A stretch of DNA of 64,000 bases, taken from positions 1-64,000 of IMG/VR virus record IMGVR_UViG_3300042876_000060; one strand, written 5' to 3'. This stretch comes from a virus. The position numbers and the translations under genes were made by a program. Below, piece by piece: positions 1 through 64,000 of the stretch. How positions within the stretch are numbered: position 1 is the first letter of the stretch; each line of letters opens with the position of its first letter. The notes beneath the pieces are model-generated. The model saw only the letters and a program-made list of their open reading frames with translations. It was not told the origin of the DNA and made no database searches.

Positions 1-559
1 GTGTCGTGGAGGTTATGAAGCTGAGATTCATTTCAACCCTGAGATTGATTTAAAAGAATTCGGTAGTCAATTTGGCCCGGGTATGTTTAATGCAGTGTAT
101 AAGTTTACGATTAGTGACGAAGGTCATTGGTCTGCTGACTTTGATATGAAGTTCGACCAGAATGTCGAGAACCCATATGATGACAGATTGCCTCCACCAG
201 AGGGTCGCAAAGGTCCGTTCTATGCACAAGACTATTCACGACTACAATCTAATACAACTAAACGTGCCCGTAAGCTAGCAAAGCCTAGCTGGAGTGACGA
301 AGAAGGACGTAACGGTCAAGACTTTAGCGACTTGTTGAATGAAGAAGCTGCATTAAATGCAACTATTGACTTCTCATTTAATCTACATTATGTGGGTACA
401 GGTGACTGGGGTAACGTAGAAGACTATGAAGTAAAGGTATCTGACGTTAAGCGTGATGCATTACCAGAGAAAGAAGTCATGAAGCTAGCCGAAGTTCAGA
501 CTATTTCACTTGATAGTATCAAGACACGTAAAGTATCGAGACCTAATCTCCCAGTATGA
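1..559 (+). CDS. Unknown protein, 5' end outside the window
   Basis: The reading frame that ends at 559 is open back to base 2 with no stop, so this is the C-terminal part (about 185 residues) of a longer protein; the ATG at 83 is probably internal. The visible part is hydrophilic, with an acidic, proline-rich stretch (around the PYDDRLPPPEG motif) and a lysine/arginine-rich tail. I recognise no family. It overlaps the next gene by 4 bases (ATGA), so it belongs to the same transcript as the tailoring cassette. Confidence 0.7.
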   Translation, partial: CRGGYEAEIHFNPEIDLKEFGSQFGPGMFNAVYKFTISDEGHWSADFDMKFDQNVENPYDDRLPPPEGRKGPFYAQDYSRLQSNTTKRARKLAKPSWSDEEGRNGQDFSDLLNEEAALNATIDFSFNLHYVGTGDWGNVEDYEVKVSDVKRDALPEKEVMKLAEVQTISLDSIKTRKVSRPNLPV

Positions 560-1146
560 TCGAAGTCACACATTTTGAAGAAACAATAGCAGAGTTCTAC
601 GGCAGCAAGTATGCCGTAGCCACTGACTGTTGTACTCATGCACTTGAGCTATGTCTACGGCATACACAGTTTAAGAAAGTCACTACACAAAAGCACACTT
701 ATCTGAGTGTGCCTATGACTTTAGAGAAATTACATCTTAATTGGCATTGGTATCATACTAATTGGGAAGAATATTACTTCTTGGGCAATACTAATATCAT
801 TGATGCTGCCGTGTATTTCAAGCGTGGTGGCTATGTACCTAACTCATTCATGTGTCTATCGTTTCAACACAAGAAACATTTAAACGTAGGACGTGGTGGA
901 ATGATATTAACTGATGATTACGAGTCATATACACAGTTAAAGAAGATGAGTTATGACGGTCGACTTCCAGATGTTGCTTGGGCTGAACAAGACGTAGATA
1001 CATTGGGCTACCATTACTACATGACCCCAGAGACAGCACAATTGGGACTCGACCGTTTCAACATCGTCAAGGACTTGGAGCCGAGACAATGGTCTTTTAA
1101 AGACTATCCAGATATATCAAAGATGAAAGTATTCAATGTTAAGTAA
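556..1146 (+). CDS. Short DegT/DnrJ/EryC1-type aminotransferase
   Basis: This 196-aa protein looks like the PLP-binding large domain of sugar aminotransferases. It starts with the substrate-loop type sequence EETIAEFYGSKYAVATDCCTHAL and has SFQHKKHLNVGRGGMILTDD, where a lysine of the HKK segment is the likely Schiff-base residue. Full enzymes are usually about 370 aa, so the C-terminal domain is missing or reduced, and whether it is active is open. It starts in an ATGA overlap with the gene before and overlaps the amidinotransferase by 11 bases. In aminocyclitol pathways such as streptomycin, an aminotransferase of this family makes the amine that an amidinotransferase then converts to a guanidine; the same pair is adjacent here. 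Confidence 0.7.
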   Translation: MIEVTHFEETIAEFYGSKYAVATDCCTHALELCLRHTQFKKVTTQKHTYLSVPMTLEKLHLNWHWYHTNWEEYYFLGNTNIIDAAVYFKRGGYVPNSFMCLSFQHKKHLNVGRGGMILTDDYESYTQLKKMSYDGRLPDVAWAEQDVDTLGYHYYMTPETAQLGLDRFNIVKDLEPRQWSFKDYPDISKMKVFNVK

Positions 1147-2113
1147 GAATGAATGGGACCCATTAAAGTCAGTGATCGTGGGTATCGCAGATGATGCACG
1201 TATTCCCCTAGCAGATCCTAGCTTGCGACTTGTCAACTATGCAGACAAGCGTTATATGTATAACTTACCGCAGGGTCCATATCCACAACAAGTGATTGAC
1301 GAAGCGAACGAAGACTTAGAGATATTAAGCGACTTCTTAAAGAGTCAGGGTGTTACTGTCTATCGTCCAGATAAGTCCTTCAAGCCAGACTATTACAACT
1401 ATTGCCCACGTGACACAGTATTGATTCACGATGACGTTATCCTCGCTACTCCTAACCCATTGCGTAGTAGAGCTAATGAGTTCAAAGCTATGTACGGCAC
1501 ACTTAAACAATACGGTAAAGTCATGGCAACGAACATCCCACGCAATACTAATCTGTATAATGCGAACTGTATCGGCAACCCTGATATCTTAGCACTGAAT
1601 GAGACAGAGCCTGCGTTTGATGCTGCCAATGTATTACGTTGCAATGATGACTTGTTTTATCTTGTGAGCAATAGCGGAAATAAGACAGGTGCAGAGATGT
1701 TGCGTCACTTACATCCAAACAAGCGTGTGCATTTAATTGAGAATGTTTACAGCTATATGCATTTAGACAGTACGATTGCATTGTTGCGTGAAGGATTAAT
1801 GCTATTAAACCCATCACGTATTAAATCAGTAGAACAATTACCTGAGGTATTGCGTAATTGGGATGTAATCTGGGCACCTGAGCCTGTTGATATTGGACAT
1901 TACCCTGGCTTTTGTAATGCTAGCACATGGGTCAGTGTAAATATGTTTAGCGTTAATCCTAACTTAGCTATCGTAGAAGAACATCAAACAAACTTGCGTG
2001 ATATGTTAGAAGCAAAGGGTATTGAAGTTAAGATGTTACCAATGCGTCACGCACGTACACTGGGAGGTTGCTTCCACTGTGTCACATTAGATATTGAAAG
2101 AAATCATGAGTAA
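1136..2113 (+). CDS. Amidinotransferase (StrB/AGAT family)
   Basis: 325 aa, member of the guanidino-group-modifying superfamily that moves an amidino group from arginine to an amine through a cysteine intermediate. The catalytic pattern is visible: PRD near residues 91-93, MHLDST with His209 and Asp211, and a C-terminal GGCFHC with candidate nucleophile Cys312. The length is close to StrB and glycine amidinotransferases. It lies between an aminotransferase and a dioxygenase/glycosyltransferase fusion, so the acceptor is probably an amino sugar or aminocyclitol rather than glycine. The acceptor cannot be read from sequence. Confidence 0.82.
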   Translation: MLSKNEWDPLKSVIVGIADDARIPLADPSLRLVNYADKRYMYNLPQGPYPQQVIDEANEDLEILSDFLKSQGVTVYRPDKSFKPDYYNYCPRDTVLIHDDVILATPNPLRSRANEFKAMYGTLKQYGKVMATNIPRNTNLYNANCIGNPDILALNETEPAFDAANVLRCNDDLFYLVSNSGNKTGAEMLRHLHPNKRVHLIENVYSYMHLDSTIALLREGLMLLNPSRIKSVEQLPEVLRNWDVIWAPEPVDIGHYPGFCNASTWVSVNMFSVNPNLAIVEEHQTNLRDMLEAKGIEVKMLPMRHARTLGGCFHCVTLDIERNHE

Positions 2114-3887
2114 GCATAAATGGTATAAAGGCCATATTGGAAGATTCTGGGATCCAGATTCGTATAACAAACTTCCATACACTAAACAACCCGTAACACA
2201 GGAAGAAGTTGATTTATGGGTCAGTAAAGGATATGACCATGTAAAGAGCTTTACTGGAAGCATGTATAGCAATGAAAATCCTATGCCTGAATGGGTGTAC
2301 AAATTAAATGGATTGTTTGACTTTAAAAACTTGACGTACACATTCTACAAGATGCAGACGTTAGAGATAATGCCCGAGCATTCAGATCACTATCGTACAT
2401 ACATGAGACTTAATGGTGCTAAGTTCGAAGATGTTTGTCGCATTCTAGTAATGCTTGAAGACTGGAAGCCAGGACATTACTTAGAGATTGATGGCATCGG
2501 TATTGTTAATTGGGTAGCCGGCGATTACTTTGTATGGGAAGCAGGTTGCCCCCATGCAGCAAGCAACATCGGTGTAGAGGATAGATATACATTACAAATT
2601 ACTTGTGAGAAAATCAATTCAAACGACATATGGAAAAATCTACACTGGTATAACATCCCTAATTTAGAATCAAAGAGACCTAGCTTGGTAGATCCTTTCT
2701 TGTTCAACATTAGACACAAGCTAAAGAACCCAACTACTCCATATATGGTTTATATGTACAACCAAGAGATTCCTGAGATCGGTGATATTGTACATGATAG
2801 TGAAGCCGTTGAATACTTGAATCAGCATGGGCTAGACATTTATCTATATGAACCATTGTGTAGTTACGTAGTAGGGGCACAGCAGCGTCATCCACCTTTC
2901 GGAACAAAGCACTCTAGATGGTTCTATAGCGAGTTCACCGGGGACGAAGATCCTGAATCTATTCGTGCTGACGAACTAGATTCAATACAAAAATATGTTC
3001 AACGTAACGGACTAACTAATGTAACTGTACGCTCATGTGATTATGATATGGATAATCAGCTACCTTACTATCGTCCTTATATGAAATTAGTATGTGATGA
3101 TTTGTTTGTTAAGACTTGCATCCCGATCAAAGTACAAGATCATTCGGTAGCAGATCAATTCACTAAGAAATTTATATGCGCCAATTGGAGATATACCCCT
3201 CATCGTAACTTAATTGCTGCATATGTGGCCCCGTTGAATAGTTATACATCATGGTATTTTCGAGCAGATTTCTGTACAGTAGCCGAAGCTGATTGGTATA
3301 ATTTACATGAATGGAAAGAAAGTGATGATACAATGGAGTTCTTTAATAAGATGATTGTAGGCACACAATACTTAACACGTAATGCTCCATTGAACATTGA
3401 TTTAAATGTCAAAGAAGCGGTGATGATTAGTCACCAATATCTGATGGATAGTCATTTTCCCGGAAAGATTATCTATGACCAGATCAACAACAGTTCAGTT
3501 ACCGGAGAGACAGAAACAACTAACTCACTTGAGAAGTTCTATAGAGATATCTTCTGTGACATTGTAACTGAATCTCGCTTTGCACAAGCAACAGGTAACT
3601 ATAGTGAGAAGGTTTATCAGCCCATGTTCTATAAGAAGCCGTTCGTTCTATGCGCTCCTCCCCATACATTAAAGTATTTGAAGGAAGAAGGGTTTAAGAC
3701 GTTCAATGACTTTTGGGACGAATCATACGATCTAATCGAGAATCACGAAGAAAGACTATTCGCTATTTTCCGAGTCATTGATTCTATCAATGATAAATCT
3801 ATTGATGAATTGAGGGATATGTATCGTCAAATGTTACCGATACTTGAACACAATGAACAATTAGTCAATAACAAATTGAAGGTATAA
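2106..3887 (+). CDS. Fe(II)/2OG-type dioxygenase fused to glycosyltransferase-like domain
   Basis: I chose the ATG at 2106 (593 aa), which overlaps the previous stop. Residues about 70-170 resemble aspartyl/asparaginyl hydroxylase-like cupins: EHSDHY supplies the His-x-Asp pair, followed by MLEDWKPGHYLEIDG and PHAASNIGVEDRYTLQITC with the distal His. The last 150 residues contain YSEKVYQPMFYKKPFVLCAPP, the motif of retaining-type phage and fucosyltransferase-like glycosyltransferases (sugar-nucleotide site). The middle is unassigned. A protein that hydroxylates and then glycosylates, or that carries two separate activities of one pathway, fits the cassette. Confidence 0.6.
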   Translation: MSKHKWYKGHIGRFWDPDSYNKLPYTKQPVTQEEVDLWVSKGYDHVKSFTGSMYSNENPMPEWVYKLNGLFDFKNLTYTFYKMQTLEIMPEHSDHYRTYMRLNGAKFEDVCRILVMLEDWKPGHYLEIDGIGIVNWVAGDYFVWEAGCPHAASNIGVEDRYTLQITCEKINSNDIWKNLHWYNIPNLESKRPSLVDPFLFNIRHKLKNPTTPYMVYMYNQEIPEIGDIVHDSEAVEYLNQHGLDIYLYEPLCSYVVGAQQRHPPFGTKHSRWFYSEFTGDEDPESIRADELDSIQKYVQRNGLTNVTVRSCDYDMDNQLPYYRPYMKLVCDDLFVKTCIPIKVQDHSVADQFTKKFICANWRYTPHRNLIAAYVAPLNSYTSWYFRADFCTVAEADWYNLHEWKESDDTMEFFNKMIVGTQYLTRNAPLNIDLNVKEAVMISHQYLMDSHFPGKIIYDQINNSSVTGETETTNSLEKFYRDIFCDIVTESRFAQATGNYSEKVYQPMFYKKPFVLCAPPHTLKYLKEEGFKTFNDFWDESYDLIENHEERLFAIFRVIDSINDKSIDELRDMYRQMLPILEHNEQLVNNKLKV

Positions 3888-3888
3888 G

Positions 3889-4644
3889 ATGGAAAAACAA
3901 AAGATTATGTTGATTGCAGGATGCAGTCATGCAGCAGGTAGTGAGATTGACGGCACCCCTGACTCAGAATTCAATCGTCATCATTGCTTTGGTAGCCTAT
4001 TATCTCAGAAGATGGAATATCTTCCTGTAAACTTAGCTATTGCCGGCAACAGCAATAGTGGTATCGCTCGTACAGTTCTTAAATGGTTTGAAGCAAACTA
4101 CGATCCTGAATCAATGGAAGTGGTAGTATTGATTGCATGGACTGATAGTACACGAATGGAAATCCCAGTAGATCGTGATGTGTATTTGCCTGAATGCGAC
4201 CATGTTAATTGGCTAGACATAACTGCTAAACGATTCTATCGATTAACACTTGGTTGGGAGGGTGATCCATGGACTCCGGGTGAAGTTGAGTTGACTAAAA
4301 AGTGCCATAAGTTCATCGTAGAGAATGAGAAGTTTATGGAAATCATGTCATTAAATTACATACTACAGATGGAATACTTTTTTAAATCAAAGAACGTTAA
4401 GTATGTAATGTGTAACGCAATGCCAGTGTATGAAAGAGTAGATGACCACCTTGGTTTTTATCTTAGTTTAATCGACTACACTAAATATTACGGTGTACAC
4501 AATGCATCTGAGGCGTTTTACCCAAAGTATAAAGCCTTGGGATACACTAATGACAAAGCCAAATACTGGCATCATGGTGAGAAACCCCATCAGATTTTTG
4601 CAGAAGAACTATACAACTTTATACAGGAAAACAAATGTTTCTAA
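3889..4644 (+). CDS. SGNH-hydrolase-like protein
   Basis: 251 aa. The N-terminus IAGCSHAAGSE carries the block-I serine in a GCSHAAG variant of the GDS motif, AIAGNSNSG gives the block-III Asn, and WHHGEKPHQ near the C-terminus offers the catalytic His. The family contains esterases and acyltransferases, including glycan O-acetyl esterases. It starts one base after the previous stop and ends inside a tiny 32-codon gene. Role inferred: acyl editing of the product of this cassette. Confidence 0.6.
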   Translation: MEKQKIMLIAGCSHAAGSEIDGTPDSEFNRHHCFGSLLSQKMEYLPVNLAIAGNSNSGIARTVLKWFEANYDPESMEVVVLIAWTDSTRMEIPVDRDVYLPECDHVNWLDITAKRFYRLTLGWEGDPWTPGEVELTKKCHKFIVENEKFMEIMSLNYILQMEYFFKSKNVKYVMCNAMPVYERVDDHLGFYLSLIDYTKYYGVHNASEAFYPKYKALGYTNDKAKYWHHGEKPHQIFAEELYNFIQENKCF

Positions 4645-4732
4645 TCAGATTTTTCAAGAACCTTGTACGTGAGTACAAGTACCGTAAACGCATCAAAGAA
4701 CTACGTAAACGTGATCCTTTTATCTACAAATG
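4634..4732 (+). CDS. Small basic protein (32 aa)
   Basis: Starts at an ATG inside the end of the SGNH gene and stops in an ATGA overlap with the carbamoyltransferase start. The protein is very basic (RFFKNLVREYKYRKRIKELR) and amphipathic. No family recognised. The exact overlaps at both ends argue that it is translated, at least as a coupling peptide. Confidence 0.5.
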
Positions 4733-6211
4733 AACTATATCGGTATATCAACTGGATTCCATGACGCTGCTGTAAGTGTTGTGGATAGCCAAGGTAACAT
4801 CTTGTTTGCTGGTCATAGTGAACGCTATAGCAAGAGTAAGCATGATAAACAATTGTGCCACGATTTGATTGAGGATGCGATTAGACACACTAATGACAAG
4901 TGGGAAGTTCATTACTACGAACGTCCTTGGATGAAGTTCTTACGACAAGTGCGTAGTGGTGAGAAGCCATTCATTTTTAATCTTAGTGCAAAGAATATCA
5001 TTGGCAGACAATATCTAAAGCAGTTGGATGTGTCTAGTGTAACCACTCACAATCATCACTTGAGTCATGCTGCTGCAGGGTTTCAGACGAGCCCATACGA
5101 TGATGCAACTGTAGTCGTGATTGATGCTATCGGTGAGTTCGATACGATTACTATCTGGGATGCAAAGTATGTCAACGGCAGAGCCAAGTACAAGAAACTA
5201 TGGTCTAAGAAGTACCCCGACTCAATTGGCTTGTTCTATTCAGCAATGACAGAACGAGTTGGCTTACGTCCATTAGACGAAGAATACATTCTAATGGGTA
5301 TGGCCGCATATGGTCAAAACAAACACGTAGATACAATGCGTGAAGTATTGTTAGACAGTGAAGAAGATATTGATTTCACGCAGAATTTACACACCGGTGT
5401 AAGTAAAGACTTTCTAGAAGATGCAGACGAGATGGACATTGCTGCAAGTAGTCAGCAGGTTGTTGAACTATTGATTGCACAAGTAATGAAAAGAGCAAGC
5501 AAGATCGGCAAGAGCAAGAACTTAGTCTATGGTGGTGGTGTTGCACTTAACTGTTCAGCTAACAGATTCTTAGGAGCATTTTTTGATAACATATGGATTA
5601 TGCCTAATCCTGGTGACGCTGGTAATAGCTTGGGCGCCGCCGCGTTGGGCTACGGTGGCAGGCTTAATTGGCGTGATAGTTTTCTGGGCCACAATATTGA
5701 AGGTGCTTACCCAGTGGATGCCATTATTGGACGCTTGCTTAGTCACAGTATTGTCGGTGTTGCTAGTGGCCGGGCTGAGTTTGGCCCAAGAGCGTTAGGC
5801 AATAGAAGTTTATTAGCGGACCCAAGAGGTCCAGAAATTAAGGATAAAGTAAATGAAATCAAACGTAGACAAAAATTCAGACCCTTTGCACCTGTTATTT
5901 TGGAGGAGCTGGCTGATACTTACTTTGATATGCCTCACGGTTGGGATAACAGTAGGTATATGCAAGTCATCGCTCGTTGTAGGCTTCCTCACTTATTTCC
6001 TGCTATCGTTCATGCTGACGGCACTAGTCGTGTCCAGACTGTACCGAAAGATGGTTCGGGAATTAGAAAACTCTTAGAAGCATGGTATAAAGAAACAGGT
6101 TGCCCAATGCTACTGAATACATCATTGAATATCCGCGGAGAACCAATGGTCAACGATAGAGATGATGCTGATAGGTTCGAGCAAATGTATAATGTTAAAG
6201 TGATTTCATAA
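4730..6211 (+). CDS. O-carbamoyltransferase (NodU/CmcH/TobZ family)
   Basis: 493 aa. The N-terminal Kae1/YrdC-like ATPase fold begins IGISTGFHDAAVSVVD and carries the metal-binding histidines in HNHHLSHAAAGF; VVVIDAIGEFDT and YGGGVALNCSANRF follow. The C-terminal domain has GRAEFGPRALGNRSLLADPR and PFAPVILEE, hallmarks of NodU/CmcH enzymes, which form carbamoyl-adenylate and carbamoylate a hydroxyl of a sugar or antibiotic. The family is common in aminoglycoside and nodulation-factor clusters. Next to an amidinotransferase it supports a decorated aminosugar product. Ends 11 bases before the next gene. Confidence 0.88.
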   Translation: MNYIGISTGFHDAAVSVVDSQGNILFAGHSERYSKSKHDKQLCHDLIEDAIRHTNDKWEVHYYERPWMKFLRQVRSGEKPFIFNLSAKNIIGRQYLKQLDVSSVTTHNHHLSHAAAGFQTSPYDDATVVVIDAIGEFDTITIWDAKYVNGRAKYKKLWSKKYPDSIGLFYSAMTERVGLRPLDEEYILMGMAAYGQNKHVDTMREVLLDSEEDIDFTQNLHTGVSKDFLEDADEMDIAASSQQVVELLIAQVMKRASKIGKSKNLVYGGGVALNCSANRFLGAFFDNIWIMPNPGDAGNSLGAAALGYGGRLNWRDSFLGHNIEGAYPVDAIIGRLLSHSIVGVASGRAEFGPRALGNRSLLADPRGPEIKDKVNEIKRRQKFRPFAPVILEELADTYFDMPHGWDNSRYMQVIARCRLPHLFPAIVHADGTSRVQTVPKDGSGIRKLLEAWYKETGCPMLLNTSLNIRGEPMVNDRDDADRFEQMYNVKVIS

Positions 6212-6222
6212 GAGAGTATAAA

Positions 6223-6480
6223 ATGATTAGAGAATATATTAAGAAAAACATTCCATTAATGGAAATGATTGGTGTGATAATGCGTATTATCAGTTTCACC
6301 TTAGTATCATGGATGGGCCCTGAAAGTCCCTTTATGTTTGTTTGGGTAACTAATACACTAGATGCTATCTTGTTGGCATATTGTGCTCACCTAAGAAAAG
6401 ACAAAGCATACACGTTACTAAATTCGTTTTGGATTTTAGTGGGTGTAATTGGTATCGCACGAGCGTCAGGTATGCTATAA
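6223..6480 (+). CDS. Small membrane protein, three helices
   Basis: 85 aa with three hydrophobic segments (about residues 10-30, 33-52 and 60-82). The pattern, ending LLNSFWILVGVIGIARA, resembles half-transporters of the PQ-loop/SemiSWEET type, but I am not certain. Last gene of the tailoring cassette; a late-type box and the giant repeat gene follow. Confidence 0.55.
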   Translation: MIREYIKKNIPLMEMIGVIMRIISFTLVSWMGPESPFMFVWVTNTLDAILLAYCAHLRKDKAYTLLNSFWILVGVIGIARASGML

Positions 6481-6504
6481 AAACTAAAGCTACTTACGAA
6501 TCGT

Positions 6505-6512
6505 CATAAGTA
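6505..6512 (+). promoter_or_regulatory. Late-type promoter box CATAAGTA
   Basis: T4-type late box with one variation from TATAAATA. Exactly 5 bases separate it from the ATG at 6518, which would put the start codon at the transcription start. No Shine-Dalgarno sequence is present. Confidence 0.5.
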
Positions 6513-6517
6513 GATAC

Positions 6518-9500
6518 ATGTTGAGAGATGTATTTTATTACGGCAGTAAGCCAAACGTTCACCCCAGAGAAAAATTTGCTAAAAATTTCGAAGATGCCAG
6601 AAGTCAATCTACAACGGTTGATTTCTGGGTAATCAATGAGTTCTGTGACTATCGAGGATTTGATTGGGATTGGGACTTCGAATTTCTACCCGACGAAGAT
6701 GTATGGACAGAAGAACACATCAATGTGTGGCCTAGTCAGCATCAACGAGACAGCGGCACTTGGTTATGTAACACTAGCAATAAAGAACCACTCATTATCT
6801 ATCGTGCGGATGTAACTCCACTCATACGCAAGAAAGAAAAGAATACTAATTGGAATGTGCTAGTACCTATAGACGAACTACAGTTCGACTTTAGCTGGCA
6901 TCCTGATCCAACGGATCCTCCATACATATACGTATGGGGTAACCAGTGGCATTCAGGCAAGATCATGCCTACAGTTGAGTACCATGTTAAGGGTGCCACA
7001 GATAAAAAGTTCATTGAGAACAGCATCGCTATATTAGCACAACAGCCAGAGAACTTCGATACATTCGAAAAGATCGAAAACTTTGACTATAGTTGGGTAC
7101 CTAATCCTACTAGCCCACCTTTTATCTACGCTTGGGGCAATCAGTGGAATATTCCACAAGACAAGATATCTGTACAATATGTTGCTGAAGGTGCAACAGA
7201 GTTCAAATACATGGGAGATAGAACTACTCGCCTACCATGTCTTGACAATTGGATAATTCCCAATGATGTCGATGATTCTGACTTTGACTATAGTTGGGAA
7301 CCTAGTCCAGCAGATCCTGCATTCATTTATGAGTTCGGCACTCAATGGCAGAAGACAGGTGGCCCTCGTTATATAGTCGAAGGTGCGACTGAGGTTAAGT
7401 ACATTGATACGATGAAGGTTAAACATCGTGTGTCAAACGATAACTGGACATTGCCATCTAATATTGACGTTGCAGACTTTGACTTCTCATGGCACCCAGA
7501 TGCCACTAGTCCTCCGTATATCTATGTGTTCCCAACACAATGGGCACTAAGCGGTGGTCCTGTTTACACAGTAGAAGGTGCAACTGAAATCAAGTATGTT
7601 GAAGACATGGTTGCTAAGGCACTTCCAGATAGAACTAACTGGGAAATACCATCGTTCATAGATGTAGAAGCATTTGACTTCTCATGGCATCCATACGCAC
7701 AAGATGAACCCTACATTTATCAATTTGGTACACAACATCAGAAGACAGGTGGTCCTCGTTATATAACACCGGGTGTACATAAGAATAGCGCAACCAAATA
7801 TATTGATACACGTATTCTGAAGGCTATTCGTCTACCTAGTAAAAAGAATTTTGCAGTCTTGGGAAATCATAAGATCGCTGAGTTTGATTACTCATGGCAC
7901 CCTGACACTACTGAAGAACCATACGTTTATGTTTTTGGTAACAAACAATATGACGGCACTATCATGCCTACGATTGAATACAGTGTGCCGGGTGCTAAAC
8001 AAGTCAAATACATTAATGATGTAGTTGCTACATTAGCAGTTGATATGACAAACTGGGAAGTACCTAAGAACATTGATGTATCAGAGTTTGATTTTAGTTG
8101 GAAACCTAACCCCAAAGATCCTGCGTACATCTATCAGTTTGGTACTCAATGGCAGAAGACAGGTGGCCCTCGTTACATCGTAGACGGGGCAACTGAAGTT
8201 AAGTATGTGTCAGATATAAAAGCAAGATACATTGATAATCCTAGTGACAGTAATTGGAAACTACCAGAGAATATTGAAATTGCTGACTTTGATTACTCAT
8301 GGCACCCAGATGACACAGAGAACATCCCATACATCTATGTCTTTGGTACACAGTGGGCATTGAGTGGTGGTCCTAAGTACATTGTACCTGGTGCTACAGT
8401 TGTTAAGTACATTGAAGAACCTACTGCAAAGGCTGCTCCTAATCGCAAGAACTGGATCATCCCTGATGACATTGATGTGGAAGCATTTGACTTCTCATGG
8501 CACCCATATGCAGAAGACGATCCATACATCTATCAGTTTGGTACACAGTGGCAAGCTAGTGGTGGACCTAAGTATATCGCACCTGAGTGTGATGACATGT
8601 CTCCTATCAAATACATCGATACACGTGTGTTGAAAGCTAAAAAGCTACCTAATATGACTAACTGGGAAATCCCAGTCAACGTAGATAGAACATCATTCGA
8701 CTTTAGCTGGCAACCCGGCGTTGAAGACAAGCCTTATATCTATGAGTTCGGTACTCAATGGCAGAAGACAGGTGGCCCACGATATGTGATGCCAGGTGCA
8801 GTTGATGTTAAGTTTGTTGACGTTCAGAAGGCAAGAGTATTACCAGATAGAACTAACTGGGTTGTACCTAAAGACGTTGATGTATCAACGTTTGACTTCT
8901 CGTGGCATCCAGATAGCACTGCACCTAAGTATGTGTATCAATTTGGTACTATTACTGATCCCAATGACGGACCTCGTTATCTTGTACCCGGCAATGACGG
9001 TGAGATGATTAACTTAGAACGTGTTGAAACAGAATCAACTGAATTGGTTTGTTCTCAATACTTTATTGAAACAACACTTGAGGACTTAATCAAACAGCAT
9101 CCAACCGAGTTGTTCTGGGCATTGAACCCTGACTTGGACTACTCGAACTTTGACTTTGCTTGGAGACCAAGCATCGAACAAGCTAACTATGTTCATGCGT
9201 TTGGTTCAGAAGATAACATCAACACACAAACATATTTTGTTAACGCTGTATCTTATAACAAAGGCTTTACTGAGATTAACTATGTCGAAGGCAAGATGGA
9301 AGTCAAGACAAAGATTGATATGTTCTTTGTTGATAGAGGTAACGAAGAAGTCAAAGAACGCTTTGAGAAATTGAAGCAACAGTTCCCTGACATTCAAAAG
9401 ACTCGCTACTTGAATAGCTGGGTCGATACTATCAATCGTTGTATCAACCGTGCTTCTACTAACTTGTGCTGGATCATTAACAGTGAATTAGATTACACTG

Positions 9501-11029
9501 GCTTTGACTTCAATTATTATCCTAACCCTTGGCAGATGAAGATGGTTCAAGTGTTTGGTACTCAGTGGTCACATTGGGGAACAACGTTCATGGTCAATCG
9601 TGAAACGTTTGCAGAAGATACTAAGCACATCAAGATCATCGAACATTTGAGCAACTTAAATTTTGTTAAGGATCGCAGAGCAACTGCAACCAATGTGTTG
9701 TATGATATTGTATACATCGATCATGGCAACTTGACAGCTAGTGATTACAACGATATTGAATGTGAAGGACGATTGATTGTTAAGTACGAAGATAGTTACT
9801 TGAATACGTTCAAGAATATGGTTGCTAAGTTACCTAACAAAAAAGAACACTACGTCTGGGTACTCAGTACTGTATGCGAATACTTTAACTTTGACTTCAC
9901 ATATATTTGCGATCCATTCGCACGTGAACAACTACATGTGTTCCCTAGCGATAAGCAAAAGTTTGGCGACACATTCTTAGTGAACGTGAACAAGTTGCGT
10001 GAGTTGATTACTGACATGGAAGCATTAGGTGACTATGAAAAGATTAACTACAATCAACACCAACGTGCAAAACGTTTAAGTGCGCCTGTTATCGTGACTG
10101 AAGGTGATACTCACGTTTCATCTATCGATGCAGACTTTGATTTCCCTTATGCTACTTTTGTGTCTAGCACTGACAAAGATATTCAAGTGATTGATACTGA
10201 GCCTATGAGTCTATGGAGTCCAGAGACAAAGAACATTATCATCACTAGCACAGGTGGTACTCGCATCACAATTCCTAAAGAAGCTAAAGAACAAGTTAAG
10301 CGTGAATTGTATGACTATCCATACATCATCACTAACAGTAAGCTAGCATTGTCTAAGCCAATGGACATCGTTTTCTTGTCTAACGGTGAGACAGGAGCAG
10401 ACGAGAACTATGAACACTTGTTAAGAACAACACATGGCTTAGCCAATCGTGTTACACGTGTTGATGGTGTCAATGGTCGTGTAGCTGCTTATCATGCTGC
10501 GGCAGAAGCAAGTGAGACACCTTGGATGTTCACAGTCTTTGCTAAGTTAAAAGTCAGTAACAAGTTCGATTGGAACTGGCAACCAGATAGACTACAGCTT
10601 CCTAAGCATTATGTATTTCATGCTAAGAATCCTGTGAATGGATTAGTCTATGGTCACCAAGCAATGATTGCGTACAACAAGAAACTAACACTCGCTAACG
10701 AAGGTAAGGGTCTTGACTTTACGATGGATGACGAACATGAGATTGTTGAGTTGTTGTCAGGCACTGCGAACTTCAACACAGATGCATGGTCAACGTGGCG
10801 TACTAGTTTCCGTGAAGCACTAAAATTACGTGCGAACACAGACGATGTAAGTAAGAATCGTTTAGAGATGTGGCTCACAGTTGGTATGGGCAAGTTCAAC
10901 GAATACAGCACCGACGGAGCACAACATGCGATTGAGTACTATGAATCAGTTAATGGAGACTTTGAAAAGTTGAAGTTGAGTTATGAATGGGAATGGTTGC
11001 GAAACAAATTTGATTCATACTATAAATGA
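6518..11029 (+). CDS. Giant repeat protein with glycosyltransferase-like C-terminus
   Basis: 1503 aa. From about residue 120 the protein repeats a 65-70 residue unit whose core reads FD(F/Y)SWHPD...PYIYxFGTQWQ..GGPRYIV.GATEVKYI, about 11 good copies, then four or five weaker copies to residue 1200. The C-terminal 250 residues (DIVFLSNGETGADENYEHLL, VDGVNGRVAAYHAAAEA, WMFTVFAKLKV, NPVNGLVYGHQAM) look like a GT-A-type domain found in other large phages, but the expected DxD is replaced by the FAK of VFAKLK. The repeat resembles the segment FDWNWQPD...HYVFHAKNPVNG inside that domain, so the array may have grown by its duplication. Some units are nearly identical at DNA level. Function unknown. 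Confidence 0.6.
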   Translation: MLRDVFYYGSKPNVHPREKFAKNFEDARSQSTTVDFWVINEFCDYRGFDWDWDFEFLPDEDVWTEEHINVWPSQHQRDSGTWLCNTSNKEPLIIYRADVTPLIRKKEKNTNWNVLVPIDELQFDFSWHPDPTDPPYIYVWGNQWHSGKIMPTVEYHVKGATDKKFIENSIAILAQQPENFDTFEKIENFDYSWVPNPTSPPFIYAWGNQWNIPQDKISVQYVAEGATEFKYMGDRTTRLPCLDNWIIPNDVDDSDFDYSWEPSPADPAFIYEFGTQWQKTGGPRYIVEGATEVKYIDTMKVKHRVSNDNWTLPSNIDVADFDFSWHPDATSPPYIYVFPTQWALSGGPVYTVEGATEIKYVEDMVAKALPDRTNWEIPSFIDVEAFDFSWHPYAQDEPYIYQFGTQHQKTGGPRYITPGVHKNSATKYIDTRILKAIRLPSKKNFAVLGNHKIAEFDYSWHPDTTEEPYVYVFGNKQYDGTIMPTIEYSVPGAKQVKYINDVVATLAVDMTNWEVPKNIDVSEFDFSWKPNPKDPAYIYQFGTQWQKTGGPRYIVDGATEVKYVSDIKARYIDNPSDSNWKLPENIEIADFDYSWHPDDTENIPYIYVFGTQWALSGGPKYIVPGATVVKYIEEPTAKAAPNRKNWIIPDDIDVEAFDFSWHPYAEDDPYIYQFGTQWQASGGPKYIAPECDDMSPIKYIDTRVLKAKKLPNMTNWEIPVNVDRTSFDFSWQPGVEDKPYIYEFGTQWQKTGGPRYVMPGAVDVKFVDVQKARVLPDRTNWVVPKDVDVSTFDFSWHPDSTAPKYVYQFGTITDPNDGPRYLVPGNDGEMINLERVETESTELVCSQYFIETTLEDLIKQHPTELFWALNPDLDYSNFDFAWRPSIEQANYVHAFGSEDNINTQTYFVNAVSYNKGFTEINYVEGKMEVKTKIDMFFVDRGNEEVKERFEKLKQQFPDIQKTRYLNSWVDTINRCINRASTNLCWIINSELDYTGFDFNYYPNPWQMKMVQVFGTQWSHWGTTFMVNRETFAEDTKHIKIIEHLSNLNFVKDRRATATNVLYDIVYIDHGNLTASDYNDIECEGRLIVKYEDSYLNTFKNMVAKLPNKKEHYVWVLSTVCEYFNFDFTYICDPFAREQLHVFPSDKQKFGDTFLVNVNKLRELITDMEALGDYEKINYNQHQRAKRLSAPVIVTEGDTHVSSIDADFDFPYATFVSSTDKDIQVIDTEPMSLWSPETKNIIITSTGGTRITIPKEAKEQVKRELYDYPYIITNSKLALSKPMDIVFLSNGETGADENYEHLLRTTHGLANRVTRVDGVNGRVAAYHAAAEASETPWMFTVFAKLKVSNKFDWNWQPDRLQLPKHYVFHAKNPVNGLVYGHQAMIAYNKKLTLANEGKGLDFTMDDEHEIVELLSGTANFNTDAWSTWRTSFREALKLRANTDDVSKNRLEMWLTVGMGKFNEYSTDGAQHAIEYYESVNGDFEKLKLSYEWEWLRNKFDSYYK
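6886..8960 (+). repeat. About 11 tandem coding repeats of roughly 200 bases
   Basis: Each unit encodes the FDFSWHPD / YIYQFGTQW / GATEVKY core. The stretch encoding FGTQWQKTGGPRY recurs almost unchanged near 7336, 8140 and 8750, with a close copy near 7730, close enough for unequal recombination to alter copy number. Confidence 0.85.
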
Positions 11030-12027
11030 ACAACCTTTCGATAGAGATATGGGATGTGTTGCGTGATCCGGAAGAGTTAACACGCCTCGCTGAGAAGGCT
11101 TCAAATGAAGACTTTGATAGGATATTCTATTTCTGCTTGAACGATTTCTTGTATTGGGACATGCCTCAACAATATCAACAATTGTTGAGTGCTGTTTCGT
11201 CTAAAGAAAAGAAGCTAGAGGTCTTAGTGGGACTATCATCGTTTGTAATCAAAGAACCGTCACATCCAAACGTAGATAGAACTTTTTGGGATATCTATTG
11301 GTTAATTAAGACTTATCTAAAAATACAACCACAAGAACAATCACTTGAATACAAATATCATTTTGTATCAATGAATCATAGGGCTAAACGACATCGTTGT
11401 GTGATGATAGATACACTAGCAAAGTACAATCTTCTACAAGGAAATGCAGTATCTTGGCATGAGCATACAAATTATAACTGGAGATACTTTGATGGGAGAA
11501 TTATGTCACTAACTGACAACTTCTCAAGTAATTTTGAACAGTACTGTATGCCAGACGAGTACTCTCAATCCTTTGCACAGTTAGTAGCAGAAACATCTTT
11601 AGAGGTAATCGAGATATCAGAAAAGACAGCAACACCGTTGATATTAGGTAAGCCATTCTTAGTTCTAGGTGCTGACTCAAACTCACAATTGTTAACTAAG
11701 CTAGGCTTTGAACACTACTCGGAAATATTTGACTACTCGTTCGACACTGTGAGTAAACATAACTACTTTAGCCGTTGTGAAAAACTTGCGTCTAACTTTA
11801 CAGAGTTATCAAAGACTCCATTAGATCAGCTACCTAAACTATACGACAAAGTAAAGGATAAGATACTACACAATCAGAACAGGGTCAAGGAACTAGTTTT
11901 TGATTTCAACAATTACCCTGGCACAGTGAGAGAAGTTTTGGACATCTATGATACAACTGGGCAAGTACTCAACCAAGAACTGATTGATATTTACCGAAAA
12001 CTCTTGCTATTGAAGCTGAAATCATAA
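11026..12027 (+). CDS. Glycosyltransferase-like protein
   Basis: 333 aa, starting in an ATGA overlap with the repeat gene. Residues about 125-150 read SMNHRAKRHRCVMIDTLAKY and about 190-225 read LEVIEISEKTATPLILGKPFLVLGA, the E-K-x6-G-x-PF-x-x-x-G motif of exostosin- and fucosyltransferase-like phage glycosyltransferases. The N-terminal 110 residues are helical and unassigned. Together with the repeat protein and the fusion at 2106, this gives three glycosyltransferase-like proteins in one transcript, consistent with glycan synthesis for the virion, phage DNA or the host surface. Confidence 0.6.
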   Translation: MNNLSIEIWDVLRDPEELTRLAEKASNEDFDRIFYFCLNDFLYWDMPQQYQQLLSAVSSKEKKLEVLVGLSSFVIKEPSHPNVDRTFWDIYWLIKTYLKIQPQEQSLEYKYHFVSMNHRAKRHRCVMIDTLAKYNLLQGNAVSWHEHTNYNWRYFDGRIMSLTDNFSSNFEQYCMPDEYSQSFAQLVAETSLEVIEISEKTATPLILGKPFLVLGADSNSQLLTKLGFEHYSEIFDYSFDTVSKHNYFSRCEKLASNFTELSKTPLDQLPKLYDKVKDKILHNQNRVKELVFDFNNYPGTVREVLDIYDTTGQVLNQELIDIYRKLLLLKLKS

Positions 12028-12030
12028 ATA
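12023..12030 (+). promoter_or_regulatory. Late-type promoter box CATAAATA
   Basis: Overlaps the stop of the preceding gene and lies 7 bases before the ATG at 12038. Confidence 0.45.
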
Positions 12031-12037
12031 ATACACT

Positions 12038-12130
12038 ATGTTCTTTGTATGGATCTTTATCGCTGTTGTATTCACTGCTGCCATCTGGTGGCTAATGGAT
12101 TGGCACGACAAACATCCCGACGGAGAATAA
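12038..12130 (+). CDS. Single-span membrane peptide (30 aa)
   Basis: Hydrophobic helix MFFVWIFIAVVFTAAIWWLM followed by a short charged tail. No Shine-Dalgarno site; it sits 7 bases behind a late box. Function unknown. Confidence 0.5.
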   Translation: MFFVWIFIAVVFTAAIWWLMDWHDKHPDGE

Positions 12131-12246
12131 AAGTTATTGCTGTATGAAGCAAAGAGAAAAGTGTTCTGGACGCAAGGGTAGGACACCGCAAATACCACAA
12201 CACAAAAGTATTACATTTAAGCCCAGATTTCCTGGGCTTTTTTTGT
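12131..12246 (+). ncRNA. Untranslated stretch with terminator; possible small RNA
   Basis: No convincing reading frame. It begins with TATTGCTGTA, the same ten bases that open the tmRNA acceptor region at 14185, and continues with GAGAAAAGTGTTCTGGACGC, similar to the T-arm entry of a tmRNA, but the rest does not fold as one. Ends at the terminator at 12219-12244. Confidence 0.25.
12219..12244 (+). terminator. Intrinsic terminator
   Basis: 8-bp stem AAGCCCAG/CTGGGCTT with a 5-base loop, followed by a run of T. It separates the late transcript from the promoter at 12250. Confidence 0.85.
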
Positions 12247-12249
12247 CGG

Positions 12250-12278
12250 TTGACAATAAATCATTTTGATGCTATACT
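12250..12278 (+). promoter_or_regulatory. Sigma-70 promoter
   Basis: TTGACA, 17-base spacer, TATACT. First of the recurrent TTGACAATAAAT-type promoters; drives the small genes from 12309. Confidence 0.9.
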
Positions 12279-12308
12279 ATAGTCATAGTAACAAAACAGG
12301 AGTTTGAA

Positions 12309-12419
12309 GTGCTTGGATATTACGATTACGACCTTCACGATGTGGTCAATGCTGTGTGTGCGACAGTTATCCTAATGGCACTGATTGTTATCCCTTTTGT
12401 TTTTACTTTCGGAGCCTAA
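12309..12419 (+). CDS. Small membrane protein (36 aa, GTG start)
   Basis: GTG start preceded by AGGAG at a suitable distance and 31 bases downstream of the promoter -10 box. One hydrophobic helix (about residues 16-34, VCATVILMALIVIPFVFTF). Stops two bases before the next ATG. Unknown function. Confidence 0.6.
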   Translation: MLGYYDYDLHDVVNAVCATVILMALIVIPFVFTFGA

Positions 12420-12420
12420 A

Positions 12421-12735
12421 ATGAACAAACGAATTCAAGAACTATTTGTTAGAGCATACGGTTATGTCCCTCTCCCTATTGAAGACCATGTATCACCGGA
12501 AATGGAAAGATTTGCCGAGTTGATGGTTATTGAGTTTTCGGATGTAGTCAAGCAAACTGCCAACGAACTTGCCGAATCTGGATTCCGACAAGGTCAATCA
12601 GAGGAAGAAGTTATGAAAAGTGTCAACGGTGCTTTGGCTGTGTTGAAAGTTATGCGTGAGAGGTTCGAAGTCGGTATGACTACAGAAGATAAAAAGACCC
12701 TAGTTAAAGAATTATTGGGGGTAAAGAATGATTGA
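12421..12735 (+). CDS. Member of the KFAELIVRE small-protein family
   Basis: 104 aa from the ATG at 12421. Starts MNKRIQELFVRA and has MERFAELMVIEFSDVV, the diverged form of a module (MNERI.EL ... KFAELIVRECxxI ... IKxHFGVEE) found in at least six other genes of this window (13036, 13239, 51570, 51818, 58950, 60283). The C-terminus has its own ending rather than HFGVEE. Function unknown. Confidence 0.6.
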   Translation: MNKRIQELFVRAYGYVPLPIEDHVSPEMERFAELMVIEFSDVVKQTANELAESGFRQGQSEEEVMKSVNGALAVLKVMRERFEVGMTTEDKKTLVKELLGVKND

Positions 12736-13039
12736 CTATCACGAAGCCGTAAAACAAATGCACCAGGGCAATGTAGTCAAGTATGCTGGCACGGTAAATG
12801 GTAATGTGATGAGCGATAATGGTGCCAGTTTTTGTATGTGCCGCGGTTGTATCTTCCTGTTTGATAAGGGAGTAATCAAATGGAACAAGTTGGGATACAT
12901 GGTTTACGATCCAGATTACAGATATGAACTAACCGGCGAAACCGTAGATCCAAGAGCCTGGAAACCAGAAAAGAAAACGGACCGTAAAGAGATTAAATCA
13001 AAGTTAGGCTACAGCCGCATAGGAAGGAATAATGTATGA
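12728..13039 (+). CDS. Conserved-looking phage protein, unknown
   Basis: 103 aa. Starts YHEAVKQMHQGNVVKYAG, has a Cys pair CMCRGC and ends ELTGETVDPRAWKPEKK. The opening (EA...M..G..V) recalls DUF2829-type small phage proteins, some of which are anti-Thoeris sponges, but the match is too weak to claim. Overlaps both neighbours. Confidence 0.5.
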   Translation: MIDYHEAVKQMHQGNVVKYAGTVNGNVMSDNGASFCMCRGCIFLFDKGVIKWNKLGYMVYDPDYRYELTGETVDPRAWKPEKKTDRKEIKSKLGYSRIGRNNV

Positions 13040-13242
13040 GTAAGATACCAATGTTAGAAAAGTTTGCCGCACAAAGTCTTGTCGAGCATGACGGTGAATT
13101 GATTTTTAGTAAAGAAAAGTTCGCCGAATTGATTGTGAGAGAATGTATGGATATTGCCTACGCATACGATGCTCCAAAACTTTCTGGTCCAGGAATGATT
13201 GTTGCTAACAGGATTGAAGATCACTTCGGAGTTGAAGAATGA
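13036..13242 (+). CDS. KFAELIVRE-family small protein
   Basis: 68 aa. Contains SKEKFAELIVRECMDIA and ends IEDHFGVEE. Coupled to both neighbours by ATGA overlaps. Tandem paralogue of the next gene. Confidence 0.65.
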   Translation: MSKIPMLEKFAAQSLVEHDGELIFSKEKFAELIVRECMDIAYAYDAPKLSGPGMIVANRIEDHFGVEE

Positions 13243-13499
13243 ACGAACGAATTCGAGAACTTGCCACAGAAGTTGGTATTAGCGTAGATTATTTGACTAA
13301 CACAAAACAAATTGTGTTGTTGGAAAAGTTCGCCGAATTGATTGTGAGAGAATGTTTGAGTATTGTGGAAAATAATAACCCTCGTCCACTAGGCACTACT
13401 ATAATGTATAGTTTGTCCAAGGATGAATATTTTGACACAGGTTGGCAAGTGGCAGTGGAAACTAAATCCAATCAGATTAAACAACATTTTGGAGTTTAA
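13239..13499 (+). CDS. KFAELIVRE-family small protein
   Basis: 86 aa. Starts MNERIRELATEVG, contains LEKFAELIVRECLSIVE and ends IKQHFGV. Same architecture as the copies at 51570, 58950 and 60283; function unknown. Confidence 0.65.
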   Translation: MNERIRELATEVGISVDYLTNTKQIVLLEKFAELIVRECLSIVENNNPRPLGTTIMYSLSKDEYFDTGWQVAVETKSNQIKQHFGV

Positions 13500-13535
13500 T
13501 AAGATTCAGTAAATGCTGGACTTTGGTTCGACAGG

Positions 13536-13543
13536 TATAAATA
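13536..13543 (+). promoter_or_regulatory. Late promoter box TATAAATA
   Basis: Perfect T4-type late box; the ATG at 13549 follows after exactly 5 bases, the expected transcription start. Confidence 0.6.
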
Positions 13544-13548
13544 CTTGT

Positions 13549-14181
13549 ATGAGCCACAAACATCACATTATTCCTAAACACGCAGGCGGAACAGACGATC
13601 CGAGTAATCTTGTAGAATTGTCTGTTGATGACCACGCAGAAGCACATCGCAAGTTATACGAAGAATATGGTCGTTGGCAAGATTATGTTGCGTGGCACGG
13701 GTTAGCAAAGTTAAGCCCAAAAGAAGAATTGGTAAGAATAAGACAACGAGAAGCGGCAAAGTTGCGCCATCAATTACACCCTAATCCATTCACTGGTATC
13801 CGCACTGAACACAATTTTGCCGTGAATGAAGAACATCAAAAGAAGGTGTGTGCTTTAGCCAATAGTGAATCCGCAATGGAAAAGCGTAAGAAGACCTTTG
13901 CCGAAAGACAGCACCAACAGAAAGAAAACAATTCTCAATTTGGAAAAGTTTGGTGTGTGGTAAAAGATGCGGTTGACTTGTCATCACGCAAGAAGTATAA
14001 TAAAGAACAAATCCCGGAAGGTTGGATCACAACAACTGAATGGAGTCAACTACGCAAGAATAAAAACAACAATGCCTTTGGTAGACACTGGTATAACGAT
14101 GGTGAGAAGAATTACTATCTAAAGCCAGACGATGCTAAAATAGCAGAATTGAATTTACAAAAGCGTAGATTGATTAAATAA
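13549..14181 (+). CDS. HNH homing-type endonuclease
   Basis: 210 aa from the ATG at 13549 (an upstream ATG at 13513 lacks a ribosome site; the chosen ATG sits 5 bases behind a late box). Opens MSHKHHIIPKHAGGTDDPSN and NLVELSVDDHAEAH, the HNH fold of group-I-intron-type endonucleases, followed by basic DNA-binding repeats with FGKVW and FGRHWYNDGEKNYYL. It ends only a few bases before the tmRNA acceptor region, so it may have homed into the tmRNA locus. Confidence 0.8.
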   Translation: MSHKHHIIPKHAGGTDDPSNLVELSVDDHAEAHRKLYEEYGRWQDYVAWHGLAKLSPKEELVRIRQREAAKLRHQLHPNPFTGIRTEHNFAVNEEHQKKVCALANSESAMEKRKKTFAERQHQQKENNSQFGKVWCVVKDAVDLSSRKKYNKEQIPEGWITTTEWSQLRKNKNNNAFGRHWYNDGEKNYYLKPDDAKIAELNLQKRRLIK

Positions 14182-14185
14182 GAAT

Positions 14186-14501
14186 ATTGCTGTAAAGTCC
14201 GAAAGGAAAGATACAACGAGAAATGAGTCTTGGACGGGGCTTCGAAGCCCCCATCTCCACCAAGAGCATATTAGAAATAGTGTGTTGTTGTTGGGGATGA
14301 AATGGTTTCGACAGGGCAAAGAGTAACAGAGTGGACAGCTCGGGAAAGCAGAACCCGTAGGATTGGGGTGACCCGGTCGTAGACGCAAAAAACTTAAATG
14401 CAAATGACGAAAGTTTCCGCATTGCAGCCTGATAAAGGCCGCTAGGGTAAGAAATACCTCGTAACAGAAACTCACTAAAGGCTACTTCGGTAGCCTTTTT
14501 T
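14186..14501 (+). ncRNA. ssrA: Permuted (two-piece) tmRNA
   Basis: The acceptor part precedes the coding part. Acceptor piece: GGAC, T-arm GGGGC-TTCGAA-GCCCC and acceptor strand CATCTCC with encoded ACCA at 14252-14262. After a 30-base intervening segment the coding piece starts GGGGATGAAATGGTTTCGAC at 14293. GGGGATG pairs with CATCTCC over 7 bp, with a G3-U wobble, the alanyl-tRNA synthetase identity pair. A hairpin (CGGG/CCCG) and GGGTGACCC lead to TAGAC and the resume codon GCA at 14385. The tag reads AKNLNANDESFRIAA followed by TGA TAA (14430-14435). A UUCG terminator closes it. This is the gene order of alphaproteobacterial, cyanobacterial and some betaproteobacterial tmRNAs. The T-loop counts as 6 bases, one short of usual. 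Confidence 0.85.
14478..14501 (+). terminator. Intrinsic terminator with UUCG loop
   Basis: Stem AAGGCTAC/GTAGCCTT closed by TTCG, then a T run. Ends the tmRNA transcript. Confidence 0.9.
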
Positions 14502-14502
14502 A

Positions 14503-14531
14503 TTGCATGTACTTTTCGAGTGATATATAAT
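14503..14531 (+). promoter_or_regulatory. Sigma-70 promoter
   Basis: TTGCAT, 17-base spacer, TATAAT; reads into the outer-membrane protein gene. Confidence 0.65.
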
Positions 14532-14572
14532 AGTTCATGTTTCGAAAGAAGCATTTTTTAAAGGAAAACTAA

Positions 14573-15025
14573 ATGAAAAAATTTGCAATCGCATCAATCT
14601 TAGCAGTCGCCGCATTCTCAGCATCAGCTTTGGAAGTTGGCGTAACATCAACAACTGACTATAGCGCACCAACTGCCCGTCAAGGCTTCGGTATCGCGGT
14701 TGGTCAATCATATGGCAAGGTTAGCGTTACAGGTGGCTTCGAACGTTTCACTAAGGGTGCTAACGATCAAGACCGTTACAGCGTTACTGCTGGCTACGAC
14801 ATTGCTAAGTTCGGCCCTGTCACTGTGACTCCCAAAGTTGCAGTCGCATACTTGAATAACCAAACTACTAGTGATGGCTATGCATTGGCTGTCGGTGTTG
14901 GCGCAACCCTTCCATTGACTAAGCAAGTTGCTTTCACTTTGGATACGGCTCGTCAGTATGGTCAGAAGCGTGTTCAGGATTCTGATGGTAACACTGTTAC
15001 TGCAGGCTTGAAGTATACATTCTAA
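14573..15025 (+). CDS. Outer-membrane beta-barrel protein with signal peptide
   Basis: 150 aa. A clear Sec signal peptide (MKKFAIASILAVAAFSASA, cleavage after ASA) precedes alternating amphipathic strands rich in Gly, Thr and Tyr, and the protein ends GLKYTF with the terminal phenylalanine of the BAM insertion signal. About 130 mature residues suit a small (roughly 8-strand) barrel. It has its own promoter and a Shine-Dalgarno site (AAAGGAAAA). Phage surface barrels such as Lom alter the host envelope; the role here could be superinfection exclusion, but that is inference. Confidence 0.75.
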   Translation: MKKFAIASILAVAAFSASALEVGVTSTTDYSAPTARQGFGIAVGQSYGKVSVTGGFERFTKGANDQDRYSVTAGYDIAKFGPVTVTPKVAVAYLNNQTTSDGYALAVGVGATLPLTKQVAFTLDTARQYGQKRVQDSDGNTVTAGLKYTF

Positions 15026-15042
15026 TTCTATCTGAATTGGGT

Positions 15043-15072
15043 AGAAAGGCTCTTTACAGAGCCTTTCTTTTT
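15043..15072 (+). terminator. Intrinsic terminator overlapping a promoter
   Basis: 10-bp stem AGAAAGGCTC/GAGCCTTTCT and T run. Its 6-base loop TTTACA is also the -35 element of the tRNA promoter. Confidence 0.85.
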
Positions 15073-15081
15073 GTGTATAAT
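15053..15081 (+). promoter_or_regulatory. Promoter of the tRNA gene
   Basis: TTTACA (the terminator loop), 17-base spacer, TATAAT, 12 bases before the tRNA. Confidence 0.65.
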
Positions 15082-15093
15082 AACTCTCATACT

Positions 15094-15168
15094 GCGCTAG
15101 TAGCTAAGTGGCATAGCAGGAGCCTCTAAAACTCTGAATCACGGGTTCGATTCCCGTCTAGCGCACCA
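15094..15168 (+). tRNA. tRNA with anticodon CUA (amber reading)
   Basis: Complete cloverleaf with encoded CCA: acceptor GCGCTAG/CTAGCGC (7 perfect pairs), D stem GCTA/TAGC, T stem ACGGG/CCCGT with loop TTCGATT, 5-base variable loop, discriminator A. The anticodon loop is CTCTAAA, giving CUA at 15126-15128 with U33 and A37 in place. The anticodon stem GGAGC/ACTCT has a G-U pair and a C-A mismatch next to the loop. The alternative UCU reading needs a C at position 33 and destroys the stem. It should decode UAG; the amino acid cannot be told. Confidence 0.78.
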
Positions 15169-15180
15169 TAATTTGTAAAT

Positions 15181-15459
15181 ATGAAAACTTGGTACTTGCC
15201 CCCACCTTACACCCAAGATGATGTTGAATGGATCAACAACTCTGGTGTAGATTATGATCTAGAGTCTCCTTATGAACAGGGTGATAGTGGCTGGTGCGAT
15301 GCGACTACTGGTTATGGAATATTAACTGACCGACACAAGATTTACTTGAACACACATACCGATGAAGAACTAACATGGTTGTTGCTCAAGTATGATGGTA
15401 GAGTTCAACTACGGTATGAGAGTCTAACTGACGAAGAATTAGAAGAAGCAAATTTCTAA
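15181..15459 (+). CDS. Acidic unknown protein
   Basis: 92 aa, acidic, opening MKTWYLPPPYTQDDVEW and ending LTDEELEEANF. It follows the tRNA by 12 bases with no clear Shine-Dalgarno site, so it may be poorly translated or start elsewhere. No family recognised. Confidence 0.55.
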   Translation: MKTWYLPPPYTQDDVEWINNSGVDYDLESPYEQGDSGWCDATTGYGILTDRHKIYLNTHTDEELTWLLLKYDGRVQLRYESLTDEELEEANF

Positions 15460-15465
15460 TAAATA
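15458..15465 (+). promoter_or_regulatory. Possible late box AATAAATA
   Basis: Late-type octamer 29 bases before the ATG of the amber-interrupted gene, overlapping the previous stop. Confidence 0.3.
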
Positions 15466-15494
15466 AAATTGCTATTAACAAAGGAGAAATCAAA

Positions 15495-16106
15495 ATGGCA
15501 TAGATTGAATACGCATGTAAGGACATAGTGTTCCACTTCAACAAGGGACATTTGCAAGATCAGACCATACCTATGTGGGTCTTAAAAACACATGGTGAAT
15601 CATTTTACGTGAATCATGTTCACTGTAAACTTCCCTGGGATACCAAAGAAACTCCCGACAATCCTGCGACAAAAGGCTCTATCAAAATCAAGGAATCACT
15701 CCTTACGATTGACGATGAGAACAACGCAACAATCTCAGAACTCACGACCCACGATAAGGTCCGATTGAACAATGCCAAGAAAGGCATTACCCGTGTAACT
15801 ATCAGTGGTTGGGGAGGAAACAAACTGCGTGAGTTGCTCAAAGAAAAGAAAATCAAACATGGTCCTATCAAAAGTATAGGTGGCGCATGTACAACTACGT
15901 ACTACGTAACTGATATCCACAATGCAAGCGATGTAACTTACCTCGCACTAATGCTGACAGATACAGACTTTAGAAAACTTATGCCTAATGAAGGATACTA
16001 TAGGATGTATGACGACCCAAAGTATCAAGGGACCAGCGATATCGATTTGGATGCAATTGATTATGACGACTGGTCCGACGATGACGAGGATGACCAAAAC
16101 GATTGA
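15495..16106 (+). CDS. Unknown acidic-tailed protein with in-frame amber at codon 3
   Basis: A strong Shine-Dalgarno site (AAAGGAG) leads to ATG at 15495, but codon 3 (15501-15503) is TAG; the frame then stays open to TGA at 16106. If the amber is read, the product is 203 aa starting MAxIEYACKDIVFHFNKGH. The alternative is a GTG start at 15528 (192 aa, AAGGA just upstream), with ATG-GCA-TAG as a mini-leader. IEYACKDIVFHF continues the beta-strand pattern of the protein, which favours the longer form. The C-terminus is almost purely acidic (DYDDWSDDDEDDQND). The amber-reading tRNA lies about 330 bases upstream. I recognise no family. Confidence 0.65.
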
Positions 16107-16130
16107 AAATGCAAAATAGTAGTATATAAT
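16103..16130 (+). promoter_or_regulatory. Sigma-70 promoter
   Basis: TTGAAA, 16-base spacer, TATAAT, with the preceding gene's TGA inside the -35 box. Confidence 0.55.
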
Positions 16131-16139
16131 AGAGAACAT

Positions 16140-16169
16140 AGAGCACTAAATAAAAGTACATAGTGCTCT
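16140..16169 (+). repeat. Leader inverted repeat
   Basis: AGAGCACTA and TAGTGCTCT form a 9-bp stem with a 12-base loop, 28 bases before the HNH start codon. Endonuclease genes of T4 often carry hairpins that limit early translation; this may be similar. Confidence 0.6.
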
Positions 16170-16197
16170 ACAATGATGCTCTATTAAGAAAGAAGAA

Positions 16198-16563
16198 ATG
16201 TCAAATTTAGGTTGTTTTACTTGTTTGAGTTGTGGCAAGGTCAATCCGATCAAAGGTCACTCTTACACTAACAAGTACTGTAATAATAGTTGCCAACAAG
16301 AACATCAACGGAGAAACAAGATGTTTGAGAAGGTACAAGAATGGAAAGAGGGCAAAGAGCCACAAGCCTGGGCTAAAATCCCTGATTGGATTAAACAGTA
16401 CTTGATTAAAGAGAGAGGTCATAAATGTGAAGTTTGTAATAACGAACATCACAATGGGAAAGACATTCCACTCGATGTAACTTACAGTGATGGAGACAGT
16501 TACAATACTAAGGAAGACAATCTACAGTTGATATGCCCTAATTGTAGAGCACAGAGAAAATAA
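16198..16563 (+). CDS. HNH endonuclease with zinc ribbon
   Basis: 121 aa. N-terminal zinc ribbon (CLSCGKVN ... KYCNNSCQQEH) and a C-terminal HNH domain (GHKCEVCNNEHHNGKDIPLD ... NLQLICPNCRAQRK). The arrangement is common in phage free-standing endonucleases. The AGAAAGAAG before the ATG is a fair ribosome site. Confidence 0.75.
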   Translation: MSNLGCFTCLSCGKVNPIKGHSYTNKYCNNSCQQEHQRRNKMFEKVQEWKEGKEPQAWAKIPDWIKQYLIKERGHKCEVCNNEHHNGKDIPLDVTYSDGDSYNTKEDNLQLICPNCRAQRK

Positions 16564-16587
16564 TTCATTAACTTAAAAGGAAATAAA

Positions 16588-17133
16588 ATGAAAACAATCG
16601 GCGATAAAATCACAAGTTTTGCAGTTACAGGCGTTAAGCCAGGAGCACTCACACCAGAAGGAGCATTTGAAACTATTACAGAAAAAAGTTTCGAAGGCAA
16701 ATGGAAAGTAATCGTGTTCTATCCAAAGGACTTCACATTCGTGTGCCCAACTGAAATCGTAGCATATGACAAGTTGAACGGTGACTTTGCTGATCGTGAT
16801 GCAGTTCTATTGATCGGTTCTACTGACAATGAGTTCTGTAAGTTGGCATGGCGTAATGCACATGAAGACTTGAAGAAGACAAATTCATGGTCGTTCGCAG
16901 ACGTAGCACGTGATGAAATGTCATTGGCTCAGCAACTTGGTATCTTCTATGGTCCCGCAGGCGCAGCACTTCGTGCAACATTCATTGTTGACCCAGAGAA
17001 CGTTATTCAACACGTTACTGTGAACAACTTGGACGTTGGTCGTAACCCAGACGAAGCGTTGCGTGTACTTGACGCATTGCAAACTGGCGAGTTGTGCCCA
17101 TGCTCACGCCCAATCGGTGGTGATACACTTTAA
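16588..17133 (+). CDS. ahpC: Peroxiredoxin, AhpC type
   Basis: 181 aa, full length for a 2-Cys peroxiredoxin. FYPKDFTFVCPTE places the peroxidatic Cys at residue 53; the C-terminal CPC (Cys170, Cys172) supplies the resolving residue. It reduces hydrogen peroxide and organic hydroperoxides in the cytoplasm. Preceded by AAAGGAAAT. The reductant is probably the AhpD-like protein two genes on, as in AhpE/AhpD systems, since no AhpF is present. Confidence 0.9.
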   Translation: MKTIGDKITSFAVTGVKPGALTPEGAFETITEKSFEGKWKVIVFYPKDFTFVCPTEIVAYDKLNGDFADRDAVLLIGSTDNEFCKLAWRNAHEDLKKTNSWSFADVARDEMSLAQQLGIFYGPAGAALRATFIVDPENVIQHVTVNNLDVGRNPDEALRVLDALQTGELCPCSRPIGGDTL

Positions 17134-17149
17134 TTAAGAAGGGGCAATC

Positions 17150-17230
17150 ATGTACGACTTTACTGACTATGTAGAATACTGCAAAGAGAAGGGTTGTAAG
17201 GATTGCCCTTCTATAGGAGAAACAAAATGA
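17150..17230 (+). CDS. Cysteine-containing micro-protein (26 aa)
   Basis: Good ribosome site (AAGAAGGGG) and an ATGA overlap with the AhpD gene. Contains CKEKGCKDC, which could bind metal or cycle redox state between AhpC and AhpD. Function inferred from place only. Confidence 0.55.
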   Translation: MYDFTDYVEYCKEKGCKDCPSIGETK

Positions 17231-17745
17231 CAACATGGGTAGACGCATTAAAAGAGAACAGTATTCCTGACTATGCCAAGGATACTAAACTAAACATTGA
17301 CGCTGTAATCAAGCGTAGTACACTTCCTGTAGAAGAAGCAGAAGCAGTCGCATTAGCGGCAGCGTTTGCAACAGGTAACAGTAAGTTGTGGACTTGGATG
17401 GAAAGTCAAATTCAAAACAAGACTGAAACAAATGCGGCATTAACAGCAGGTGCGTTGATGGCGCAAAACAACGTTTGGTATCCATTCGTTGAAATGGCTG
17501 ATGATGAAAACTTGAAGGGCTTGCCTGCACAGTTACGCATGAATGCTATTGCAACTCACGGTGGCACAACTGCCGAAAGATTTGAAGCATACAGTTTGGC
17601 TGCAAGCATTGTTGGTAAATGTCACTTCTGTGTGAAAGCACACTACGAAGGATTGAAGAAAATGGGCTACACGGTAGAACAACTTCGTGATATCGGTCGT
17701 ATCGCAAGTGTTATCAATTCGGTTTCTAAAGTTGTAGCAAACTAA
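17227..17745 (+). CDS. ahpD: Alkylhydroperoxidase AhpD-like protein
   Basis: 172 aa from the ATG at 17227 (TATAGGAGAAAC upstream). Helical carboxymuconolactone-decarboxylase/AhpD fold with GKCHFCVKAH at residues 131-139, the E/K-C-x-x-C-x-x-x-H active site (Cys132, Cys135, His139). AhpD proteins pass electrons to AhpC. The pair is rare in phages and suggests protection of the infected cell from peroxide. Confidence 0.87.
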   Translation: MTTWVDALKENSIPDYAKDTKLNIDAVIKRSTLPVEEAEAVALAAAFATGNSKLWTWMESQIQNKTETNAALTAGALMAQNNVWYPFVEMADDENLKGLPAQLRMNAIATHGGTTAERFEAYSLAASIVGKCHFCVKAHYEGLKKMGYTVEQLRDIGRIASVINSVSKVVAN

Positions 17746-17766
17746 CCAAACAATTTTCTTTTATAT

Positions 17767-17807
17767 AAGCCCTGTGTTACACTAAATACTGTTGAAGCAC
17801 AGGGCTT
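17767..17807 (+). repeat. Inverted repeat between ahpD and the next gene
   Basis: AAGCCCTGTG and CACAGGGCTT form a 10-bp stem around 21 bases; a second weaker pair CAGACT/AGTCTG follows. There is no T run, so a structured leader is as likely as a terminator. Confidence 0.6.
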
Positions 17808-17861
17808 CACCGACAGACTTTAACCAACATGCTCTTAGTCTGTGAGCAGTAAAAGGAAAAT

Positions 17862-18803
17862 ATGATGTATGAATCAAAGCTGGTGGCCAGCCTAAAAGCC
17901 AATGGTAAAATTCTCCGCGAATTTAAAGACACTGTTTATATCCCCTTCGGATCAGAATACAGTTTTCTACTCAAAAACCTCAACACAAAACGAGCACTAG
18001 TCAACGTCTTTATCGACGGTGATAACATGACGCCAGGTGGGCTTGTTCTTAATGCAGGACAAGAGATTGACCTTGAACGCAGTATCAAGGGTGGCAATCT
18101 TAAAGAGGGTAATCGTTTCAAATTCATCGAACGCACACAATCAATCGAAGACGGCCCACGAGGTGTCAAACTAGAAGACGGATTAGTTCGTATTGAATTT
18201 CAGTTTGAGAAGCCTCCTATCTCTGTCAACAACTTGAATGATTGGCAAAAAAATCAACTCTTTAGAGGTCTTGACTTTGGTAGCATCAGTGGCAGCATTG
18301 GGTCAAGTGAGTATCCAGGAGTCACTGACAAATACAGCAAGAGTATCAACAATAGCTGGATACAGGGTAGCGGTACTTCTTACTCTACGAACGTCAATGG
18401 CTCAATGCGTGGTGTTGATTGGAGCCAGAACGGACAAGCAACTGCACAAGCAGCCAGTGCGTCAATTGATAATTACTGTGCTACTAATGGTATCATCAAC
18501 AAGATGGAAATACATGATGGCATGGCTACTATGGATTGGATGGAAGCACCTAAGAACGATGTTGGCATCACTGTGCCAGGCTCTAAGTCTACACAAAGTT
18601 TCCAAACAACTTATATGAACGCAATGGAGCCGGAGAAGTTTTCTATCGTATTGAAGTTGTTAGGTGAGACAGAAGACAATAAGCCTGTATTAAAGCCTGT
18701 AACTACAAAGCACAAACCTAAGTGTGTTACATGTGGTAAACAGAACAAAGCTACTGCAAAGTTTTGTACTGAATGCGGGACAGCGTTAGAAATTTTCGCA
18801 TAA
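17862..18803 (+). CDS. Phage beta-rich protein with C-terminal zinc ribbon
   Basis: 313 aa. The N-terminal half (SKLVASLKANGKILREF, YIPFGSEYSFLLKNLN, GNRFKFIERTQSIED) is a beta-sandwich-like module I associate with hypothetical proteins of other tailed phages; the middle is Gly/Ser/Asn rich; the end has two CxxC pairs (CVTCGKQNKATAKFCTECG). Good ribosome site (AAAAGGAAAAT). Function unknown. Confidence 0.6.
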   Translation: MMYESKLVASLKANGKILREFKDTVYIPFGSEYSFLLKNLNTKRALVNVFIDGDNMTPGGLVLNAGQEIDLERSIKGGNLKEGNRFKFIERTQSIEDGPRGVKLEDGLVRIEFQFEKPPISVNNLNDWQKNQLFRGLDFGSISGSIGSSEYPGVTDKYSKSINNSWIQGSGTSYSTNVNGSMRGVDWSQNGQATAQAASASIDNYCATNGIINKMEIHDGMATMDWMEAPKNDVGITVPGSKSTQSFQTTYMNAMEPEKFSIVLKLLGETEDNKPVLKPVTTKHKPKCVTCGKQNKATAKFCTECGTALEIFA

Positions 18804-18806
18804 CAT

Positions 18807-18828
18807 AAGCCCCGAAAGGGGCTTTTTT
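18807..18828 (+). terminator. Intrinsic terminator
   Basis: AAGCCCC-GAAA-GGGGCTT stem with T run, right after the zinc-ribbon gene. Confidence 0.9.
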
Positions 18829-18833
18829 GTGGC

Positions 18834-18862
18834 TTGACAAAAATACCCAAAAGTGTTATACT
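18834..18862 (+). promoter_or_regulatory. Sigma-70 promoter, leaderless
   Basis: TTGACA, 17-base spacer, TATACT. The ATG at 18869 starts 6 bases after the -10 box, i.e. at the expected +1. Confidence 0.85.
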
Positions 18863-18868
18863 TAGCGT

Positions 18869-19123
18869 ATGCAAATAAATTCTTCACTTGACTGGCAACA
18901 TGTACACTCTAAATTGAGAACTCAAGTTAACAGTTTGCCGTTCAACCCAGACTTGCGTAAAATGTTAAACAACATTAGCAACATGGTCAGTGAATTAAGC
19001 AAGCTAGAAGTTGAAGCAAGACGAACACAAAAGTTCTCGTATTTGGAAAAACAGATTGAAGCAATCAACAAATCAATCGACCACTTAGAGAAACTATTAC
19101 TAATGGCAGAGTTATTGAAATGA
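18869..19123 (+). CDS. Coiled-coil unknown protein
   Basis: 84 aa, mostly helical with heptad pattern (ISNMVSELSKLEVEARRTQK, QIEAINKSIDHLEKL). No Shine-Dalgarno site: the mRNA should begin at the AUG. ATGA overlap with the TOPRIM gene suggests a joint role. Confidence 0.6.
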   Translation: MQINSSLDWQHVHSKLRTQVNSLPFNPDLRKMLNNISNMVSELSKLEVEARRTQKFSYLEKQIEAINKSIDHLEKLLLMAELLK

Positions 19124-19641
19124 AAACAGTTCTCGAACACTTGAAAGACAGACACCTCAATCTTGAGTTGCATCGTCCTATGGTGGACGAGGTTGAGCGT
19201 GTTGCAACATTCTTCCTGTACAACTTGAGTGGTCAAGTTGTTGGCTACCAACAATACAGACCCGAAGGCGAGAAGAAGCCACAAAACAATCCCAAGCAAG
19301 GTAAGTACTTTACTTACAGAAAGCAACCCACTCTTGCGGTCTTTGGTGTTGAAAGTTTGCATCTGACCCCGCACGTTGTATTTTTGGTTGAAGGTGTTTT
19401 TGATGCCGCACGATTGACTGCGAAAGGTGTTAGTGCCCTCGCAGTGTTAAGCAACAACACCGGTAAAGACTTGAGTAATTGGTTGATGATGTTGAACCGC
19501 AAGGTTGTTTCAGTATGTGATAACGATGATGCAGGTCGCAAACTTGCCAAGTTCGGTGATGTTGCTGTATTCTGTGAAGACCACGATCTGGGTGATAGCT
19601 CGGATGAATTCGTAAACAATCTAGTAGCGAGGTTCGTATGA
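19120..19641 (+). CDS. TOPRIM-domain protein
   Basis: 173 aa. After an N-terminal part with PEGEKKPQNNPKQGKYFTY, the TOPRIM core shows the glutamate in FLVEGVFDAARL and the acidic pair in CDNDDAGRKLAKFG. TOPRIM folds occur in primases, topoisomerases and OLD nucleases; the length suits a toprim-only primase-like or recombination-mediator protein. No zinc finger is visible. Confidence 0.75.
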   Translation: MKTVLEHLKDRHLNLELHRPMVDEVERVATFFLYNLSGQVVGYQQYRPEGEKKPQNNPKQGKYFTYRKQPTLAVFGVESLHLTPHVVFLVEGVFDAARLTAKGVSALAVLSNNTGKDLSNWLMMLNRKVVSVCDNDDAGRKLAKFGDVAVFCEDHDLGDSSDEFVNNLVARFV

Positions 19642-20048
19642 CATTGACAGTGACATTGACAGCACATAGTAGAAATAAATTTATGGGAACGTTCTCACAA
19701 TACGAAGTTCCAAAAGACTACGCTGATCCTATTTTCAATTATCTTGTCCATGGGTTTCATCCCGGTGGCTTTTGGAATGCAGTCCTTGCAAATGATTTTA
19801 TGGGAGCAATGGCCAGAAGTCATCCTGCGAACACGGTACCTGTTTTGAAGAAAACAGTATCGTGGATCATGAATCATTTGGTCAATGGGACTACTCACGG
19901 GTCTTATGAAGTCGTTGATGCATGGTTGAAAAAGCCTGCAGAGGAGCGCCGCGATCTATTAGAAGCGTTGGGATTGGTGTATTCTGAGAAACAAGAAATT
20001 GTATTGATTCTGAAAGACGAACCAACTCACGAACCTCATTTATGGTGA
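19638..20048 (+). CDS. Unknown protein
   Basis: 136 aa, overlapping the TOPRIM gene by 4 bases. Contains YLVHGFHPGGFWNAVLANDF and MARSHPANTVPVLKK; ends near HEPHLW. Probably globular and cytoplasmic. No family recognised. Confidence 0.6.
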   Translation: MTLTVTLTAHSRNKFMGTFSQYEVPKDYADPIFNYLVHGFHPGGFWNAVLANDFMGAMARSHPANTVPVLKKTVSWIMNHLVNGTTHGSYEVVDAWLKKPAEERRDLLEALGLVYSEKQEIVLILKDEPTHEPHLW

Positions 20049-20052
20049 CACT

Positions 20053-20268
20053 ATGATAATGTGTGACTTGAGAAGCGGAGGCTTGTTTGGGTACGTTGAA
20101 GTGTACCACTACAGTTACATCGTTAGGGTGTTTCGTGAATCCGATATGTATAATCAAGTTAAACCAGGACCTATATACGTCATGAGTTTTGGTAACGGAG
20201 TTGATGCTGAAAATAGATTGCTTGAATTGTTAGAGCACCCTGCTTGGACTACATTGAAGCATGGTTGA
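20053..20268 (+). CDS. Unknown small protein; stop lies in next promoter
   Basis: 71 aa. The TGA stop is inside the TTGACA of the following promoter. No family recognised. Confidence 0.5.
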   Translation: MIMCDLRSGGLFGYVEVYHYSYIVRVFRESDMYNQVKPGPIYVMSFGNGVDAENRLLELLEHPAWTTLKHG

Positions 20269-20293
20269 CAATAAATCGTTTTGGGCATATAAT
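20265..20293 (+). promoter_or_regulatory. Consensus sigma-70 promoter
   Basis: TTGACA, 17-base spacer ending TTTTGGGCA, TATAAT. Followed by the recurring leader CATAGATTGATTAAAGGAG. Confidence 0.95.
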
Positions 20294-20322
20294 AGACTCA
20301 TAGATTGATTAAAGGAGCTGAA

Positions 20323-20733
20323 ATGGAATTCAAAGTTGAAGCTAGTCGCAGAAACAAAAAGTTCATTGAAGCCATCCTGCCCTCGATGTTCAAACAACTG
20401 AAACTCGAAAATAGTACTAAAGCAGTAGTCATTCGTGTTGCTGACGAATGCGGTGACAACAGTGGCATTACACTTGACCTTTCGGCAGCTACGGGTTGCT
20501 ACATGGTTGTCATCAAGCCCAATCGCAGACTGAAAGAGATTGGACTGACACTTGCACACGAAATGGTTCACGTTAAACAGATGGCTAAGGGTACACTAAA
20601 GTCTACAAAAAACGGAGTCTCAATCTGGGCTGGCAAAAAGTATAGCAAGAAAACTGCATACTTGAGTATGCCCTGGGAAATTGAAGCATTTAGTAAACAG
20701 GAACTTATTCTTCGCCGCGCAATCGAAGAATAA
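20323..20733 (+). CDS. SprT-like zinc metalloprotease
   Basis: 136 aa from the ATG at 20323 (AAAGGAG upstream). LTLAHEMVHVKQMAKG is a HExxH zinc site and PWEIEAFSKQ supplies a further conserved acidic residue, as in SprT/Spartan-type peptidases. Such enzymes act on DNA-protein crosslinks or unknown substrates. Own promoter, so made early. Confidence 0.72.
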   Translation: MEFKVEASRRNKKFIEAILPSMFKQLKLENSTKAVVIRVADECGDNSGITLDLSAATGCYMVVIKPNRRLKEIGLTLAHEMVHVKQMAKGTLKSTKNGVSIWAGKKYSKKTAYLSMPWEIEAFSKQELILRRAIEE

Positions 20734-20734
20734 T

Positions 20735-20763
20735 TTGACAATAAATCCAAACTCTGTTACAAT
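20735..20763 (+). promoter_or_regulatory. Sigma-70 promoter
   Basis: TTGACA, 17-base spacer, TACAAT; leader ACTTGTATTGACACTGAAAC is shared with the rIIA promoter at 44243. Confidence 0.9.
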
Positions 20764-20796
20764 ACTTGTATTGACACTGAAACAAAGGAAAACGAA

Positions 20797-21102
20797 ATGG
20801 CTCTGACTCCCCTCACTGAACGTCAAAAAACTCTGATTGTCTCTAACGTTGTTAAGGCATGTAAGAACATTGACAACCTGAACAAGACAGGTTACAACTT
20901 CGTTTACCAATGCAGTGGTTTCATTGCTCACTACGACCTGTATGGTTTCATTGCAAGCTACACAGGTGAATCCCTGAAACGTGACCTCATCTCGTATGCA
21001 GGTCAGAATCAGTGGAACAACTTTCGCCCCGGCGAACGTGACTACGATTACATGATGGCAAAGAAGGATGTGTACAATCGCATCGTTGCCCAAATCTTGT
21101 AA
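20797..21102 (+). CDS. Unknown helical protein
   Basis: 101 aa. Reads MALTPLTERQKTLIVSNVVK and later FRPGERDYDYMMAKKDVYNR; predominantly helical, neutral charge. AAAGGAAAAC ribosome site. No family recognised. Confidence 0.6.
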   Translation: MALTPLTERQKTLIVSNVVKACKNIDNLNKTGYNFVYQCSGFIAHYDLYGFIASYTGESLKRDLISYAGQNQWNNFRPGERDYDYMMAKKDVYNRIVAQIL

Positions 21103-21109
21103 AATAAAT

Positions 21110-21138
21110 TTGACGATAAATCAAATCTCTGTTAAACT
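21110..21138 (+). promoter_or_regulatory. Sigma-70 promoter
   Basis: TTGACG, 17-base spacer, TAAACT. Confidence 0.75.
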
Positions 21139-21182
21139 ACAGTTTCTTTCTTTTAAACACACCTTCACTTTAGGAGCATCTT

Positions 21183-22286
21183 ATGGCATCGCCCGTCTCT
21201 GACAATCTGACGATCACTTCTGTTCAAACCCGCAAAGCAATGCTGACTGCATTCAAAGCAAAACGTCCCGTGTTCTTGTGGGGCCCTCCCGGCATCGGCA
21301 AATCTGAGGTGGTCGCTGAGATTGCCGAAGAACTCGGTGGTGCTATTATCGACTTGCGTATGGCTCAGATGGAACCAACTGACATTCGCGGTATCCCTTT
21401 CTTCAACAAAGAAATCAACAAGATGGATTGGGCTGAGCCCGTCGATCTGCCGAGCAAAGAATTTGCATCGCAGTACCCAATCGTTGTTCTGTTCCTCGAT
21501 GAAATGAACAGTGCGCCCCCAGCAGTGCAGGCTGCAGGCTATCAGTTGATTCTGAACCGTCGTGTTGGTAAATACTTCTTGCCTGATAACGTTGTTATCG
21601 TGGCTGCAGGTAACCGAGACAGTGACAAAGGTGTGACATATCGCATGCCGATGCCCCTCGCTAACCGATTCGTTCACTTGGAAATGCGTCCTGACTTCAC
21701 TAGCTGGCAGAACTGGGCTGTGAACAAAGGCATTCACAAAGACGTTGTTGGTTACTTGTCTTTCGCTAAGAATGACATTTACGACTTCGATGCTAAGTCT
21801 AGTTCACGTGCGTTTGCTACTCCTCGTAGCTGGTGCTTCGTGTCTGACTTGCTGAATGACGAGGACAATGTTGACTCTGATACACTGTTCAACTTGGTGT
21901 CTGGTGCAGTTGGTGATGGTCTTGCAGTCAAGTTTATGGCTCACCGCAAGATCGCAGGTAAGATGCCCAACCCAACTGATATCTTGTCAGGCAAAGTCAA
22001 GGACTTGAACGTCAAGGAAATCTCTGCGATGTACTCACTGACTATTTCTATGTGCTACGAATTGCGTGATGCACTGGAAAACAAGAAAGTGAACAACAAA
22101 GAGTTCCATGAAATGGCAGGTAACTTCTTCACTTACATCATGGCTAACTTTGAAACTGAGTTGGTTGTGATGGGCGCGAAGATTGCGTTGAAGACTTACA
22201 AGCTCCCAATCGAGCCAAGTCAGTTGAAGAACTTCGATGAATTCCACAAGAAGTACGGTAAGTACATCGTGGAGGCAGGTAACTAA
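21183..22286 (+). CDS. MoxR-type AAA+ ATPase
   Basis: 367 aa. Walker A GPPGIGKSE (residues 34-42), Walker B VLFLDEMNSAP (about 102-110), sensor-type AAGNRDSDKG. MoxR ATPases work with VWA-domain partners as chaperones that insert metal or remodel complexes; a VWA protein follows two small genes later. Own promoter and followed by a strong terminator. Confidence 0.85.
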   Translation: MASPVSDNLTITSVQTRKAMLTAFKAKRPVFLWGPPGIGKSEVVAEIAEELGGAIIDLRMAQMEPTDIRGIPFFNKEINKMDWAEPVDLPSKEFASQYPIVVLFLDEMNSAPPAVQAAGYQLILNRRVGKYFLPDNVVIVAAGNRDSDKGVTYRMPMPLANRFVHLEMRPDFTSWQNWAVNKGIHKDVVGYLSFAKNDIYDFDAKSSSRAFATPRSWCFVSDLLNDEDNVDSDTLFNLVSGAVGDGLAVKFMAHRKIAGKMPNPTDILSGKVKDLNVKEISAMYSLTISMCYELRDALENKKVNNKEFHEMAGNFFTYIMANFETELVVMGAKIALKTYKLPIEPSQLKNFDEFHKKYGKYIVEAGN

Positions 22287-22304
22287 TAGTTAAACTGCTT
22301 TACA

Positions 22305-22337
22305 GGGTGAGTGTAGCAATATGCTCACCCTTTTTTT
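22305..22337 (+). terminator. Intrinsic terminator
   Basis: GGGTGAG/CTCACCC stem, 12-base loop, seven T. Confidence 0.85.
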
Positions 22338-22351
22338 AATAAAGGAATAGT

Positions 22352-22504
22352 ATGTCTGGTAAAAAGTATTTTTATGCTCTTGGTCAACGAGTCCGAGCAT
22401 GGGGTTGGACAAAGACTGCAGGAATGGAACACTTCGAAATTGAAGCAGGAGCCCATTATGCACGTATCGCATTTGATGCAGGCTACCGAGGATTGTCTCT
22501 ATGA
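22352..22504 (+). CDS. Unknown small protein (50 aa)
   Basis: Starts after AAAGGAATAGT; sequence MSGKKYFYALGQRVRAWGW, ends in an ATGA overlap with the next gene. Located right after the terminator, so it is read by leak-through or an unseen promoter. Confidence 0.55.
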   Translation: MSGKKYFYALGQRVRAWGWTKTAGMEHFEIEAGAHYARIAFDAGYRGLSL

Positions 22505-22767
22505 GCGAAGATAAGAAGCCATTGGAAGTTGTGTTCATGCCTGGCTGCTTCGATTCGTTCGAAGGATCGCAGGAAGAACTCGATGACTTGATTAAACAAA
22601 TCACAAGCATGGCCGAGACCGGCGAACTGTTTGAAAAATCTACTCCGGTCGCAATCGAGTCTTTGGTTGATGAACTCTCGGATGAGGAAATCGAAGACCT
22701 TATCGACCAACTCGCTGACATTGATAGCCCGGAAGATATCAAACCGGCAAATCGCAACCTACACTAA
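22501..22767 (+). CDS. Acidic unknown protein
   Basis: 88 aa, strongly acidic; contains VVFMPGCFDSFEGSQEELDD and ELSDEEIEDLIDQLADI. Lies between the MoxR ATPase and the VWA protein and may be part of that module. Confidence 0.55.
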   Translation: MSEDKKPLEVVFMPGCFDSFEGSQEELDDLIKQITSMAETGELFEKSTPVAIESLVDELSDEEIEDLIDQLADIDSPEDIKPANRNLH

Positions 22768-22768
22768 T

Positions 22769-22797
22769 TTGACAATAATTCCAGGGTATGCTATAAT
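22769..22797 (+). promoter_or_regulatory. Consensus sigma-70 promoter
   Basis: TTGACA, 17-base spacer, TATAAT, upstream of the VWA gene. Confidence 0.93.
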
Positions 22798-22826
22798 ATA
22801 GCATATTCTGAAATAAAGGAACAAAC

Positions 22827-24125
22827 ATGAGCGATGTAATCGACAAAAACAAATCGAAGAAAAAGACCCGTAGCGACAAGTTCGAGAAACTTGTAGGCCC
22901 TATGGATAAGAACGTAGACATGCAGGCACGTGAGCGTCTTGTGACCGCACGTATTGGCTTGCTGTTGCGTCATTCTTTCTTCGGTAATCTTGCGACTCGC
23001 CTGACTCTCGTTAATGCTGATGAATGGTGCTCTACTGCGGCAACTGACGGTCTCAAATTCTATTACAACAGCCGCTTCATCATGATGCTCAAACCCAAAG
23101 AGGTTGAGTTTCTTGTGGCTCACGAAGTCTTGCACGTTGTTTACGATCACATGGGTCGCCGAAATCATCGTGACCCTCAAATCTGGAACATTGCTGACGA
23201 CTACGCAGTTAACGCAGACTTGAAGCGCCACAAGGTTGGTCAATTCATTACTACAGTTCCTTGCTTGTACGAACAAAAGTATGACGGCAAGGCTGCTGAG
23301 GAAATCTATGATGACCTAATGAAGAATGTGCAGAAAATCAACATCGATGACCTCGTAGATCAAATGCTTGACGATCACCTTGACAGTGATGAAGAAGGCG
23401 ATGACGGTGATGGTGATGGTGACGGTGAAGGCAACAAGAAGGGCAAAGGTCGTCCTAAGATGACTCCCGAAGAACGTGAACGTGCCCGTCAAGAAATCAA
23501 GCAAGCGATTATCAACGCCGCACAATCTGCCGAAGCTGGTAGCATGCCTCTCGGTGTTGAACGTTTGATTCGTCAAGCTACTGACCCAGTCATGCCCTGG
23601 CGTGAACTGATTCAGACTAACTTGACCAGTGCAATTCGTACTGACTACTCTTGGATGCGTCCTTCTCGTCGGTCTTGGCACATGGATGCTATCATGCCCG
23701 GAATGACTCCAGGCGAAGAAATCGATGTGGTCGTTGCTATTGACATGTCAGGCTCTATCTCTAACAAGCAAGCGCAAGCATTCTTGGGTGAGATTGGTGG
23801 CATGATGGATTCGTTTGATGGTTACAAGGTGCATGTGTTCTGTTTCGATACTGACACATACAACCCTCAAGACTTCACAAGCGAGAACATGGATTCGATT
23901 CACAGCTATGAGCCAATGGGCGGTGGTGGTACTGACTTCGATGCTATCTTTGACTATTTGAAGAAAGTAGGCAACGTGCCCAATCGTTTGATCTGTTTCA
24001 CTGACGGCTACCCCTGCGGTTCTTGGGGTGACCCAGACTACTGTGATACGACTTGGATCATTCACGGTGACCCTGATCCTAATCCCCCGTTCGGTCAGTT
24101 TGCACTGTATGACGAGAAAGGTTAA
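22827..24125 (+). CDS. VWA-domain protein with HExxH region (MoxR partner)
   Basis: 432 aa. An N-terminal putative metallopeptidase-like region (DUF2201 type) has HEVLHVVYDH at residues 99-108; an acidic, glycine-rich linker follows (about 187-205); the C-terminal VWA domain has the MIDAS motif DMSGS at 306-310 and later GGGTDFDAIFDYL. The pairing of MoxR with such a protein is widespread in bacteria and phages. The low-complexity Asp-Gly run could vary in length. Confidence 0.85.
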   Translation: MSDVIDKNKSKKKTRSDKFEKLVGPMDKNVDMQARERLVTARIGLLLRHSFFGNLATRLTLVNADEWCSTAATDGLKFYYNSRFIMMLKPKEVEFLVAHEVLHVVYDHMGRRNHRDPQIWNIADDYAVNADLKRHKVGQFITTVPCLYEQKYDGKAAEEIYDDLMKNVQKINIDDLVDQMLDDHLDSDEEGDDGDGDGDGEGNKKGKGRPKMTPEERERARQEIKQAIINAAQSAEAGSMPLGVERLIRQATDPVMPWRELIQTNLTSAIRTDYSWMRPSRRSWHMDAIMPGMTPGEEIDVVVAIDMSGSISNKQAQAFLGEIGGMMDSFDGYKVHVFCFDTDTYNPQDFTSENMDSIHSYEPMGGGGTDFDAIFDYLKKVGNVPNRLICFTDGYPCGSWGDPDYCDTTWIIHGDPDPNPPFGQFALYDEKG

Positions 24126-24127
24126 AC

Positions 24128-24247
24128 ATGGAAGCATTAACTACAATTGGTTATGCTGTCTTGATGGCAGCAGTGATCGGAGTACTATACGCATTTGGTA
24201 AGGTACTCTGGTCAGGATTCAAAGCCGTTAAACACAATGATGATTAA
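24128..24247 (+). CDS. Single-span membrane protein (39 aa)
   Basis: One hydrophobic helix (TIGYAVLMAAVIGVLYAFG) followed by basic WSGFKAVKHNDD. Starts 2 bases after the VWA stop and overlaps the next gene. Unknown function. Confidence 0.55.
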   Translation: MEALTTIGYAVLMAAVIGVLYAFGKVLWSGFKAVKHNDD

Positions 24248-24476
24248 GTCTAGTGAAGTATTAACGATTTACGAATCACCAGATGGTGGAAAGACAGTCT
24301 ACTCTCGCAAGTCGGGAGAGACTGCCCGCACGTTGCATCATGTTGATGCTATGTATGCGCAGGAGCAGAAGTTAGCAGAGCGTTGGGTTAAGTTAAAAGA
24401 GGCAGTGTTCTTAGATGACCCTGCTATCAATGACTTGATTAATCAAATTGAAATGATGATGGAACTAAAGAAATGA
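24237..24476 (+). CDS. Unknown small protein
   Basis: 79 aa from ATG 24237 (second ATG at 24240). Contains VLTIYESPDGGKTVYSRKSG and a helical acidic C-terminus. Overlaps both neighbours. Confidence 0.55.
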   Translation: MMIKSSEVLTIYESPDGGKTVYSRKSGETARTLHHVDAMYAQEQKLAERWVKLKEAVFLDDPAINDLINQIEMMMELKK

Positions 24477-24892
24477 AATACATTGGTCTTAGCCTCGGTG
24501 GGTGTTTGCAAAGTATCATGGCAGGTGAAGTGTCCGAGGATGATGTTATGTTCATCGTAACTCGCACCTACGCACCTAAATTCGATCAATATATGCAGGT
24601 GGTAGAAACCTATTATGCTCAGGGCAATCCATATGCTAGTAACTCTCGAAATTATGAATTGGGCGACTTCCCAATTGACGAGGTAACTGACCTCGCAACT
24701 AGACTGTGGAACGGTGGTAAGATTCATCAGCCTAGAGTCGTGATGGGTGATGGGTATGGTACATATCGTCATCCTACTGATTACGGTGATGGGGTATGGA
24801 TGCAAGTTGTACCTTCTAATCGCAACACAACTCCCGCAGTAATGGAAGCATACGACAAGTATAAGATGTTGGATAGCTTGACACGTGAGTGA
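24473..24892 (+). CDS. Unknown phage protein
   Basis: 139 aa, opening MKYIGLSLGGCLQSIMAGEV; contains RNYELGDFPIDEVTDLATRL. Looks globular and cytoplasmic; I have an impression of similar proteins in other large phages but cannot name a family. Confidence 0.55.
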   Translation: MKYIGLSLGGCLQSIMAGEVSEDDVMFIVTRTYAPKFDQYMQVVETYYAQGNPYASNSRNYELGDFPIDEVTDLATRLWNGGKIHQPRVVMGDGYGTYRHPTDYGDGVWMQVVPSNRNTTPAVMEAYDKYKMLDSLTRE

Positions 24893-25142
24893 TTATAACA
24901 TCAAGCCTATAGATTGGTATAGTGAAAGGAAGCTAGGATATACTCCAAAGCACTTCACTATAGCCACTACTGCATTAACCACTGAAGCTGAATTGTGGAT
25001 TCGTTCTAAGTTAGAAGGACGATACAGCATAACCTCCAACATGCAGAGCGGTGACGAGTTTGATTTTCTGTTTAACATGAACGAGTTCCCTGCTTTTGAA
25101 GACCCAAAAGAAGCAATGATGTATGAATTGAAGTGGTCTTAA
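24885..25142 (+). CDS. Unknown protein (GTG start)
   Basis: 85 aa, GTG start inside the previous gene (MSDYNIKPIDWYSERKLGY). Acidic C-terminus. A weak TTGACA box lies just downstream at 25149 without a good -10. Confidence 0.5.
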   Translation: MSDYNIKPIDWYSERKLGYTPKHFTIATTALTTEAELWIRSKLEGRYSITSNMQSGDEFDFLFNMNEFPAFEDPKEAMMYELKWS

Positions 25143-25199
25143 AAATATTTGACACCGTTTAATTCATATTAAATATCACTAATACTCAAGGAGAATAAT

Positions 25200-25874
25200 A
25201 TGAGTTTTTTACGTCACGTAGGTAAGCATGGCGACCGCAAAGTCGCTGTCATTTTTAGAGAAGTTCCCGGTGAACCACATATGTGTTTGGTCACATATAC
25301 TGAGCTATTGAATCAACACATTCATGACCCATTGGTTCGTTGCATTGAATCTGATATCGGTCAGAACAGTGAGAATTTGGCCGATGCATTGAATCGTTCA
25401 TATACTGTCGATGGTAAGCCAATCTTGCAAACATTGCACCGTGAAGGTCAGTTGAAGAAAGTTCAAACTTCTTTAATCGTCATGACACCACAGCCTAACA
25501 CTCGCATCAAGCTAGATGAATTGAACAAGATTCTAGACGAAATGCAACAAGGTGAGAACGCAGTCAAGAAGCTAGCTGAAATGGATGCAAGTTCTGGATT
25601 GCAAGATCCAGCAGATGTTGTACGCAGAATGCGCGGTAACCAAAATCCACCAGCAGGACTACAAAGTTCTGGTGATGCATTAGGTGATGCGGCAATTGCA
25701 CAACAACGTATTCAGCAGGCTAATAAAATGGCAGCAGAAGCCCGTGGTTTGCTAGCAGAGTCAGAACGACTAATGGCAGAAGCACGTTCAATGGATCCAA
25801 CATTGACACCAGTAGTATCACAGCCCGTTGCTAAGAAGCGTGGCCGTCCTGCAAAGGCAACAGTCACAAGCTAA
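25200..25874 (+). CDS. Unknown protein with AT-hook-like tail
   Basis: 224 aa. N-terminal 110 residues are globular (FLRHVGKHGDRKVAVIFREV); then a helical coiled segment (AQQRIQQANKMAAEARGLLA); the C-terminus KKRGRPAKATVTS matches the GRP core of AT-hooks, so it may bind AT-rich DNA. Ribosome site AAGGAGAAT. A DNA-associated role is inferred only from the tail. Confidence 0.6.
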   Translation: MSFLRHVGKHGDRKVAVIFREVPGEPHMCLVTYTELLNQHIHDPLVRCIESDIGQNSENLADALNRSYTVDGKPILQTLHREGQLKKVQTSLIVMTPQPNTRIKLDELNKILDEMQQGENAVKKLAEMDASSGLQDPADVVRRMRGNQNPPAGLQSSGDALGDAAIAQQRIQQANKMAAEARGLLAESERLMAEARSMDPTLTPVVSQPVAKKRGRPAKATVTS

Positions 25875-25880
25875 TATACA

Positions 25881-26177
25881 ATGTCACCTGAATTCATTGA
25901 GAAATGGGAACACATCCTCGAAGATGTTGAGAAAAACAAAATACCAGTACAATTCATTAAGAAATTGATTATTAAACTAGAAGGTAAGAAACAACACACC
26001 ATCAACATTGAAAAGTTTTTAACACAGGGATTAGAACCAGATCATATTGAGGAAGTCGTAAGCAGAAAACTACATGAACTTGATGACCAAGTTATCAGTG
26101 TAGAATTCATTCTTAATGTGCAAAGTATTGCTGACACAGTGCAACCTGAAACAGATAAATTACTGAATAAACTATGA
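25881..26177 (+). CDS. Unknown helical protein
   Basis: 98 aa, rich in Lys, Glu and Ile; overlaps the DHFR gene by ATGA. No family recognised. Confidence 0.55.
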   Translation: MSPEFIEKWEHILEDVEKNKIPVQFIKKLIIKLEGKKQHTINIEKFLTQGLEPDHIEEVVSRKLHELDDQVISVEFILNVQSIADTVQPETDKLLNKL

Positions 26178-26629
26178 AACTAATCGTAGCATGTGACCCA
26201 AATGGTGGGATAGGCTACAACAACAAATTGCCCTGGAGTAACATTCAGGGCGATTTGCCAAGATTCAAAAATTTGACTCAAGGCCAAGTTGTAGTAATGG
26301 GTCGAAACACTTGGGATAGTCTCCCCAAGAAACCACTAATAGGAAGACTAAACTTTGTAGTGTCCAGTCAGTCACTACATTTGCCAATTGGTGCTATTCA
26401 AGTACCAAATTTAAATCACTTCGGCGAATACAAAAATGCTTGGCTCATCGGTGGCGCACAGTTGATTAACTCAGCGTGGCACTTAATCGATGAAGTACAT
26501 TTAACCAAGACATTCTCCGAATACACTTGTGATACGTTCATTGACTTGCTATACTTAGAACAGAATTATACATGTTGGTTTAGTGAAGACCAAACAGATC
26601 ACGTATACCAAATTTGGAAAAAGAAATGA
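26174..26629 (+). CDS. Dihydrofolate reductase
   Basis: 151 aa, usual DHFR length. Shows KLIVACDPNGGIGYNNKLPW, GDLPRFKNLTQGQVVVMGRNTWDS and WLIGGAQLIN. It regenerates tetrahydrofolate for the adjacent thymidylate synthase, and the two genes overlap, as in T4 (frd/td). Confidence 0.93.
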   Translation: MKLIVACDPNGGIGYNNKLPWSNIQGDLPRFKNLTQGQVVVMGRNTWDSLPKKPLIGRLNFVVSSQSLHLPIGAIQVPNLNHFGEYKNAWLIGGAQLINSAWHLIDEVHLTKTFSEYTCDTFIDLLYLEQNYTCWFSEDQTDHVYQIWKKK

Positions 26630-27525
26630 AACAATACTTAGACTTACTACAAGATATTTTAAACAACGGAGAACAAAAAGATGACAGAACTGGCGTGGGC
26701 ACCATTAGTGTTTTTGGACGTAATCTTCGCTTTGATTTGCGTGAATCTTTTCCCGCTGTCACTACTAAGAAACTTGCATGGAAGGCTTGCGTCGGTGAGC
26801 TTCTCTGGTTTATTGAAGGCTCTAGTGATGAACGTAGACTGGCAGAACTCACCCATGGTACTGCCGAAGGCAAGACTACTATCTGGACGCCAAATGCGCT
26901 TGCGCCCTACTGGAAGCCTAAGGCGAAATTCGAGGGCGACTTGGGACGAGTATATGGAGTACAATGGCGTCACTGGAATAAGTACCGCACGGAGAAAGAC
27001 ATGGGCCCGGCGCACAAAGGTGGAACGAGACTCGCGGTCGATAAACTTGAAGTAGACCAATTAGCAAATCTAATAGAAGGAATCAAAAAAGATCCCAATG
27101 GTCGTAGACATATTCTTAGTGCCTGGAACGTGAGTGAACTAGATCAAATGGCTTTGCCACCATGTCATGTTATGAGTCAATTTTATGTCAACAAAAATAA
27201 AGAACTCTCTTGTCATATGTACCAGCGTAGCGTGGATGTGTTTCTTGGTTTACCTTTTAACATTGCTAGCTATGCGTTACTCACTCATTTGATTGCACAC
27301 GTGTGTGATTTAAAAGTCGGAGAGTTGATTATCTCTACTGGCGATACTCATATCTACAGCGATCACCTAGAACAGGTTAAAGAACAATTGTCTCGTACTC
27401 CATTGAAGCACCCTACATTGTGGTTGAACCCTGAAGTCAAAGATATTGAAAAGTTCACTATGACTGATATCAAGTTAGAGAACTATACATCTATGGAATC
27501 TATCAAGGCTAAGATGGCAGTGTAA
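26626..27525 (+). CDS. thyA: Thymidylate synthase ThyA
   Basis: 299 aa from the ATG at 26626. Folate- and dUMP-binding signatures are present: DDRTGVGTISVFG, active-site LPPCHVMSQFYV with the catalytic Cys, and CHMYQRSVDVFLGLPFN. Makes dTMP from dUMP for phage DNA synthesis. Confidence 0.95.
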   Translation: MKQYLDLLQDILNNGEQKDDRTGVGTISVFGRNLRFDLRESFPAVTTKKLAWKACVGELLWFIEGSSDERRLAELTHGTAEGKTTIWTPNALAPYWKPKAKFEGDLGRVYGVQWRHWNKYRTEKDMGPAHKGGTRLAVDKLEVDQLANLIEGIKKDPNGRRHILSAWNVSELDQMALPPCHVMSQFYVNKNKELSCHMYQRSVDVFLGLPFNIASYALLTHLIAHVCDLKVGELIISTGDTHIYSDHLEQVKEQLSRTPLKHPTLWLNPEVKDIEKFTMTDIKLENYTSMESIKAKMAV

Positions 27526-27761
27526 TGAAGTATAATGTTCATCAAATACGATTGAGCGACAGTGAAGATCCTGATCTATATGTTGCTCAACCCATATACG
27601 AATGGCAACAAACAGAAGCAGGCAAGTGGGTCATGCAACATTCTAAGCCCGAGCCACAGTGGTTTCGTAGTCTCGACATGAACACATATGGCTACTTATA
27701 CACGATCAGGGCTGAATTAACTCCCGAAGAAATAACCTTTTTTGAATTGAAATACAAATGA
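27525..27761 (+). CDS. Unknown small protein
   Basis: 78 aa, start overlaps the thyA stop (TAATG), end overlaps the epimerase start. Contains EDPDLYVAQPIYEWQQTEAG and ends TPEEITFFELKYK. I believe similar short proteins accompany capsid-region genes in other large phages, but this is from memory. Confidence 0.55.
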   Translation: MKYNVHQIRLSDSEDPDLYVAQPIYEWQQTEAGKWVMQHSKPEPQWFRSLDMNTYGYLYTIRAELTPEEITFFELKYK

Positions 27762-28732
27762 ACATTTTAGTAACAGGCGGTCTTGGCCTTATTGGACACA
27801 ATGTAGTCGAAAGACTATGCAAATTAGGTCATCAGGTATCTATTGTTGACACCCGAACAAACTACGGGATCATCCCACAAGACGAAATAGATTACTTGAT
27901 GGATGAACGCATTGAAAAATTAAAGGGGTATAGTCCTTTTGTGTATGATGCAGACATCTCCAATAAAGATAAGATGGAGGAAATTTTCAACATCGAACAG
28001 CCTGAGATTGTAATTCACATGGCTAGCTTCCCAAGACAAAAAGTAGTCAATGCGAATCCTGCGTGGGGGAGTCGTGTTATGAGTGAAGGGTTGCTCAACT
28101 TGTTGGAAGCTAGCAAGAATTATGATGTTAGAAAGTTCGTGTACATCAGTAGTTCAATGGTCTACGGTGACTTCACTGATGATGTTACAGAAGATGCCAT
28201 CTGCAATCCTCAAGGACAATATGGCATTATGAAACTAGCAGGTGAATGGCTTGTCAAAGATTACACTCGTAGAGATAACATCGTACACACTATTATACGT
28301 CCTAGTGCCGTCTATGGTCCGTTGGATGTGGAAGACCGCGTTATTGCCAAATTCATGCTTACGGCGATGCGTGGTGGCACTCTCAATGTTAATGGTGCCG
28401 GCGAGACACTCGACTTTACGTATGTAGAAGACGCCGCAGATGGAATTGTAGGCGCCGCATTATCTGACAACACAGAAAACAAAACATACAACATCACTAA
28501 GTCACACAGCAGAACATTACTTGATGCAGCCAACTTAGCAGTTAAGATCGCTGGTAAAGGTACAATCAATGTACGTGATAAAGACGCAGACTTTCCGAGT
28601 CGTGGTGCATTGAACATTGATGCTGCACGTAGGGACTTCGGTTATGACCCTAAAGTTGATGTTGAAGAAGGCTTTCAGAAATACTATGACTGGCTGAGCA
28701 CATCAGAGTTCTGGGCAAAGAAGAATGTTTAA
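27758..28732 (+). CDS. NAD-dependent sugar epimerase/dehydratase
   Basis: 324 aa extended SDR. NAD motif TGGLGLIGH near the N-terminus, catalytic SSSMVYG and YGIMK, then RPSAVYGP. Acts on nucleotide sugars (UDP-glucose 4-epimerase type). With the DegT aminotransferase two genes on, it could make an amino sugar. Confidence 0.88.
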   Translation: MNILVTGGLGLIGHNVVERLCKLGHQVSIVDTRTNYGIIPQDEIDYLMDERIEKLKGYSPFVYDADISNKDKMEEIFNIEQPEIVIHMASFPRQKVVNANPAWGSRVMSEGLLNLLEASKNYDVRKFVYISSSMVYGDFTDDVTEDAICNPQGQYGIMKLAGEWLVKDYTRRDNIVHTIIRPSAVYGPLDVEDRVIAKFMLTAMRGGTLNVNGAGETLDFTYVEDAADGIVGAALSDNTENKTYNITKSHSRTLLDAANLAVKIAGKGTINVRDKDADFPSRGALNIDAARRDFGYDPKVDVEEGFQKYYDWLSTSEFWAKKNV

Positions 28733-29081
28733 TAAACACGCTATACCAATCCTTCGTAAGTTGATGCCAGCTATTATTGCTAAAGATATAGTTGGCGTGC
28801 AGCCAATGGCAAAGTCCAATCCTATCTTTCAAATGAAAGATGGCATGGTTGGGTTCAAAAATTACACACTAGCACTCAATCAGAATGAATGTGTACTGTA
28901 TGATACTCCTGAACAAATGTATTATGCAGTTGATGTTAGACCTATCGTAGAAGAATGGTTGTTAATTCAACCCCTTCATATGTGGAAATACGCAGAAGAA
29001 ACTGAGGGTTGTCACTTTGCTTGCACACGTTACATCGTGTGCGAAGAACTACTAACTTGGATGACGGTAAAATGGGGATGA
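28725..29081 (+). CDS. Small protein with gp23-like arm motif
   Basis: 118 aa. Residues about 5-40 (HAIPILRKLMPAIIAKDIVG and VQPMAKSNPIFQMKDG) closely match the conserved N-terminal region of T4-type major capsid protein gp23 (..RR..P.LIA.DI.GVQPM..P.G..FAM). The remaining 75 residues do not look like a capsid fold. It may be a capsid-derived accessory protein. Overlaps both neighbours. Confidence 0.55.
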   Translation: MFNKHAIPILRKLMPAIIAKDIVGVQPMAKSNPIFQMKDGMVGFKNYTLALNQNECVLYDTPEQMYYAVDVRPIVEEWLLIQPLHMWKYAEETEGCHFACTRYIVCEELLTWMTVKWG

Positions 29082-30136
29082 ACATTCCGCACTTTGGTCT
29101 AGTAAGACAGTATAAGAACATCGGCGAAGAGTTGCTTGATGCAACTCATCGTGCTATGAAGGATGGTATACTTGTGGGCGGCCACTATACTCGTTCGTTT
29201 GAAGAATGGTTAAAGCACAAGACCAAGACCAAGTATGCTATCACTGTTCATAGTGGTACACAAGCACTTGAGATTATTGCTCGTTGGAAAAAGATCAAAC
29301 ACAGTGAAACTATGGATGGTAATCCTAAGGTTCGCATTCCGAATCTAACTTATCCTGCAACAATGAATGCCTTCTTGACTGCTGGATGGGATGTTGAGAT
29401 AGCTGACACTGACAAGTATGGCATCCTAGAGCATACACAGCGAGGTGGTTTGTATGATTGTGTAGTTGGATTGTATGGGATGAAGCCTTGGGATAATCTT
29501 CACTACGATCAATCATATGGTGTCATAGTAGACGGAGCACAACATTGGTTAGTCGCAGATGGCAACGTCGGCGCTGGTATGGCTATCAGCTTTGATCCTA
29601 CAAAGAATCTGAATGCAAGTGGCAACGGTGGTGCAATCGTTACTAACGATGAAAAACTATATCTATTCGCATCCAGATATCGTGACAACAATAAACCTTA
29701 CTTTCATGAGGTTGGTACTAACAGTAAAATGAGCGAGATTGATTGTGCTCACTTGTTAGTCAGAATCAAGTACATTGATGAATGGCAGAAGCGTAGGAAA
29801 GAGATTGCTAAATTTTGGTGTGACAGATTCAGTGAGCTACCGATAACATGTCTATCTAATGTTCCGCAACCTCATGCACATCAAAAGTTCGTGATGTATC
29901 TTCCTGATCGCAATTCACTACATACACACATGATGCTGAATGGTATTGATACGAAACGTCACTATGAATATGTCTTAGGTGATCTGCCGACCTCGATCGG
30001 ATTACAGAAACCAGACATGTTAAGCACAAGCGTAATGCTATCTAGAGGTGTTTTGAGCCTCCCTATGTACCCAGAACTCACAGATTCAGAAGTAAATTAC
30101 ATAGCTGACAAAGTAGACGAATATTTCGGAGAGTAG
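29078..30136 (+). CDS. DegT/DnrJ/EryC1 aminotransferase
   Basis: 352 aa from ATG 29078 (ATGA overlap). Full-length PLP enzyme: YAITVHSGTQALEIIARW, VDGAQHWLVADG, FDPTKNLNASGNGGAIVTND with the Schiff-base Lys, and a complete C-terminal domain. Makes an amino sugar from a keto sugar; its partner is probably the epimerase at 27758. It is one of four genes here ending in TAG; a TAA follows five codons later. Confidence 0.87.
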   Translation: MNIPHFGLVRQYKNIGEELLDATHRAMKDGILVGGHYTRSFEEWLKHKTKTKYAITVHSGTQALEIIARWKKIKHSETMDGNPKVRIPNLTYPATMNAFLTAGWDVEIADTDKYGILEHTQRGGLYDCVVGLYGMKPWDNLHYDQSYGVIVDGAQHWLVADGNVGAGMAISFDPTKNLNASGNGGAIVTNDEKLYLFASRYRDNNKPYFHEVGTNSKMSEIDCAHLLVRIKYIDEWQKRRKEIAKFWCDRFSELPITCLSNVPQPHAHQKFVMYLPDRNSLHTHMMLNGIDTKRHYEYVLGDLPTSIGLQKPDMLSTSVMLSRGVLSLPMYPELTDSEVNYIADKVDEYFGE

Positions 30137-30146
30137 TCAATCCGGG

Positions 30147-30154
30147 TATAAATA
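30147..30154 (+). promoter_or_regulatory. Late promoter box TATAAATA
   Basis: Perfect late box 8 bases before the ATG at 30163, ahead of the lysis-type genes. Confidence 0.65.
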
Positions 30155-30162
30155 CGGGTACT

Positions 30163-30606
30163 ATGTGGATACTATCAATACTACCCGAATCTGCCATACA
30201 CATCATCTTTGGATTAGGTGTACTTGGCACTATCGTTGGATTCGTTCTCGGATTCATGCCCCTTGTTAGGGCATATAAACTTGCAATTCAAGTCTGTAGC
30301 ATTATGCTATTGCTACTAGGTGTATATCTCGAAGGTGGCCTAGCAGACTACAAAGAATGGGAACTCAAAGTCAAGGACATGGAAGTCAAAGTAGCTGAGG
30401 CGCAGGCCAAGGGTGCTGACAAGAATGTAGAGATTCAGGAAAAAGTCGTTGAAAAGACAAAAGTTATCCGTGAGAAGGGTCGAGACATTATAAAGTACAT
30501 CGACCGTGAAGTTGTGAAGAATGAAGAAGTTATCAAATATATAGAACGTTGCCCTGCGATTCCTACTTCACTCATCGAAGAACACAATAAGGCAGCAACA
30601 AAATGA
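30163..30606 (+). CDS. Membrane protein with coiled coil, candidate inner spanin
   Basis: 147 aa. Two hydrophobic segments (about 10-30 and 37-56) followed by a long charged coiled coil (MEVKVAEAQAKGADKNVEIQ ...). Inner spanins usually have a single anchor, so the topology is unusual, but it is coupled (ATGA) to an outer-spanin-like lipoprotein, which is the typical arrangement. Confidence 0.55.
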   Translation: MWILSILPESAIHIIFGLGVLGTIVGFVLGFMPLVRAYKLAIQVCSIMLLLLGVYLEGGLADYKEWELKVKDMEVKVAEAQAKGADKNVEIQEKVVEKTKVIREKGRDIIKYIDREVVKNEEVIKYIERCPAIPTSLIEEHNKAATK

Positions 30607-30866
30607 GATATCTTTTACTAGCATTATTGCTTGCAGGATGCTCTACTACGGTCCCTGTACAGCCTAAGTTTCCTAAAGCTACCCCTGAATTAATGAAACA
30701 ATGCGAAAGCCTCAAGAAGATTGAGGGAGACAAAGTTTCTATCACTGACATGCTTAAAGTTGTCGTAACCAACTATACTCTTTACTATGAATGCTCTACT
30801 AAGGTAGATGGATGGCAAGAGTGGTACAATGAGCAAAAGAAAATATATGAAGATAGCGCAAAATAG
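30603..30866 (+). CDS. Outer spanin-like lipoprotein
   Basis: 87 aa. Lipobox LLAGC after a short hydrophobic leader, then a Pro-rich start (VQPKFPKATPEL) and a C-terminus of the phage type NYTLYYECSTKVDGWQEWY. Would sit in the outer membrane and help fuse membranes at lysis. The next lipoprotein gene starts inside it. Ends in TAG. Confidence 0.65.
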   Translation: MRYLLLALLLAGCSTTVPVQPKFPKATPELMKQCESLKKIEGDKVSITDMLKVVVTNYTLYYECSTKVDGWQEWYNEQKKIYEDSAK

Positions 30867-31116
30867 TATCATATTATGTACTGTGCTGCTAGCTGGATGT
30901 GCATCTACTAAAGAATTTGACACATATGTTGATGCGCAAAAGTCATTCAGTAGAGACCAAACAGTCACTGATGCTGCAAGAATTGCTGCTTTGACCGAGT
31001 TAGCAAAGGATGCAACATCTGAAGTTAAGGTCGAAGCTATCAAAGCAATACAACAAATCCAAGCTAGTAAGCGAGAAATCAAACTTGAGCAGCCCAGAGG
31101 TTGGTTCGGGTTTTGA
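30829..31116 (+). CDS. Second small lipoprotein
   Basis: 95 aa from ATG 30829. Signal sequence with lipobox LLAGC (NSIILCTVLLAGCAS), then a helical mature part and KREIKLEQPRGWFGF at the end. Nested start within the spanin gene resembles Rz/Rz1-type overlaps, so the true spanin pairing among the three genes is uncertain. Confidence 0.6.
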   Translation: MSKRKYMKIAQNSIILCTVLLAGCASTKEFDTYVDAQKSFSRDQTVTDAARIAALTELAKDATSEVKVEAIKAIQQIQASKREIKLEQPRGWFGF

Positions 31117-31122
31117 TAAATA
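31115..31122 (+). promoter_or_regulatory. Late promoter box GATAAATA
   Basis: 24 bases before the ATG of the structural gene at 31147; this one leaves room for a leader with AGGAT. Confidence 0.55.
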
Positions 31123-31146
31123 CTTTATAGGCTAGGATTTACACAA

Positions 31147-31677
31147 ATGACACAAGAAATTATTAATATTGGCGCACAAGCCAACGACGGTGAAGGCGAT
31201 CCGTTACGCACGGCTTTTGCAAAGATCAATAATAACTTCACACAACTGTTTGGAACTGGTTGGGCCACTACTGAAAGCGTAACGCTTGATGATACTACGC
31301 AATCTATTTTCAGCATAGACGCTACACTCTTTACCCAAGCGCAGTTTCAGATCAATTCAGTAAATCCTGCAACCAATGATAGTCAAAACATCACAATGAC
31401 TGCTGCAATTTCCAATGATTTAACGTCCGTGAAGTTTACAGCATTTAATGCTCTTATCAACGGTACGCATGTAGTCAGTAACTACGATATGGATATCATA
31501 GATGGATTCGTCAACATATACGTTACCCCAACAGTTAACGACCAAGTGAACCACTTTATTGGATATCAAATTATGTTCAATGATAATGTCGTTGGTATGT
31601 CAATGTCCCTTGAAAATGACTCGGGCGTTTTAGGAACAGAAGGATTAGCTGAGATCACGACTGAGCAACCAGCATGA
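31147..31677 (+). CDS. Virion structural protein
   Basis: 176 aa. Opens with IINIGAQANDGEGDPLRTAF and KINNNFTQLF, a motif typical of tail/fibre-associated proteins of T4-like phages of marine and freshwater bacteria. The rest is beta-rich. Overlaps the next gene by ATGA. Confidence 0.7.
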   Translation: MTQEIINIGAQANDGEGDPLRTAFAKINNNFTQLFGTGWATTESVTLDDTTQSIFSIDATLFTQAQFQINSVNPATNDSQNITMTAAISNDLTSVKFTAFNALINGTHVVSNYDMDIIDGFVNIYVTPTVNDQVNHFIGYQIMFNDNVVGMSMSLENDSGVLGTEGLAEITTEQPA

Positions 31678-32066
31678 GAGCAAAAGAATTTATAACCGAA
31701 CAACGAGTAGCATTGTCTGTTGATATTGCTAGAGCGTTGCCAGGCACCTACACAATTCCGGGCTTACCAAACAGTGATTTCTATGCACAGTATAGATTTG
31801 GTGTTGCTATGGCAGGAGTTCGCGGTCAAGTAGAAAGAGCACAAGACTCTATTCCTCCTTATAACTTCGAAAAAGAAACTCCTTGGGGCGAGAACATGAT
31901 TGTATCGTCTTATATGGATCCTAACATCGCAGCAGATATCGACCTAGCTATGAAGGAAGTTGGCGTAAGCGGGAAGACATTAATTAGTACTGATGGTAGT
32001 GAAGAAGCAGTAGATGTTGTTAAAAGTAGCCCAATGAAGGCTTTCAAAGGATACAAGAGAAAATGA
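31674..32066 (+). CDS. Candidate capsid-targeted internal protein
   Basis: 130 aa. Starts MRAKEFITEQ, similar to the T4 capsid-targeting leader MKTYQEFIAE of internal proteins, where the prohead protease gp21 cuts after (I/L)xE. The same start and the same basic end (FKGYKRK) appear in the next gene, although the middles differ. Inferred: packaged in the head and injected with DNA. Confidence 0.6.
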   Translation: MRAKEFITEQRVALSVDIARALPGTYTIPGLPNSDFYAQYRFGVAMAGVRGQVERAQDSIPPYNFEKETPWGENMIVSSYMDPNIAADIDLAMKEVGVSGKTLISTDGSEEAVDVVKSSPMKAFKGYKRK

Positions 32067-32437
32067 GAGCCAGCGAATTTTTAACAGAGCGTAAAGTAGC
32101 TAAACCTACAAAGCGACAATCAAATGCTACCCGCGGACTACATAAGTTTCGTGACCCAGGTGGATACGACAGGACATATGAATTGAATCGTATCATGATG
32201 GCTACCGCATGTGCCGATGGTGTCACTCCACTTGAACTAGATGCAGAGACTTGGAGCGGTAGATTCAATACTGCACATCCATATACTGATATTGAAGCTG
32301 CTATGCTTAAACAAGCATACGGTGCTGTTGGTAGTGAGATGCATGACTTAAATCACGGCGACAATGAGAGCCGAGAGTTGCCAGGAACAAACACCCAAAG
32401 TCTAGTAAAACCCTTCAAGGGATATAAGAGAAAATAA
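32063..32437 (+). CDS. Candidate capsid-targeted internal protein, paralogue
   Basis: 124 aa. Starts MRASEFLTER and ends VKPFKGYKRK, matching the preceding protein at both ends only. The expected cut after LTE would leave a basic mature N-terminus. Function after injection unknown. Confidence 0.6.
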   Translation: MRASEFLTERKVAKPTKRQSNATRGLHKFRDPGGYDRTYELNRIMMATACADGVTPLELDAETWSGRFNTAHPYTDIEAAMLKQAYGAVGSEMHDLNHGDNESRELPGTNTQSLVKPFKGYKRK

Positions 32438-32456
32438 TTTCTCAAGCCTGTCATAG

Positions 32457-32464
32457 AATAAGTA
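32457..32464 (+). promoter_or_regulatory. Late-type box AATAAGTA
   Basis: Variant late box with the ATG at 32470 exactly 5 bases downstream; no Shine-Dalgarno site. Confidence 0.45.
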
Positions 32465-32469
32465 ATTCT

Positions 32470-33159
32470 ATGATTGACATTAACAACACCCTAGATTTAC
32501 TCAAACTCAAGTTTTACAACGAATGGTTGTACACAGCCCACATCTATGATGAGGGTAACAGCCCGATGCATGAAAAACTTACTGCCGATATCGTTCAGAA
32601 ATATATAGATCCTCTTAATATCCCAAAAGATGCTAAAATTCTTGACTTAGGTTGTGGCCCCGGTTATTTCTTAGATGCGATGAAGGAAAGAGAATACACT
32701 GATGTCATTGGAGTTACACTAAGCCCCGGTGACATTGAAATCTGTAAGACTAAAGGTCATACTACTAAGCCATATGACTTGAGTTTTTTGCCACAAGCCG
32801 ATGGATATCACGATGAATCAGTAGACTTCATTTTCTTGCGACACGCATTGGAACACAGTCCATATCCTATCTTTAGTTTGATGGAATACAATCGTGTTTT
32901 AAAACAAAACGGTAAGATTTACATTGAAGTTCCTGCTCCCGACTGTGACCGTCAGCATGAGTGGAATTTGAATCACTATAGTATCTTGGGTGAACAGCAA
33001 CTAGCTGCATTGCTAGTACGAACAGGCTTTGACATTAACATGTTCGAAAAACTAGAGTTCGATCTTCAAGGTAAAAATGGAAATGGTGAAGACTATACTG
33101 CTAGAGAGAAGTTCTACTGCATTGTAGCCACTAAAGCTAGACCTCTTGATATTAAATGA
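32470..33159 (+). CDS. SAM-dependent methyltransferase
   Basis: 229 aa class I fold: motif I AKILDLGCGPGYFLDAM, then DVIGVTLSPGDIEIC and FIFLRHALEHSPYP. Methyltransferase_11/23-like; substrates of this group are small molecules or sugars. Next to a sulfotransferase-like gene. Confidence 0.8.
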   Translation: MIDINNTLDLLKLKFYNEWLYTAHIYDEGNSPMHEKLTADIVQKYIDPLNIPKDAKILDLGCGPGYFLDAMKEREYTDVIGVTLSPGDIEICKTKGHTTKPYDLSFLPQADGYHDESVDFIFLRHALEHSPYPIFSLMEYNRVLKQNGKIYIEVPAPDCDRQHEWNLNHYSILGEQQLAALLVRTGFDINMFEKLEFDLQGKNGNGEDYTAREKFYCIVATKARPLDIK

Positions 33160-33824
33160 CCGCTAAAATAACCAAAAGGTACAAGCACTTGTGTGTCTTG
33201 TATCCCGGAGGTGGCGGTGGGAATCATGTATCTAATTTACTCAGTACTATAACTGGGTTTGAACCTAGATTCCACTCAACAGACTATTTTAATAAGCTAC
33301 AGAAGGGTTACCTGTCTGACGGGCAGCCCGGCTCGTTTTATAAAGTACATCTATTTCAAACAAATCAGATGGATGCATTACTAGATGACTCAAAAAAACA
33401 TCGACTTGTATTAGAGAATAATGCTAATACCAATATCATTCATGGTCACTGGGCTTGTTATCAGACAAACTTAATTCGAGATGCCTTCTTGGGATTAGAT
33501 GATTGTGTTTGGTTAATAGTATCCTGGCCTAGCCCCAATTCTCTGCCTAAACAACGAATAGACAAATATAGACTAGGTCCTCAACAACCTGAGCAGTATT
33601 CACTACCGTTGTATTTTGAGAAGATAATCACCCCTGATACGTCAGAGTTCATATTATTAGCTGATGAGACCAATGGTTTCGTAGTAGAAATAGAAAAACT
33701 GTTCTCATTAGAAGGTTGGAATTATCTTAATGGGCTTCTACAAGACAACCTGGGACTTACATTGCCCGCTGAATCCCTAGAACTACACAAACTATGGATA
33801 TCTAACCTAATCAAAGATGTATAA
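33156..33824 (+). CDS. Sulfotransferase-like P-loop protein
   Basis: 222 aa. Early glycine-rich loop LYPGGGGGNHVSNLLSTITG in the position of the PAPS-binding loop, later NTNIIHGHWACYQ and VWLIVSWPSPNSL. Similar proteins occur in marine phages. Activity not certain; overlaps the methyltransferase by ATGA. Confidence 0.5.
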   Translation: MTAKITKRYKHLCVLYPGGGGGNHVSNLLSTITGFEPRFHSTDYFNKLQKGYLSDGQPGSFYKVHLFQTNQMDALLDDSKKHRLVLENNANTNIIHGHWACYQTNLIRDAFLGLDDCVWLIVSWPSPNSLPKQRIDKYRLGPQQPEQYSLPLYFEKIITPDTSEFILLADETNGFVVEIEKLFSLEGWNYLNGLLQDNLGLTLPAESLELHKLWISNLIKDV

Positions 33825-33825
33825 T

Positions 33826-33833
33826 GATAAATA
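33826..33833 (+). promoter_or_regulatory. Late promoter box GATAAATA
   Basis: 21 bases before the ATG at 33855. Confidence 0.55.
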
Positions 33834-33854
33834 CTCAATAATAGTGAGTTTTAT

Positions 33855-34862
33855 ATGGCAACACCAGATCCATCAAATGTAAGTCCTTGGTACTTACGCA
33901 ATATCAACCAAGCATTGGCACTAGATGAAACTACCGGTACGGTTTATTTAAATACAAACGCACAGATTATCGGAAATGTGACGATAGGTACATCAGTAGA
34001 TGCACATATTAGTGAGATTGGAACATCAGGAAATCTACAAGTCCCGTACATGCCTATTGCAGGTAATATTACAATTGATCCGGGACAAACGGTAGAAGTA
34101 ACACAAGGAACTAATCCATGGATTGTATCTTTGGATAACAACTACAGTTTAGACAATGCTCCATGGCAATTACAAGTTGCCAGAAATCAAGTATCTGGTG
34201 TTCAGGGGTTGAGTATCTCAGGATATAGTTCTAACGTTGGAACCACGTTTATCCCAGCTTGGGAAGATGGGACATATGTGTACTTCAATTCAGCACAACA
34301 AGTACGTGTTTGGAGTGCTAGCGCAAGTGATACTAACGTTAGTGTACTAGTCAGTGGGTTAGATGCAAGTTATAATATTCTCACCGAGACCGTTGTATTA
34401 ACAAACGGCACTACAGGAGTATTGACCTCAGGTAGTTTCTTGAGGATTAATAGTATCAGCTTAACAAGAGTACCACAGAACGTAGGATTACTTCGTGCAG
34501 GGAGTAGCGATAAATCTATTACACTTGCATACATTGGAACAGTGAATAACAACAGCGCCGGTAGAAGCCAAATGACAGTGTACACAGTTCCTGCCGGATA
34601 TACATTTTATCTTACACAAAGTAATTGGTATACGAACCAAACAGGTAGCCAGACTGCATTGTATAGAAGTTGGACGAAAAATCCCAGCGGCTTGGTTAGT
34701 ATTGTATTGACATTTCCAATGCAACAACAGTACAATTCTACAAAAGTTGTCCCTCGACCATACCCGGAAAAAACTGACATTCAATGGCAAGTTGCAAGTA
34801 GTAGCGGCACTAGCAATATTGGTGGACAGATTGAAGGTTATTTAATCGCAAACAATGTTTGA
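33855..34862 (+). CDS. Virion structural protein (beta-rich)
   Basis: 335 aa, rich in Gly, Ser, Thr, Asn; no signal peptide. The C-terminal part has TVPAGYTFYLTQ and EKTDIQWQVASSSGTSNIGG, an arrangement typical of phage decoration or fibre-type proteins. Preceded by a late box. Confidence 0.65.
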   Translation: MATPDPSNVSPWYLRNINQALALDETTGTVYLNTNAQIIGNVTIGTSVDAHISEIGTSGNLQVPYMPIAGNITIDPGQTVEVTQGTNPWIVSLDNNYSLDNAPWQLQVARNQVSGVQGLSISGYSSNVGTTFIPAWEDGTYVYFNSAQQVRVWSASASDTNVSVLVSGLDASYNILTETVVLTNGTTGVLTSGSFLRINSISLTRVPQNVGLLRAGSSDKSITLAYIGTVNNNSAGRSQMTVYTVPAGYTFYLTQSNWYTNQTGSQTALYRSWTKNPSGLVSIVLTFPMQQQYNSTKVVPRPYPEKTDIQWQVASSSGTSNIGGQIEGYLIANNV

Positions 34863-35133
34863 TCCGTTTCAACAATCTAAGTTACAAAACGCATATCAAT
34901 CTATGAAGGAGTATAAACCTGCACCCGAGAAAGATATGACACTTGACGAGTTGAAACGTTTGAGTGGCAACGGAAAGATCACAGGAGAGACTACAGTAAC
35001 TCCTAACTACGAACTCGCAGCTAAGAAAACTGAGTACATGCGTGAGAACAACATTCGTCCCGGTGACAAAGAGTGGTTCAAGGTTATGTTTGCAAAGCCA
35101 CATCTTACTGGTGAAAACCCTTTTTCAAAATAG
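34855..35133 (+). CDS. Unknown protein upstream of terminase
   Basis: 92 aa, helical, charged (KPAPEKDMTLDELKRLSG). Its position directly before the large terminase is that of gp16 in T4, but it is short and I see no helix-turn-helix, so small terminase is only a possibility. Ends with tandem TAG TAG. Confidence 0.45.
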   Translation: MFDPFQQSKLQNAYQSMKEYKPAPEKDMTLDELKRLSGNGKITGETTVTPNYELAAKKTEYMRENNIRPGDKEWFKVMFAKPHLTGENPFSK

Positions 35134-35145
35134 TAGCATTTAATT

Positions 35146-35153
35146 CATAAATA
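35146..35153 (+). promoter_or_regulatory. Late promoter box CATAAATA
   Basis: 5 bases before the terminase ATG; leaderless if used. Confidence 0.6.
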
Positions 35154-35158
35154 GTGTT

Positions 35159-36712
35159 ATGGCTACAAACAATAACGCTCCGTCATTAGTAAAAACACCT
35201 TATCAAAAGACGGCCTACACTACACAACAACTGCAAGAGTTTGCAAAATGCTGTGACCCTAATACGGGTTATCTATACTTCATGGATAACTTCTTTATGA
35301 TTCAGCACCCTACTAAGGGTAGCATGAATTATCACCCTTGGCCCTATCAAGAGAAATTGATCGATACGTATCACAGATATCGTTACTCTATCAGCTTGAT
35401 GCCTCGTCAGTCAGGTAAGAGTACATCAGCCGCAGGATACCTATTGTGGTACGCTATGTTTGTACCTGATTCAACTATTCTAATCGCAGCACACAAGTAC
35501 ACAGGTGCGCAAGAAATCATGCAACGTATTCGTTATGCATATGAAAACTGCCCCGACTACATTAAAGCAGGTGTCACTACGTACAACAAAGGCTCACTAG
35601 ACTTTGAGAACGGTTCACGTATCGTTTCAGCTACAACTACTGAAAACACAGGTCGTGGTATGTCTATCTCATTATTATACCTAGACGAATTTGCATTCGT
35701 TCGACCTAGTATTGCGACAGAGTTCTGGACTGCTATTACACCTACATTGTCAACTGGTGGTAAAGCGATTATCACAAGTACTCCTAACAGTGACGAAGAT
35801 CAATTTGCTCTGATCTGGAAGGGTGCCAACAAGACAGAAGACGAATACGGTAACAAGACAGAGTTAGGAGTCAACGGATTTAGAGCATATAGAGCTTACT
35901 GGAATGAACAACCCGGACGAGATGAACAATGGGCTAAAGAAATGAAGGCTCAGTTAGGTGAGGATCGTTTCAATCGAGAGATTGGTTGTGAGTTCATTAT
36001 TGCTGACGAAACGCTTATCAATCCTAACACTCTAATCATGATGGAGGGCACTGAACCTGTCAATAGAATGGGACAGGTTCGTTGGTACGAGAAGCCTAAG
36101 AAGGGCAACATCTATGTTGTTGCACTAGATCCTTCACTTGGTACAGGTGGTGATCCAGCAGCTATTCAAATCTTTGAAGCTAACACAACAACACAGATCG
36201 GTGAGTGGAAGCACAACAAGACCGACATTCCTAGTCAAATTAAATTACTTGCACAAATCAATCGATACATTGCTGAATGTACAAGCGAACCCAACAGCAT
36301 CTACTACTCAATTGAATGTAATGGTATCGGCGAAGCAGCTATTGTGTCGTTGAATGAATTCGGAGAGTCTAATATCCCCGGTATCTTCTTATCTGAACCA
36401 GGTAAGAGTCGTAGAGGATTCAACACTACTAACAAGAGCAAACTTGCAGCTTGCGCAAAGTTCAAAACACTAGTGGAAAGCAAGAAAATGAAGGTAAATA
36501 GTCATAGTCTTATCAGTGAATTGAAGTCTTTTGTAGCCCATGGTGGCAGTTTTGCAGCTAAAATCGGTGATACTGATGACTTAGTGATGGCTAGTTTATT
36601 AGTTGTACGTATTTTAACAGTGGTTAGCGACTATCACTTTAAGCTAGAAGCACATATTAGAGACCACGAGGAACGAATCGCTCCGTTGCCTTTCTTTGCA
36701 GTCATTAACTAA
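35159..36712 (+). CDS. Large terminase, gp17 type
   Basis: 517 aa. ATPase: Walker A PRQSGKST (82-89), Walker B LLYLDEFAF (172-180), coupling ITSTPNS (about 205-211). RNase H-like nuclease: Asp324 in ALDPSLGTGG, Glu386 region SIECNGIGEA, Asp residues in GDTDDLVMASLL (470-481). It drives DNA packaging and cuts concatemers. No Shine-Dalgarno site. Confidence 0.95.
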   Translation: MATNNNAPSLVKTPYQKTAYTTQQLQEFAKCCDPNTGYLYFMDNFFMIQHPTKGSMNYHPWPYQEKLIDTYHRYRYSISLMPRQSGKSTSAAGYLLWYAMFVPDSTILIAAHKYTGAQEIMQRIRYAYENCPDYIKAGVTTYNKGSLDFENGSRIVSATTTENTGRGMSISLLYLDEFAFVRPSIATEFWTAITPTLSTGGKAIITSTPNSDEDQFALIWKGANKTEDEYGNKTELGVNGFRAYRAYWNEQPGRDEQWAKEMKAQLGEDRFNREIGCEFIIADETLINPNTLIMMEGTEPVNRMGQVRWYEKPKKGNIYVVALDPSLGTGGDPAAIQIFEANTTTQIGEWKHNKTDIPSQIKLLAQINRYIAECTSEPNSIYYSIECNGIGEAAIVSLNEFGESNIPGIFLSEPGKSRRGFNTTNKSKLAACAKFKTLVESKKMKVNSHSLISELKSFVAHGGSFAAKIGDTDDLVMASLLVVRILTVVSDYHFKLEAHIRDHEERIAPLPFFAVIN

Positions 36713-36720
36713 CTGAGGAA

Positions 36721-36728
36721 GATAAATA
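36721..36728 (+). promoter_or_regulatory. Late promoter box GATAAATA
   Basis: 4 bases before the ATG at 36733. Confidence 0.5.
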
Positions 36729-36732
36729 TAAG

Positions 36733-38559
36733 ATGTCTAAGAATTCAGAAGCGTTAAACCGCGATTTATATGAGCTTCTACGCAGTAGAGGTTACAAACC
36801 CAAGATGTTATCTTCTTCAGGTCAGGCAACTCCTGTTCCTGAAGAGGCAGCAGTATTCCAATTCAACTTCATCAAAGACGGTGAAGACTACGGCAAGGTA
36901 TCTATTACCATTGACGGTGACAAGAAATTGATTGTTTACTACGGTGACGAAGTAGCTAACAGCCCTGATACAAATACATCAGGTACACAGTACTCTGACA
37001 GTTGGACTTCATTTGTGAGATTGTTGAGCAGCTGGCGCTTCCGTAATGGCTTGCGCAAATTCGATTTAGAAAACGAAGACCATTTAGAATCAGATATGGC
37101 ACGGAGAGAACACATGAGAAAACAAGAAGCAATTAAAGAAGGCTATTATCCGATGGGTAAGAAAGCTAGTTACAGTGACGCAGTTCCTACAGTTAAGATG
37201 GTCATTCAACACAGCCGTCAAATCGAAGAAGGTGAACAACGCTATCGTAATGTGGCACGTATCTTCTTAGAGAATCAAGAAGGTGAGAGATTCTTAGCTC
37301 CTACTACAAAGCCTGGTATTGCTAAGGTATACGCTCGTCACATCGCAGAAGGTGGCAAGCCTCACGATGATCGTTGGAATCATATCAGTAGCATTTGCGA
37401 AGAATATCAAAAGATGGCAGGATTCGTTCGTGCTACACGTGGCGGTCAGTTCAATGAATCAGCACAGAAATTAGTAGAAAGTGGTATTGCCCACTATAAC
37501 TCGTTGCGTGAGTCATTGAGCAAGATGACAGGCCACCGTGGATACAACATGTACTTTGAATCATGGACTCCTCCTCTAATGGAAGACGACAGTGATACCG
37601 CTTCTATCAACGAATTGTTTGTACAAGAAACGTTAGATCCACGCATCGAATCAGTTATGCCAATCTTGTCTAAATTACACAAACAAGTTAGCGAAATGGC
37701 AGAAGTCAGTGCATTGTCTGAATGGGCAGATAGCTTGCTTGAAGGTGGCGATGGTGGCGAAGCTAGTGAAGAAACTGACGTTGATACTGCTGCCGATGCA
37801 GGTGAACCAGGTGGTGAAGATGCTCCAGAAGATAATCTATCTGAAGGTGATGGAGGTCAAGAGGCTCTGAATCCAAGTGGAATCCCTGAAGGTATGTTAG
37901 CTAACCCCGGAGAAGAAGTTAGCCCTGTTGCACAAGCTATCACTCGTAGAATTTTAATGCAACGTGTTGACTTGTTATCAAAGTTTGGACCTGAAGCTGT
38001 TAGTTCAGCTATTGATAGTGTTGCTGACTTTGTTGGTGACACCGATGAAATTGGTTCTAGTGACGTTAGTGGTTGGGTCAAACAAGTTGAAAGAGAATTG
38101 ACAGGATCACAAGGTGTTAACGAAGGTGCAATGGACGAACTACATGCTGAGTTATCAGATATTGTTGCTAACGAAGATTATGACGCATTGTATGACTTGT
38201 TCACTGCCGACACACCAGCAGGTAAGTTCGTACAAGATATGTACAATGATGTTGTCATCGATTCAGGTCTACACCCAGATGATGATTTTGAACGTATTCA
38301 AGAAATCGTCTTTGACCGTTTAGCAGATGAGTTTGGTCAAGAAGTCGATGAAGGGCTTGACGCTAATCAAAAGCGTGTAGGTCAATTAGGTCCTACTGAG
38401 AAAGTTAAAAATAACAATATCGGTAAACTAGTTGGTGCCAACGAAAACTTCATCAACACTGACGCACAAGCTGTAGTAACAGAAGAAGATGATGACAAGG
38501 AACAAGTTGACGAAGGCATAGATGAGCTAACGACACTACTCAAACTATTGGGTAAATAA
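36733..38559 (+). CDS. Large late protein, probably virion-associated
   Basis: 608 aa. N-terminal 160 residues globular (MSKNSEALNRDLYELLRSRG), middle helical (FNESAQKLVESGIAHYNSLR, GYNMYFESWTPPLMED), then an acidic Gly/Glu-rich segment (about 335-395) and an acidic C-terminus. I recall similar proteins next to terminase in T4-like phages of aquatic bacteria; role in head assembly inferred. Low-complexity acidic stretches are also typical of scaffold-like or DNA-mimic proteins. Confidence 0.5.
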   Translation: MSKNSEALNRDLYELLRSRGYKPKMLSSSGQATPVPEEAAVFQFNFIKDGEDYGKVSITIDGDKKLIVYYGDEVANSPDTNTSGTQYSDSWTSFVRLLSSWRFRNGLRKFDLENEDHLESDMARREHMRKQEAIKEGYYPMGKKASYSDAVPTVKMVIQHSRQIEEGEQRYRNVARIFLENQEGERFLAPTTKPGIAKVYARHIAEGGKPHDDRWNHISSICEEYQKMAGFVRATRGGQFNESAQKLVESGIAHYNSLRESLSKMTGHRGYNMYFESWTPPLMEDDSDTASINELFVQETLDPRIESVMPILSKLHKQVSEMAEVSALSEWADSLLEGGDGGEASEETDVDTAADAGEPGGEDAPEDNLSEGDGGQEALNPSGIPEGMLANPGEEVSPVAQAITRRILMQRVDLLSKFGPEAVSSAIDSVADFVGDTDEIGSSDVSGWVKQVERELTGSQGVNEGAMDELHAELSDIVANEDYDALYDLFTADTPAGKFVQDMYNDVVIDSGLHPDDDFERIQEIVFDRLADEFGQEVDEGLDANQKRVGQLGPTEKVKNNNIGKLVGANENFINTDAQAVVTEEDDDKEQVDEGIDELTTLLKLLGK

Positions 38560-38568
38560 GTTCTCAAA

Positions 38569-38591
38569 AACCTCACTTAAAAGGTGAGGTT
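38569..38591 (+). terminator. Hairpin, probable terminator
   Basis: AACCTCAC/GTGAGGTT stem with 7-base loop; only a short T run follows. Confidence 0.6.
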
Positions 38592-38603
38592 TACCACATC
38601 CGG

Positions 38604-38611
38604 CATAAATA
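38604..38611 (+). promoter_or_regulatory. Late-type box CATAAATA
   Basis: Lies 4 bases before the -35 box of the gp32 promoter; gp32 may be transcribed both early and late. Confidence 0.45.
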
Positions 38612-38614
38612 CTA

Positions 38615-38643
38615 TTGACATGCTTGTAAGCGTTTGCTATACT
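38615..38643 (+). promoter_or_regulatory. Sigma-70 promoter of gp32
   Basis: TTGACA, 17-base spacer, TATACT; leaves a leader of about 70 bases. Confidence 0.88.
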
Positions 38644-38656
38644 TACATTTGTGTTA

Positions 38657-38675
38657 GACATTCACGGTGAGTGTC
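38657..38675 (+). promoter_or_regulatory. Leader hairpin of gp32
   Basis: GACATTC/GAGTGTC stem (7 bp with one G-U) and 5-base loop. T4 gp32 binds its own leader to repress translation; this hairpin is a candidate for the same role. Confidence 0.45.
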
Positions 38676-38720
38676 GAATATTAAAACAGAGACCATCTCA
38701 ATTTTATAAGGAAATATATC

Positions 38721-39719
38721 ATGGCATCATTAGCAGAAATCCGCGCTCGTATCGCAGCGCAAGAAAACAAGTCAAACAACAAGGGTTCTAACACCCAATC
38801 TGACAACGCAGTTTACCCCCACTGGAATATGGATGAAGGCACTACAGCAAGTGTTCGATTCTTACCTGACGGTAACTCAAAGAACGACTTCTTCTGGGTC
38901 GAAAAGCAAATCATCAAATTGCCATTCAATGGTGTCAAGGGTGATCCTAACTTCAAACAAGTAATCGTTCAAGTTCCATGTATGGAAATGTACGGTGACG
39001 CTTGCCCTATCTTGGCAGAAGTTCGTCCTTGGTACAAAGACGAAACATTGAAAGAAATGGCAAACAAGTACTGGAAGAAGCGTAGTTACTTGTTCCAAGG
39101 TTTTGTTCGTCAAAACCCACTTGGTGACGACAAAGTCCCAGCAAACCCAATTCGCCGATTCATCATCAGCCCACAAATCATCCCAGTTGTTAAAGCTGGC
39201 TTGATGGATCCTGAGATTGATGAATTGCCAACAGACTACTTGCGTGGTCTTGACTTCAACATCAAGAAGACAAGCAAGGGTGGCTATGCTGACTACTCAA
39301 CTTCTAACTGGGCTCGTAAAGAATCTCCATTGACAGAAGCAGAGCAAGCGGCTATCGAAGCACATGGTTTGTTCAACTTGGCTGACTTCTTGCCTAAGAA
39401 GCCTACAGAAGCAGAATTGCGTGTTATCAAAGAAATGTTTGAGGCATCAGTTGATGGTCAAGCGTTTGATAACGAACGTTGGGGTCAATACTACCGCCCA
39501 TGGGGTGTCGAAGCTCCATCAGGTACATCAAATGCAGGTCAGACACAAGCGTCTGCTGAAACCAGCGCCCCTGCAGTTGCTACCCCGGTAGCAGAAACTG
39601 CACCTTGGGAAGATGAGTCTACCTCAAGTGCACCAGTTCAAGTACCAACTTCAACTCCATCAAGCGATAAAGCACAAGACATCCTAGCGATGATTCGTGC
39701 AAGACAAAACAAGTCTTAA
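38721..39719 (+). CDS. Single-stranded DNA-binding protein, gp32-like
   Basis: 332 aa (T4 gp32 is 301). N-terminal cooperativity region MASLAEIRARIAAQENKS, core beginning YPHWNMDEGTTASVRFLPDG, FWVEKQIIKLPFNG, and the zinc-site cysteines in VPCMEMYGDACPI. The C-terminal tail (PWEDESTSS ... DKAQDILAMIRARQNKS) is the protein-interaction region and echoes the N-terminal RARI. Covers ssDNA during replication and recombination with UvsX/UvsY. Confidence 0.92.
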   Translation: MASLAEIRARIAAQENKSNNKGSNTQSDNAVYPHWNMDEGTTASVRFLPDGNSKNDFFWVEKQIIKLPFNGVKGDPNFKQVIVQVPCMEMYGDACPILAEVRPWYKDETLKEMANKYWKKRSYLFQGFVRQNPLGDDKVPANPIRRFIISPQIIPVVKAGLMDPEIDELPTDYLRGLDFNIKKTSKGGYADYSTSNWARKESPLTEAEQAAIEAHGLFNLADFLPKKPTEAELRVIKEMFEASVDGQAFDNERWGQYYRPWGVEAPSGTSNAGQTQASAETSAPAVATPVAETAPWEDESTSSAPVQVPTSTPSSDKAQDILAMIRARQNKS

Positions 39720-39724
39720 TGGGA

Positions 39725-39746
39725 ACAGGGGGCTTCGGCCCCCTGT
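39725..39746 (+). other. Strong UUCG hairpin without T run
   Basis: 9-bp stem ACAGGGGGC/GCCCCCTGT with TTCG loop directly after the gp32 stop. Lacking a T tract, it is more likely an mRNA 3' stabiliser than a terminator. Confidence 0.8.
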
Positions 39747-39762
39747 CTAACGGAGAATCCCC

Positions 39763-40008
39763 ATGACACTACCAGACGAACGCTACCGCGCCCTTAAGCA
39801 AGGCAAGAAGTTACTTGAGGAACTTTGCGATCCTGGTCGCACTCCCCGAGTACCCAGTTTAATCAGAGACAGAGCAAGAGCCGCACTACGACATTTCCCA
39901 CAAGACTATGAGATTGATAATCTCGCAGACAAGTGCCCTGAATTGTTTGATAAACTCTCCTACTCTGATAGACTACATATGAAACATGTTGGAGATAAAA
40001 TTGGCTAA
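39763..40008 (+). CDS. BPSL0761-like small protein
   Basis: 81 aa. MTLPDERYRALKQGKKLLEE, DPGRTPRVPSLIRDRARAAL, RHFPQDYEID matches my memory of the BPSL0761 family of Burkholderia and relatives, whose function is unknown. Overlaps the uvsX start. Suggests gene exchange with betaproteobacteria. Confidence 0.6.
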   Translation: MTLPDERYRALKQGKKLLEELCDPGRTPRVPSLIRDRARAALRHFPQDYEIDNLADKCPELFDKLSYSDRLHMKHVGDKIG

Positions 40009-41071
40009 ACCATTTGACGTATCAAAATTTAGAAAAAGCATTACAAAGTCTATTGAAGGACTTAGTATCGGATTTAACGATCCTACTGATTGGATCAGTA
40101 CAGGCAACTACGCACTGAACTATCTTATCAGTGGTGATTTTAACAAGGGTGTTCCCCTAGGTAAGGTTACTGTATTCGCAGGTGAATCAGGCTCTGGTAA
40201 GAGTTTCATCTGTTCAGGTAACCTAGTGCGTCACGCACAAGAGCAAGGCATTTTCGTTGTATTGATTGACAGTGAAAACGCATTGGATGAAGCATGGCTA
40301 CATGCATTGGGTGTAAGCACCGATGACAGCAAGTTGTTGAAACTTAACATGGCTATGATTGATGACGTTGCTAAAACAATTTCAGAATTCGTAAAAGAAT
40401 ACAAGGCACTACCAGAAGAAGATCGTCCTAAGGTATTGTTCGTTGTTGACAGTCTTGGTATGTTATTGACACCTACTGACGTTAATCAGTTTGAAGCAGG
40501 TGACATGAAGGGTGACATGGGTCGTAAGCCTAAAGCACTCGCCGCACTTGTTCGTAACTGTGTTAACATGTTCGGTAGTCTAGGCATCGGTATGGTTGCA
40601 ACTAATCACACTTATGCAAGTCAAGACATGTTTGATCCTGATGACAAAGTATCAGGCGGTCAAGGTTTCGTTTATGCTTCTAGTATTCTAGTTGCCATGA
40701 AGAAACTGAAACTGAAAGAAGACGAAGACGGCAACAAGATTAGTGATGTACGTGGTATTCGTGCCGCATGTAAAATCATGAAGACACGTTACGCTAAGCC
40801 TTTCGAAAGTGTTCAAGTTAAGATTCCTTATGAATCAGGCATGAGTCCATACTCAGGTATGCTTGACATGATTGAGAAGGCTGAACTTGTTAAGAAAGAA
40901 GGCAACTCATTGGTCTATACGACACTTGATGGTGAAATCATTAAGAAGTTTCGTAAGGCATGGGAAGCTAACGTTGATGGCTGTCTTGACAAAGTTATGG
41001 CCGAATATACTGAAAAATCTAAACCTGTGCTAAGTACTGTATCTAACACTGAGGGAGAAGATACAGAATGA
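40001..41071 (+). CDS. uvsX: UvsX recombinase (RecA family)
   Basis: 356 aa from a TTG at 40001, preceded by TTGGAGATAAAA. Walker A GESGSGKSF at 61-69, Walker B VLFVVDSLGML, later NHTYASQDMFDPDD and GGQGFVYASSI. Strand exchange for recombination-dependent replication, loaded by UvsY onto gp32-coated DNA. Translationally coupled to its neighbours. Confidence 0.94.
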   Translation: MAKPFDVSKFRKSITKSIEGLSIGFNDPTDWISTGNYALNYLISGDFNKGVPLGKVTVFAGESGSGKSFICSGNLVRHAQEQGIFVVLIDSENALDEAWLHALGVSTDDSKLLKLNMAMIDDVAKTISEFVKEYKALPEEDRPKVLFVVDSLGMLLTPTDVNQFEAGDMKGDMGRKPKALAALVRNCVNMFGSLGIGMVATNHTYASQDMFDPDDKVSGGQGFVYASSILVAMKKLKLKEDEDGNKISDVRGIRAACKIMKTRYAKPFESVQVKIPYESGMSPYSGMLDMIEKAELVKKEGNSLVYTTLDGEIIKKFRKAWEANVDGCLDKVMAEYTEKSKPVLSTVSNTEGEDTE

Positions 41072-41316
41072 GTTTAGAAATTGTAGCAGAAGTTTGGGAA
41101 GCGTTACAGACGCATATTGATTTTAATGATCGTGGAGATGCAGCCGATACATTGGTAACATACTTGATTGAAAACAACTATGAAGTTGACGATATCAAGA
41201 ATGCTTTCAATGATAAGGTTATCAATACAGCATTGAAGGGCTATGCAGAAGAACACTTCCAAGAAGACGACTACGAAGAATACGAAGACGACACCGACGA
41301 AGACGAATGGGATTAA
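41068..41316 (+). CDS. Acidic unknown protein
   Basis: 82 aa; the last 20 residues are almost all Asp/Glu (YEEYEDDTDEDEWD). Sits between uvsX and uvsY, so it may modulate recombination or mimic DNA. Confidence 0.6.
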   Translation: MSLEIVAEVWEALQTHIDFNDRGDAADTLVTYLIENNYEVDDIKNAFNDKVINTALKGYAEEHFQEDDYEEYEDDTDEDEWD

Positions 41317-41778
41317 ATGACAAACTGGTACACTAGAATCACTGCTAATTTAGGAGTGATACCCGATTTCATCAGTCATTACGAATCTGAATTGATTTCG
41401 GCGAAGAGTGAAGTTAAGGTTACGGGCAATGTTGAAAAGAACATTGCTGCTATCCCAGGAGTAACAGAACACCGTTTCAATCAACTACAAGAGATTGAAG
41501 CGGTGCTTCAATATCTGAACATACAACTTAGGAAAATTCGCCGAAAACATTTTCAAAAGTATTTAGAAGCGTATAATAGAGCTTTAAGTGATCGCACTGC
41601 CGAGAAGTATGTAGATGGTGAAGACGAAGTGATTGACATGGAAGTGTTGATTAACGAAGTTGCATTGTTGCGTAACAAATGGTTAGGTGTGATGAAAGGT
41701 CTTGAAGCCAAGCAGTGGCAGATGGGCCATATTGTTCGTTTACGTACTGCTGGAATGGAAGATATCACAATTGGCTAA
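41317..41778 (+). CDS. uvsY: UvsY recombination mediator
   Basis: 153 aa (T4: 137). Helical, with LQYLNIQLRKIRRKHFQKYL and YNRALSDRTAEKYVDGEDEV, then ALLRNKWLGVMKGLEAKQWQ and LRTAG at the end, as in UvsY proteins of T4-like phages. Displaces gp32 and loads UvsX. Starts immediately after the previous stop. Confidence 0.88.
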   Translation: MTNWYTRITANLGVIPDFISHYESELISAKSEVKVTGNVEKNIAAIPGVTEHRFNQLQEIEAVLQYLNIQLRKIRRKHFQKYLEAYNRALSDRTAEKYVDGEDEVIDMEVLINEVALLRNKWLGVMKGLEAKQWQMGHIVRLRTAGMEDITIG

Positions 41779-42583
41779 TAACACTCTCTCTCAAATTAAA
41801 GGAATCCTTGGTTCAGGATCCATCACTAATAACATTACTCTCAGTAACGTTTCTGGTCCTGGACTAACTCTTGGTAATCTTAGTAACCCTTTTGCAAGTA
41901 TCAGCGTTAGTAGTGATTGGGACAACCCAAACATCAAACGTTATGAGGTAATCGAGATAACAGAAGACTTGATTGCATTGAGTGCAACATGGCAACGTTT
42001 GCGCAAAGAGGCTAAGATTGACAACTCTAAGTATGTAGGTGCAACTAGTATAACTGATAAGGTTTTGTTTGACCACTTGACACCGGAAGATCGTCAACGT
42101 GCAGATACTATTCGTGACTACTACAGTAAGAAGATTGTAATGTGGAATCTGAAAGGTGTGAATCTTTCTAAGTTCCGCCAAGACATGAGTTCACTGGTTC
42201 ACAGTGATGGTAAAGTATTCAAAGACAATATTCGTCCTCTTGCATATCGTTTGCCTGAGTTCTATGACTATGATATCAAGTTTGATGAAATGGTCAGGCA
42301 ATTCAATCGCACCACTACTCAACAAACTAGAAGTGTTCGCAAGACAAAGACATTGACATTGCAAAATGTATTCTTGACTGGCACAAAGTATTCTAAGCGT
42401 AAAGAGTTCTGGTTCACTGATGAAGAAAACAACTTGGTCACATTCACTGTTCAACAAGAAAACATCCTAGTGTCGTTGTTAGAAAAGTATGCACAGACTC
42501 CTATCAAGGTTCTTGCAACATACAACACAAAATCACGTGATGGCATCGGTTATCTAATTGCCGAGAAGATTGATTTCACTTGA
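41771..42583 (+). CDS. Unknown protein (TTG start)
   Basis: 270 aa from a TTG at 41771 overlapping uvsY. N-terminal 50 residues are low-complexity Ser/Asn/Gly (SNVSGPGLTLGNLSNP); the rest is helical then beta (YRLPEFYDYDIKFDEMVRQF, TKTLTLQNVFLTGTKYSKRK). Located with recombination genes. The TGA stop lies in the next promoter. No family recognised. Confidence 0.6.
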   Translation: MANNTLSQIKGILGSGSITNNITLSNVSGPGLTLGNLSNPFASISVSSDWDNPNIKRYEVIEITEDLIALSATWQRLRKEAKIDNSKYVGATSITDKVLFDHLTPEDRQRADTIRDYYSKKIVMWNLKGVNLSKFRQDMSSLVHSDGKVFKDNIRPLAYRLPEFYDYDIKFDEMVRQFNRTTTQQTRSVRKTKTLTLQNVFLTGTKYSKRKEFWFTDEENNLVTFTVQQENILVSLLEKYAQTPIKVLATYNTKSRDGIGYLIAEKIDFT

Positions 42584-42608
42584 CAATAAATCCTTTCTCT
42601 GTTAAACT
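42580..42608 (+). promoter_or_regulatory. Sigma-70 promoter
   Basis: TTGACA, 17-base spacer, TAAACT; the upstream gene's TGA is inside the -35 box. Confidence 0.82.
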
Positions 42609-42649
42609 GTAATCACAGTAGTTATTAACCCCCGAGAAAGGAACTCAAG

Positions 42650-42850
42650 ATGGCACAGATTAATCGTCCCGTTGGTTATAGGGTAGACCTCATTGAATAT
42701 GAACGTGGTTGGGGTAGCAAAATAGATGAAACCATCTACTTTGATAACGAAGAAGAAGCCCGTCAGTATTGCAAGGACTTCAACAGCAAGAACACTGCAA
42801 AGGAAGTTCCTGATTGGTACATGATCGCTGACTACCGCGGTAGAATCTAA
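42650..42850 (+). CDS. Unknown small protein
   Basis: 66 aa; MAQINRPVGYRVDLIEYERG, EEEARQYCKDFNSKNTAKEV. Own promoter and terminator, a one-gene early transcript. Function unknown. Confidence 0.6.
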   Translation: MAQINRPVGYRVDLIEYERGWGSKIDETIYFDNEEEARQYCKDFNSKNTAKEVPDWYMIADYRGRI

Positions 42851-42862
42851 AGTACTCATTTT

Positions 42863-42890
42863 AAAGCCCCGATAAAAAGGGGCTTTTTTT
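42863..42890 (+). terminator. Intrinsic terminator
   Basis: AAAGCCCC/GGGGCTTT stem, 8-base loop, T run. Confidence 0.9.
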
Positions 42891-42891
42891 C

Positions 42892-42920
42892 TTGACAATA
42901 AATCAGTTTGGGCATATAAT
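42892..42920 (+). promoter_or_regulatory. Consensus sigma-70 promoter
   Basis: TTGACA-17-TATAAT, starting one base after the terminator; leader ATAGATTGATTAAAGGA. Confidence 0.95.
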
Positions 42921-42950
42921 ACATGTATAGATTGATTAAAGGACTCGAAG

Positions 42951-43166
42951 ATGGCTAACTACTCAATGTACACAGGTTTCGGTAATGATGCAGTTGACGC
43001 AATCGTGCGTAGTGCTAAAATACTCAAAATGGATTGGCCTCAAGTTCTTGCTGAACTCCGTAGTTTGGCTGAGCGTTTTCCTGAAGACTTTGGCGAAGCT
43101 ACTGATACCGCAGTCCGTGAGTGTGTTTACATCAAACTTGGTTTTGATACCCCTTTCTATATTTGA
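42951..43166 (+). CDS. Unknown small protein
   Basis: 71 aa, helical (MDWPQVLAELRSLAERFPED). Its TGA is inside the next -35 box. Single-gene transcription unit. Confidence 0.58.
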   Translation: MANYSMYTGFGNDAVDAIVRSAKILKMDWPQVLAELRSLAERFPEDFGEATDTAVRECVYIKLGFDTPFYI

Positions 43167-43191
43167 CAATAAATTGTTTTGGGTATATAAT
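43163..43191 (+). promoter_or_regulatory. Consensus sigma-70 promoter
   Basis: TTGACA-17-TATAAT. Confidence 0.95.
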
Positions 43192-43223
43192 AGAATCTTA
43201 GACAGTCAAGACAAGGAAACAAA

Positions 43224-43706
43224 ATGAGCCGAATTCGTATTCATCGTTACAAAGTACTTTCTGGTCCTATGAAGGGTCTGGTTGGTGAGGGCATTCAGAT
43301 TGGTTTTCAAGATTACCCTGAACAGTTTGTAAAAGAGGGTTGGGACAGTCACACAATCGTTGCCAAGATTAGTGGCAAATACGAAGGCATCTGGATGCTT
43401 GAACAGAATGAGCGTGTTCAACGCAATGACTACCGCAACACCGTTATCTCCGAAGAAGGTGTGTCTTACGGAGATGACTACATGGATATGTGCGTCCCGT
43501 TTGATCGTTTCAACAAAGAGATTTTTGTCGGCGACACTATCTATATCTCCTCTAAAAACGAAGTGATTCCATGTGTCGTTGAAAAGATTGACAAGAAGCC
43601 CTTTCAAGCAAGTTACGGTATCATGAACCGCAAACTGACCGTGCGTCCAACTGAAGGTGGCACTGCAAAGACAATCAACGATCCTCGCTCTACTGTTAAG
43701 GCTTAA
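43224..43706 (+). CDS. Unknown beta-rich protein
   Basis: 160 aa. HRYKVLSGPMKGLVGEGIQI and FVGDTIYISSKNEVIPCVVE suggest KOW/SH3-like beta barrels. Early gene. Function unknown. Confidence 0.58.
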   Translation: MSRIRIHRYKVLSGPMKGLVGEGIQIGFQDYPEQFVKEGWDSHTIVAKISGKYEGIWMLEQNERVQRNDYRNTVISEEGVSYGDDYMDMCVPFDRFNKEIFVGDTIYISSKNEVIPCVVEKIDKKPFQASYGIMNRKLTVRPTEGGTAKTINDPRSTVKA

Positions 43707-43707
43707 T

Positions 43708-43998
43708 ATGACTGAGAACGAAAACTTCCTGGTATCTATCGGCTTCACTCAAGAGGAGTTCATGGGTAAATTGTGGTGGGTTGATCCTTTCTTTTCAGAG
43801 AGTGACCAATACCGTTATGTGTTTCCAGTTGAAGGCGATTATACTGTGCAAGATAAATCCATTGAATGGATTATGAAAGCAATCAAGGCTAATGTATCCA
43901 ATCAAGCCCGCACTAGGGTTGAGCGAGAAGTTAAAGAGCGAGTGGCCCAAGAGGTTGAGAAAGCACTTAAAAAAGTAATAAAATCGTTTCTAAAATAA
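43708..43998 (+). CDS. Unknown protein with basic helical tail
   Basis: 96 aa, starting 2 bases after the previous stop. Ends in a charged helix (ARTRVEREVKERVAQEVEKA). Confidence 0.55.
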   Translation: MTENENFLVSIGFTQEEFMGKLWWVDPFFSESDQYRYVFPVEGDYTVQDKSIEWIMKAIKANVSNQARTRVEREVKERVAQEVEKALKKVIKSFLK

Positions 43999-44011
43999 TT
44001 TCACCCAAAAT

Positions 44012-44040
44012 TTGACAATAAATCACTTTGGGTATATAAT
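44012..44040 (+). promoter_or_regulatory. Consensus sigma-70 promoter
   Basis: TTGACA-17-TATAAT. Confidence 0.95.
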
Positions 44041-44072
44041 AGAATCTTAGACAGTCAACTAAAGGACAGTAA

Positions 44073-44246
44073 ATGGATCAAGATATCAAAGCTGACATTT
44101 CCAAGATTCAACAAGCTATTTGGAAACTTGAACAAGCGGTAGAACTTTTGAATCAAGTTGACGGTATGGACCGTTACTGTGATACCATGTGCGCCGAGAT
44201 TGATGCACTGACACAGGAAATGGCAGAACTTCACTCTATTGGTTGA
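44073..44246 (+). CDS. Small coiled-coil protein (57 aa)
   Basis: Starts after AAAGGACAGTAA. Helical with heptads (DISKIQQAIWKLEQAVELLN), two Cys. Ends in the -35 box of the rIIA promoter, so this is a single-gene unit. Confidence 0.6.
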   Translation: MDQDIKADISKIQQAIWKLEQAVELLNQVDGMDRYCDTMCAEIDALTQEMAELHSIG

Positions 44247-44271
44247 CAATAAATCCAAACTCTGATACAAT
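44243..44271 (+). promoter_or_regulatory. Sigma-70 promoter of rIIA
   Basis: TTGACA-17-TACAAT; leader nearly identical to that at 20735. Confidence 0.9.
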
Positions 44272-44304
44272 ACTTGTATTGACACTGAAACACAGGAACT
44301 TTAA

Positions 44305-46470
44305 ATGATTATCAATGCTGCTCCCCAAAACGAAGCAATCATGTCTAACGTAGGCGAGATTGGTGAGTTTCGCATTCGCAATAGTGCGAAGGCTTTCAAC
44401 ATTCTTTCCTCAGGTCTCTATGCAAACAAAGTCCGAGCAATCATCCGAGAATTGTCCTGCAACGCTGTGGACTCACATACGGCAGCTGGCAAGCAAGACA
44501 CCCCCTTTGACGTTCACTTGCCCAACAGTCTCGAACCCTGGTTCTCGATCCGTGACTACGGAACAGGTCTTTCTGCGGACCAAGTCACAAACATCTACAC
44601 CACTTACTTTGAAAGTACTAAAACAGCGAGTAACGAATTCATCGGTGCACTTGGTCTGGGATCTAAAAGCCCGTTCTCTTACACTGACAACTTCACCGTT
44701 ACCGCGATTAAAGACGGCATTAAAGGTATTTACACAGCCTTCATCAACGAACAAGGTGTTCCATCTATCGCAAAAATGATGGATGAACAAACTACTGAGC
44801 CAGCAGGTGTTGAGGTTCGTTTTGCAGTTGAGGAACGTTACGACTTTAGCAAGTTCCGTGACGAGGCTCGATATGTTTACGAATATTTCAAACTGCGTCC
44901 AGTAGTCTCTGGTAACAGTGATTTCAAATTCAAAGATCCTTCTTACAAAGAAATGAACATCATCCCTGGTGTTCACTACTCTGACAACAACCATAGCTAT
45001 GCTATCATGGGTAACATCAAGTATCCATTGACTGACATTCCTAGTGCTGAAAAGTCACTCGGTGGTTTGCAAGGTCTGTTGCACTGCGGTCTGGTCATGG
45101 AGTTCAACATCGGTGAACTTGACTTCCAAGCATCACGTGAAGGTCTGAGCTACATCCCACAAACTGTCAACGCTATCAAAACTAAGTTGGAGCAGTTGAA
45201 CGCACAATTGGCAACTCACATTGCACAAGAGGCTGACAAGATCACCAACTTGTGGGAACGTGCTGGTTACTTGGAAAAGCGTTTTCAGGAACACCTGTTC
45301 AATCAGGCTGTGGTTAAGTACGTGACTGACACTAAGTTTGAATTGTACACGCCTCAACTCAATCGTTGGAATGCGATGAAACAATTCAAGTTTGAAGTCA
45401 AGGACTTGGCTAAAGACTACAACATGGTGATTCGTGGCTTTTCTAAGAGCCGCAGTTACAACGTGTGTTCTACACTCAAGCCTACTCATTCTTACACAAC
45501 GGTCGCGAACAACAACGTGTTCACTGACGAATGGGAAATTCGCGTAAGTGATGACGTTTACTTTGTTGTTAACGATACTAAAGTTGGTGCTACTGAACGT
45601 GCAAAGTTTCACTGGAAGAACAGTACCGATGCTAACAAAAGCAAGAGTCACAATTCCAATGTGTATGTGATTGAGGCTGCTGATAAGTCTAAGCCAATGC
45701 TGACTAATGCATTCTTCAAGGCATTATCTACTCCTCCCGAAGACAAGATTCTGAAGGCTAGTTCTTTGCTCGAAAAAGAACGTGCAAGCGGTATCGGTCA
45801 GAACGTTACTATCATGCGATTGGAAGAAGGTCGTAATCGTAGCTGGCGTGATCGCGGTGAAATGGTTTGGCGTGATGGTGGCAAGGCTTCTAGCTTTGAC
45901 GCTAAACAAACTTACTACTACTTGCCTCTGAGTGGTTACAAGAACCTCGGTATTGTTGAGGATGTCAAGCAATTGGAGATTCACTTGCGTAAAGCAGGTA
46001 TCTACACTCAAGACATTTACGGCGTGCGTAAAGGTGACATTGAAGCTATCAAGGCTCAAAAGAACTGGGTTAACCTTGACGAACACGTTAAGGGTAAGCT
46101 GGCTAAGTTGGGTCAGGCAGATGTGATGGGTTTGGTCAAACAAAGTATTGACTGGAAAGAACTCTTCCAGTATAATGCTACTAAACACATTGCAAACAAA
46201 TCTAGTCCTTACATGGTGTTGTTCAACACTTTCAAGGATGTGAAAGAATCTGACCAATCATTGCGTCAGAGTTTGGAATGGTTGTGCCGACAGTACAAAG
46301 TTGCAACATCGACAAATGTTGATCCAGCAAGTTTGATTGATAAGTACAACAAAGAAGTTGAAGCAATTTTTAAGCGTTACCCGCTTATCAAAGGCATCAG
46401 CAAATACAGCACTGAAGGTGCTGACTTGGCAGAGTATATTAATTTGATCGACCAGACTAAAGGAGTCTAA
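44305..46470 (+). CDS. rIIA: RIIA lysis inhibition / exclusion protein
   Basis: 721 aa (T4: 725). GHKL-type ATPase N-terminus: RELSCNAVDSHTAAG (about 49-63), IRDYGTGLS (82-90), GALGLGSKSPFSYTD (114-128). Membrane-associated with RIIB in T4; protects against prophage exclusion such as Rex. Followed two bases later by rIIB. Confidence 0.92.
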   Translation: MIINAAPQNEAIMSNVGEIGEFRIRNSAKAFNILSSGLYANKVRAIIRELSCNAVDSHTAAGKQDTPFDVHLPNSLEPWFSIRDYGTGLSADQVTNIYTTYFESTKTASNEFIGALGLGSKSPFSYTDNFTVTAIKDGIKGIYTAFINEQGVPSIAKMMDEQTTEPAGVEVRFAVEERYDFSKFRDEARYVYEYFKLRPVVSGNSDFKFKDPSYKEMNIIPGVHYSDNNHSYAIMGNIKYPLTDIPSAEKSLGGLQGLLHCGLVMEFNIGELDFQASREGLSYIPQTVNAIKTKLEQLNAQLATHIAQEADKITNLWERAGYLEKRFQEHLFNQAVVKYVTDTKFELYTPQLNRWNAMKQFKFEVKDLAKDYNMVIRGFSKSRSYNVCSTLKPTHSYTTVANNNVFTDEWEIRVSDDVYFVVNDTKVGATERAKFHWKNSTDANKSKSHNSNVYVIEAADKSKPMLTNAFFKALSTPPEDKILKASSLLEKERASGIGQNVTIMRLEEGRNRSWRDRGEMVWRDGGKASSFDAKQTYYYLPLSGYKNLGIVEDVKQLEIHLRKAGIYTQDIYGVRKGDIEAIKAQKNWVNLDEHVKGKLAKLGQADVMGLVKQSIDWKELFQYNATKHIANKSSPYMVLFNTFKDVKESDQSLRQSLEWLCRQYKVATSTNVDPASLIDKYNKEVEAIFKRYPLIKGISKYSTEGADLAEYINLIDQTKGV

Positions 46471-46472
46471 AA

Positions 46473-47519
46473 ATGAGCTATCCGTTTATCATGCAGGGCA
46501 ACAGCATCACAGTTGTTATTGGTTCTAAGCCCCACACTATTTCTAAATCACACATCACTTTCCAGAAAGTGTTGGACGCTATCAAGGCCCAAGATTGGGC
46601 TTTGGTTAAAGACATTATCGAACCAGTCAAGGTTGTTCTCAACTATGGCAAAGGTAACGTGAGTGTCAAGGGCGAGGAACTGTTCTGGAAAGGCAAGCCA
46701 ATGCACAATGCATTGACTAGCCGAATGATTGCAATGTTGCAAGAAGGCTTCCCTGTTGAACCTCTGGTCAACTTCATGGAAAACTTGATGACTAACCCAT
46801 CTAAGCGGGCTGTCACTGAGTTGTATGGCTTCTTGGAAAAGAACAGTTTGCCAATCACTCCCGATGGTCATTTCTTGGCTTACAAGAAAGTTCGTAACGA
46901 CTACTTGGACATTCACAGTGGCACTATGGACAACAGTGTTGGCAAAGTTGTTGAAATGGAACGCAACGAAGTTGATGACAACAAGGATCAAACTTGTTCT
47001 ACTGGTTTGCACTTCTGTTCACAAGATTATCTGCCACACTTTGGCAATGGTTACGATAGCCGTGTTGTTATCGTGAAGATCAACCCAGCAGATGTGGTCT
47101 CTATCCCTAGTGACTACAACAACGCTAAAGGTCGTGCATGTCGTTATGAAGTTGTCGGTGAAATCGGCAACGACGGTGACAAGATTGACAATGCTTTCAA
47201 CAAGCCTGTTCAAGCTAACGCCAGTAACAACATTGCTAAGCCAGTCGTCACTGCTGACCCTGAGTTTGTGAAGCGTTGGAATGAAACACAAAATGTTTCA
47301 ACTGGTCCAAAGCAAGGTTCTACTGAATTCTATCGTGGTTACACTGATGGTTACGACGGCAAAGAGTTTTCTCCTAGCACTCGTTCTAACCTTGACTATG
47401 AAGAAGGCTTTGAAAAGGGTGACAATGATAGTGAATTGGGTCTCAGCCCTCGCTATCAGTATGTCACTAAGCAAGCGGCTCCAAAAGCAACTGGTGCTTG
47501 GCCCTTCCCTAATCAGTAA
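46473..47519 (+). CDS. rIIB: RIIB protein
   Basis: 348 aa (T4: 312). Core SLPITPDGHFLAYKKVRNDY, CSTGLHFCSQDYLPHF and VVIVKINPADVVSIPSDYNN typical of RIIB. An extra C-terminal 80 residues (GPKQGSTEFYRGYTDGYDGK, YEEGFEKGDND) is longer than in T4. Acts with RIIA. Confidence 0.9.
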   Translation: MSYPFIMQGNSITVVIGSKPHTISKSHITFQKVLDAIKAQDWALVKDIIEPVKVVLNYGKGNVSVKGEELFWKGKPMHNALTSRMIAMLQEGFPVEPLVNFMENLMTNPSKRAVTELYGFLEKNSLPITPDGHFLAYKKVRNDYLDIHSGTMDNSVGKVVEMERNEVDDNKDQTCSTGLHFCSQDYLPHFGNGYDSRVVIVKINPADVVSIPSDYNNAKGRACRYEVVGEIGNDGDKIDNAFNKPVQANASNNIAKPVVTADPEFVKRWNETQNVSTGPKQGSTEFYRGYTDGYDGKEFSPSTRSNLDYEEGFEKGDNDSELGLSPRYQYVTKQAAPKATGAWPFPNQ

Positions 47520-47534
47520 TAGTTACTGACTTAA

Positions 47535-47562
47535 AAAAGAGTACGAAAGTACTCTTTTTTTA
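47535..47562 (+). terminator. Intrinsic terminator
   Basis: AAAAGAGTAC-GAAA-GTACTCTTTT and T run after rIIB. Confidence 0.9.
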
Positions 47563-47573
47563 TGGCTAAAAAT

Positions 47574-47602
47574 TTGACAATAAATGGGCAAAGTGATATA
47601 CT
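47574..47602 (+). promoter_or_regulatory. Sigma-70 promoter
   Basis: TTGACA-17-TATACT; leader ATAGATTGATTAAAGGAG. Confidence 0.92.
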
Positions 47603-47632
47603 ATGTCTATAGATTGATTAAAGGAGTTGAAG

Positions 47633-48007
47633 ATGGCACGTGAAACAGTAGCACAGCGTAATGCACGATACGCCCAAGAGCGTGAGACATACCTCGCAAA
47701 TCAAGTTGCCGAGTATCCTCAGCGTTTGATGAATGTTCTGGCACGTGCTACCAACGCATACTTTGAACTCAGTGTGGTCGATAACAAGTTTCAAGTTCAA
47801 CCCCGCGATAGTTATGCCCGCACCGTGACGTTGGCATACGCACACAGTCCTAATAGCCAAGCGCAATTAGAATCGTTGGAATCAGAGTTGGATCACTATG
47901 AAGCAGAACTCGCCGAACGCAAGCGTGTGGCAGAAGTTAAGAAGGAAGCATTGCGTAAGGTCAATGAATTACTGACTGCCGAAGAACGTGAATTGTTGAA
48001 TCTGTGA
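47633..48007 (+). CDS. Unknown coiled-coil protein
   Basis: 124 aa from ATG 47633. N-terminal helix (QRNARYAQERETYLANQVAE), C-terminal coiled coil (LESLESELDHYEAELAERKR). Coupled to the next gene. Confidence 0.6.
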   Translation: MARETVAQRNARYAQERETYLANQVAEYPQRLMNVLARATNAYFELSVVDNKFQVQPRDSYARTVTLAYAHSPNSQAQLESLESELDHYEAELAERKRVAEVKKEALRKVNELLTAEERELLNL

Positions 48008-48201
48008 TGTACACAAAAATGACTACTTACGAACGCATTGCCGAAAAACTACTGAAGGGTCAGCCCAAAGCAAAGCCCTTTGGCCGTATGGAAGAAGGCG
48101 GAAGGTTTTGGACAGGAACGAAGAGCCTACACCGGACAAAACAGTCAAGACTTTGGCGACTTTTTTGGAGATTAAAGCAAAATCGCTTGCCCAAAAGTTG
48201 A
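48007..48201 (+). CDS. Small protein, probably frameshifted
   Basis: 64 aa as read. The first about 25 residues (MTTYERIAEKLLKGQPKAKP) look natural; the rest is Trp/Arg-rich and unlike its neighbours. In the +1 frame the same DNA encodes AVWKKAEGFGQERRAYTGQN and SQDFGDFFGD, ending TAA at 48175, which looks like real protein. Either a +1 frameshift near 48052-48090 (real or sequence error) or two overlapping peptides. Confidence 0.45.
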   Translation: MYTKMTTYERIAEKLLKGQPKAKPFGRMEEGGRFWTGTKSLHRTKQSRLWRLFWRLKQNRLPKS

Positions 48202-48226
48202 CATTTAATCAGTTTGGTTGTATAAT
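48198..48226 (+). promoter_or_regulatory. Consensus sigma-70 promoter
   Basis: TTGACA-17-TATAAT. Confidence 0.94.
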
Positions 48227-48259
48227 AGATACATAGACAGCAACAAACAGGAGTTAATA

Positions 48260-48550
48260 ATGGAAATGATCGTAGCATATTTGGTAGGTGTTGTGGTGAT
48301 GGCAAGCATGTTCGCAGTTCGTGCTCCGCATGAAGAACTCCGCGTAGTTCTGACTCTCAGCGTGTTTTGGCCTATCAGCATCGTACTGATCGCATTCATG
48401 TTCCTGTTGGCGGTAGTGGGTTGGGACTTGGATGTCGCAGAAGGCACTAAGATGTTCGGCTTCCGTCGTCCAACTAATGCGAAAGTACGCGGTTTTGCCA
48501 TCACATTGTTTGGTACAGAAATTCAGTTCTACTCTATGAAAAAGGATTGA
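48260..48550 (+). CDS. Small membrane protein
   Basis: 96 aa from ATG 48260 (AGGAGTTAATA). Two membrane helices (MIVAYLVGVVVMASMFA; LSVFWPISIVLIAFMFLLAV) then a soluble C-terminus. Single-gene early unit ending in the next -35 box. Confidence 0.6.
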   Translation: MEMIVAYLVGVVVMASMFAVRAPHEELRVVLTLSVFWPISIVLIAFMFLLAVVGWDLDVAEGTKMFGFRRPTNAKVRGFAITLFGTEIQFYSMKKD

Positions 48551-48575
48551 CAATAAATCGTTTTGGGCATATAAT
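48547..48575 (+). promoter_or_regulatory. Consensus sigma-70 promoter
   Basis: TTGACA-17-TATAAT. Confidence 0.95.
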
Positions 48576-48608
48576 AGACTCATAGACAGTAAAGAACAGG
48601 AGTTGAAA

Positions 48609-48851
48609 ATGCGTAACATCAAAGAAATCAAAAATGAATTGTCAACTCTCCGTGACACATATGAGGCACGTGTGCGTGAGTTAGAAGCTGAGATGGGGAC
48701 TGTTCGTAGTGCCCGTGGTTATGTCAAAAAAGTCCCTGCATACGAAACTTATTATGAAGTAGGACGTTCGGCAATGCCCGGTACAAACCCTGCTTACTAC
48801 GAGGCTGACGGTGGTTCTATGTGCAACGGTCTTGGTAAATCTTATTTCTAA
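48609..48851 (+). CDS. Unknown small protein
   Basis: 80 aa from ATG 48609. N-terminal charged helix (IKEIKNELSTLRDTYEARVR), C-terminal Gly/Tyr-rich tail (AMPGTNPAYYEADGGSMCNG). Confidence 0.58.
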   Translation: MRNIKEIKNELSTLRDTYEARVRELEAEMGTVRSARGYVKKVPAYETYYEVGRSAMPGTNPAYYEADGGSMCNGLGKSYF

Positions 48852-48854
48852 GGC

Positions 48855-48883
48855 TTGACGAAAAAAGTAAAGTCTGATACAAT
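48855..48883 (+). promoter_or_regulatory. Sigma-70 promoter
   Basis: TTGACG-17-TACAAT; followed by the AUAGA leader hairpin. Confidence 0.82.
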
Positions 48884-48901
48884 AAGATAAATAAAAGTAC
48901 A

Positions 48902-48924
48902 AGCAACGAGATAGACTCCGCGCT
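48902..48924 (+). promoter_or_regulatory. AUAGA leader hairpin, copy 1
   Basis: AGC-aac-GAG-ATAGA-CTC-cgc-GCT: 3-bp inner stem, pentaloop ATAGA, outer AGC/GCT. Its inner stem differs from copies 2 and 3 by compensating changes (GAG/CTC instead of GCG/CGC). Confidence 0.55.
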
Positions 48925-48947
48925 GACATTATTGAAAGGATTTTTCA

Positions 48948-49274
48948 ATGTCTAAATTAACTCTCTTCGCCATCGAAGAAAAAATCAAACAACATGAGCA
49001 AGGTCTCAAAGACTTGCAAGCCCAACTGATTGAGGCTAAACTCGAATCACCAGATCATCAACTTGCAAAAGAGTTGCATAATATGCTTTGCAATCAGAAC
49101 CACACAGACGGTTGCGGTTGGCACTATGAATTCAAAAACAAAAAAGACGACTGGACAGGTTATGCTCACACTGAGTACCTGAGAAAAGCACAGAAAATGA
49201 TCTGCCATTGTGACGAACATGGTATGGATATTGCTTCTACCCTTACTGCATTCAAATTGATCCGAGGTTATTAA
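48948..49274 (+). CDS. Unknown protein preceding the NAD genes
   Basis: 108 aa. N-terminal coiled coil (IEEKIKQHEQGLKDLQAQLI), then CNQNHTDGCGWHYEFKNKKD and ICHCDEH, a possible Cys/His metal site. First gene with the AUAGA leader. Confidence 0.58.
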   Translation: MSKLTLFAIEEKIKQHEQGLKDLQAQLIEAKLESPDHQLAKELHNMLCNQNHTDGCGWHYEFKNKKDDWTGYAHTEYLRKAQKMICHCDEHGMDIASTLTAFKLIRGY

Positions 49275-49639
49275 TGCACAATCGTGATGTAACTTGGCGA
49301 TCGGCTGATGGTCGTAAAGTCAAGATTAAAGATATGGACATTGGTCACTTGGTTAATGTGATTAACTGGGTCAGCGATAACAAGGATTCGTATCCAGCAA
49401 GCATAAAAGATGTAATGGTATCGGAAGCCGAGTATCGCCAACTTACATTGTTTGCTGAAGGTAAAGCATATCCTCAATTAGTTAACGGTCGTTGGGTCTT
49501 GATTGATCCGGTGACTGGTAAGAAGGGTATTATTCCCCCTCCAAAGGAATACTTAGACAAGGTCAAAGACAACGTGGCGTACCAAGAAATGAGTAAAAAT
49601 ACTCAAATTATACGTACCCGAAGAGTACGATCGGCTTGA
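49274..49639 (+). CDS. Unknown protein
   Basis: 121 aa, starts on the last base of the previous stop (TAATG). Contains MDIGHLVNVINWVSDNKDSY and PVTGKKGIIPPPKEYLDKVK. Stop inside the -35 of the next promoter. Confidence 0.55.
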   Translation: MHNRDVTWRSADGRKVKIKDMDIGHLVNVINWVSDNKDSYPASIKDVMVSEAEYRQLTLFAEGKAYPQLVNGRWVLIDPVTGKKGIIPPPKEYLDKVKDNVAYQEMSKNTQIIRTRRVRSA

Positions 49640-49664
49640 CATTTAATCAAGCTGGCAGTATAAT
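49636..49664 (+). promoter_or_regulatory. Consensus sigma-70 promoter of the NMNAT gene
   Basis: TTGACA-17-TATAAT. Confidence 0.94.
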
Positions 49665-49674
49665 AGAAACATAA

Positions 49675-49696
49675 AGCAAGCGATAGACGCAAAGCT
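49675..49696 (+). promoter_or_regulatory. AUAGA leader hairpin, copy 2
   Basis: AGC-aa-GCG-ATAGA-CGC-aaa-GCT upstream of NMNAT-Nudix; the rest of the leader also resembles copy 1 (GCTGACAT..., GAAAGGATTTTTC before ATG). Confidence 0.6.
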
Positions 49697-49720
49697 GACA
49701 TACTTAGAAAGGATTTTTCT

Positions 49721-50761
49721 ATGTCATTCACTAAAAAATATCACACTCTTGTCCTCATTGGACGCTTTCAACCATTCCACAATGCTCACTGCGAGATTGT
49801 GAAACGTGCAACCGCATTGTGCGAACAACTGATTATCATCACTGGTTCAGCCGCTCAACCTCGCACTTACAAAAACCCCTTCACTAGTCAAGAACGCCGC
49901 AACATGATTAAGTCTGCTACCTCAGGCTTGAGCATTCAAATTCATGTTGAAGAAAACATTGACACCATCTACAACGACCAGGCATGGGCAATTCGTGTTC
50001 AAGGCATCGTTAGTAAATATCGTGCTCTCGGTGGCAAGATCGGTGTGATCGGTCACAAGAAAGACGAATCAAGTTTCTACCTCGATATGTTCCCTCAATG
50101 GGAATACGAGAACGTGGAAGAAATCGAACCACTCAGTGCAGTCAACATTCGCGACCTGTATTTCAAACGGGATGTTAACATGAGTTTCATTCGCGGTGTC
50201 GTGCCCCAAACAACTTATGATTTTCTGAATGAGTTCAGCCAAACTCCCGAGTTTGAACAAATCATCAAGGAGCGTGAGTTCGTGGCTAACTACAAAAAGC
50301 AATATGCTAGTCTGCCATATCCCCCAATCTTCTCTACTGCGGATAGTGTTGTGATTCAGTCAGGTCACGTGTTGATGATTAAACGCCGTAGCGAACCTGG
50401 TAAAGGCTTGTGGGCATTGCCCGGTGGTTATGTTAACGCAAACACTGACAAGACTGTATTGGATGCGGCTATTCGTGAGTTGCGTGAAGAAACTTTAATC
50501 AAAGTGCCCGGTCCTGTACTGCGTGGTAGTATTGTTGACAATCGTGTTTTTGATGCTGTGGATCGCTCACCACGCGGTCGTATCATCACACACTGTTTCA
50601 AAATCGTATTGCCCGATGGCGAACTGCCAAAAGTAAAAGGCAGTGACGATGCTGAAAAAGCACTCTGGCGGCCTATCTCTGATCTAAAGAGAGAAGAACT
50701 GTTTGAAGATCACGCCGACATGATTGAATGGGCAGTAGGCTCTACGATTGGCGGCAATTGA
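49721..50761 (+). CDS. Bifunctional NMN adenylyltransferase / Nudix hydrolase
   Basis: 346 aa. N-terminal nucleotidyltransferase motif GRFQPFHNAH (14-23) with SSFYLDMFPQWEYE later; C-terminal Nudix domain with GGYVNANTD ... AIRELREET (about 234-258). NMNAT makes NAD+ from NMN and ATP; the Nudix domain of this fusion type cleaves ADP-ribose. Works with NAMPT at 53740. Overlapped at its 3' end by the minus-strand endonuclease. Confidence 0.92.
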   Translation: MSFTKKYHTLVLIGRFQPFHNAHCEIVKRATALCEQLIIITGSAAQPRTYKNPFTSQERRNMIKSATSGLSIQIHVEENIDTIYNDQAWAIRVQGIVSKYRALGGKIGVIGHKKDESSFYLDMFPQWEYENVEEIEPLSAVNIRDLYFKRDVNMSFIRGVVPQTTYDFLNEFSQTPEFEQIIKEREFVANYKKQYASLPYPPIFSTADSVVIQSGHVLMIKRRSEPGKGLWALPGGYVNANTDKTVLDAAIRELREETLIKVPGPVLRGSIVDNRVFDAVDRSPRGRIITHCFKIVLPDGELPKVKGSDDAEKALWRPISDLKREELFEDHADMIEWAVGSTIGGN

Positions 50762-51446
50762 CACCATGGAATCTAGTGAATATTCCTTTACCCTTGCCTG
50801 TCTTACCACAGGCATCACAATGCCATACGAATTGCGATGGAGCATTGGGTCCCAGAAAGTTATGAGAACCATTATCAATCCTTCGCTGATTGTTTTCTGG
50901 ACCAAGAAAGTTGTGGGTGCCTTGTTGGACTCGCTGAACGGCAGGATTGTTCTCACCAAACATATGGTAAGTGCCATCTTGAATTCTGCGATGTGTCGGA
51001 TTGTTGGAGCCTTGTAAGTTATGAGTGCCTTCAGCAATTCTCTTGGCGTTAGATTTACTAGCAATTTCACCATCAAGAAAATTGTGGGTGCCATCAGTGA
51101 TTCTCCTTCGTTGAAGATCGCCGCCAAGAAAATTGTGGGTTCCATTTTCAATCATTCTTTTTGCGAACTCTTTAGCATCTTCACTGGTATTACCGTCACT
51201 GCCTCGCTTCATATTCATACATTCTGGTTTTCCATAATGGATAGAGATATGATATTCTTCAAGATCATACAGTTCTTCAAGAGTTTTAGCCTCTGCTATA
51301 ATTTCTCGGGTCAGTGTGGTTTTGTCTTTGATGGCGGAAACCCACTTACCGCTACCGAGATACCCGTCATTCAGGTTATCTGTTTGATGGCGACCTATGT
51401 AGTATTTGCCGTTTTTGTGAGTGGTCTTGTATATGAATAAATACAT
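50742..51446 (-). CDS. GIY-YIG homing endonuclease with NUMOD3-like repeats
   Basis: 234 aa on the minus strand; GGAGC ribosome site upstream of its ATG. GIY-YIG nuclease domain (FIYKTTHKNGKYYIGRHQTD, residues 4-23, with catalytic Arg and Glu later), then about six repeats of a GTHNFLG unit, a NUMOD3-like DNA-binding array, then a zinc-ribbon start CDACGKTGKGKG. Inserted after NMNAT and overlapping its last 20 bases. Ends in TAG. Confidence 0.88.
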   Translation of the reverse strand: MYLFIYKTTHKNGKYYIGRHQTDNLNDGYLGSGKWVSAIKDKTTLTREIIAEAKTLEELYDLEEYHISIHYGKPECMNMKRGSDGNTSEDAKEFAKRMIENGTHNFLGGDLQRRRITDGTHNFLDGEIASKSNAKRIAEGTHNLQGSNNPTHRRIQDGTYHMFGENNPAVQRVQQGTHNFLGPENNQRRIDNGSHNFLGPNAPSQFVWHCDACGKTGKGKGIFTRFHGVNCRQS

Positions 51447-51473
51447 TGCTGATTGCTCCTTTGTAGCGTTAGA

Positions 51474-51509
51474 GTCCCTGGGAATTACCGTTCCGCGAGG
51501 GACATTTTT
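51474..51509 (+). terminator. Hairpin terminator
   Basis: GTCCCT..GGAA pairs with TTCC..AGGGAC, followed by ATTTTTG. Would stop transcripts coming across the endonuclease. Confidence 0.6.
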
Positions 51510-51510
51510 G

Positions 51511-51539
51511 TTGACACAAATTACCGTTTGTGCTATAAT
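51511..51539 (+). promoter_or_regulatory. Consensus sigma-70 promoter
   Basis: TTGACA-17-TATAAT, restarts transcription after the endonuclease insertion. Confidence 0.93.
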
Positions 51540-51569
51540 TATTTATCTAAATCAATTAGGAATGTGAAA

Positions 51570-51821
51570 ATGAACGAACAGTTACAGAAACTTTATGAAC
51601 AGTCATTTGTTACAGATTCATATGTGAATGTAGGACCAGACGGTGCGAAACTGGGTATTAAGTTTGACCCGGAAAAGTTCGCCGAGTTGATTGTCGGGGA
51701 ATGTATCGGATGTTGTGAACAAGTTATTAGTGATCCTATTCCTAAATCAGTTGATACTTTTGAACAAGGTGGGATACATTGTATAGACGAGATTAAACAA
51801 CATTTCGGAGTTGAAGAATGA
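51570..51821 (+). CDS. KFAELIVRE-family small protein
   Basis: 83 aa from ATG 51570. MNEQLQKLYEQS, DPEKFAELIVGECIGCCEQV and IKQHFGVEE. Opens the macro-SLOG-deoxyribosyltransferase operon. Confidence 0.65.
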   Translation: MNEQLQKLYEQSFVTDSYVNVGPDGAKLGIKFDPEKFAELIVGECIGCCEQVISDPIPKSVDTFEQGGIHCIDEIKQHFGVEE

Positions 51822-52123
51822 ATCGACCAAAACTTAGCAAAAGGAATGACATTCCATTAGAATATTTGTTTCATGGTAGGGCTCCGTTCATTGAACAAAG
51901 CACAGAACTAATAGAGTTTGCAAAACAATCGCTTGATGATGCTGAGGATGAGTATTTAGGATCTATGGAAGATCGCCGACGCAATATAGACCATATTCCT
52001 CGCTCACCGTTTGACTTTTTGTTGGAAGATACTTTCATTGAAATCATTTCTATGTTAGAATCAGAAGAAGGTACCGAGCAAGCAATCAACATGATTAAAA
52101 ATCATTTTAAGGTAGACGTATGA
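51818..52123 (+). CDS. Diverged KFAELIVRE-family relative
   Basis: 101 aa; begins MNRPKLSKRNDIPLEYLFHG and ends AINMIKNHFKVDV, keeping the C-terminal part of the family pattern; the central KFAEL box is replaced (DFLLEDTFIEIISMLE). ATGA overlaps at both ends. Confidence 0.5.
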   Translation: MNRPKLSKRNDIPLEYLFHGRAPFIEQSTELIEFAKQSLDDAEDEYLGSMEDRRRNIDHIPRSPFDFLLEDTFIEIISMLESEEGTEQAINMIKNHFKVDV

Positions 52124-52308
52124 CAACACGACAATACGAACGATTAGAAGACGGTCCAATGGACGATATCGATGCTTGTGTATGGAGTGGCGACACTTTT
52201 CACAATCATGAGAACATTCGAGCCTTCCGTGAAATGATGGCTCGTTGGGAACGCGGCTTGCAAGAAGCCGAAGCTATTGTGACAGAAATGGAAAATGAAA
52301 ATGCTTAA
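52120..52308 (+). CDS. Unknown small acidic protein
   Basis: 62 aa (MTTRQYERLEDGPMDDIDAC...). Overlaps the macro-domain gene by 14 bases. Confidence 0.5.
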   Translation: MTTRQYERLEDGPMDDIDACVWSGDTFHNHENIRAFREMMARWERGLQEAEAIVTEMENENA

Positions 52309-52783
52309 ACATACAAAAGGTAATTTACTCGACCTAGCAGAAGCAGGCGAGTTTGATATTGTCGTTCAAGGCTGTAATTGTTTTAACGCAATGGGTGCTG
52401 GTCTTGCTCCGCAAATCGCAAAACGCTATCCTCACGCTGAGGAAGTGGATAGTGAAACTCGCAAGGGCAATATCGGTAAGCTAGGCAACTACACAGTATC
52501 TTGGTCTAGTTACTACGATGAAACCATGAAGCCATTCAAGATTATCAATGCTTATACACAATATGTCACTAGTCAACAAGGTGAAGATGTATTTGAGTAT
52601 GAATCGTTTGCCGTGATCCTACGCAAGCTGGCACACGAATATGGTCGTCATCGTTTTGGTCTACCCTATATTGGTATGGGTTTGGCAGGCGGCGACAAGA
52701 AAAGAATTATGGCAATGATTGAAAAGTTTGCTGTAGTGGTTTCTGCTAAAGGTGGCACTGTCACACTGGTGGAGTTTGGATAA
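52295..52783 (+). CDS. Macro-domain protein
   Basis: 162 aa (alternative ATG at 52301). HTKGNLLDLAEAGEFDIVVQ and GCNCFNAMGAGLAPQIAKRY are the ADP-ribose-binding loops; GLPYIGMGLAGGDKKRIMAM is the second loop. Macro domains bind or hydrolyse ADP-ribose derivatives. In an NAD+ island it may remove ADP-ribosyl marks or process signals made by NAD-consuming defences. Confidence 0.88.
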   Translation: MKMLKHTKGNLLDLAEAGEFDIVVQGCNCFNAMGAGLAPQIAKRYPHAEEVDSETRKGNIGKLGNYTVSWSSYYDETMKPFKIINAYTQYVTSQQGEDVFEYESFAVILRKLAHEYGRHRFGLPYIGMGLAGGDKKRIMAMIEKFAVVVSAKGGTVTLVEFG

Positions 52784-53181
52784 TGAAAATAGGAATTACA
52801 GGAACTAGAGAAGGCATGACTGATCACCAGTTTGAAATGGTGCGTCAATATCTTCAAGGAAGATTTTGTGAAGGTGCAGAATTTCATCACGGTGATTGCG
52901 TTGGCGTAGATGCAGAAGCCGCAGTACTTGCAAAAGATATTGGTTACAAGATCATCAGTCATCCTGGACCTGATAATGATGGACTCAGAGCCTATGTACC
53001 TGCAGATGAAAGTAGAGAACCACAGTCACACTTTAAACGTAATCGCACAATTGTAGATGCGTGTGATTACTTGTTAGTTGTACCATTGCAGATGGAACCA
53101 CAACCAAGAGGTGGCACCTGGTATACGTATGACTATGCAGTAAAGAAGAACAAACCGTTTATGGTATTTTGGAGGTCATAA
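52783..53181 (+). CDS. SLOG/YspA-like Rossmann protein
   Basis: 132 aa. GITGTREGMTDHQFE, FHHGDCVGVDAEAAVLAKDI, and RNRTIVDACDYLLVVP match the SLOG superfamily of nucleotide-binding Rossmann proteins, which includes sensors of NAD-derived signals in defence systems. Placed between macro and deoxyribosyltransferase-like genes, it may bind a nucleotide signal. Confidence 0.75.
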   Translation: MKIGITGTREGMTDHQFEMVRQYLQGRFCEGAEFHHGDCVGVDAEAAVLAKDIGYKIISHPGPDNDGLRAYVPADESREPQSHFKRNRTIVDACDYLLVVPLQMEPQPRGGTWYTYDYAVKKNKPFMVFWRS

Positions 53182-53660
53182 TGAAACACATCAAATCACC
53201 TGAACGTTATGACGGTAGTATCTTTATCAACGTATTTTTGGGTGGCTCTATTGAAATGGGTCTTGCTGAACCTTGGCAAGACAGATTGGTCAATGAGTTC
53301 AAAGACTCTGACATTCGTTTCTTGAATCCTCGGCGTGATGACTGGGATTCATCATGGGTGCAGGAAGCAAGCAATCCTCAATTTGCTCAACAAGTTAATT
53401 GGGAATTGGATGCATTAGATTACAGTGACTTGATTGTATTCTATTTTGATCCAAACACTAAAAGTCCTATCACTCTCATGGAACTAGGACTCTACGCAAG
53501 TAGCGGAAAAGTCATTGTATGCTGTCCAGATGGATTCTGGCGCAAAGGCAATGTGGAAATTGTATGCCAAAGACACGGTGTAACTTTAGTTAACAGTTTT
53601 GACGAATTGGTCGATGCTGTTTTAAAAAGGAAACTAAGTTTTGGCAACATAAACAGTTGA
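53181..53660 (+). CDS. Nucleoside 2-deoxyribosyltransferase-like protein
   Basis: 159 aa from ATG 53181. NVFLGGSIEMGLAEPWQDRL, FLNPRRDDWDSSW and YSDLIVFYFDPNTKSPITLM then ELGLYA; the last includes the catalytic Glu of the family. Such enzymes exchange bases on nucleosides; relatives act on NAD- or N-ribosyl substrates. Its TGA is in the next -35 box. Confidence 0.78.
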   Translation: MKHIKSPERYDGSIFINVFLGGSIEMGLAEPWQDRLVNEFKDSDIRFLNPRRDDWDSSWVQEASNPQFAQQVNWELDALDYSDLIVFYFDPNTKSPITLMELGLYASSGKVIVCCPDGFWRKGNVEIVCQRHGVTLVNSFDELVDAVLKRKLSFGNINS

Positions 53661-53685
53661 CATTAAAATAGGTTAGTGTTATACT
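53657..53685 (+). promoter_or_regulatory. Sigma-70 promoter of NAMPT
   Basis: TTGACA-17-TATACT. Confidence 0.9.
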
Positions 53686-53695
53686 GTATTCAAGT

Positions 53696-53714
53696 CCTAG
53701 CGATAGACGCAAGG
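53696..53714 (+). promoter_or_regulatory. AUAGA leader hairpin, copy 3
   Basis: CCT-a-GCG-ATAGA-CGC-a-AGG upstream of NAMPT. Outer stem changed to CCT/AGG with pairing kept. Confidence 0.6.
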
Positions 53715-53739
53715 CAACTTTAAATAAAGGAACTTTATT

Positions 53740-55143
53740 ATGAAACTCACTCAAAACATCATCTTGAACACCGACAGTTACAAAGTGTCGATGGCCCCTC
53801 AATACCCAGCAGGTACTACTGGCGTATTTTCTTACATTGCAAGTCGTGGTGGCAAATTCACGTTCACGCAATTCATTGGTCTGCAAATTTTCAATAAAGA
53901 ATATTTGCTCAACCCTATCACAAAAGCCGATGTTGATATCGCAGAAGAAATCCTCACAGCACACGGCGAGCCCTTTGACCGCAGTCGCTGGGATTATATC
54001 GTTGACAATCTCGGTGGCTACTTGCCCGTAGTCATCAAAGCTGTACCAGAAGGCACTGTTGTCCCAGTTGGCAACGCATTGGTCACAATCGAAAACACCG
54101 ATCCAAACTGCTACTGGTTGACTACTTGGTTGGAAACTCCCTTGCTCCGTGCAGTGTGGTACCCAACTACAGTTTCTACACAAAGCAAATACATTAAAAA
54201 TATTTTGATCGACTACTTGGAGAAATCTGGTGACCCAACAACTATTGGTTTTAAACTACATGATTTCGGTGCCCGCGGCGTTAGCTCTCTTGAGTCTGCT
54301 GGTATTGGTGGTACAGCTCACCTCGTTAACTTTATGGGCACGGATACTATTACTGGTGTCTTATACGCTCGTGAGTATTACAACGCTGGTATTGCTGGTT
54401 TCTCAATCCCAGCCGCAGAACACAGCACAATCACAAGTTGGGGTCGTGCAGGTGAGTTGAATGCTTACAGCAACATGGTCACACAGTTTGGCAAGCCCGG
54501 TGGTATTGTTGCAGTCGTTAGTGACAGCTACAACATTTACGAAGCCTGCAAAATGTGGAGCACAGGTGATCTGAAACAACAAGTGATCGATTCAGGTGCT
54601 ACAGTTGTGATTCGTCCTGACAGTGGTGATCCTGTCGAAGTGATGCCAAAGATGATTCAGATTCTTTCTGAAGGTTTCGGCTACACTACAAACGACAAAG
54701 GTTACAAAGTGTTGAACAACGTTCGCATGATCTGGGGTGATGGTATCAATCCATTGAGCATCCAAGCAATCTTGCGCACAATGGTTGACATGCTGGGCTG
54801 GAGTGCAGATAACTTTGCATTCGGTATGGGCGGTGCTTTGTTGCAAGGCATTGATCGTGATACCCAGAAATGGGCTATGAAATGCTCTAGTGCATGTGTC
54901 AACGGTGAGTGGGTCGATGTTTACAAAGATCCTATCACTGACAGTGGTAAAGCAAGTCTGAAAGGTCGCGTGACTTTGTGGACTAACAGTGGTGGTGAGT
55001 TCGCTACTAGCGTATCAGCCCCAACTGGTTGGTCAGACAAAGGCATCGGCGGTTGGACTGAGGCACTAGTTGAAGTGTATCGTGATGGTAAACTCATCCG
55101 TGAATACACCTTTGACGAGGTCCGTGCTAACAGCATGAAATAA
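53740..55143 (+). CDS. Nicotinamide phosphoribosyltransferase (NAMPT)
   Basis: 467 aa, full length. ILNTDSYKVSMAPQYP at the N-terminus, KLHDFGARGVSSLESAGIGG, VVIRPDSGDPVEVMPKMIQI and FGMGGALLQGIDRDTQ are NAMPT/NAPRTase-fold signatures. Makes NMN from nicotinamide and PRPP, which NMNAT at 49721 turns into NAD+. The pair is the established phage pathway NARP2. Own promoter and leader. Confidence 0.94.
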   Translation: MKLTQNIILNTDSYKVSMAPQYPAGTTGVFSYIASRGGKFTFTQFIGLQIFNKEYLLNPITKADVDIAEEILTAHGEPFDRSRWDYIVDNLGGYLPVVIKAVPEGTVVPVGNALVTIENTDPNCYWLTTWLETPLLRAVWYPTTVSTQSKYIKNILIDYLEKSGDPTTIGFKLHDFGARGVSSLESAGIGGTAHLVNFMGTDTITGVLYAREYYNAGIAGFSIPAAEHSTITSWGRAGELNAYSNMVTQFGKPGGIVAVVSDSYNIYEACKMWSTGDLKQQVIDSGATVVIRPDSGDPVEVMPKMIQILSEGFGYTTNDKGYKVLNNVRMIWGDGINPLSIQAILRTMVDMLGWSADNFAFGMGGALLQGIDRDTQKWAMKCSSACVNGEWVDVYKDPITDSGKASLKGRVTLWTNSGGEFATSVSAPTGWSDKGIGGWTEALVEVYRDGKLIREYTFDEVRANSMK

Positions 55144-55169
55144 AGAAAGGGGTACTTGCCCTTTTCTTC

Positions 55170-55198
55170 TGTACAACAAAACCGTTCTCGCATATAAT
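55170..55198 (+). promoter_or_regulatory. Sigma-70 promoter
   Basis: TGTACA-17-TATAAT; -35 box weaker than others. Confidence 0.65.
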
Positions 55199-55236
55199 CT
55201 AAGTTCTAAATCGTTAAATCTTTTTGAAAGACACAC

Positions 55237-56301
55237 ATGGCACACTTTTTGAAATCTGGCAATACATACCGCGTAGCTTCTAATGAGGCAATGGACGTGC
55301 GTGACAAGTTGCCCGCAGGTAACTACACGATCAAAGTTCCCCCAATGGGCGATATGTATCTGGAACATATCGAAGACTTCACAATCCCTAGCAAGGTCTA
55401 CGGTGATTGCTTGAAGAACACCGATCGTATCATGCGTACATTCATGGATCGTCCTGCGGCAACTGGCGTTATGCTGACGGGTGAGAAGGGTTCTGGTAAG
55501 ACATTGTTGACCAAGAACATCGCAGTTGAATTGGCTAAACAGCACGATATCCCAACTATCGTTATCAATCAACCATTGTGCGGTGAAAACTTCAACACCT
55601 TCATTCAGTCTATCGATCAACCTTGCGTCATCTTGTTTGACGAATTCGAGAAGGTGTATGATCGTGACGACCAAGAAAAGATCCTGACACTGTTGGATGG
55701 TGTATTCCCAAGCAAGAAATTGTTCTTGATTACATCCAACGACAAGTACCGCATTGACTACCACATGCGCAATCGTCCTGGTCGTATCTTCTACTTGATG
55801 GACTTCAAGGGTCTAGATGCAACATTCATTCGTGAATACTGCGAGGACAATTTGAAGAACACCACTCACATCGAAAAGATTGTGTCTATCGCTAGCCTGT
55901 TCGCTGAATTCAACTTTGACATGCTGAAGGCATTGGTTGAAGAAATGAATCGCTACAACGAGACTCCTCAGGAAGCATTGCGTATGCTGAACGCTAAGCC
56001 AGAGTTCGATGGTGGTTGCAAATACAACGTTGAGGTTGTTCACAATGGTGAATTGGTCAAGGGTGACGTACATCCTGCAGTGTTCGATGGTAACCCTCTG
56101 CAACCAAAAGGTGTGGATGTTCAGTTCGATGCAAGCAATGAGGACGATGAAGACTCTGATTGGGAAAATGTTCACTTCAATGCTAACGCATTGGTCTCTG
56201 TGGACGCTCAAGCAGGTAAGTTCATCTTCGAGGACAAAGGTACTCGTTTGACACTGACTAAGGTCAAGACTAAGACCTATGACTACTACGGTGCTTTCTA
56301 A
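55237..56301 (+). CDS. AAA+ ATPase
   Basis: 354 aa. Walker A LTGEKGSGKTLLT (about 86-98), Walker B CVILFDEFEKVYD (about 131-143), RNRPGRIFYLMDF for the arginine-finger region. The C-terminal 100 residues are acidic beta-rich. Similar phage ATPases are proposed clamp-loader- or chaperone-like proteins; role unknown. Confidence 0.82.
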   Translation: MAHFLKSGNTYRVASNEAMDVRDKLPAGNYTIKVPPMGDMYLEHIEDFTIPSKVYGDCLKNTDRIMRTFMDRPAATGVMLTGEKGSGKTLLTKNIAVELAKQHDIPTIVINQPLCGENFNTFIQSIDQPCVILFDEFEKVYDRDDQEKILTLLDGVFPSKKLFLITSNDKYRIDYHMRNRPGRIFYLMDFKGLDATFIREYCEDNLKNTTHIEKIVSIASLFAEFNFDMLKALVEEMNRYNETPQEALRMLNAKPEFDGGCKYNVEVVHNGELVKGDVHPAVFDGNPLQPKGVDVQFDASNEDDEDSDWENVHFNANALVSVDAQAGKFIFEDKGTRLTLTKVKTKTYDYYGAF

Positions 56302-56305
56302 GCAC

Positions 56306-56422
56306 AAAATGAATACTATTGTTTCACAAAAAGGTAAACGTTAGTATTCATTTTTGACCCCTAGGGTCTTCAAAATCGATTGAGGTTCTCGTCACGCATA
56401 CTGACAGACTTCAATCGATTTT
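56306..56422 (+). repeat. Three inverted repeats in the gap after the ATPase
   Basis: AAAATGAATACTA/TAGTATTCATTTT (13 bp, 56306-56318 and 56342-56354), GACCC-CTA-GGGTC (56356-56368), and AAAATCGATTGA/TCAATCGATTTT (12 bp, 56372-56383 and 56411-56422). The first is followed by T and may terminate; the third has a 27-base loop. No reading frame is present here. Confidence 0.8.
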
Positions 56423-56431
56423 AACCATTTC

Positions 56432-56460
56432 TTGACAATAAATGGTCATGGTGTTATACT
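56432..56460 (+). promoter_or_regulatory. Sigma-70 promoter
   Basis: TTGACA-17-TATACT; leader ATAGATTGATTAAAGGAG. Confidence 0.92.
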
Positions 56461-56489
56461 ATGTCTATAGATTGATTAAAGGAGTTCAC

Positions 56490-56732
56490 ATGATTGTCAA
56501 GCGTTTCAAACAAACTCAAAAGTTTCGTGTTATTGTCGGTCAAGCATGTTTCTATGCTACTGCCAAACAGATTCGCAATGGCGTCGGTGACTTTATGAAG
56601 TGCAATGCCGCAACACAAAAAGCATTGGATGCACTAGAATTCACTCGCTCGGGATCCGGTGTCGCTGACCAATGTGCTACTGGTCTCGCTGGTACCTGGG
56701 AAGGTCTGCAAGTTCAACTCAACGTGGCTTGA
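56490..56732 (+). CDS. Unknown small protein
   Basis: 80 aa from ATG 56490, basic N-terminus (MIVKRFKQTQKFRVIVGQAC). No family recognised. Confidence 0.55.
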   Translation: MIVKRFKQTQKFRVIVGQACFYATAKQIRNGVGDFMKCNAATQKALDALEFTRSGSGVADQCATGLAGTWEGLQVQLNVA

Positions 56733-56734
56733 TA

Positions 56735-56872
56735 ATGAAACAAAAGTTCACAGAATTTCTCAAAATGTTAGAACCTAGCAAAGATCACATTTATACATCC
56801 GGTATGGATGTAGCAGATAGTATTGCCTTAATATTGATTATGGCTCTTGTCTGTTTTGTAATTTTTATTTGA
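56735..56872 (+). CDS. Small tail-anchored membrane protein (45 aa)
   Basis: Starts 2 bases after the previous stop. Soluble N-terminus and a C-terminal helix SIALILIMALVCFVIFI. Its TGA is inside the next -35 box. Confidence 0.58.
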   Translation: MKQKFTEFLKMLEPSKDHIYTSGMDVADSIALILIMALVCFVIFI

Positions 56873-56897
56873 CAATAAATCGTTTTGGGTATATAAT
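56869..56897 (+). promoter_or_regulatory. Consensus sigma-70 promoter
   Basis: TTGACA-17-TATAAT. Confidence 0.95.
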
Positions 56898-56924
56898 AGA
56901 GTCTTAATCAGTTGAAAGGGTCTT

Positions 56925-57125
56925 ATGTCTTACATTGTCTTCAAGCACAGCAAAGAGTTCGGTCCTCGCAAGGGACTCGAAGGTCCTTTTCACTATCCTA
57001 ACGGTCAGGTCCTGTACTACGATCCCAAAGAAGGTCAGTACTACGATCCTCTGACTGACTTCTATGTCCCAGATGAGGACGTTCACCAACTTCAAAACAT
57101 GATTTTTGAAGCCCTCAAAGGTTGA
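56925..57125 (+). CDS. Unknown small protein
   Basis: 66 aa; YIVFKHSKEFGPRKGLEGPF, YYDPKEGQYYDPLTDFYVPD. Single-gene unit; stop in next -35 box. Confidence 0.58.
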   Translation: MSYIVFKHSKEFGPRKGLEGPFHYPNGQVLYYDPKEGQYYDPLTDFYVPDEDVHQLQNMIFEALKG

Positions 57126-57150
57126 CAATAAATCATTTTGGGCATATAAT
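57122..57150 (+). promoter_or_regulatory. Consensus sigma-70 promoter
   Basis: TTGACA-17-TATAAT. Confidence 0.95.
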
Positions 57151-57181
57151 AGAATCTTAAACAGTCAAGCAAAGGAAACAA

Positions 57182-58183
57182 ATGTCTAGCATCGTTCGCA
57201 TCAAATCTGGTTCTTATCGTAACACCCCTGTCAAAGGTGAAGTGTTCCAATTGGTTAAGGGTTATCAACTTGGTGCCAAAGGTGGTTTCGTTACTGTTAA
57301 GAACGAAGGTCAGTTCCCCGGTCGTCCTGACGAGGTTCGTGTGAACGTTGACAATCAAGATTCTCTGGAATTTCTGTCTGGTATGCCTGCAAAAGTTGAG
57401 GCTGTTTCGGAGACTGATGAACAGGCAATGGATCGCATTGCTTCACGTTTTGGTGTGCTTGATGAAATGTCTCGCGCCTGTATCGCAGGTGACATTCGTG
57501 CGATGATCGTGACTGGTCCTGCTGGTATCGGTAAGTCACACGGTGTGACTATGCAGATGGAAAAAGCATCTATGTTCGACAAAATCTCAGGCAAGCGCCC
57601 TCGCTTTGAGATTGTCAAAGGTGCTATGAGTGGTATTGGTTTGTTTGCTACTCTGTACAAATATTCTGACGCCAAGAACGTTCTAGTGTTCGATGACTGC
57701 GATATCTGGGAAGATCAAGACGCTATCAACGTACTGAAAGGTGCATTGGATTCAGGTAAGACTCGCCGTATATCTTGGAACAAAGACTCACGTATCCTGC
57801 GTGACGAGGGTATCCCTAACACTTTCAACTTCAACGGCTCTGTGATTTTCATCACTAACAAGACTTTCGATAATAAGAAGTCTAGCAAGATGCAACCTCA
57901 CTTGGATGCATTGCAAAGTCGTTGTCACTTTCTGGATCTGACTGTTGACACCGAGCGTGACAAAATGTTGCGTATCAAACAAGTTCACCGTGATGCTGAT
58001 GGTGGTCTGTTTGCTGACTACGATTTTACTCAGGAACAAACTGACGAAATCATGGCATTCATTGATACTAACCATGCAAAACTGCGTGAAGTGTCCTTGC
58101 GTATGTGTCTCAAGATTGCTGACTTGGTTAAGATTTCCGCTAACTGGCGCCAATTGGCACAGGCCACCTGTATGAAGAATTAA
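57182..58183 (+). CDS. AAA+ ATPase (second)
   Basis: 333 aa. An N-terminal SH3-like part (RIKSGSYRNTPVKGEVFQLV), then Walker A VTGPAGIGKSHG (about 115-126) and Walker B VLVFDDCDIW (about 164-173), FITNKTFDNKKSSK as sensor region. A phage P-loop ATPase of unknown role; a minus-strand GIY-YIG gene abuts its stop. Confidence 0.8.
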   Translation: MSSIVRIKSGSYRNTPVKGEVFQLVKGYQLGAKGGFVTVKNEGQFPGRPDEVRVNVDNQDSLEFLSGMPAKVEAVSETDEQAMDRIASRFGVLDEMSRACIAGDIRAMIVTGPAGIGKSHGVTMQMEKASMFDKISGKRPRFEIVKGAMSGIGLFATLYKYSDAKNVLVFDDCDIWEDQDAINVLKGALDSGKTRRISWNKDSRILRDEGIPNTFNFNGSVIFITNKTFDNKKSSKMQPHLDALQSRCHFLDLTVDTERDKMLRIKQVHRDADGGLFADYDFTQEQTDEIMAFIDTNHAKLREVSLRMCLKIADLVKISANWRQLAQATCMKN

Positions 58184-58803
58184 GATTTCGGGCTTTGCCC
58201 GTTTCTTAATCTCGCTAATCTTTGCTTTTCCAAAGTCTCCTTACTCGGGGACTTTCCCTTATTCCAAGGAATTCTTCCTTTAAGGGCCTCAGACCTTTTT
58301 TCGTTTGATTCCTCAGATTGTATGTAGTGTCCGATTAGTCCTTTATTCCAAGCAGGTCTTTCTTTGATTTTAGAGACATGGTCCTCACTTAACTTCCTAC
58401 CAGTCAATGATTTACTCAATGCTTCACTGTGCTCTTTAGTTCTAGGTTTTAATTTTCTGCCTTTACCTGCTACACTTATTTTAATTCTTGTTTCCTCTGT
58501 CGGAACATATCCAGCAGAACCATCGCCACCATCAGTCAAGTTCCTGAGAATTCCGGTATTCGTATCTTTGCGACCATACCAACGAATCATTCTTCTTTCA
58601 AGTGCTAACGCTCCTATGTCAGTCAAGTTGGATTCAATTATGACAATCTTTGTCTGGTCCTTGGGTGGATGTATACCTTTATCGTGCTGATTCCATGCTC
58701 GGATGTTGTGACCTTTTCCGATGTAATAAGGTGTGTTGTCTTGACGCAAGTATGCGTAAACATAGAACCCTGAGGGAGGATTCTTTCTGGTATAAATATT
58801 CAT
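58180..58803 (-). CDS. GIY-YIG homing endonuclease with NUMOD3 motifs
   Basis: 207 aa on the minus strand. PSGFYVYAYLRQDNTPYYIG and KGHNIRAWNQH give the GIY-YIG core; RMIRWYGRKD carries the Glu-side helix; then NUMOD3-type repeats (RIKISVAGKGRKLKPRTKEH, EALKGRIPWNKGKSPSKE). Overlaps the ATPase stop by 4 bases, the usual pattern of insertion at a conserved gene. Confidence 0.9.
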   Translation of the reverse strand: MNIYTRKNPPSGFYVYAYLRQDNTPYYIGKGHNIRAWNQHDKGIHPPKDQTKIVIIESNLTDIGALALERRMIRWYGRKDTNTGILRNLTDGGDGSAGYVPTEETRIKISVAGKGRKLKPRTKEHSEALSKSLTGRKLSEDHVSKIKERPAWNKGLIGHYIQSEESNEKRSEALKGRIPWNKGKSPSKETLEKQRLARLRNGQSPKS

Positions 58804-58874
58804 GCTGGTGCTCCTAAATGTAATACTTTAGCATTAGAGAGGGTAGATGTTGGTAGCATCGTGACCCTCACTTT

Positions 58875-58882
58875 TATTTATG
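58875..58882 (-). promoter_or_regulatory. Possible late box for the endonuclease
   Basis: CATAAATA on the minus strand, 71 bases before the endonuclease start. Confidence 0.35.
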
Positions 58883-58889
58883 CCGAAAT

Positions 58890-58918
58890 TTGACAATAAA
58901 TGGATATGGTGCTATAAT
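58890..58918 (+). promoter_or_regulatory. Consensus sigma-70 promoter
   Basis: TTGACA-17-TATAAT. Confidence 0.95.
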
Positions 58919-58949
58919 ACTTGTATTGAATCACTAAACGGAGTCTGAC

Positions 58950-59198
58950 ATGAACGAACGAATGCTAGAACTTTACAGACAGGCTCAAGTGCCGGACACT
59001 GCGATTGATCCGTCTAACAACATGCCCTATGAGACAACCCGCTTTAGTGCAGACAAGTTTGCCGAGTTAATCGTCCGTATGTGTGCTGATGCCGCTGATA
59101 TGGGACAGGACGCAGGTTGCGAATATGCAGGCGACTATGTTGCTGAATTCATGGGCTTTGGTCAAGAAGAAGGCGTAACCGAATGGAGAGCAAAATGA
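58950..59198 (+). CDS. KFAELIVRE-family small protein
   Basis: 82 aa. MNERMLELYRQA, ADKFAELIVRMCADAADM; C-terminus differs (FMGFGQEEGVTEWRAK). Overlaps the prepilin-like gene. Confidence 0.62.
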   Translation: MNERMLELYRQAQVPDTAIDPSNNMPYETTRFSADKFAELIVRMCADAADMGQDAGCEYAGDYVAEFMGFGQEEGVTEWRAK

Positions 59199-59431
59199 AA
59201 CAGCGTGGATTTACTCTGATTGAAATGATGATTGTAGTTGTCTTTGTACTCACTCTTGGGTTGATGGTCCTGGGTGTGACTAATGGTACAACTCAGGGTA
59301 ATACAATCAGTTGGGGCGTCAATGGCATGACTGAAATGCGATGTATTGATGGTTATAAGTTTGTAGTAGGTGATCGTGGTCAAGCTCGTCAAGTAATGGA
59401 CGAGTTTGGCAAAGGGGTCAAGTGCCAATGA
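59195..59431 (+). CDS. Prepilin-like small protein
   Basis: 78 aa from ATG 59195. MKQRGFTLIEMMIVVVFVLT is an almost perfect type IV prepilin N-terminus: short basic leader, Gly before Phe+1, Glu+5, hydrophobic helix. The C-terminal 50 residues (SWGVNGMTEMRCIDGYKFVV, Cys pair) are too short for a normal pilin. It could enter the host inner membrane and be processed by PilD. Confidence 0.6.
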   Translation: MKQRGFTLIEMMIVVVFVLTLGLMVLGVTNGTTQGNTISWGVNGMTEMRCIDGYKFVVGDRGQARQVMDEFGKGVKCQ

Positions 59432-59673
59432 CAAATCCAACAGACTTGATTGACCGTGAACTTAGTATTGATGACTTTGTTGTATTTCACAACAACATCT
59501 ACCGAGTAAAAGCATTTGGAAAAGCACATCCAAGTTCAGGTAAAGGTACTGTGCAAATCATGTTAGCAAATCCTAGTCCAACGACTCGCCCTGTAAAGAA
59601 ATACAGCGGTGACCTTTGTAAACTAGATCAAGGTGAAGTCTTATTCTGGATGTTAAAGAAAGATTACAAATGA
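59428..59673 (+). CDS. Unknown small protein
   Basis: 81 aa from ATG 59428; beta-rich (LSIDDFVVFHNNIYRVKAFG). ATGA overlaps on both sides. Confidence 0.55.
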   Translation: MTNPTDLIDRELSIDDFVVFHNNIYRVKAFGKAHPSSGKGTVQIMLANPSPTTRPVKKYSGDLCKLDQGEVLFWMLKKDYK

Positions 59674-60020
59674 AAGTTAAAACAGGTTTCTATTTTATTG
59701 GTTGGATGTTCAAGCGATTATGTCGTACATTGTTTCGACTTCCTTTGAAGCTACACCGTACATTCATGAACACATATCAAGATCATCGTGGGCTAGGATT
59801 CTTTGCTTGGTTCCTCACTAGTATGGTCGTGATATTTTTACTAGGTGCTGTTGGTTTGTCTATTGGTGATACGAACGCAGAAAGCGTGAGTAATTTTAAA
59901 ACGATAGTCACTTTTGGATATAGTATAGCAGTAACGTATTTGATTACATGCGTGATCCTAGATCAGTATGAAAAGTTTGAGAACGAGCGAATGGCATCCT
60001 GGCATACGTTAAAAGACTAA
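59670..60020 (+). CDS. Membrane protein with two helices
   Basis: 116 aa; basic N-terminus (FKRLCRTLFRLPLKLHRTFM), helices about 50-70 (FAWFLTSMVVIFLLGAVGLS) and 82-102. Function unknown. Confidence 0.58.
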   Translation: MKVKTGFYFIGWMFKRLCRTLFRLPLKLHRTFMNTYQDHRGLGFFAWFLTSMVVIFLLGAVGLSIGDTNAESVSNFKTIVTFGYSIAVTYLITCVILDQYEKFENERMASWHTLKD

Positions 60021-60028
60021 CAAAAATT

Positions 60029-60055
60029 AGTAGTACTTTAGTACTACTTTTTTTT
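60029..60055 (+). terminator. Intrinsic terminator
   Basis: AGTAGTAC-TTTA-GTACTACT and long T run. Confidence 0.9.
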
Positions 60056-60057
60056 GG

Positions 60058-60086
60058 TTGACAATAAATCGTTTTGGGCATATAAT
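60058..60086 (+). promoter_or_regulatory. Consensus sigma-70 promoter
   Basis: TTGACA-17-TATAAT, three bases after the terminator T run. Confidence 0.95.
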
Positions 60087-60118
60087 ACATGTATAGATTG
60101 AGAAAACGGAGTGTTGTT

Positions 60119-60286
60119 ATGACCCAGTTTGTTGTTAGAGAAGTTGAATGGGGCGGTGACGTAGATGGCACTGGTCCCGAGCGTTGGTTGGGCAGGGCCT
60201 TGGGTTGTTTCGACACCGAGGATGAAGCCTTGGACTTTGTAGACACCCAATGGACTGATTGTGAAGTTGTTGAGGAGAATGTATGA
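60119..60286 (+). CDS. Unknown small protein
   Basis: 55 aa from ATG 60119; acidic, FVVREVEWGGDVDGTGPERW. Coupled to the next gene. Confidence 0.55.
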   Translation: MTQFVVREVEWGGDVDGTGPERWLGRALGCFDTEDEALDFVDTQWTDCEVVEENV

Positions 60287-60540
60287 ACGAACGAATCGCA
60301 GAACTCAGAGCAAGAGCACAAGAGCTGGCTGCTGAGGCTTTCCCCGGCGATGTGCCCTTTGATCCAAATCCCAATCCAATATTGTGGGACAGAATTCATA
60401 TAAGTTATGAAAAGTTCGCCGAGTTGATTGTCAAGGAATGTATTGAACAGGTTTGGTATACTCGTGAAGATGGTATCAATGGCAATGTTTCTCAAGTTAT
60501 CAAGGACAGGATTAAACAACGTTTTGGAGTTGAAGAATGA
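60283..60540 (+). CDS. KFAELIVRE-family small protein
   Basis: 85 aa. MNERIAELRARAQELAAEAF, YEKFAELIVKECIEQV and IKQRFGVEE. A complete member of the family. Confidence 0.65.
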   Translation: MNERIAELRARAQELAAEAFPGDVPFDPNPNPILWDRIHISYEKFAELIVKECIEQVWYTREDGINGNVSQVIKDRIKQRFGVEE

Positions 60541-61331
60541 GTATTATCCAAGCATACAAAAGTGACGCAGACGGTAAAATCTTTGAAGACAAAAAGAAGT
60601 ACCAAGCTCACCTGCGTAAACTAGCAAGTGCCCGTCGTGCTGAAAAGAAGGTTGAGCAGATGGAAGCAGAGCGTGAGTTGTTCCTTGAAAAGATGGGACA
60701 AGTTAAAAGTCTTGCCGAACTGAACCAGTTTATCAAAGACAACTGGCGCTGGTTCTGGGCTAACGGGGCACAAAATGACTTCTATCGTTGGGATCGTAAA
60801 GGTGAGGCTGCTCCGTTTCACGAATACCACGATGTGAGCATCCTTGACTTGCGCTGGAGTGAATCTCTGAGTAACAGCCACTCTAGCCCTCGCAAAGGTG
60901 TTCAAAACTTTGATACCCGCGCTGATTACAACAAAGGTAAGCCTACTGGTTACCCAGGTTGGAGTGGTCGTATCAACATCAAAGTTAAGCCACCAATGAG
61001 TAAGCACAAGAAAGATCCTTACATGCATGATGGTTGGGGTAGTAGTTACTTTGAGCGCACTACTATCTGTACAGGTGGCGGTGGCGGTGGTGGTGGCACT
61101 GAGTTTAAGAGTTACAGTTACGAAGTTAAACTTTGGGCCGCAGACTTCCCTGCAATGTATGAAGCAAAACGTAAGGATGAATGGATTCAGAAAGAAAACG
61201 CTGACCGTTTGTTTGTATGGCGACAACTTGGGGGTAAGGGTTTGACTCCCGGTGTCACTGAACAAGATATCCCAAGTGACTTCACTGTTAGTGATCCACT
61301 TGAAGGGGATTTCAGTCGCACAAAATACTAA
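60537..61331 (+). CDS. Unknown protein with glycine run
   Basis: 264 aa. N-terminal basic helix (KYQAHLRKLASARRAEKKVE), central LAELNQFIKDNWRWFWANGA and a run of eight glycines near residue 183. No family recognised. Confidence 0.6.
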   Translation: MSIIQAYKSDADGKIFEDKKKYQAHLRKLASARRAEKKVEQMEAERELFLEKMGQVKSLAELNQFIKDNWRWFWANGAQNDFYRWDRKGEAAPFHEYHDVSILDLRWSESLSNSHSSPRKGVQNFDTRADYNKGKPTGYPGWSGRINIKVKPPMSKHKKDPYMHDGWGSSYFERTTICTGGGGGGGGTEFKSYSYEVKLWAADFPAMYEAKRKDEWIQKENADRLFVWRQLGGKGLTPGVTEQDIPSDFTVSDPLEGDFSRTKY

Positions 61332-61347
61332 TTGGTAACGCATTTTA

Positions 61348-61370
61348 GGGGACTTCGGTCCCCCTTTTTT
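61348..61370 (+). terminator. Intrinsic terminator with UUCG loop
   Basis: GGGGAC-TTCG-GTCCCC and T run. Confidence 0.9.
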
Positions 61371-61380
61371 GCCTTATAAT

Positions 61381-61409
61381 TTGCTTTTACTGTTGCGATT
61401 AAATATAAT
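61381..61409 (+). promoter_or_regulatory. Promoter with start codon at +1
   Basis: TTGCTT-17-TATAAT; ATG at 61416 follows after 6 bases. Confidence 0.6.
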
Positions 61410-61415
61410 GTAACA

Positions 61416-62420
61416 ATGGTAGAGCCTAAAACAATCGAACAAGTACTTCACTTTATGAAGGGTCATATCCACATGAGTAGATATGACGAAAAGTTTATTG
61501 ATAACATAGCAACGTTAAAACAAGTAACTACCAATCAAGTAGTATTACTAGATACGTTATTGCATAAATATCAAAGACAGTTTGCCAAACACGAACTATT
61601 CGTTGACAAGTTGGTTGACTTGCCATGGTCAGTTAATGTCGTTGAATCTAGTCCTCAATACACTGAGGGTCATGTAAAGATTGACAACGACACAATATAT
61701 TTCAAGTGTCCATTCAATAGAACATTCATCGATTCTTTCAGAAAGATCGAACTGAATAGTTTTACCTGGGTCAAAGAGGAGAGACAATACAAAGCTCCTT
61801 ACAGCACATGCAACCTCAAACTTGTATTGAACGCGGCTGACAAATACTTTCCAGTCATACACAAATGTGAAGTCACACAACACATAATTGAAACACTGAC
61901 TGAGTATGAGTTGATGAAGTATTGGGAACCCACACTAGTCAAACGTAACGGCAACTGGTTCATCGTGGCATCAAACAGTGCGTTAGATGAAAGTCTTGGT
62001 GATCTTAAACTAGATGACAGTATTGAGACACTAGCCATTCTATCTAGCCGAGGTATTACATTTGATGATGCAACAATCAACATTAGTCCAAAGCATAGAT
62101 TTGCATGTGAGCAAATCACGTATATTGAGCAAAGTCACCTAACCATTATGGTTTCTTGGCTCAAGGAGATACAATGTGATATAGCGTATCTATCAGGTTC
62201 TTCTGTTACTAACTCAACTAGAGAAAAGTTAAAGAGAGAACTAGAGGCAAATGGTATTCAATACTGCGACACTAACACTAGCGTTAGTTTACTACCCATA
62301 GGTGACTACAACTTCCCAGTGACAATTAGGTTCATGAGGAAGTTTGAGAGTGCATATGACCCAGCAAAGGTGTGTAAAACAATTCACATCGTAAATTCAG
62401 AACCAATCAATATTAAATGA
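61416..62420 (+). CDS. UvsW-associated protein, possibly HARP-like
   Basis: 334 aa. Residues about 80-150 (DNDTIYFKCPFNRTFIDSFR, FTWVKEERQYKAPYSTCNLK) resemble the annealing-helicase HARP region, where a protein recognises forked DNA. It overlaps UvsW by ATGA, so the two may form a split helicase with separate DNA-recognition and motor proteins. No Shine-Dalgarno site: probably leaderless. Confidence 0.5.
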   Translation: MVEPKTIEQVLHFMKGHIHMSRYDEKFIDNIATLKQVTTNQVVLLDTLLHKYQRQFAKHELFVDKLVDLPWSVNVVESSPQYTEGHVKIDNDTIYFKCPFNRTFIDSFRKIELNSFTWVKEERQYKAPYSTCNLKLVLNAADKYFPVIHKCEVTQHIIETLTEYELMKYWEPTLVKRNGNWFIVASNSALDESLGDLKLDDSIETLAILSSRGITFDDATINISPKHRFACEQITYIEQSHLTIMVSWLKEIQCDIAYLSGSSVTNSTREKLKRELEANGIQYCDTNTSVSLLPIGDYNFPVTIRFMRKFESAYDPAKVCKTIHIVNSEPINIK

Positions 62421-63904
62421 AACAATGTAAATTACTAATCAGGGACGAAGTTAACATAAAACTTGAGGGACTTGATCTATCAGAGCGCAAGGCTCTAATG
62501 AAGATGTTTGAATTTGATGTGCCAGGTGCACGTTATCTTCCAAGCGTAAGACTAGGACGTTGGAATGGTAAAACAAGCTATTTCAGCCTAGGTGGTAGCA
62601 CGTACATCAACTTGCTTGAAGAAATTCTACCTGTACTTGATCGTGCAGGGTATGACATTGACCTCGATGACCAACGTGACTATCGCACAACATTCGAATT
62701 TGACAAGGTGTCTGAGGAGACGTTCAAACACAAAGTATGGCCTGCAAAGCATCCGGCAGCAGGTCAACCTGTTGTGTTGCGTGACTATCAGATTGATATC
62801 ATTAACAAGTTTCTTGAAAATCCGCAGTGTATTCAAGAAGTAGCAACGGGTGCAGGTAAGACGTTGACAACTGCGGCACTATCATTGAGCGTGGAGAAGT
62901 ATGGTAGATCGATTGTTATTGTCCCTAATAAAGACCTTGTACGCCAAACGGAAGCTGACTATATTAACCTGGGCCTTGATGTTGGTGTATATTTTGGTGA
63001 CCGTAAAGAAGCCGGACGAACTCATACAATCTGTACTTGGCAATCATTGAACAACATGATGAAGAACACTAAAGCAGGAGAAGCAGAAATCCCAATTGGT
63101 GAGTTCATCGAAGGTGTTGTGTGTGTTATGGTTGACGAAGTACACATGGCTAAAGCTGATGCACTGAAAGCATTGTTAACTGGTCCTTTTGCTCAGGTTC
63201 CTATTCGCTGGGGATTGACAGGTACAGTTCCAAAGGCTAAGTTTGAATTCATGTCGTTGTTCGTTTCATTAGGCCCGGTCATTGGTCGTCTATCTGCAAG
63301 CGAACTACAAGACAGAGGTGTACTTGCACAATGCCACGTTAAGATCGTGCAGTTGAAAGACGAAGTAGAGTTTGGTAACTATCAAAGCGAGTTGAAGTAC
63401 CTAACTGAGAACAGCGAACGACTTGATGCAATCGCTAAACTAATCAATGATGTCAAAGACAGTGGTAACACATTGATTCTTGTAGACAGAATCAGTGCAG
63501 GCAAAGAACTACAACGTAGATTGTCAAATATCTTTAGTCTATTGAAAGATAAACCAGAAGTAGCATTCGTATCAGGAGAAACAAACTTAAATGAACGTAG
63601 GGAAGAGTATGATGACTTTGCTACAGCGACTAACAAAGTCTTTATCGCCACGTATGGTGTCGCTGCTGTTGGTATCAATATACCTCGTATCTTTAACTTG
63701 GTTCTTTTGGAGCCTGGTAAATCGTTTGTCCGTGTTATCCAGTCAATAGGTCGAGGCATTCGTAAAGCAGAAGACAAAGATTTTGTGCAGATTTGGGATA
63801 TCACTAGCTCATGTAAGTTTGCTAAACGTCACTTGACGCAAAGAAAAACCTACTATAAAGATGCAAACTATCCATTTGACATTGAAAAGCTAACCTATAA
63901 GTGA
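62417..63904 (+). CDS. uvsW: UvsW helicase
   Basis: 495 aa (T4: 587). Superfamily 2: motif I ATGAGKT (143-149), motif II VDEVH (239-243), motif III LTGTVPK, motifs V-VI VAAVGINIPR and QSIGRGIRKA. The N-terminal 115 residues form the DNA-binding domain (RYLPSVRLGRWNGKTSYFSL). Unwinds R-loops and branched recombination intermediates, switching T4 from origin to recombination-dependent replication. Confidence 0.93.
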   Translation: MKQCKLLIRDEVNIKLEGLDLSERKALMKMFEFDVPGARYLPSVRLGRWNGKTSYFSLGGSTYINLLEEILPVLDRAGYDIDLDDQRDYRTTFEFDKVSEETFKHKVWPAKHPAAGQPVVLRDYQIDIINKFLENPQCIQEVATGAGKTLTTAALSLSVEKYGRSIVIVPNKDLVRQTEADYINLGLDVGVYFGDRKEAGRTHTICTWQSLNNMMKNTKAGEAEIPIGEFIEGVVCVMVDEVHMAKADALKALLTGPFAQVPIRWGLTGTVPKAKFEFMSLFVSLGPVIGRLSASELQDRGVLAQCHVKIVQLKDEVEFGNYQSELKYLTENSERLDAIAKLINDVKDSGNTLILVDRISAGKELQRRLSNIFSLLKDKPEVAFVSGETNLNERREEYDDFATATNKVFIATYGVAAVGINIPRIFNLVLLEPGKSFVRVIQSIGRGIRKAEDKDFVQIWDITSSCKFAKRHLTQRKTYYKDANYPFDIEKLTYK

Positions 63905-63910
63905 TATAAT
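63882..63910 (+). promoter_or_regulatory. Promoter with start codon at +1
   Basis: TTGAAA-17-TATAAT inside the end of uvsW; the next ATG (63916) follows after 5 bases. Confidence 0.6.
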
Positions 63911-63915
63911 ACATT

Positions 63916-64000
63916 ATGCGTATATTAACCCTCGACAACAACTATTACAATCTAGAGACATTACCGGAAGAGATTGATGACCTTAGATTTGCTATCTTAG
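63916..64000 (+). CDS. Partial gene, 3' end outside the window
   Basis: 28 codons visible (MRILTLDNNYYNLETLPEEI...). Too short to identify; likely leaderless. Confidence 0.55.
   Translation, partial: MRILTLDNNYYNLETLPEEIDDLRFAIL

Follow-up and report, generated by a model that had tools for sequence, protein, structure and literature searches.

A permuted tmRNA gene in a T4-type phage, probably restored behind an HNH endonuclease cassette inserted in an earlier copy

Positions 14186-14502 of the window (the whole 64,000-nt stretch of DNA analyzed, taken from an 87.5-kb virus record of a freshwater phage) raise the question of whether a phage tmRNA gene is functional there, and why it stands directly behind an endonuclease gene and fragments of another tmRNA copy. 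We consider it probable that this is a functional permuted tmRNA forming the right side of an HNH cassette, which inserted in the T loop of an earlier copy and restored the gene. A permuted tmRNA alone is ordinary; the interest lies in the endonuclease context, which the first-pass annotation overlooked.

The two-piece tmRNA and its tag

The first-pass annotation had read the locus as a permuted, two-piece tmRNA and proposed a covariance-model search as a check, and this reading is borne out. Using Infernal with the Rfam models, we found that RF01850 (beta_tmRNA) matches 14161-14502 with 100.7 bits (cut-off 84, E 1.9e-29) and RF04321 (tmRNA_permuted) matches 14205-14432 with 97.7 bits (cut-off 47), both above cut-off. 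ARAGORN called a permuted tmRNA at 14171-14523, and the fold and the covariation of the acceptor stem described below agree. The gene has the following parts:

14186-14262, plus strand: tmRNA acceptor piece (Rfam RF01850/RF04321, ARAGORN, fold, coordinates)
14263-14292, plus strand: intervening segment, a 30-nt hairpin (sequence, fold)
14293-14435, plus strand: coding piece, beginning with the acceptor 5' strand GGGGATG and listed here up to the stop codons (ARAGORN, Rfam)
14400-14435, plus strand: tag frame, ANDESFRIAA followed by TGA TAA (ARAGORN, 107 coding pieces, translation)
14477-14503, plus strand: intrinsic terminator, closing the tmRNA gene (sequence)

The acceptor piece comprises a 5' half with the P2 strand GUCUUG, a T arm of GGGGC-UUCGAA-GCCCC, and a 3' end made up of the CATCTCC strand, the discriminator A and an encoded CCA, ending at 14262. 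The geometry first described for the locus holds at its coordinates, namely the CATCTCC-A-CCA end, the GGGGATG start at 14293, the 30-nt gap and the acceptor stem of 7 bp including G3-U70. As in the permuted family, the acceptor piece lies 5' of the coding piece, whose remainder runs from 14435 on to the terminator. The acceptor stem, G3-U70, CCA, P2, tag frame, stops and terminator are all intact, and the tRNA-like core of 99 nt has a folding z of -5.6 relative to shuffles. By all features that can be tested in the sequence, this RNA belongs to the permuted tmRNA family, and a betaproteobacterial sequence type is supported. It is most likely split into two mature pieces, and by analogy with known permuted tmRNAs the 30-nt segment 14263-14292 is expected to be cut out of the precursor.

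To compare acceptor stems, we used 87 distinct phage relatives picked only by the 37-nt acceptor 5' half, the CCAC end and, in the coding piece, the TTCGACAG(A/G)G motif and an initial GGG; beyond that GGG, the stem of the relatives played no part in their selection. All acceptor pairs were standard (609 of 609), compared with 539 standard pairs in the best of 5000 re-pairings used as a control, and nine stem combinations occur among the 87, for example CAGGTCC/GGGCCTG, CACCTCC/GGGGGTG and CCGGTCC/GGGCCGG. Pairing of the two pieces with each other is thus strongly supported, despite an acceptor-to-coding gap of 18 to 382 nt in the phages studied here. The long intervening segments (up to 382 nt; L106, L111, L121, L040, L112 and others) often hold an ORF with a purine-rich stretch 5' of it.

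Both ARAGORN and the Rfam alignments place the resume codon at the GCA at 14400, in the context TTAAAT/GCA. Among the 107 distinct phage coding pieces, this codon follows a TAAA(C/T)-like context, with A at position -4 in every one and T at -5 in 99. The ten encoded residues, ANDESFRIAA (codons 14400-14429), end in small and hydrophobic residues followed by a stop. Together with the tmRNA's own alanine they make 11 residues, the same as in E. coli. The tag first proposed, a 15-residue AKNLNANDESFRIAA beginning at an upstream GCA (14385) and taken to be longer than that of E. coli, is therefore not supported in either start or length, and we regard a start at 14385 as very unlikely. That codon is in frame and open in the window and likewise in 54 of the 107 distinct relatives, but the other 53 have no open in-frame upstream GCA and yet keep the downstream GCA, its context and an ANDxxFALAA-like tag, from which we read the window tag as ANDESFRIAA. 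Much longer tags of 27 to 33 residues occur in L018, L080, L111, L135, L007 and L025, and there is one apparent tandem tag, ANDDSFDVSAISFTGNSVANDSRFALAA.

Displaced tmRNA fragments and an endonuclease gene upstream

The 2 kb that precede the tmRNA contain these features:

12136-12172, plus strand: displaced 5' half of an acceptor piece, cut off at GGACG (BLAST, sequence)
12173-13516, plus strand: cargo between the stubs, with small ORFs at 12385-12735, 12728-13039, 13036-13242 and 13239-13499
13517-13531, plus strand: T-arm stub TGGACTTTGGTTCGA of the interrupted tmRNA copy (junction alignment of eight sequences)
13549-14181, plus strand: predicted HNH homing endonuclease of 210 aa, MSHKHHIIPKH... 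(Pfam, PHROG, homologues)
13973-14001, plus strand: candidate sigma-70-like promoter TTGACT-17-TATAAT within the endonuclease gene (11 of 12 consensus bases)

When the window was compared with the loci of relatives by BLAST, 38 bases (12135-12172) proved identical to the acceptor piece of L005, L015, L020 and L028, and the 37-nt fragment 12136-12172 occurs unchanged in the intact acceptor pieces of many relatives; such an acceptor stretch normally occurs in one copy per phage record. Following this stub, the region 12167-12245 contains a conserved GCAAGGGT-N-ACCG hairpin and an intrinsic terminator, and the same stub junction is also found ahead of cargo in L101, L109, L153, L155, L159, L160, L175 and L178. 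The 103-aa cargo ORF recurs in other tmRNA-linked cassettes. Elsewhere, insertions linked to a tmRNA carry, among other cargo, an ADP-ribosyltransferase-like protein and an M24 metallopeptidase (L159 2526-2957 and L080 4757-5500).

The stub TGGACTTTGGTTCGA is the left end of the endonuclease element. The program-called ORF start at 13513 falls within this stub, and we took the gene to start at 13549. Its HNH domain is intact (PF01844, 24.7 bits, cut-off 21.4), the protein is assigned to PHROG 655 (homing endonuclease), and it appears to fit the free-standing homing endonucleases. The gene stops four bases 5' of the intact acceptor piece, and the ORFs tested between the stubs and the tmRNA gave no match to an integrase family. 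The promoter-like element at 13973-14001 could drive the restored tmRNA; its TTGACT and TATAAT are conserved in L153 and L155, and matches to 11 of 12 consensus bases are not rarer in shuffled sequences.

A shared insertion point in related phages

A protein search identified HNH homologues in eight contigs, with 49 to 98% identity in the best segment, and in all eight the element starts at one T-arm/T-loop point of the tmRNA acceptor piece. The junction is mostly GGTTCGA/CAGGYATAAATAC, the empty site in L015 being GGTTCGA/CTCC, and L156 reads GGACGGCGGTTCGA/CAGGCATAAATAC at its junction compared with GGACGGCGGTTCGA/CTCCGCCC in the uninterrupted L015. As in the window, a complete acceptor and coding piece directly follows the HNH gene in six of the seven contigs that are long enough; in L160 the endonuclease junction is present and no tmRNA was detected after the endonuclease gene. 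A GIY-YIG endonuclease (PF19835, above cut-off) lies in L109 between a like stub and a divergent complete tmRNA, a protein related to it is encoded on the opposite strand in L178 and L186, and in L038 an HNH fragment lies on the opposite strand, with the 103-aa cargo protein of the window also present. Only the C-terminal codons of the HNH gene remain before an intact tmRNA in L080 and L099, as expected of a lost element. The window and L018 have two differences over 14147-14343 and different tags thereafter, that of L018 being 28 residues long and of another type, which is as expected of a co-conversion tract ending inside the coding piece.

The best reading of these loci is that endonucleases home repeatedly into the permuted-tmRNA T loop, with presumed cleavage and resistance, and that the cassette restores the gene it interrupts. 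Starting from the observed RNA architecture, tag, stubs, junctions and recurrence in related phages, the events may be pictured as follows. An earlier tmRNA copy would have taken up the HNH element in its T loop and survive as the remnants 12136-12172 and 13517-13531, and the complete acceptor piece right behind the element would restore the tmRNA. In the most likely course, uninterrupted acceptor pieces are cut in their T arm by the endonuclease; repair from a cassette-bearing phage would then bring in the endonuclease, the cargo and the replacement acceptor piece. The restored copy would itself have to escape cutting, with resistance presumably conferred by its altered T arm.

For the RNA product, a single precursor would be cut by host tRNA-processing enzymes into acceptor and coding pieces, which would stay joined through P2 and the 7-bp acceptor stem. 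After aminoacylation with alanine and binding of host SmpB, the tmRNA would act on stalled ribosomes to rescue them, and the nascent protein would gain A-ANDESFRIAA. A search of 28 phage records gave no SmpB gene, so the tmRNA would rely on the SmpB of the host. The sequence may fit a role in rescue while the phage infects, in clearing incomplete proteins or in competing with host tmRNA, and favors none of them.

The T arm of the restored copy is odd, with a 6-nt loop and a C53-G61 pair. We found that CGANTC is absent from all seven restored copies at stub- or HEG-linked loci and kept in 104 of 111 others, in a comparison set drawn mostly via one acceptor-piece type. This is suggestive of an altered T arm that lets the restored copy escape cutting. 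As specific proof of endonuclease resistance it is weakened by GGCRGUR T loops, which are found in a large, separate phage group of alphaproteobacterial type with no endonuclease requirement; because some altered T loops belong to this group, the loss of CGANTC is confounded. The group (L188-L306) has a GGCRGUR T loop and a AGGAUCGAC D-loop region instead of UUCGANU and GGUUUCGAC, and those members that were checked score as alphaproteobacterial-type tmRNA.

The same T arm bears on whether the restored tmRNA might be a decaying or decoy copy without trans-translation, or a competitor of the host tmRNA. A G53-C61 pair is near-universal in tRNAs, whereas the window has C53-G61, and the unusual 6-nt loop could weaken function. 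A tmRNA-like RNA of phage DS6A inhibits E. coli tmRNA, according to a citation in PMC11915505. However, this copy is intact in its acceptor stem with G3-U70, its CCA, P2 and tag frame, and its terminator, L018 has the same T arm, and 6-nt T loops are also present in two other phages (L016 and L076), so we judge a loss or change of function of this kind to be quite unlikely.

Two further explanations concern the arrangement rather than the RNA. An ordinary phage tmRNA could lie beside an unrelated homing endonuclease by chance, the fragments being leftovers of unequal phage recombination; phage genomes are mosaic, T4-type phages commonly carry endonucleases, and cyanophage S-SKS1 has a distant HNH relative that is located elsewhere. 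This appears unlikely given that all eight endonuclease homologues sit at one point in the tmRNA T arm and that a second endonuclease family and opposite-strand versions are likewise found at the tmRNA. Alternatively, the region from the stub to the T arm could be a self-splicing intron, with the stub spliced to the downstream T arm in the manner of group I tmRNA introns, which split the same loop and can hold endonuclease genes (PMC11915505). We rejected this reading as very improbable, since 11900-15300 has no match to group I or group II intron families even at E up to 1, and the downstream copy has a complete 5' half of its own that makes splicing unneeded.

Known systems and the phage setting

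The cassette resembles several known systems and differs from each. The permuted tmRNA of methylophage Melnitz (PMC9004378) is like that of the window in gene order, pieces, tag frame and aquatic phage origin, but it belongs to the alphaproteobacterial type and has a linked glutamine riboswitch, whereas the window gene is of beta type, follows a homing endonuclease as a restored copy and has stubs of an older copy 5' of it. SegB of T4 and T6 (PMC2988022, PMC13096335) is also a free-standing endonuclease at a translation-RNA locus, and its homing takes flanking RNA genes along, as the cassette would; SegB, however, is a GIY-YIG enzyme located between tRNA genes, and the HNH element of the window lies inside the tmRNA T loop with a complete copy after it. 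Group I introns in tmRNA, some with LAGLIDADG genes (PMC11915505), share the T-loop insertion and the endonuclease gene, but these are spliced and occur in bacterial genes, whereas no intron was detected in 11900-15300 of the window and a second acceptor piece restores the gene. Integrative islands in tmRNA and tRNA genes (Islander, PMC4383910) share the split target, the displaced fragment and the element-restored gene; they use tyrosine integrases and reside in chromosomes, in contrast to the window, where no integrase family was found among the tested ORFs between the stubs and the tmRNA. In the titles and abstracts searched, with incomplete coverage of the literature, we found no description of an endonuclease together with tmRNA or ssrA in phages.

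Extending the preferred reading to freshwater phages in general, we give about even chances to the acceptor-piece T loop being a standing homing site for at least two endonuclease families (HNH and GIY-YIG), whose cassettes would carry cargo and an uncut replacement tRNA-like domain, such that each homing event swaps the tRNA-like half and the tag half can stay that of the recipient. If true, a mobile element in a structured RNA gene would avoid harm by providing a spare half of a split RNA, without splicing, and the permuted layout is well suited to supplying such a half. It would also explain mosaic phage tmRNAs, including one tRNA-like domain with different tags (window and L018) and mixed T-arm types.

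The phage carries a UvsX-like recombinase, RIIA/RIIB, SSB and a DnaB-type helicase, and these T4-type replication and lysis-inhibition genes uphold its initial description as T4-like. The first-pass annotation had further considered a permuted tmRNA to be unusual in a T4-like phage and a sign of the host lineage or of capture from it. Two-piece forms already account for 53 of 133 unique phage tmRNAs, 50 of the 53 being from marine or aquatic phages (PMC9004378), and in IMG/VR we found matches in 29 contigs by a strict pattern and at least 120 stretches by a second pattern, placing permuted tmRNA in more than 100 contigs; its presence in phage is thus known and not unusual. As to capture directly from a host, two exact-pattern scans of bacterial genomes found no match, and the nearest sequences found are those of other phages.

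A tRNA with a CTA anticodon, possibly an amber suppressor, lies 0.6 kb 3' of the tmRNA (15094-15168) and is about 76% alike to a stretch of Lak phages. Lak phages recode TAG. TAG stops are rare in the window (5 of 133 ORFs by a crude caller), and amber recoding is not supported, with no conserved gene seen to have an in-frame TAG. We also considered whether this tRNA is tied to the tmRNA and rejected the idea, for although the window shares it with six other contigs, other tRNAs are equally common. Other genes of the phage encode a Nol-like carbamoyltransferase, an aminotransferase and a nicotinamide phosphoribosyltransferase (4730-6211, 29009-30136 and 53740-55143).
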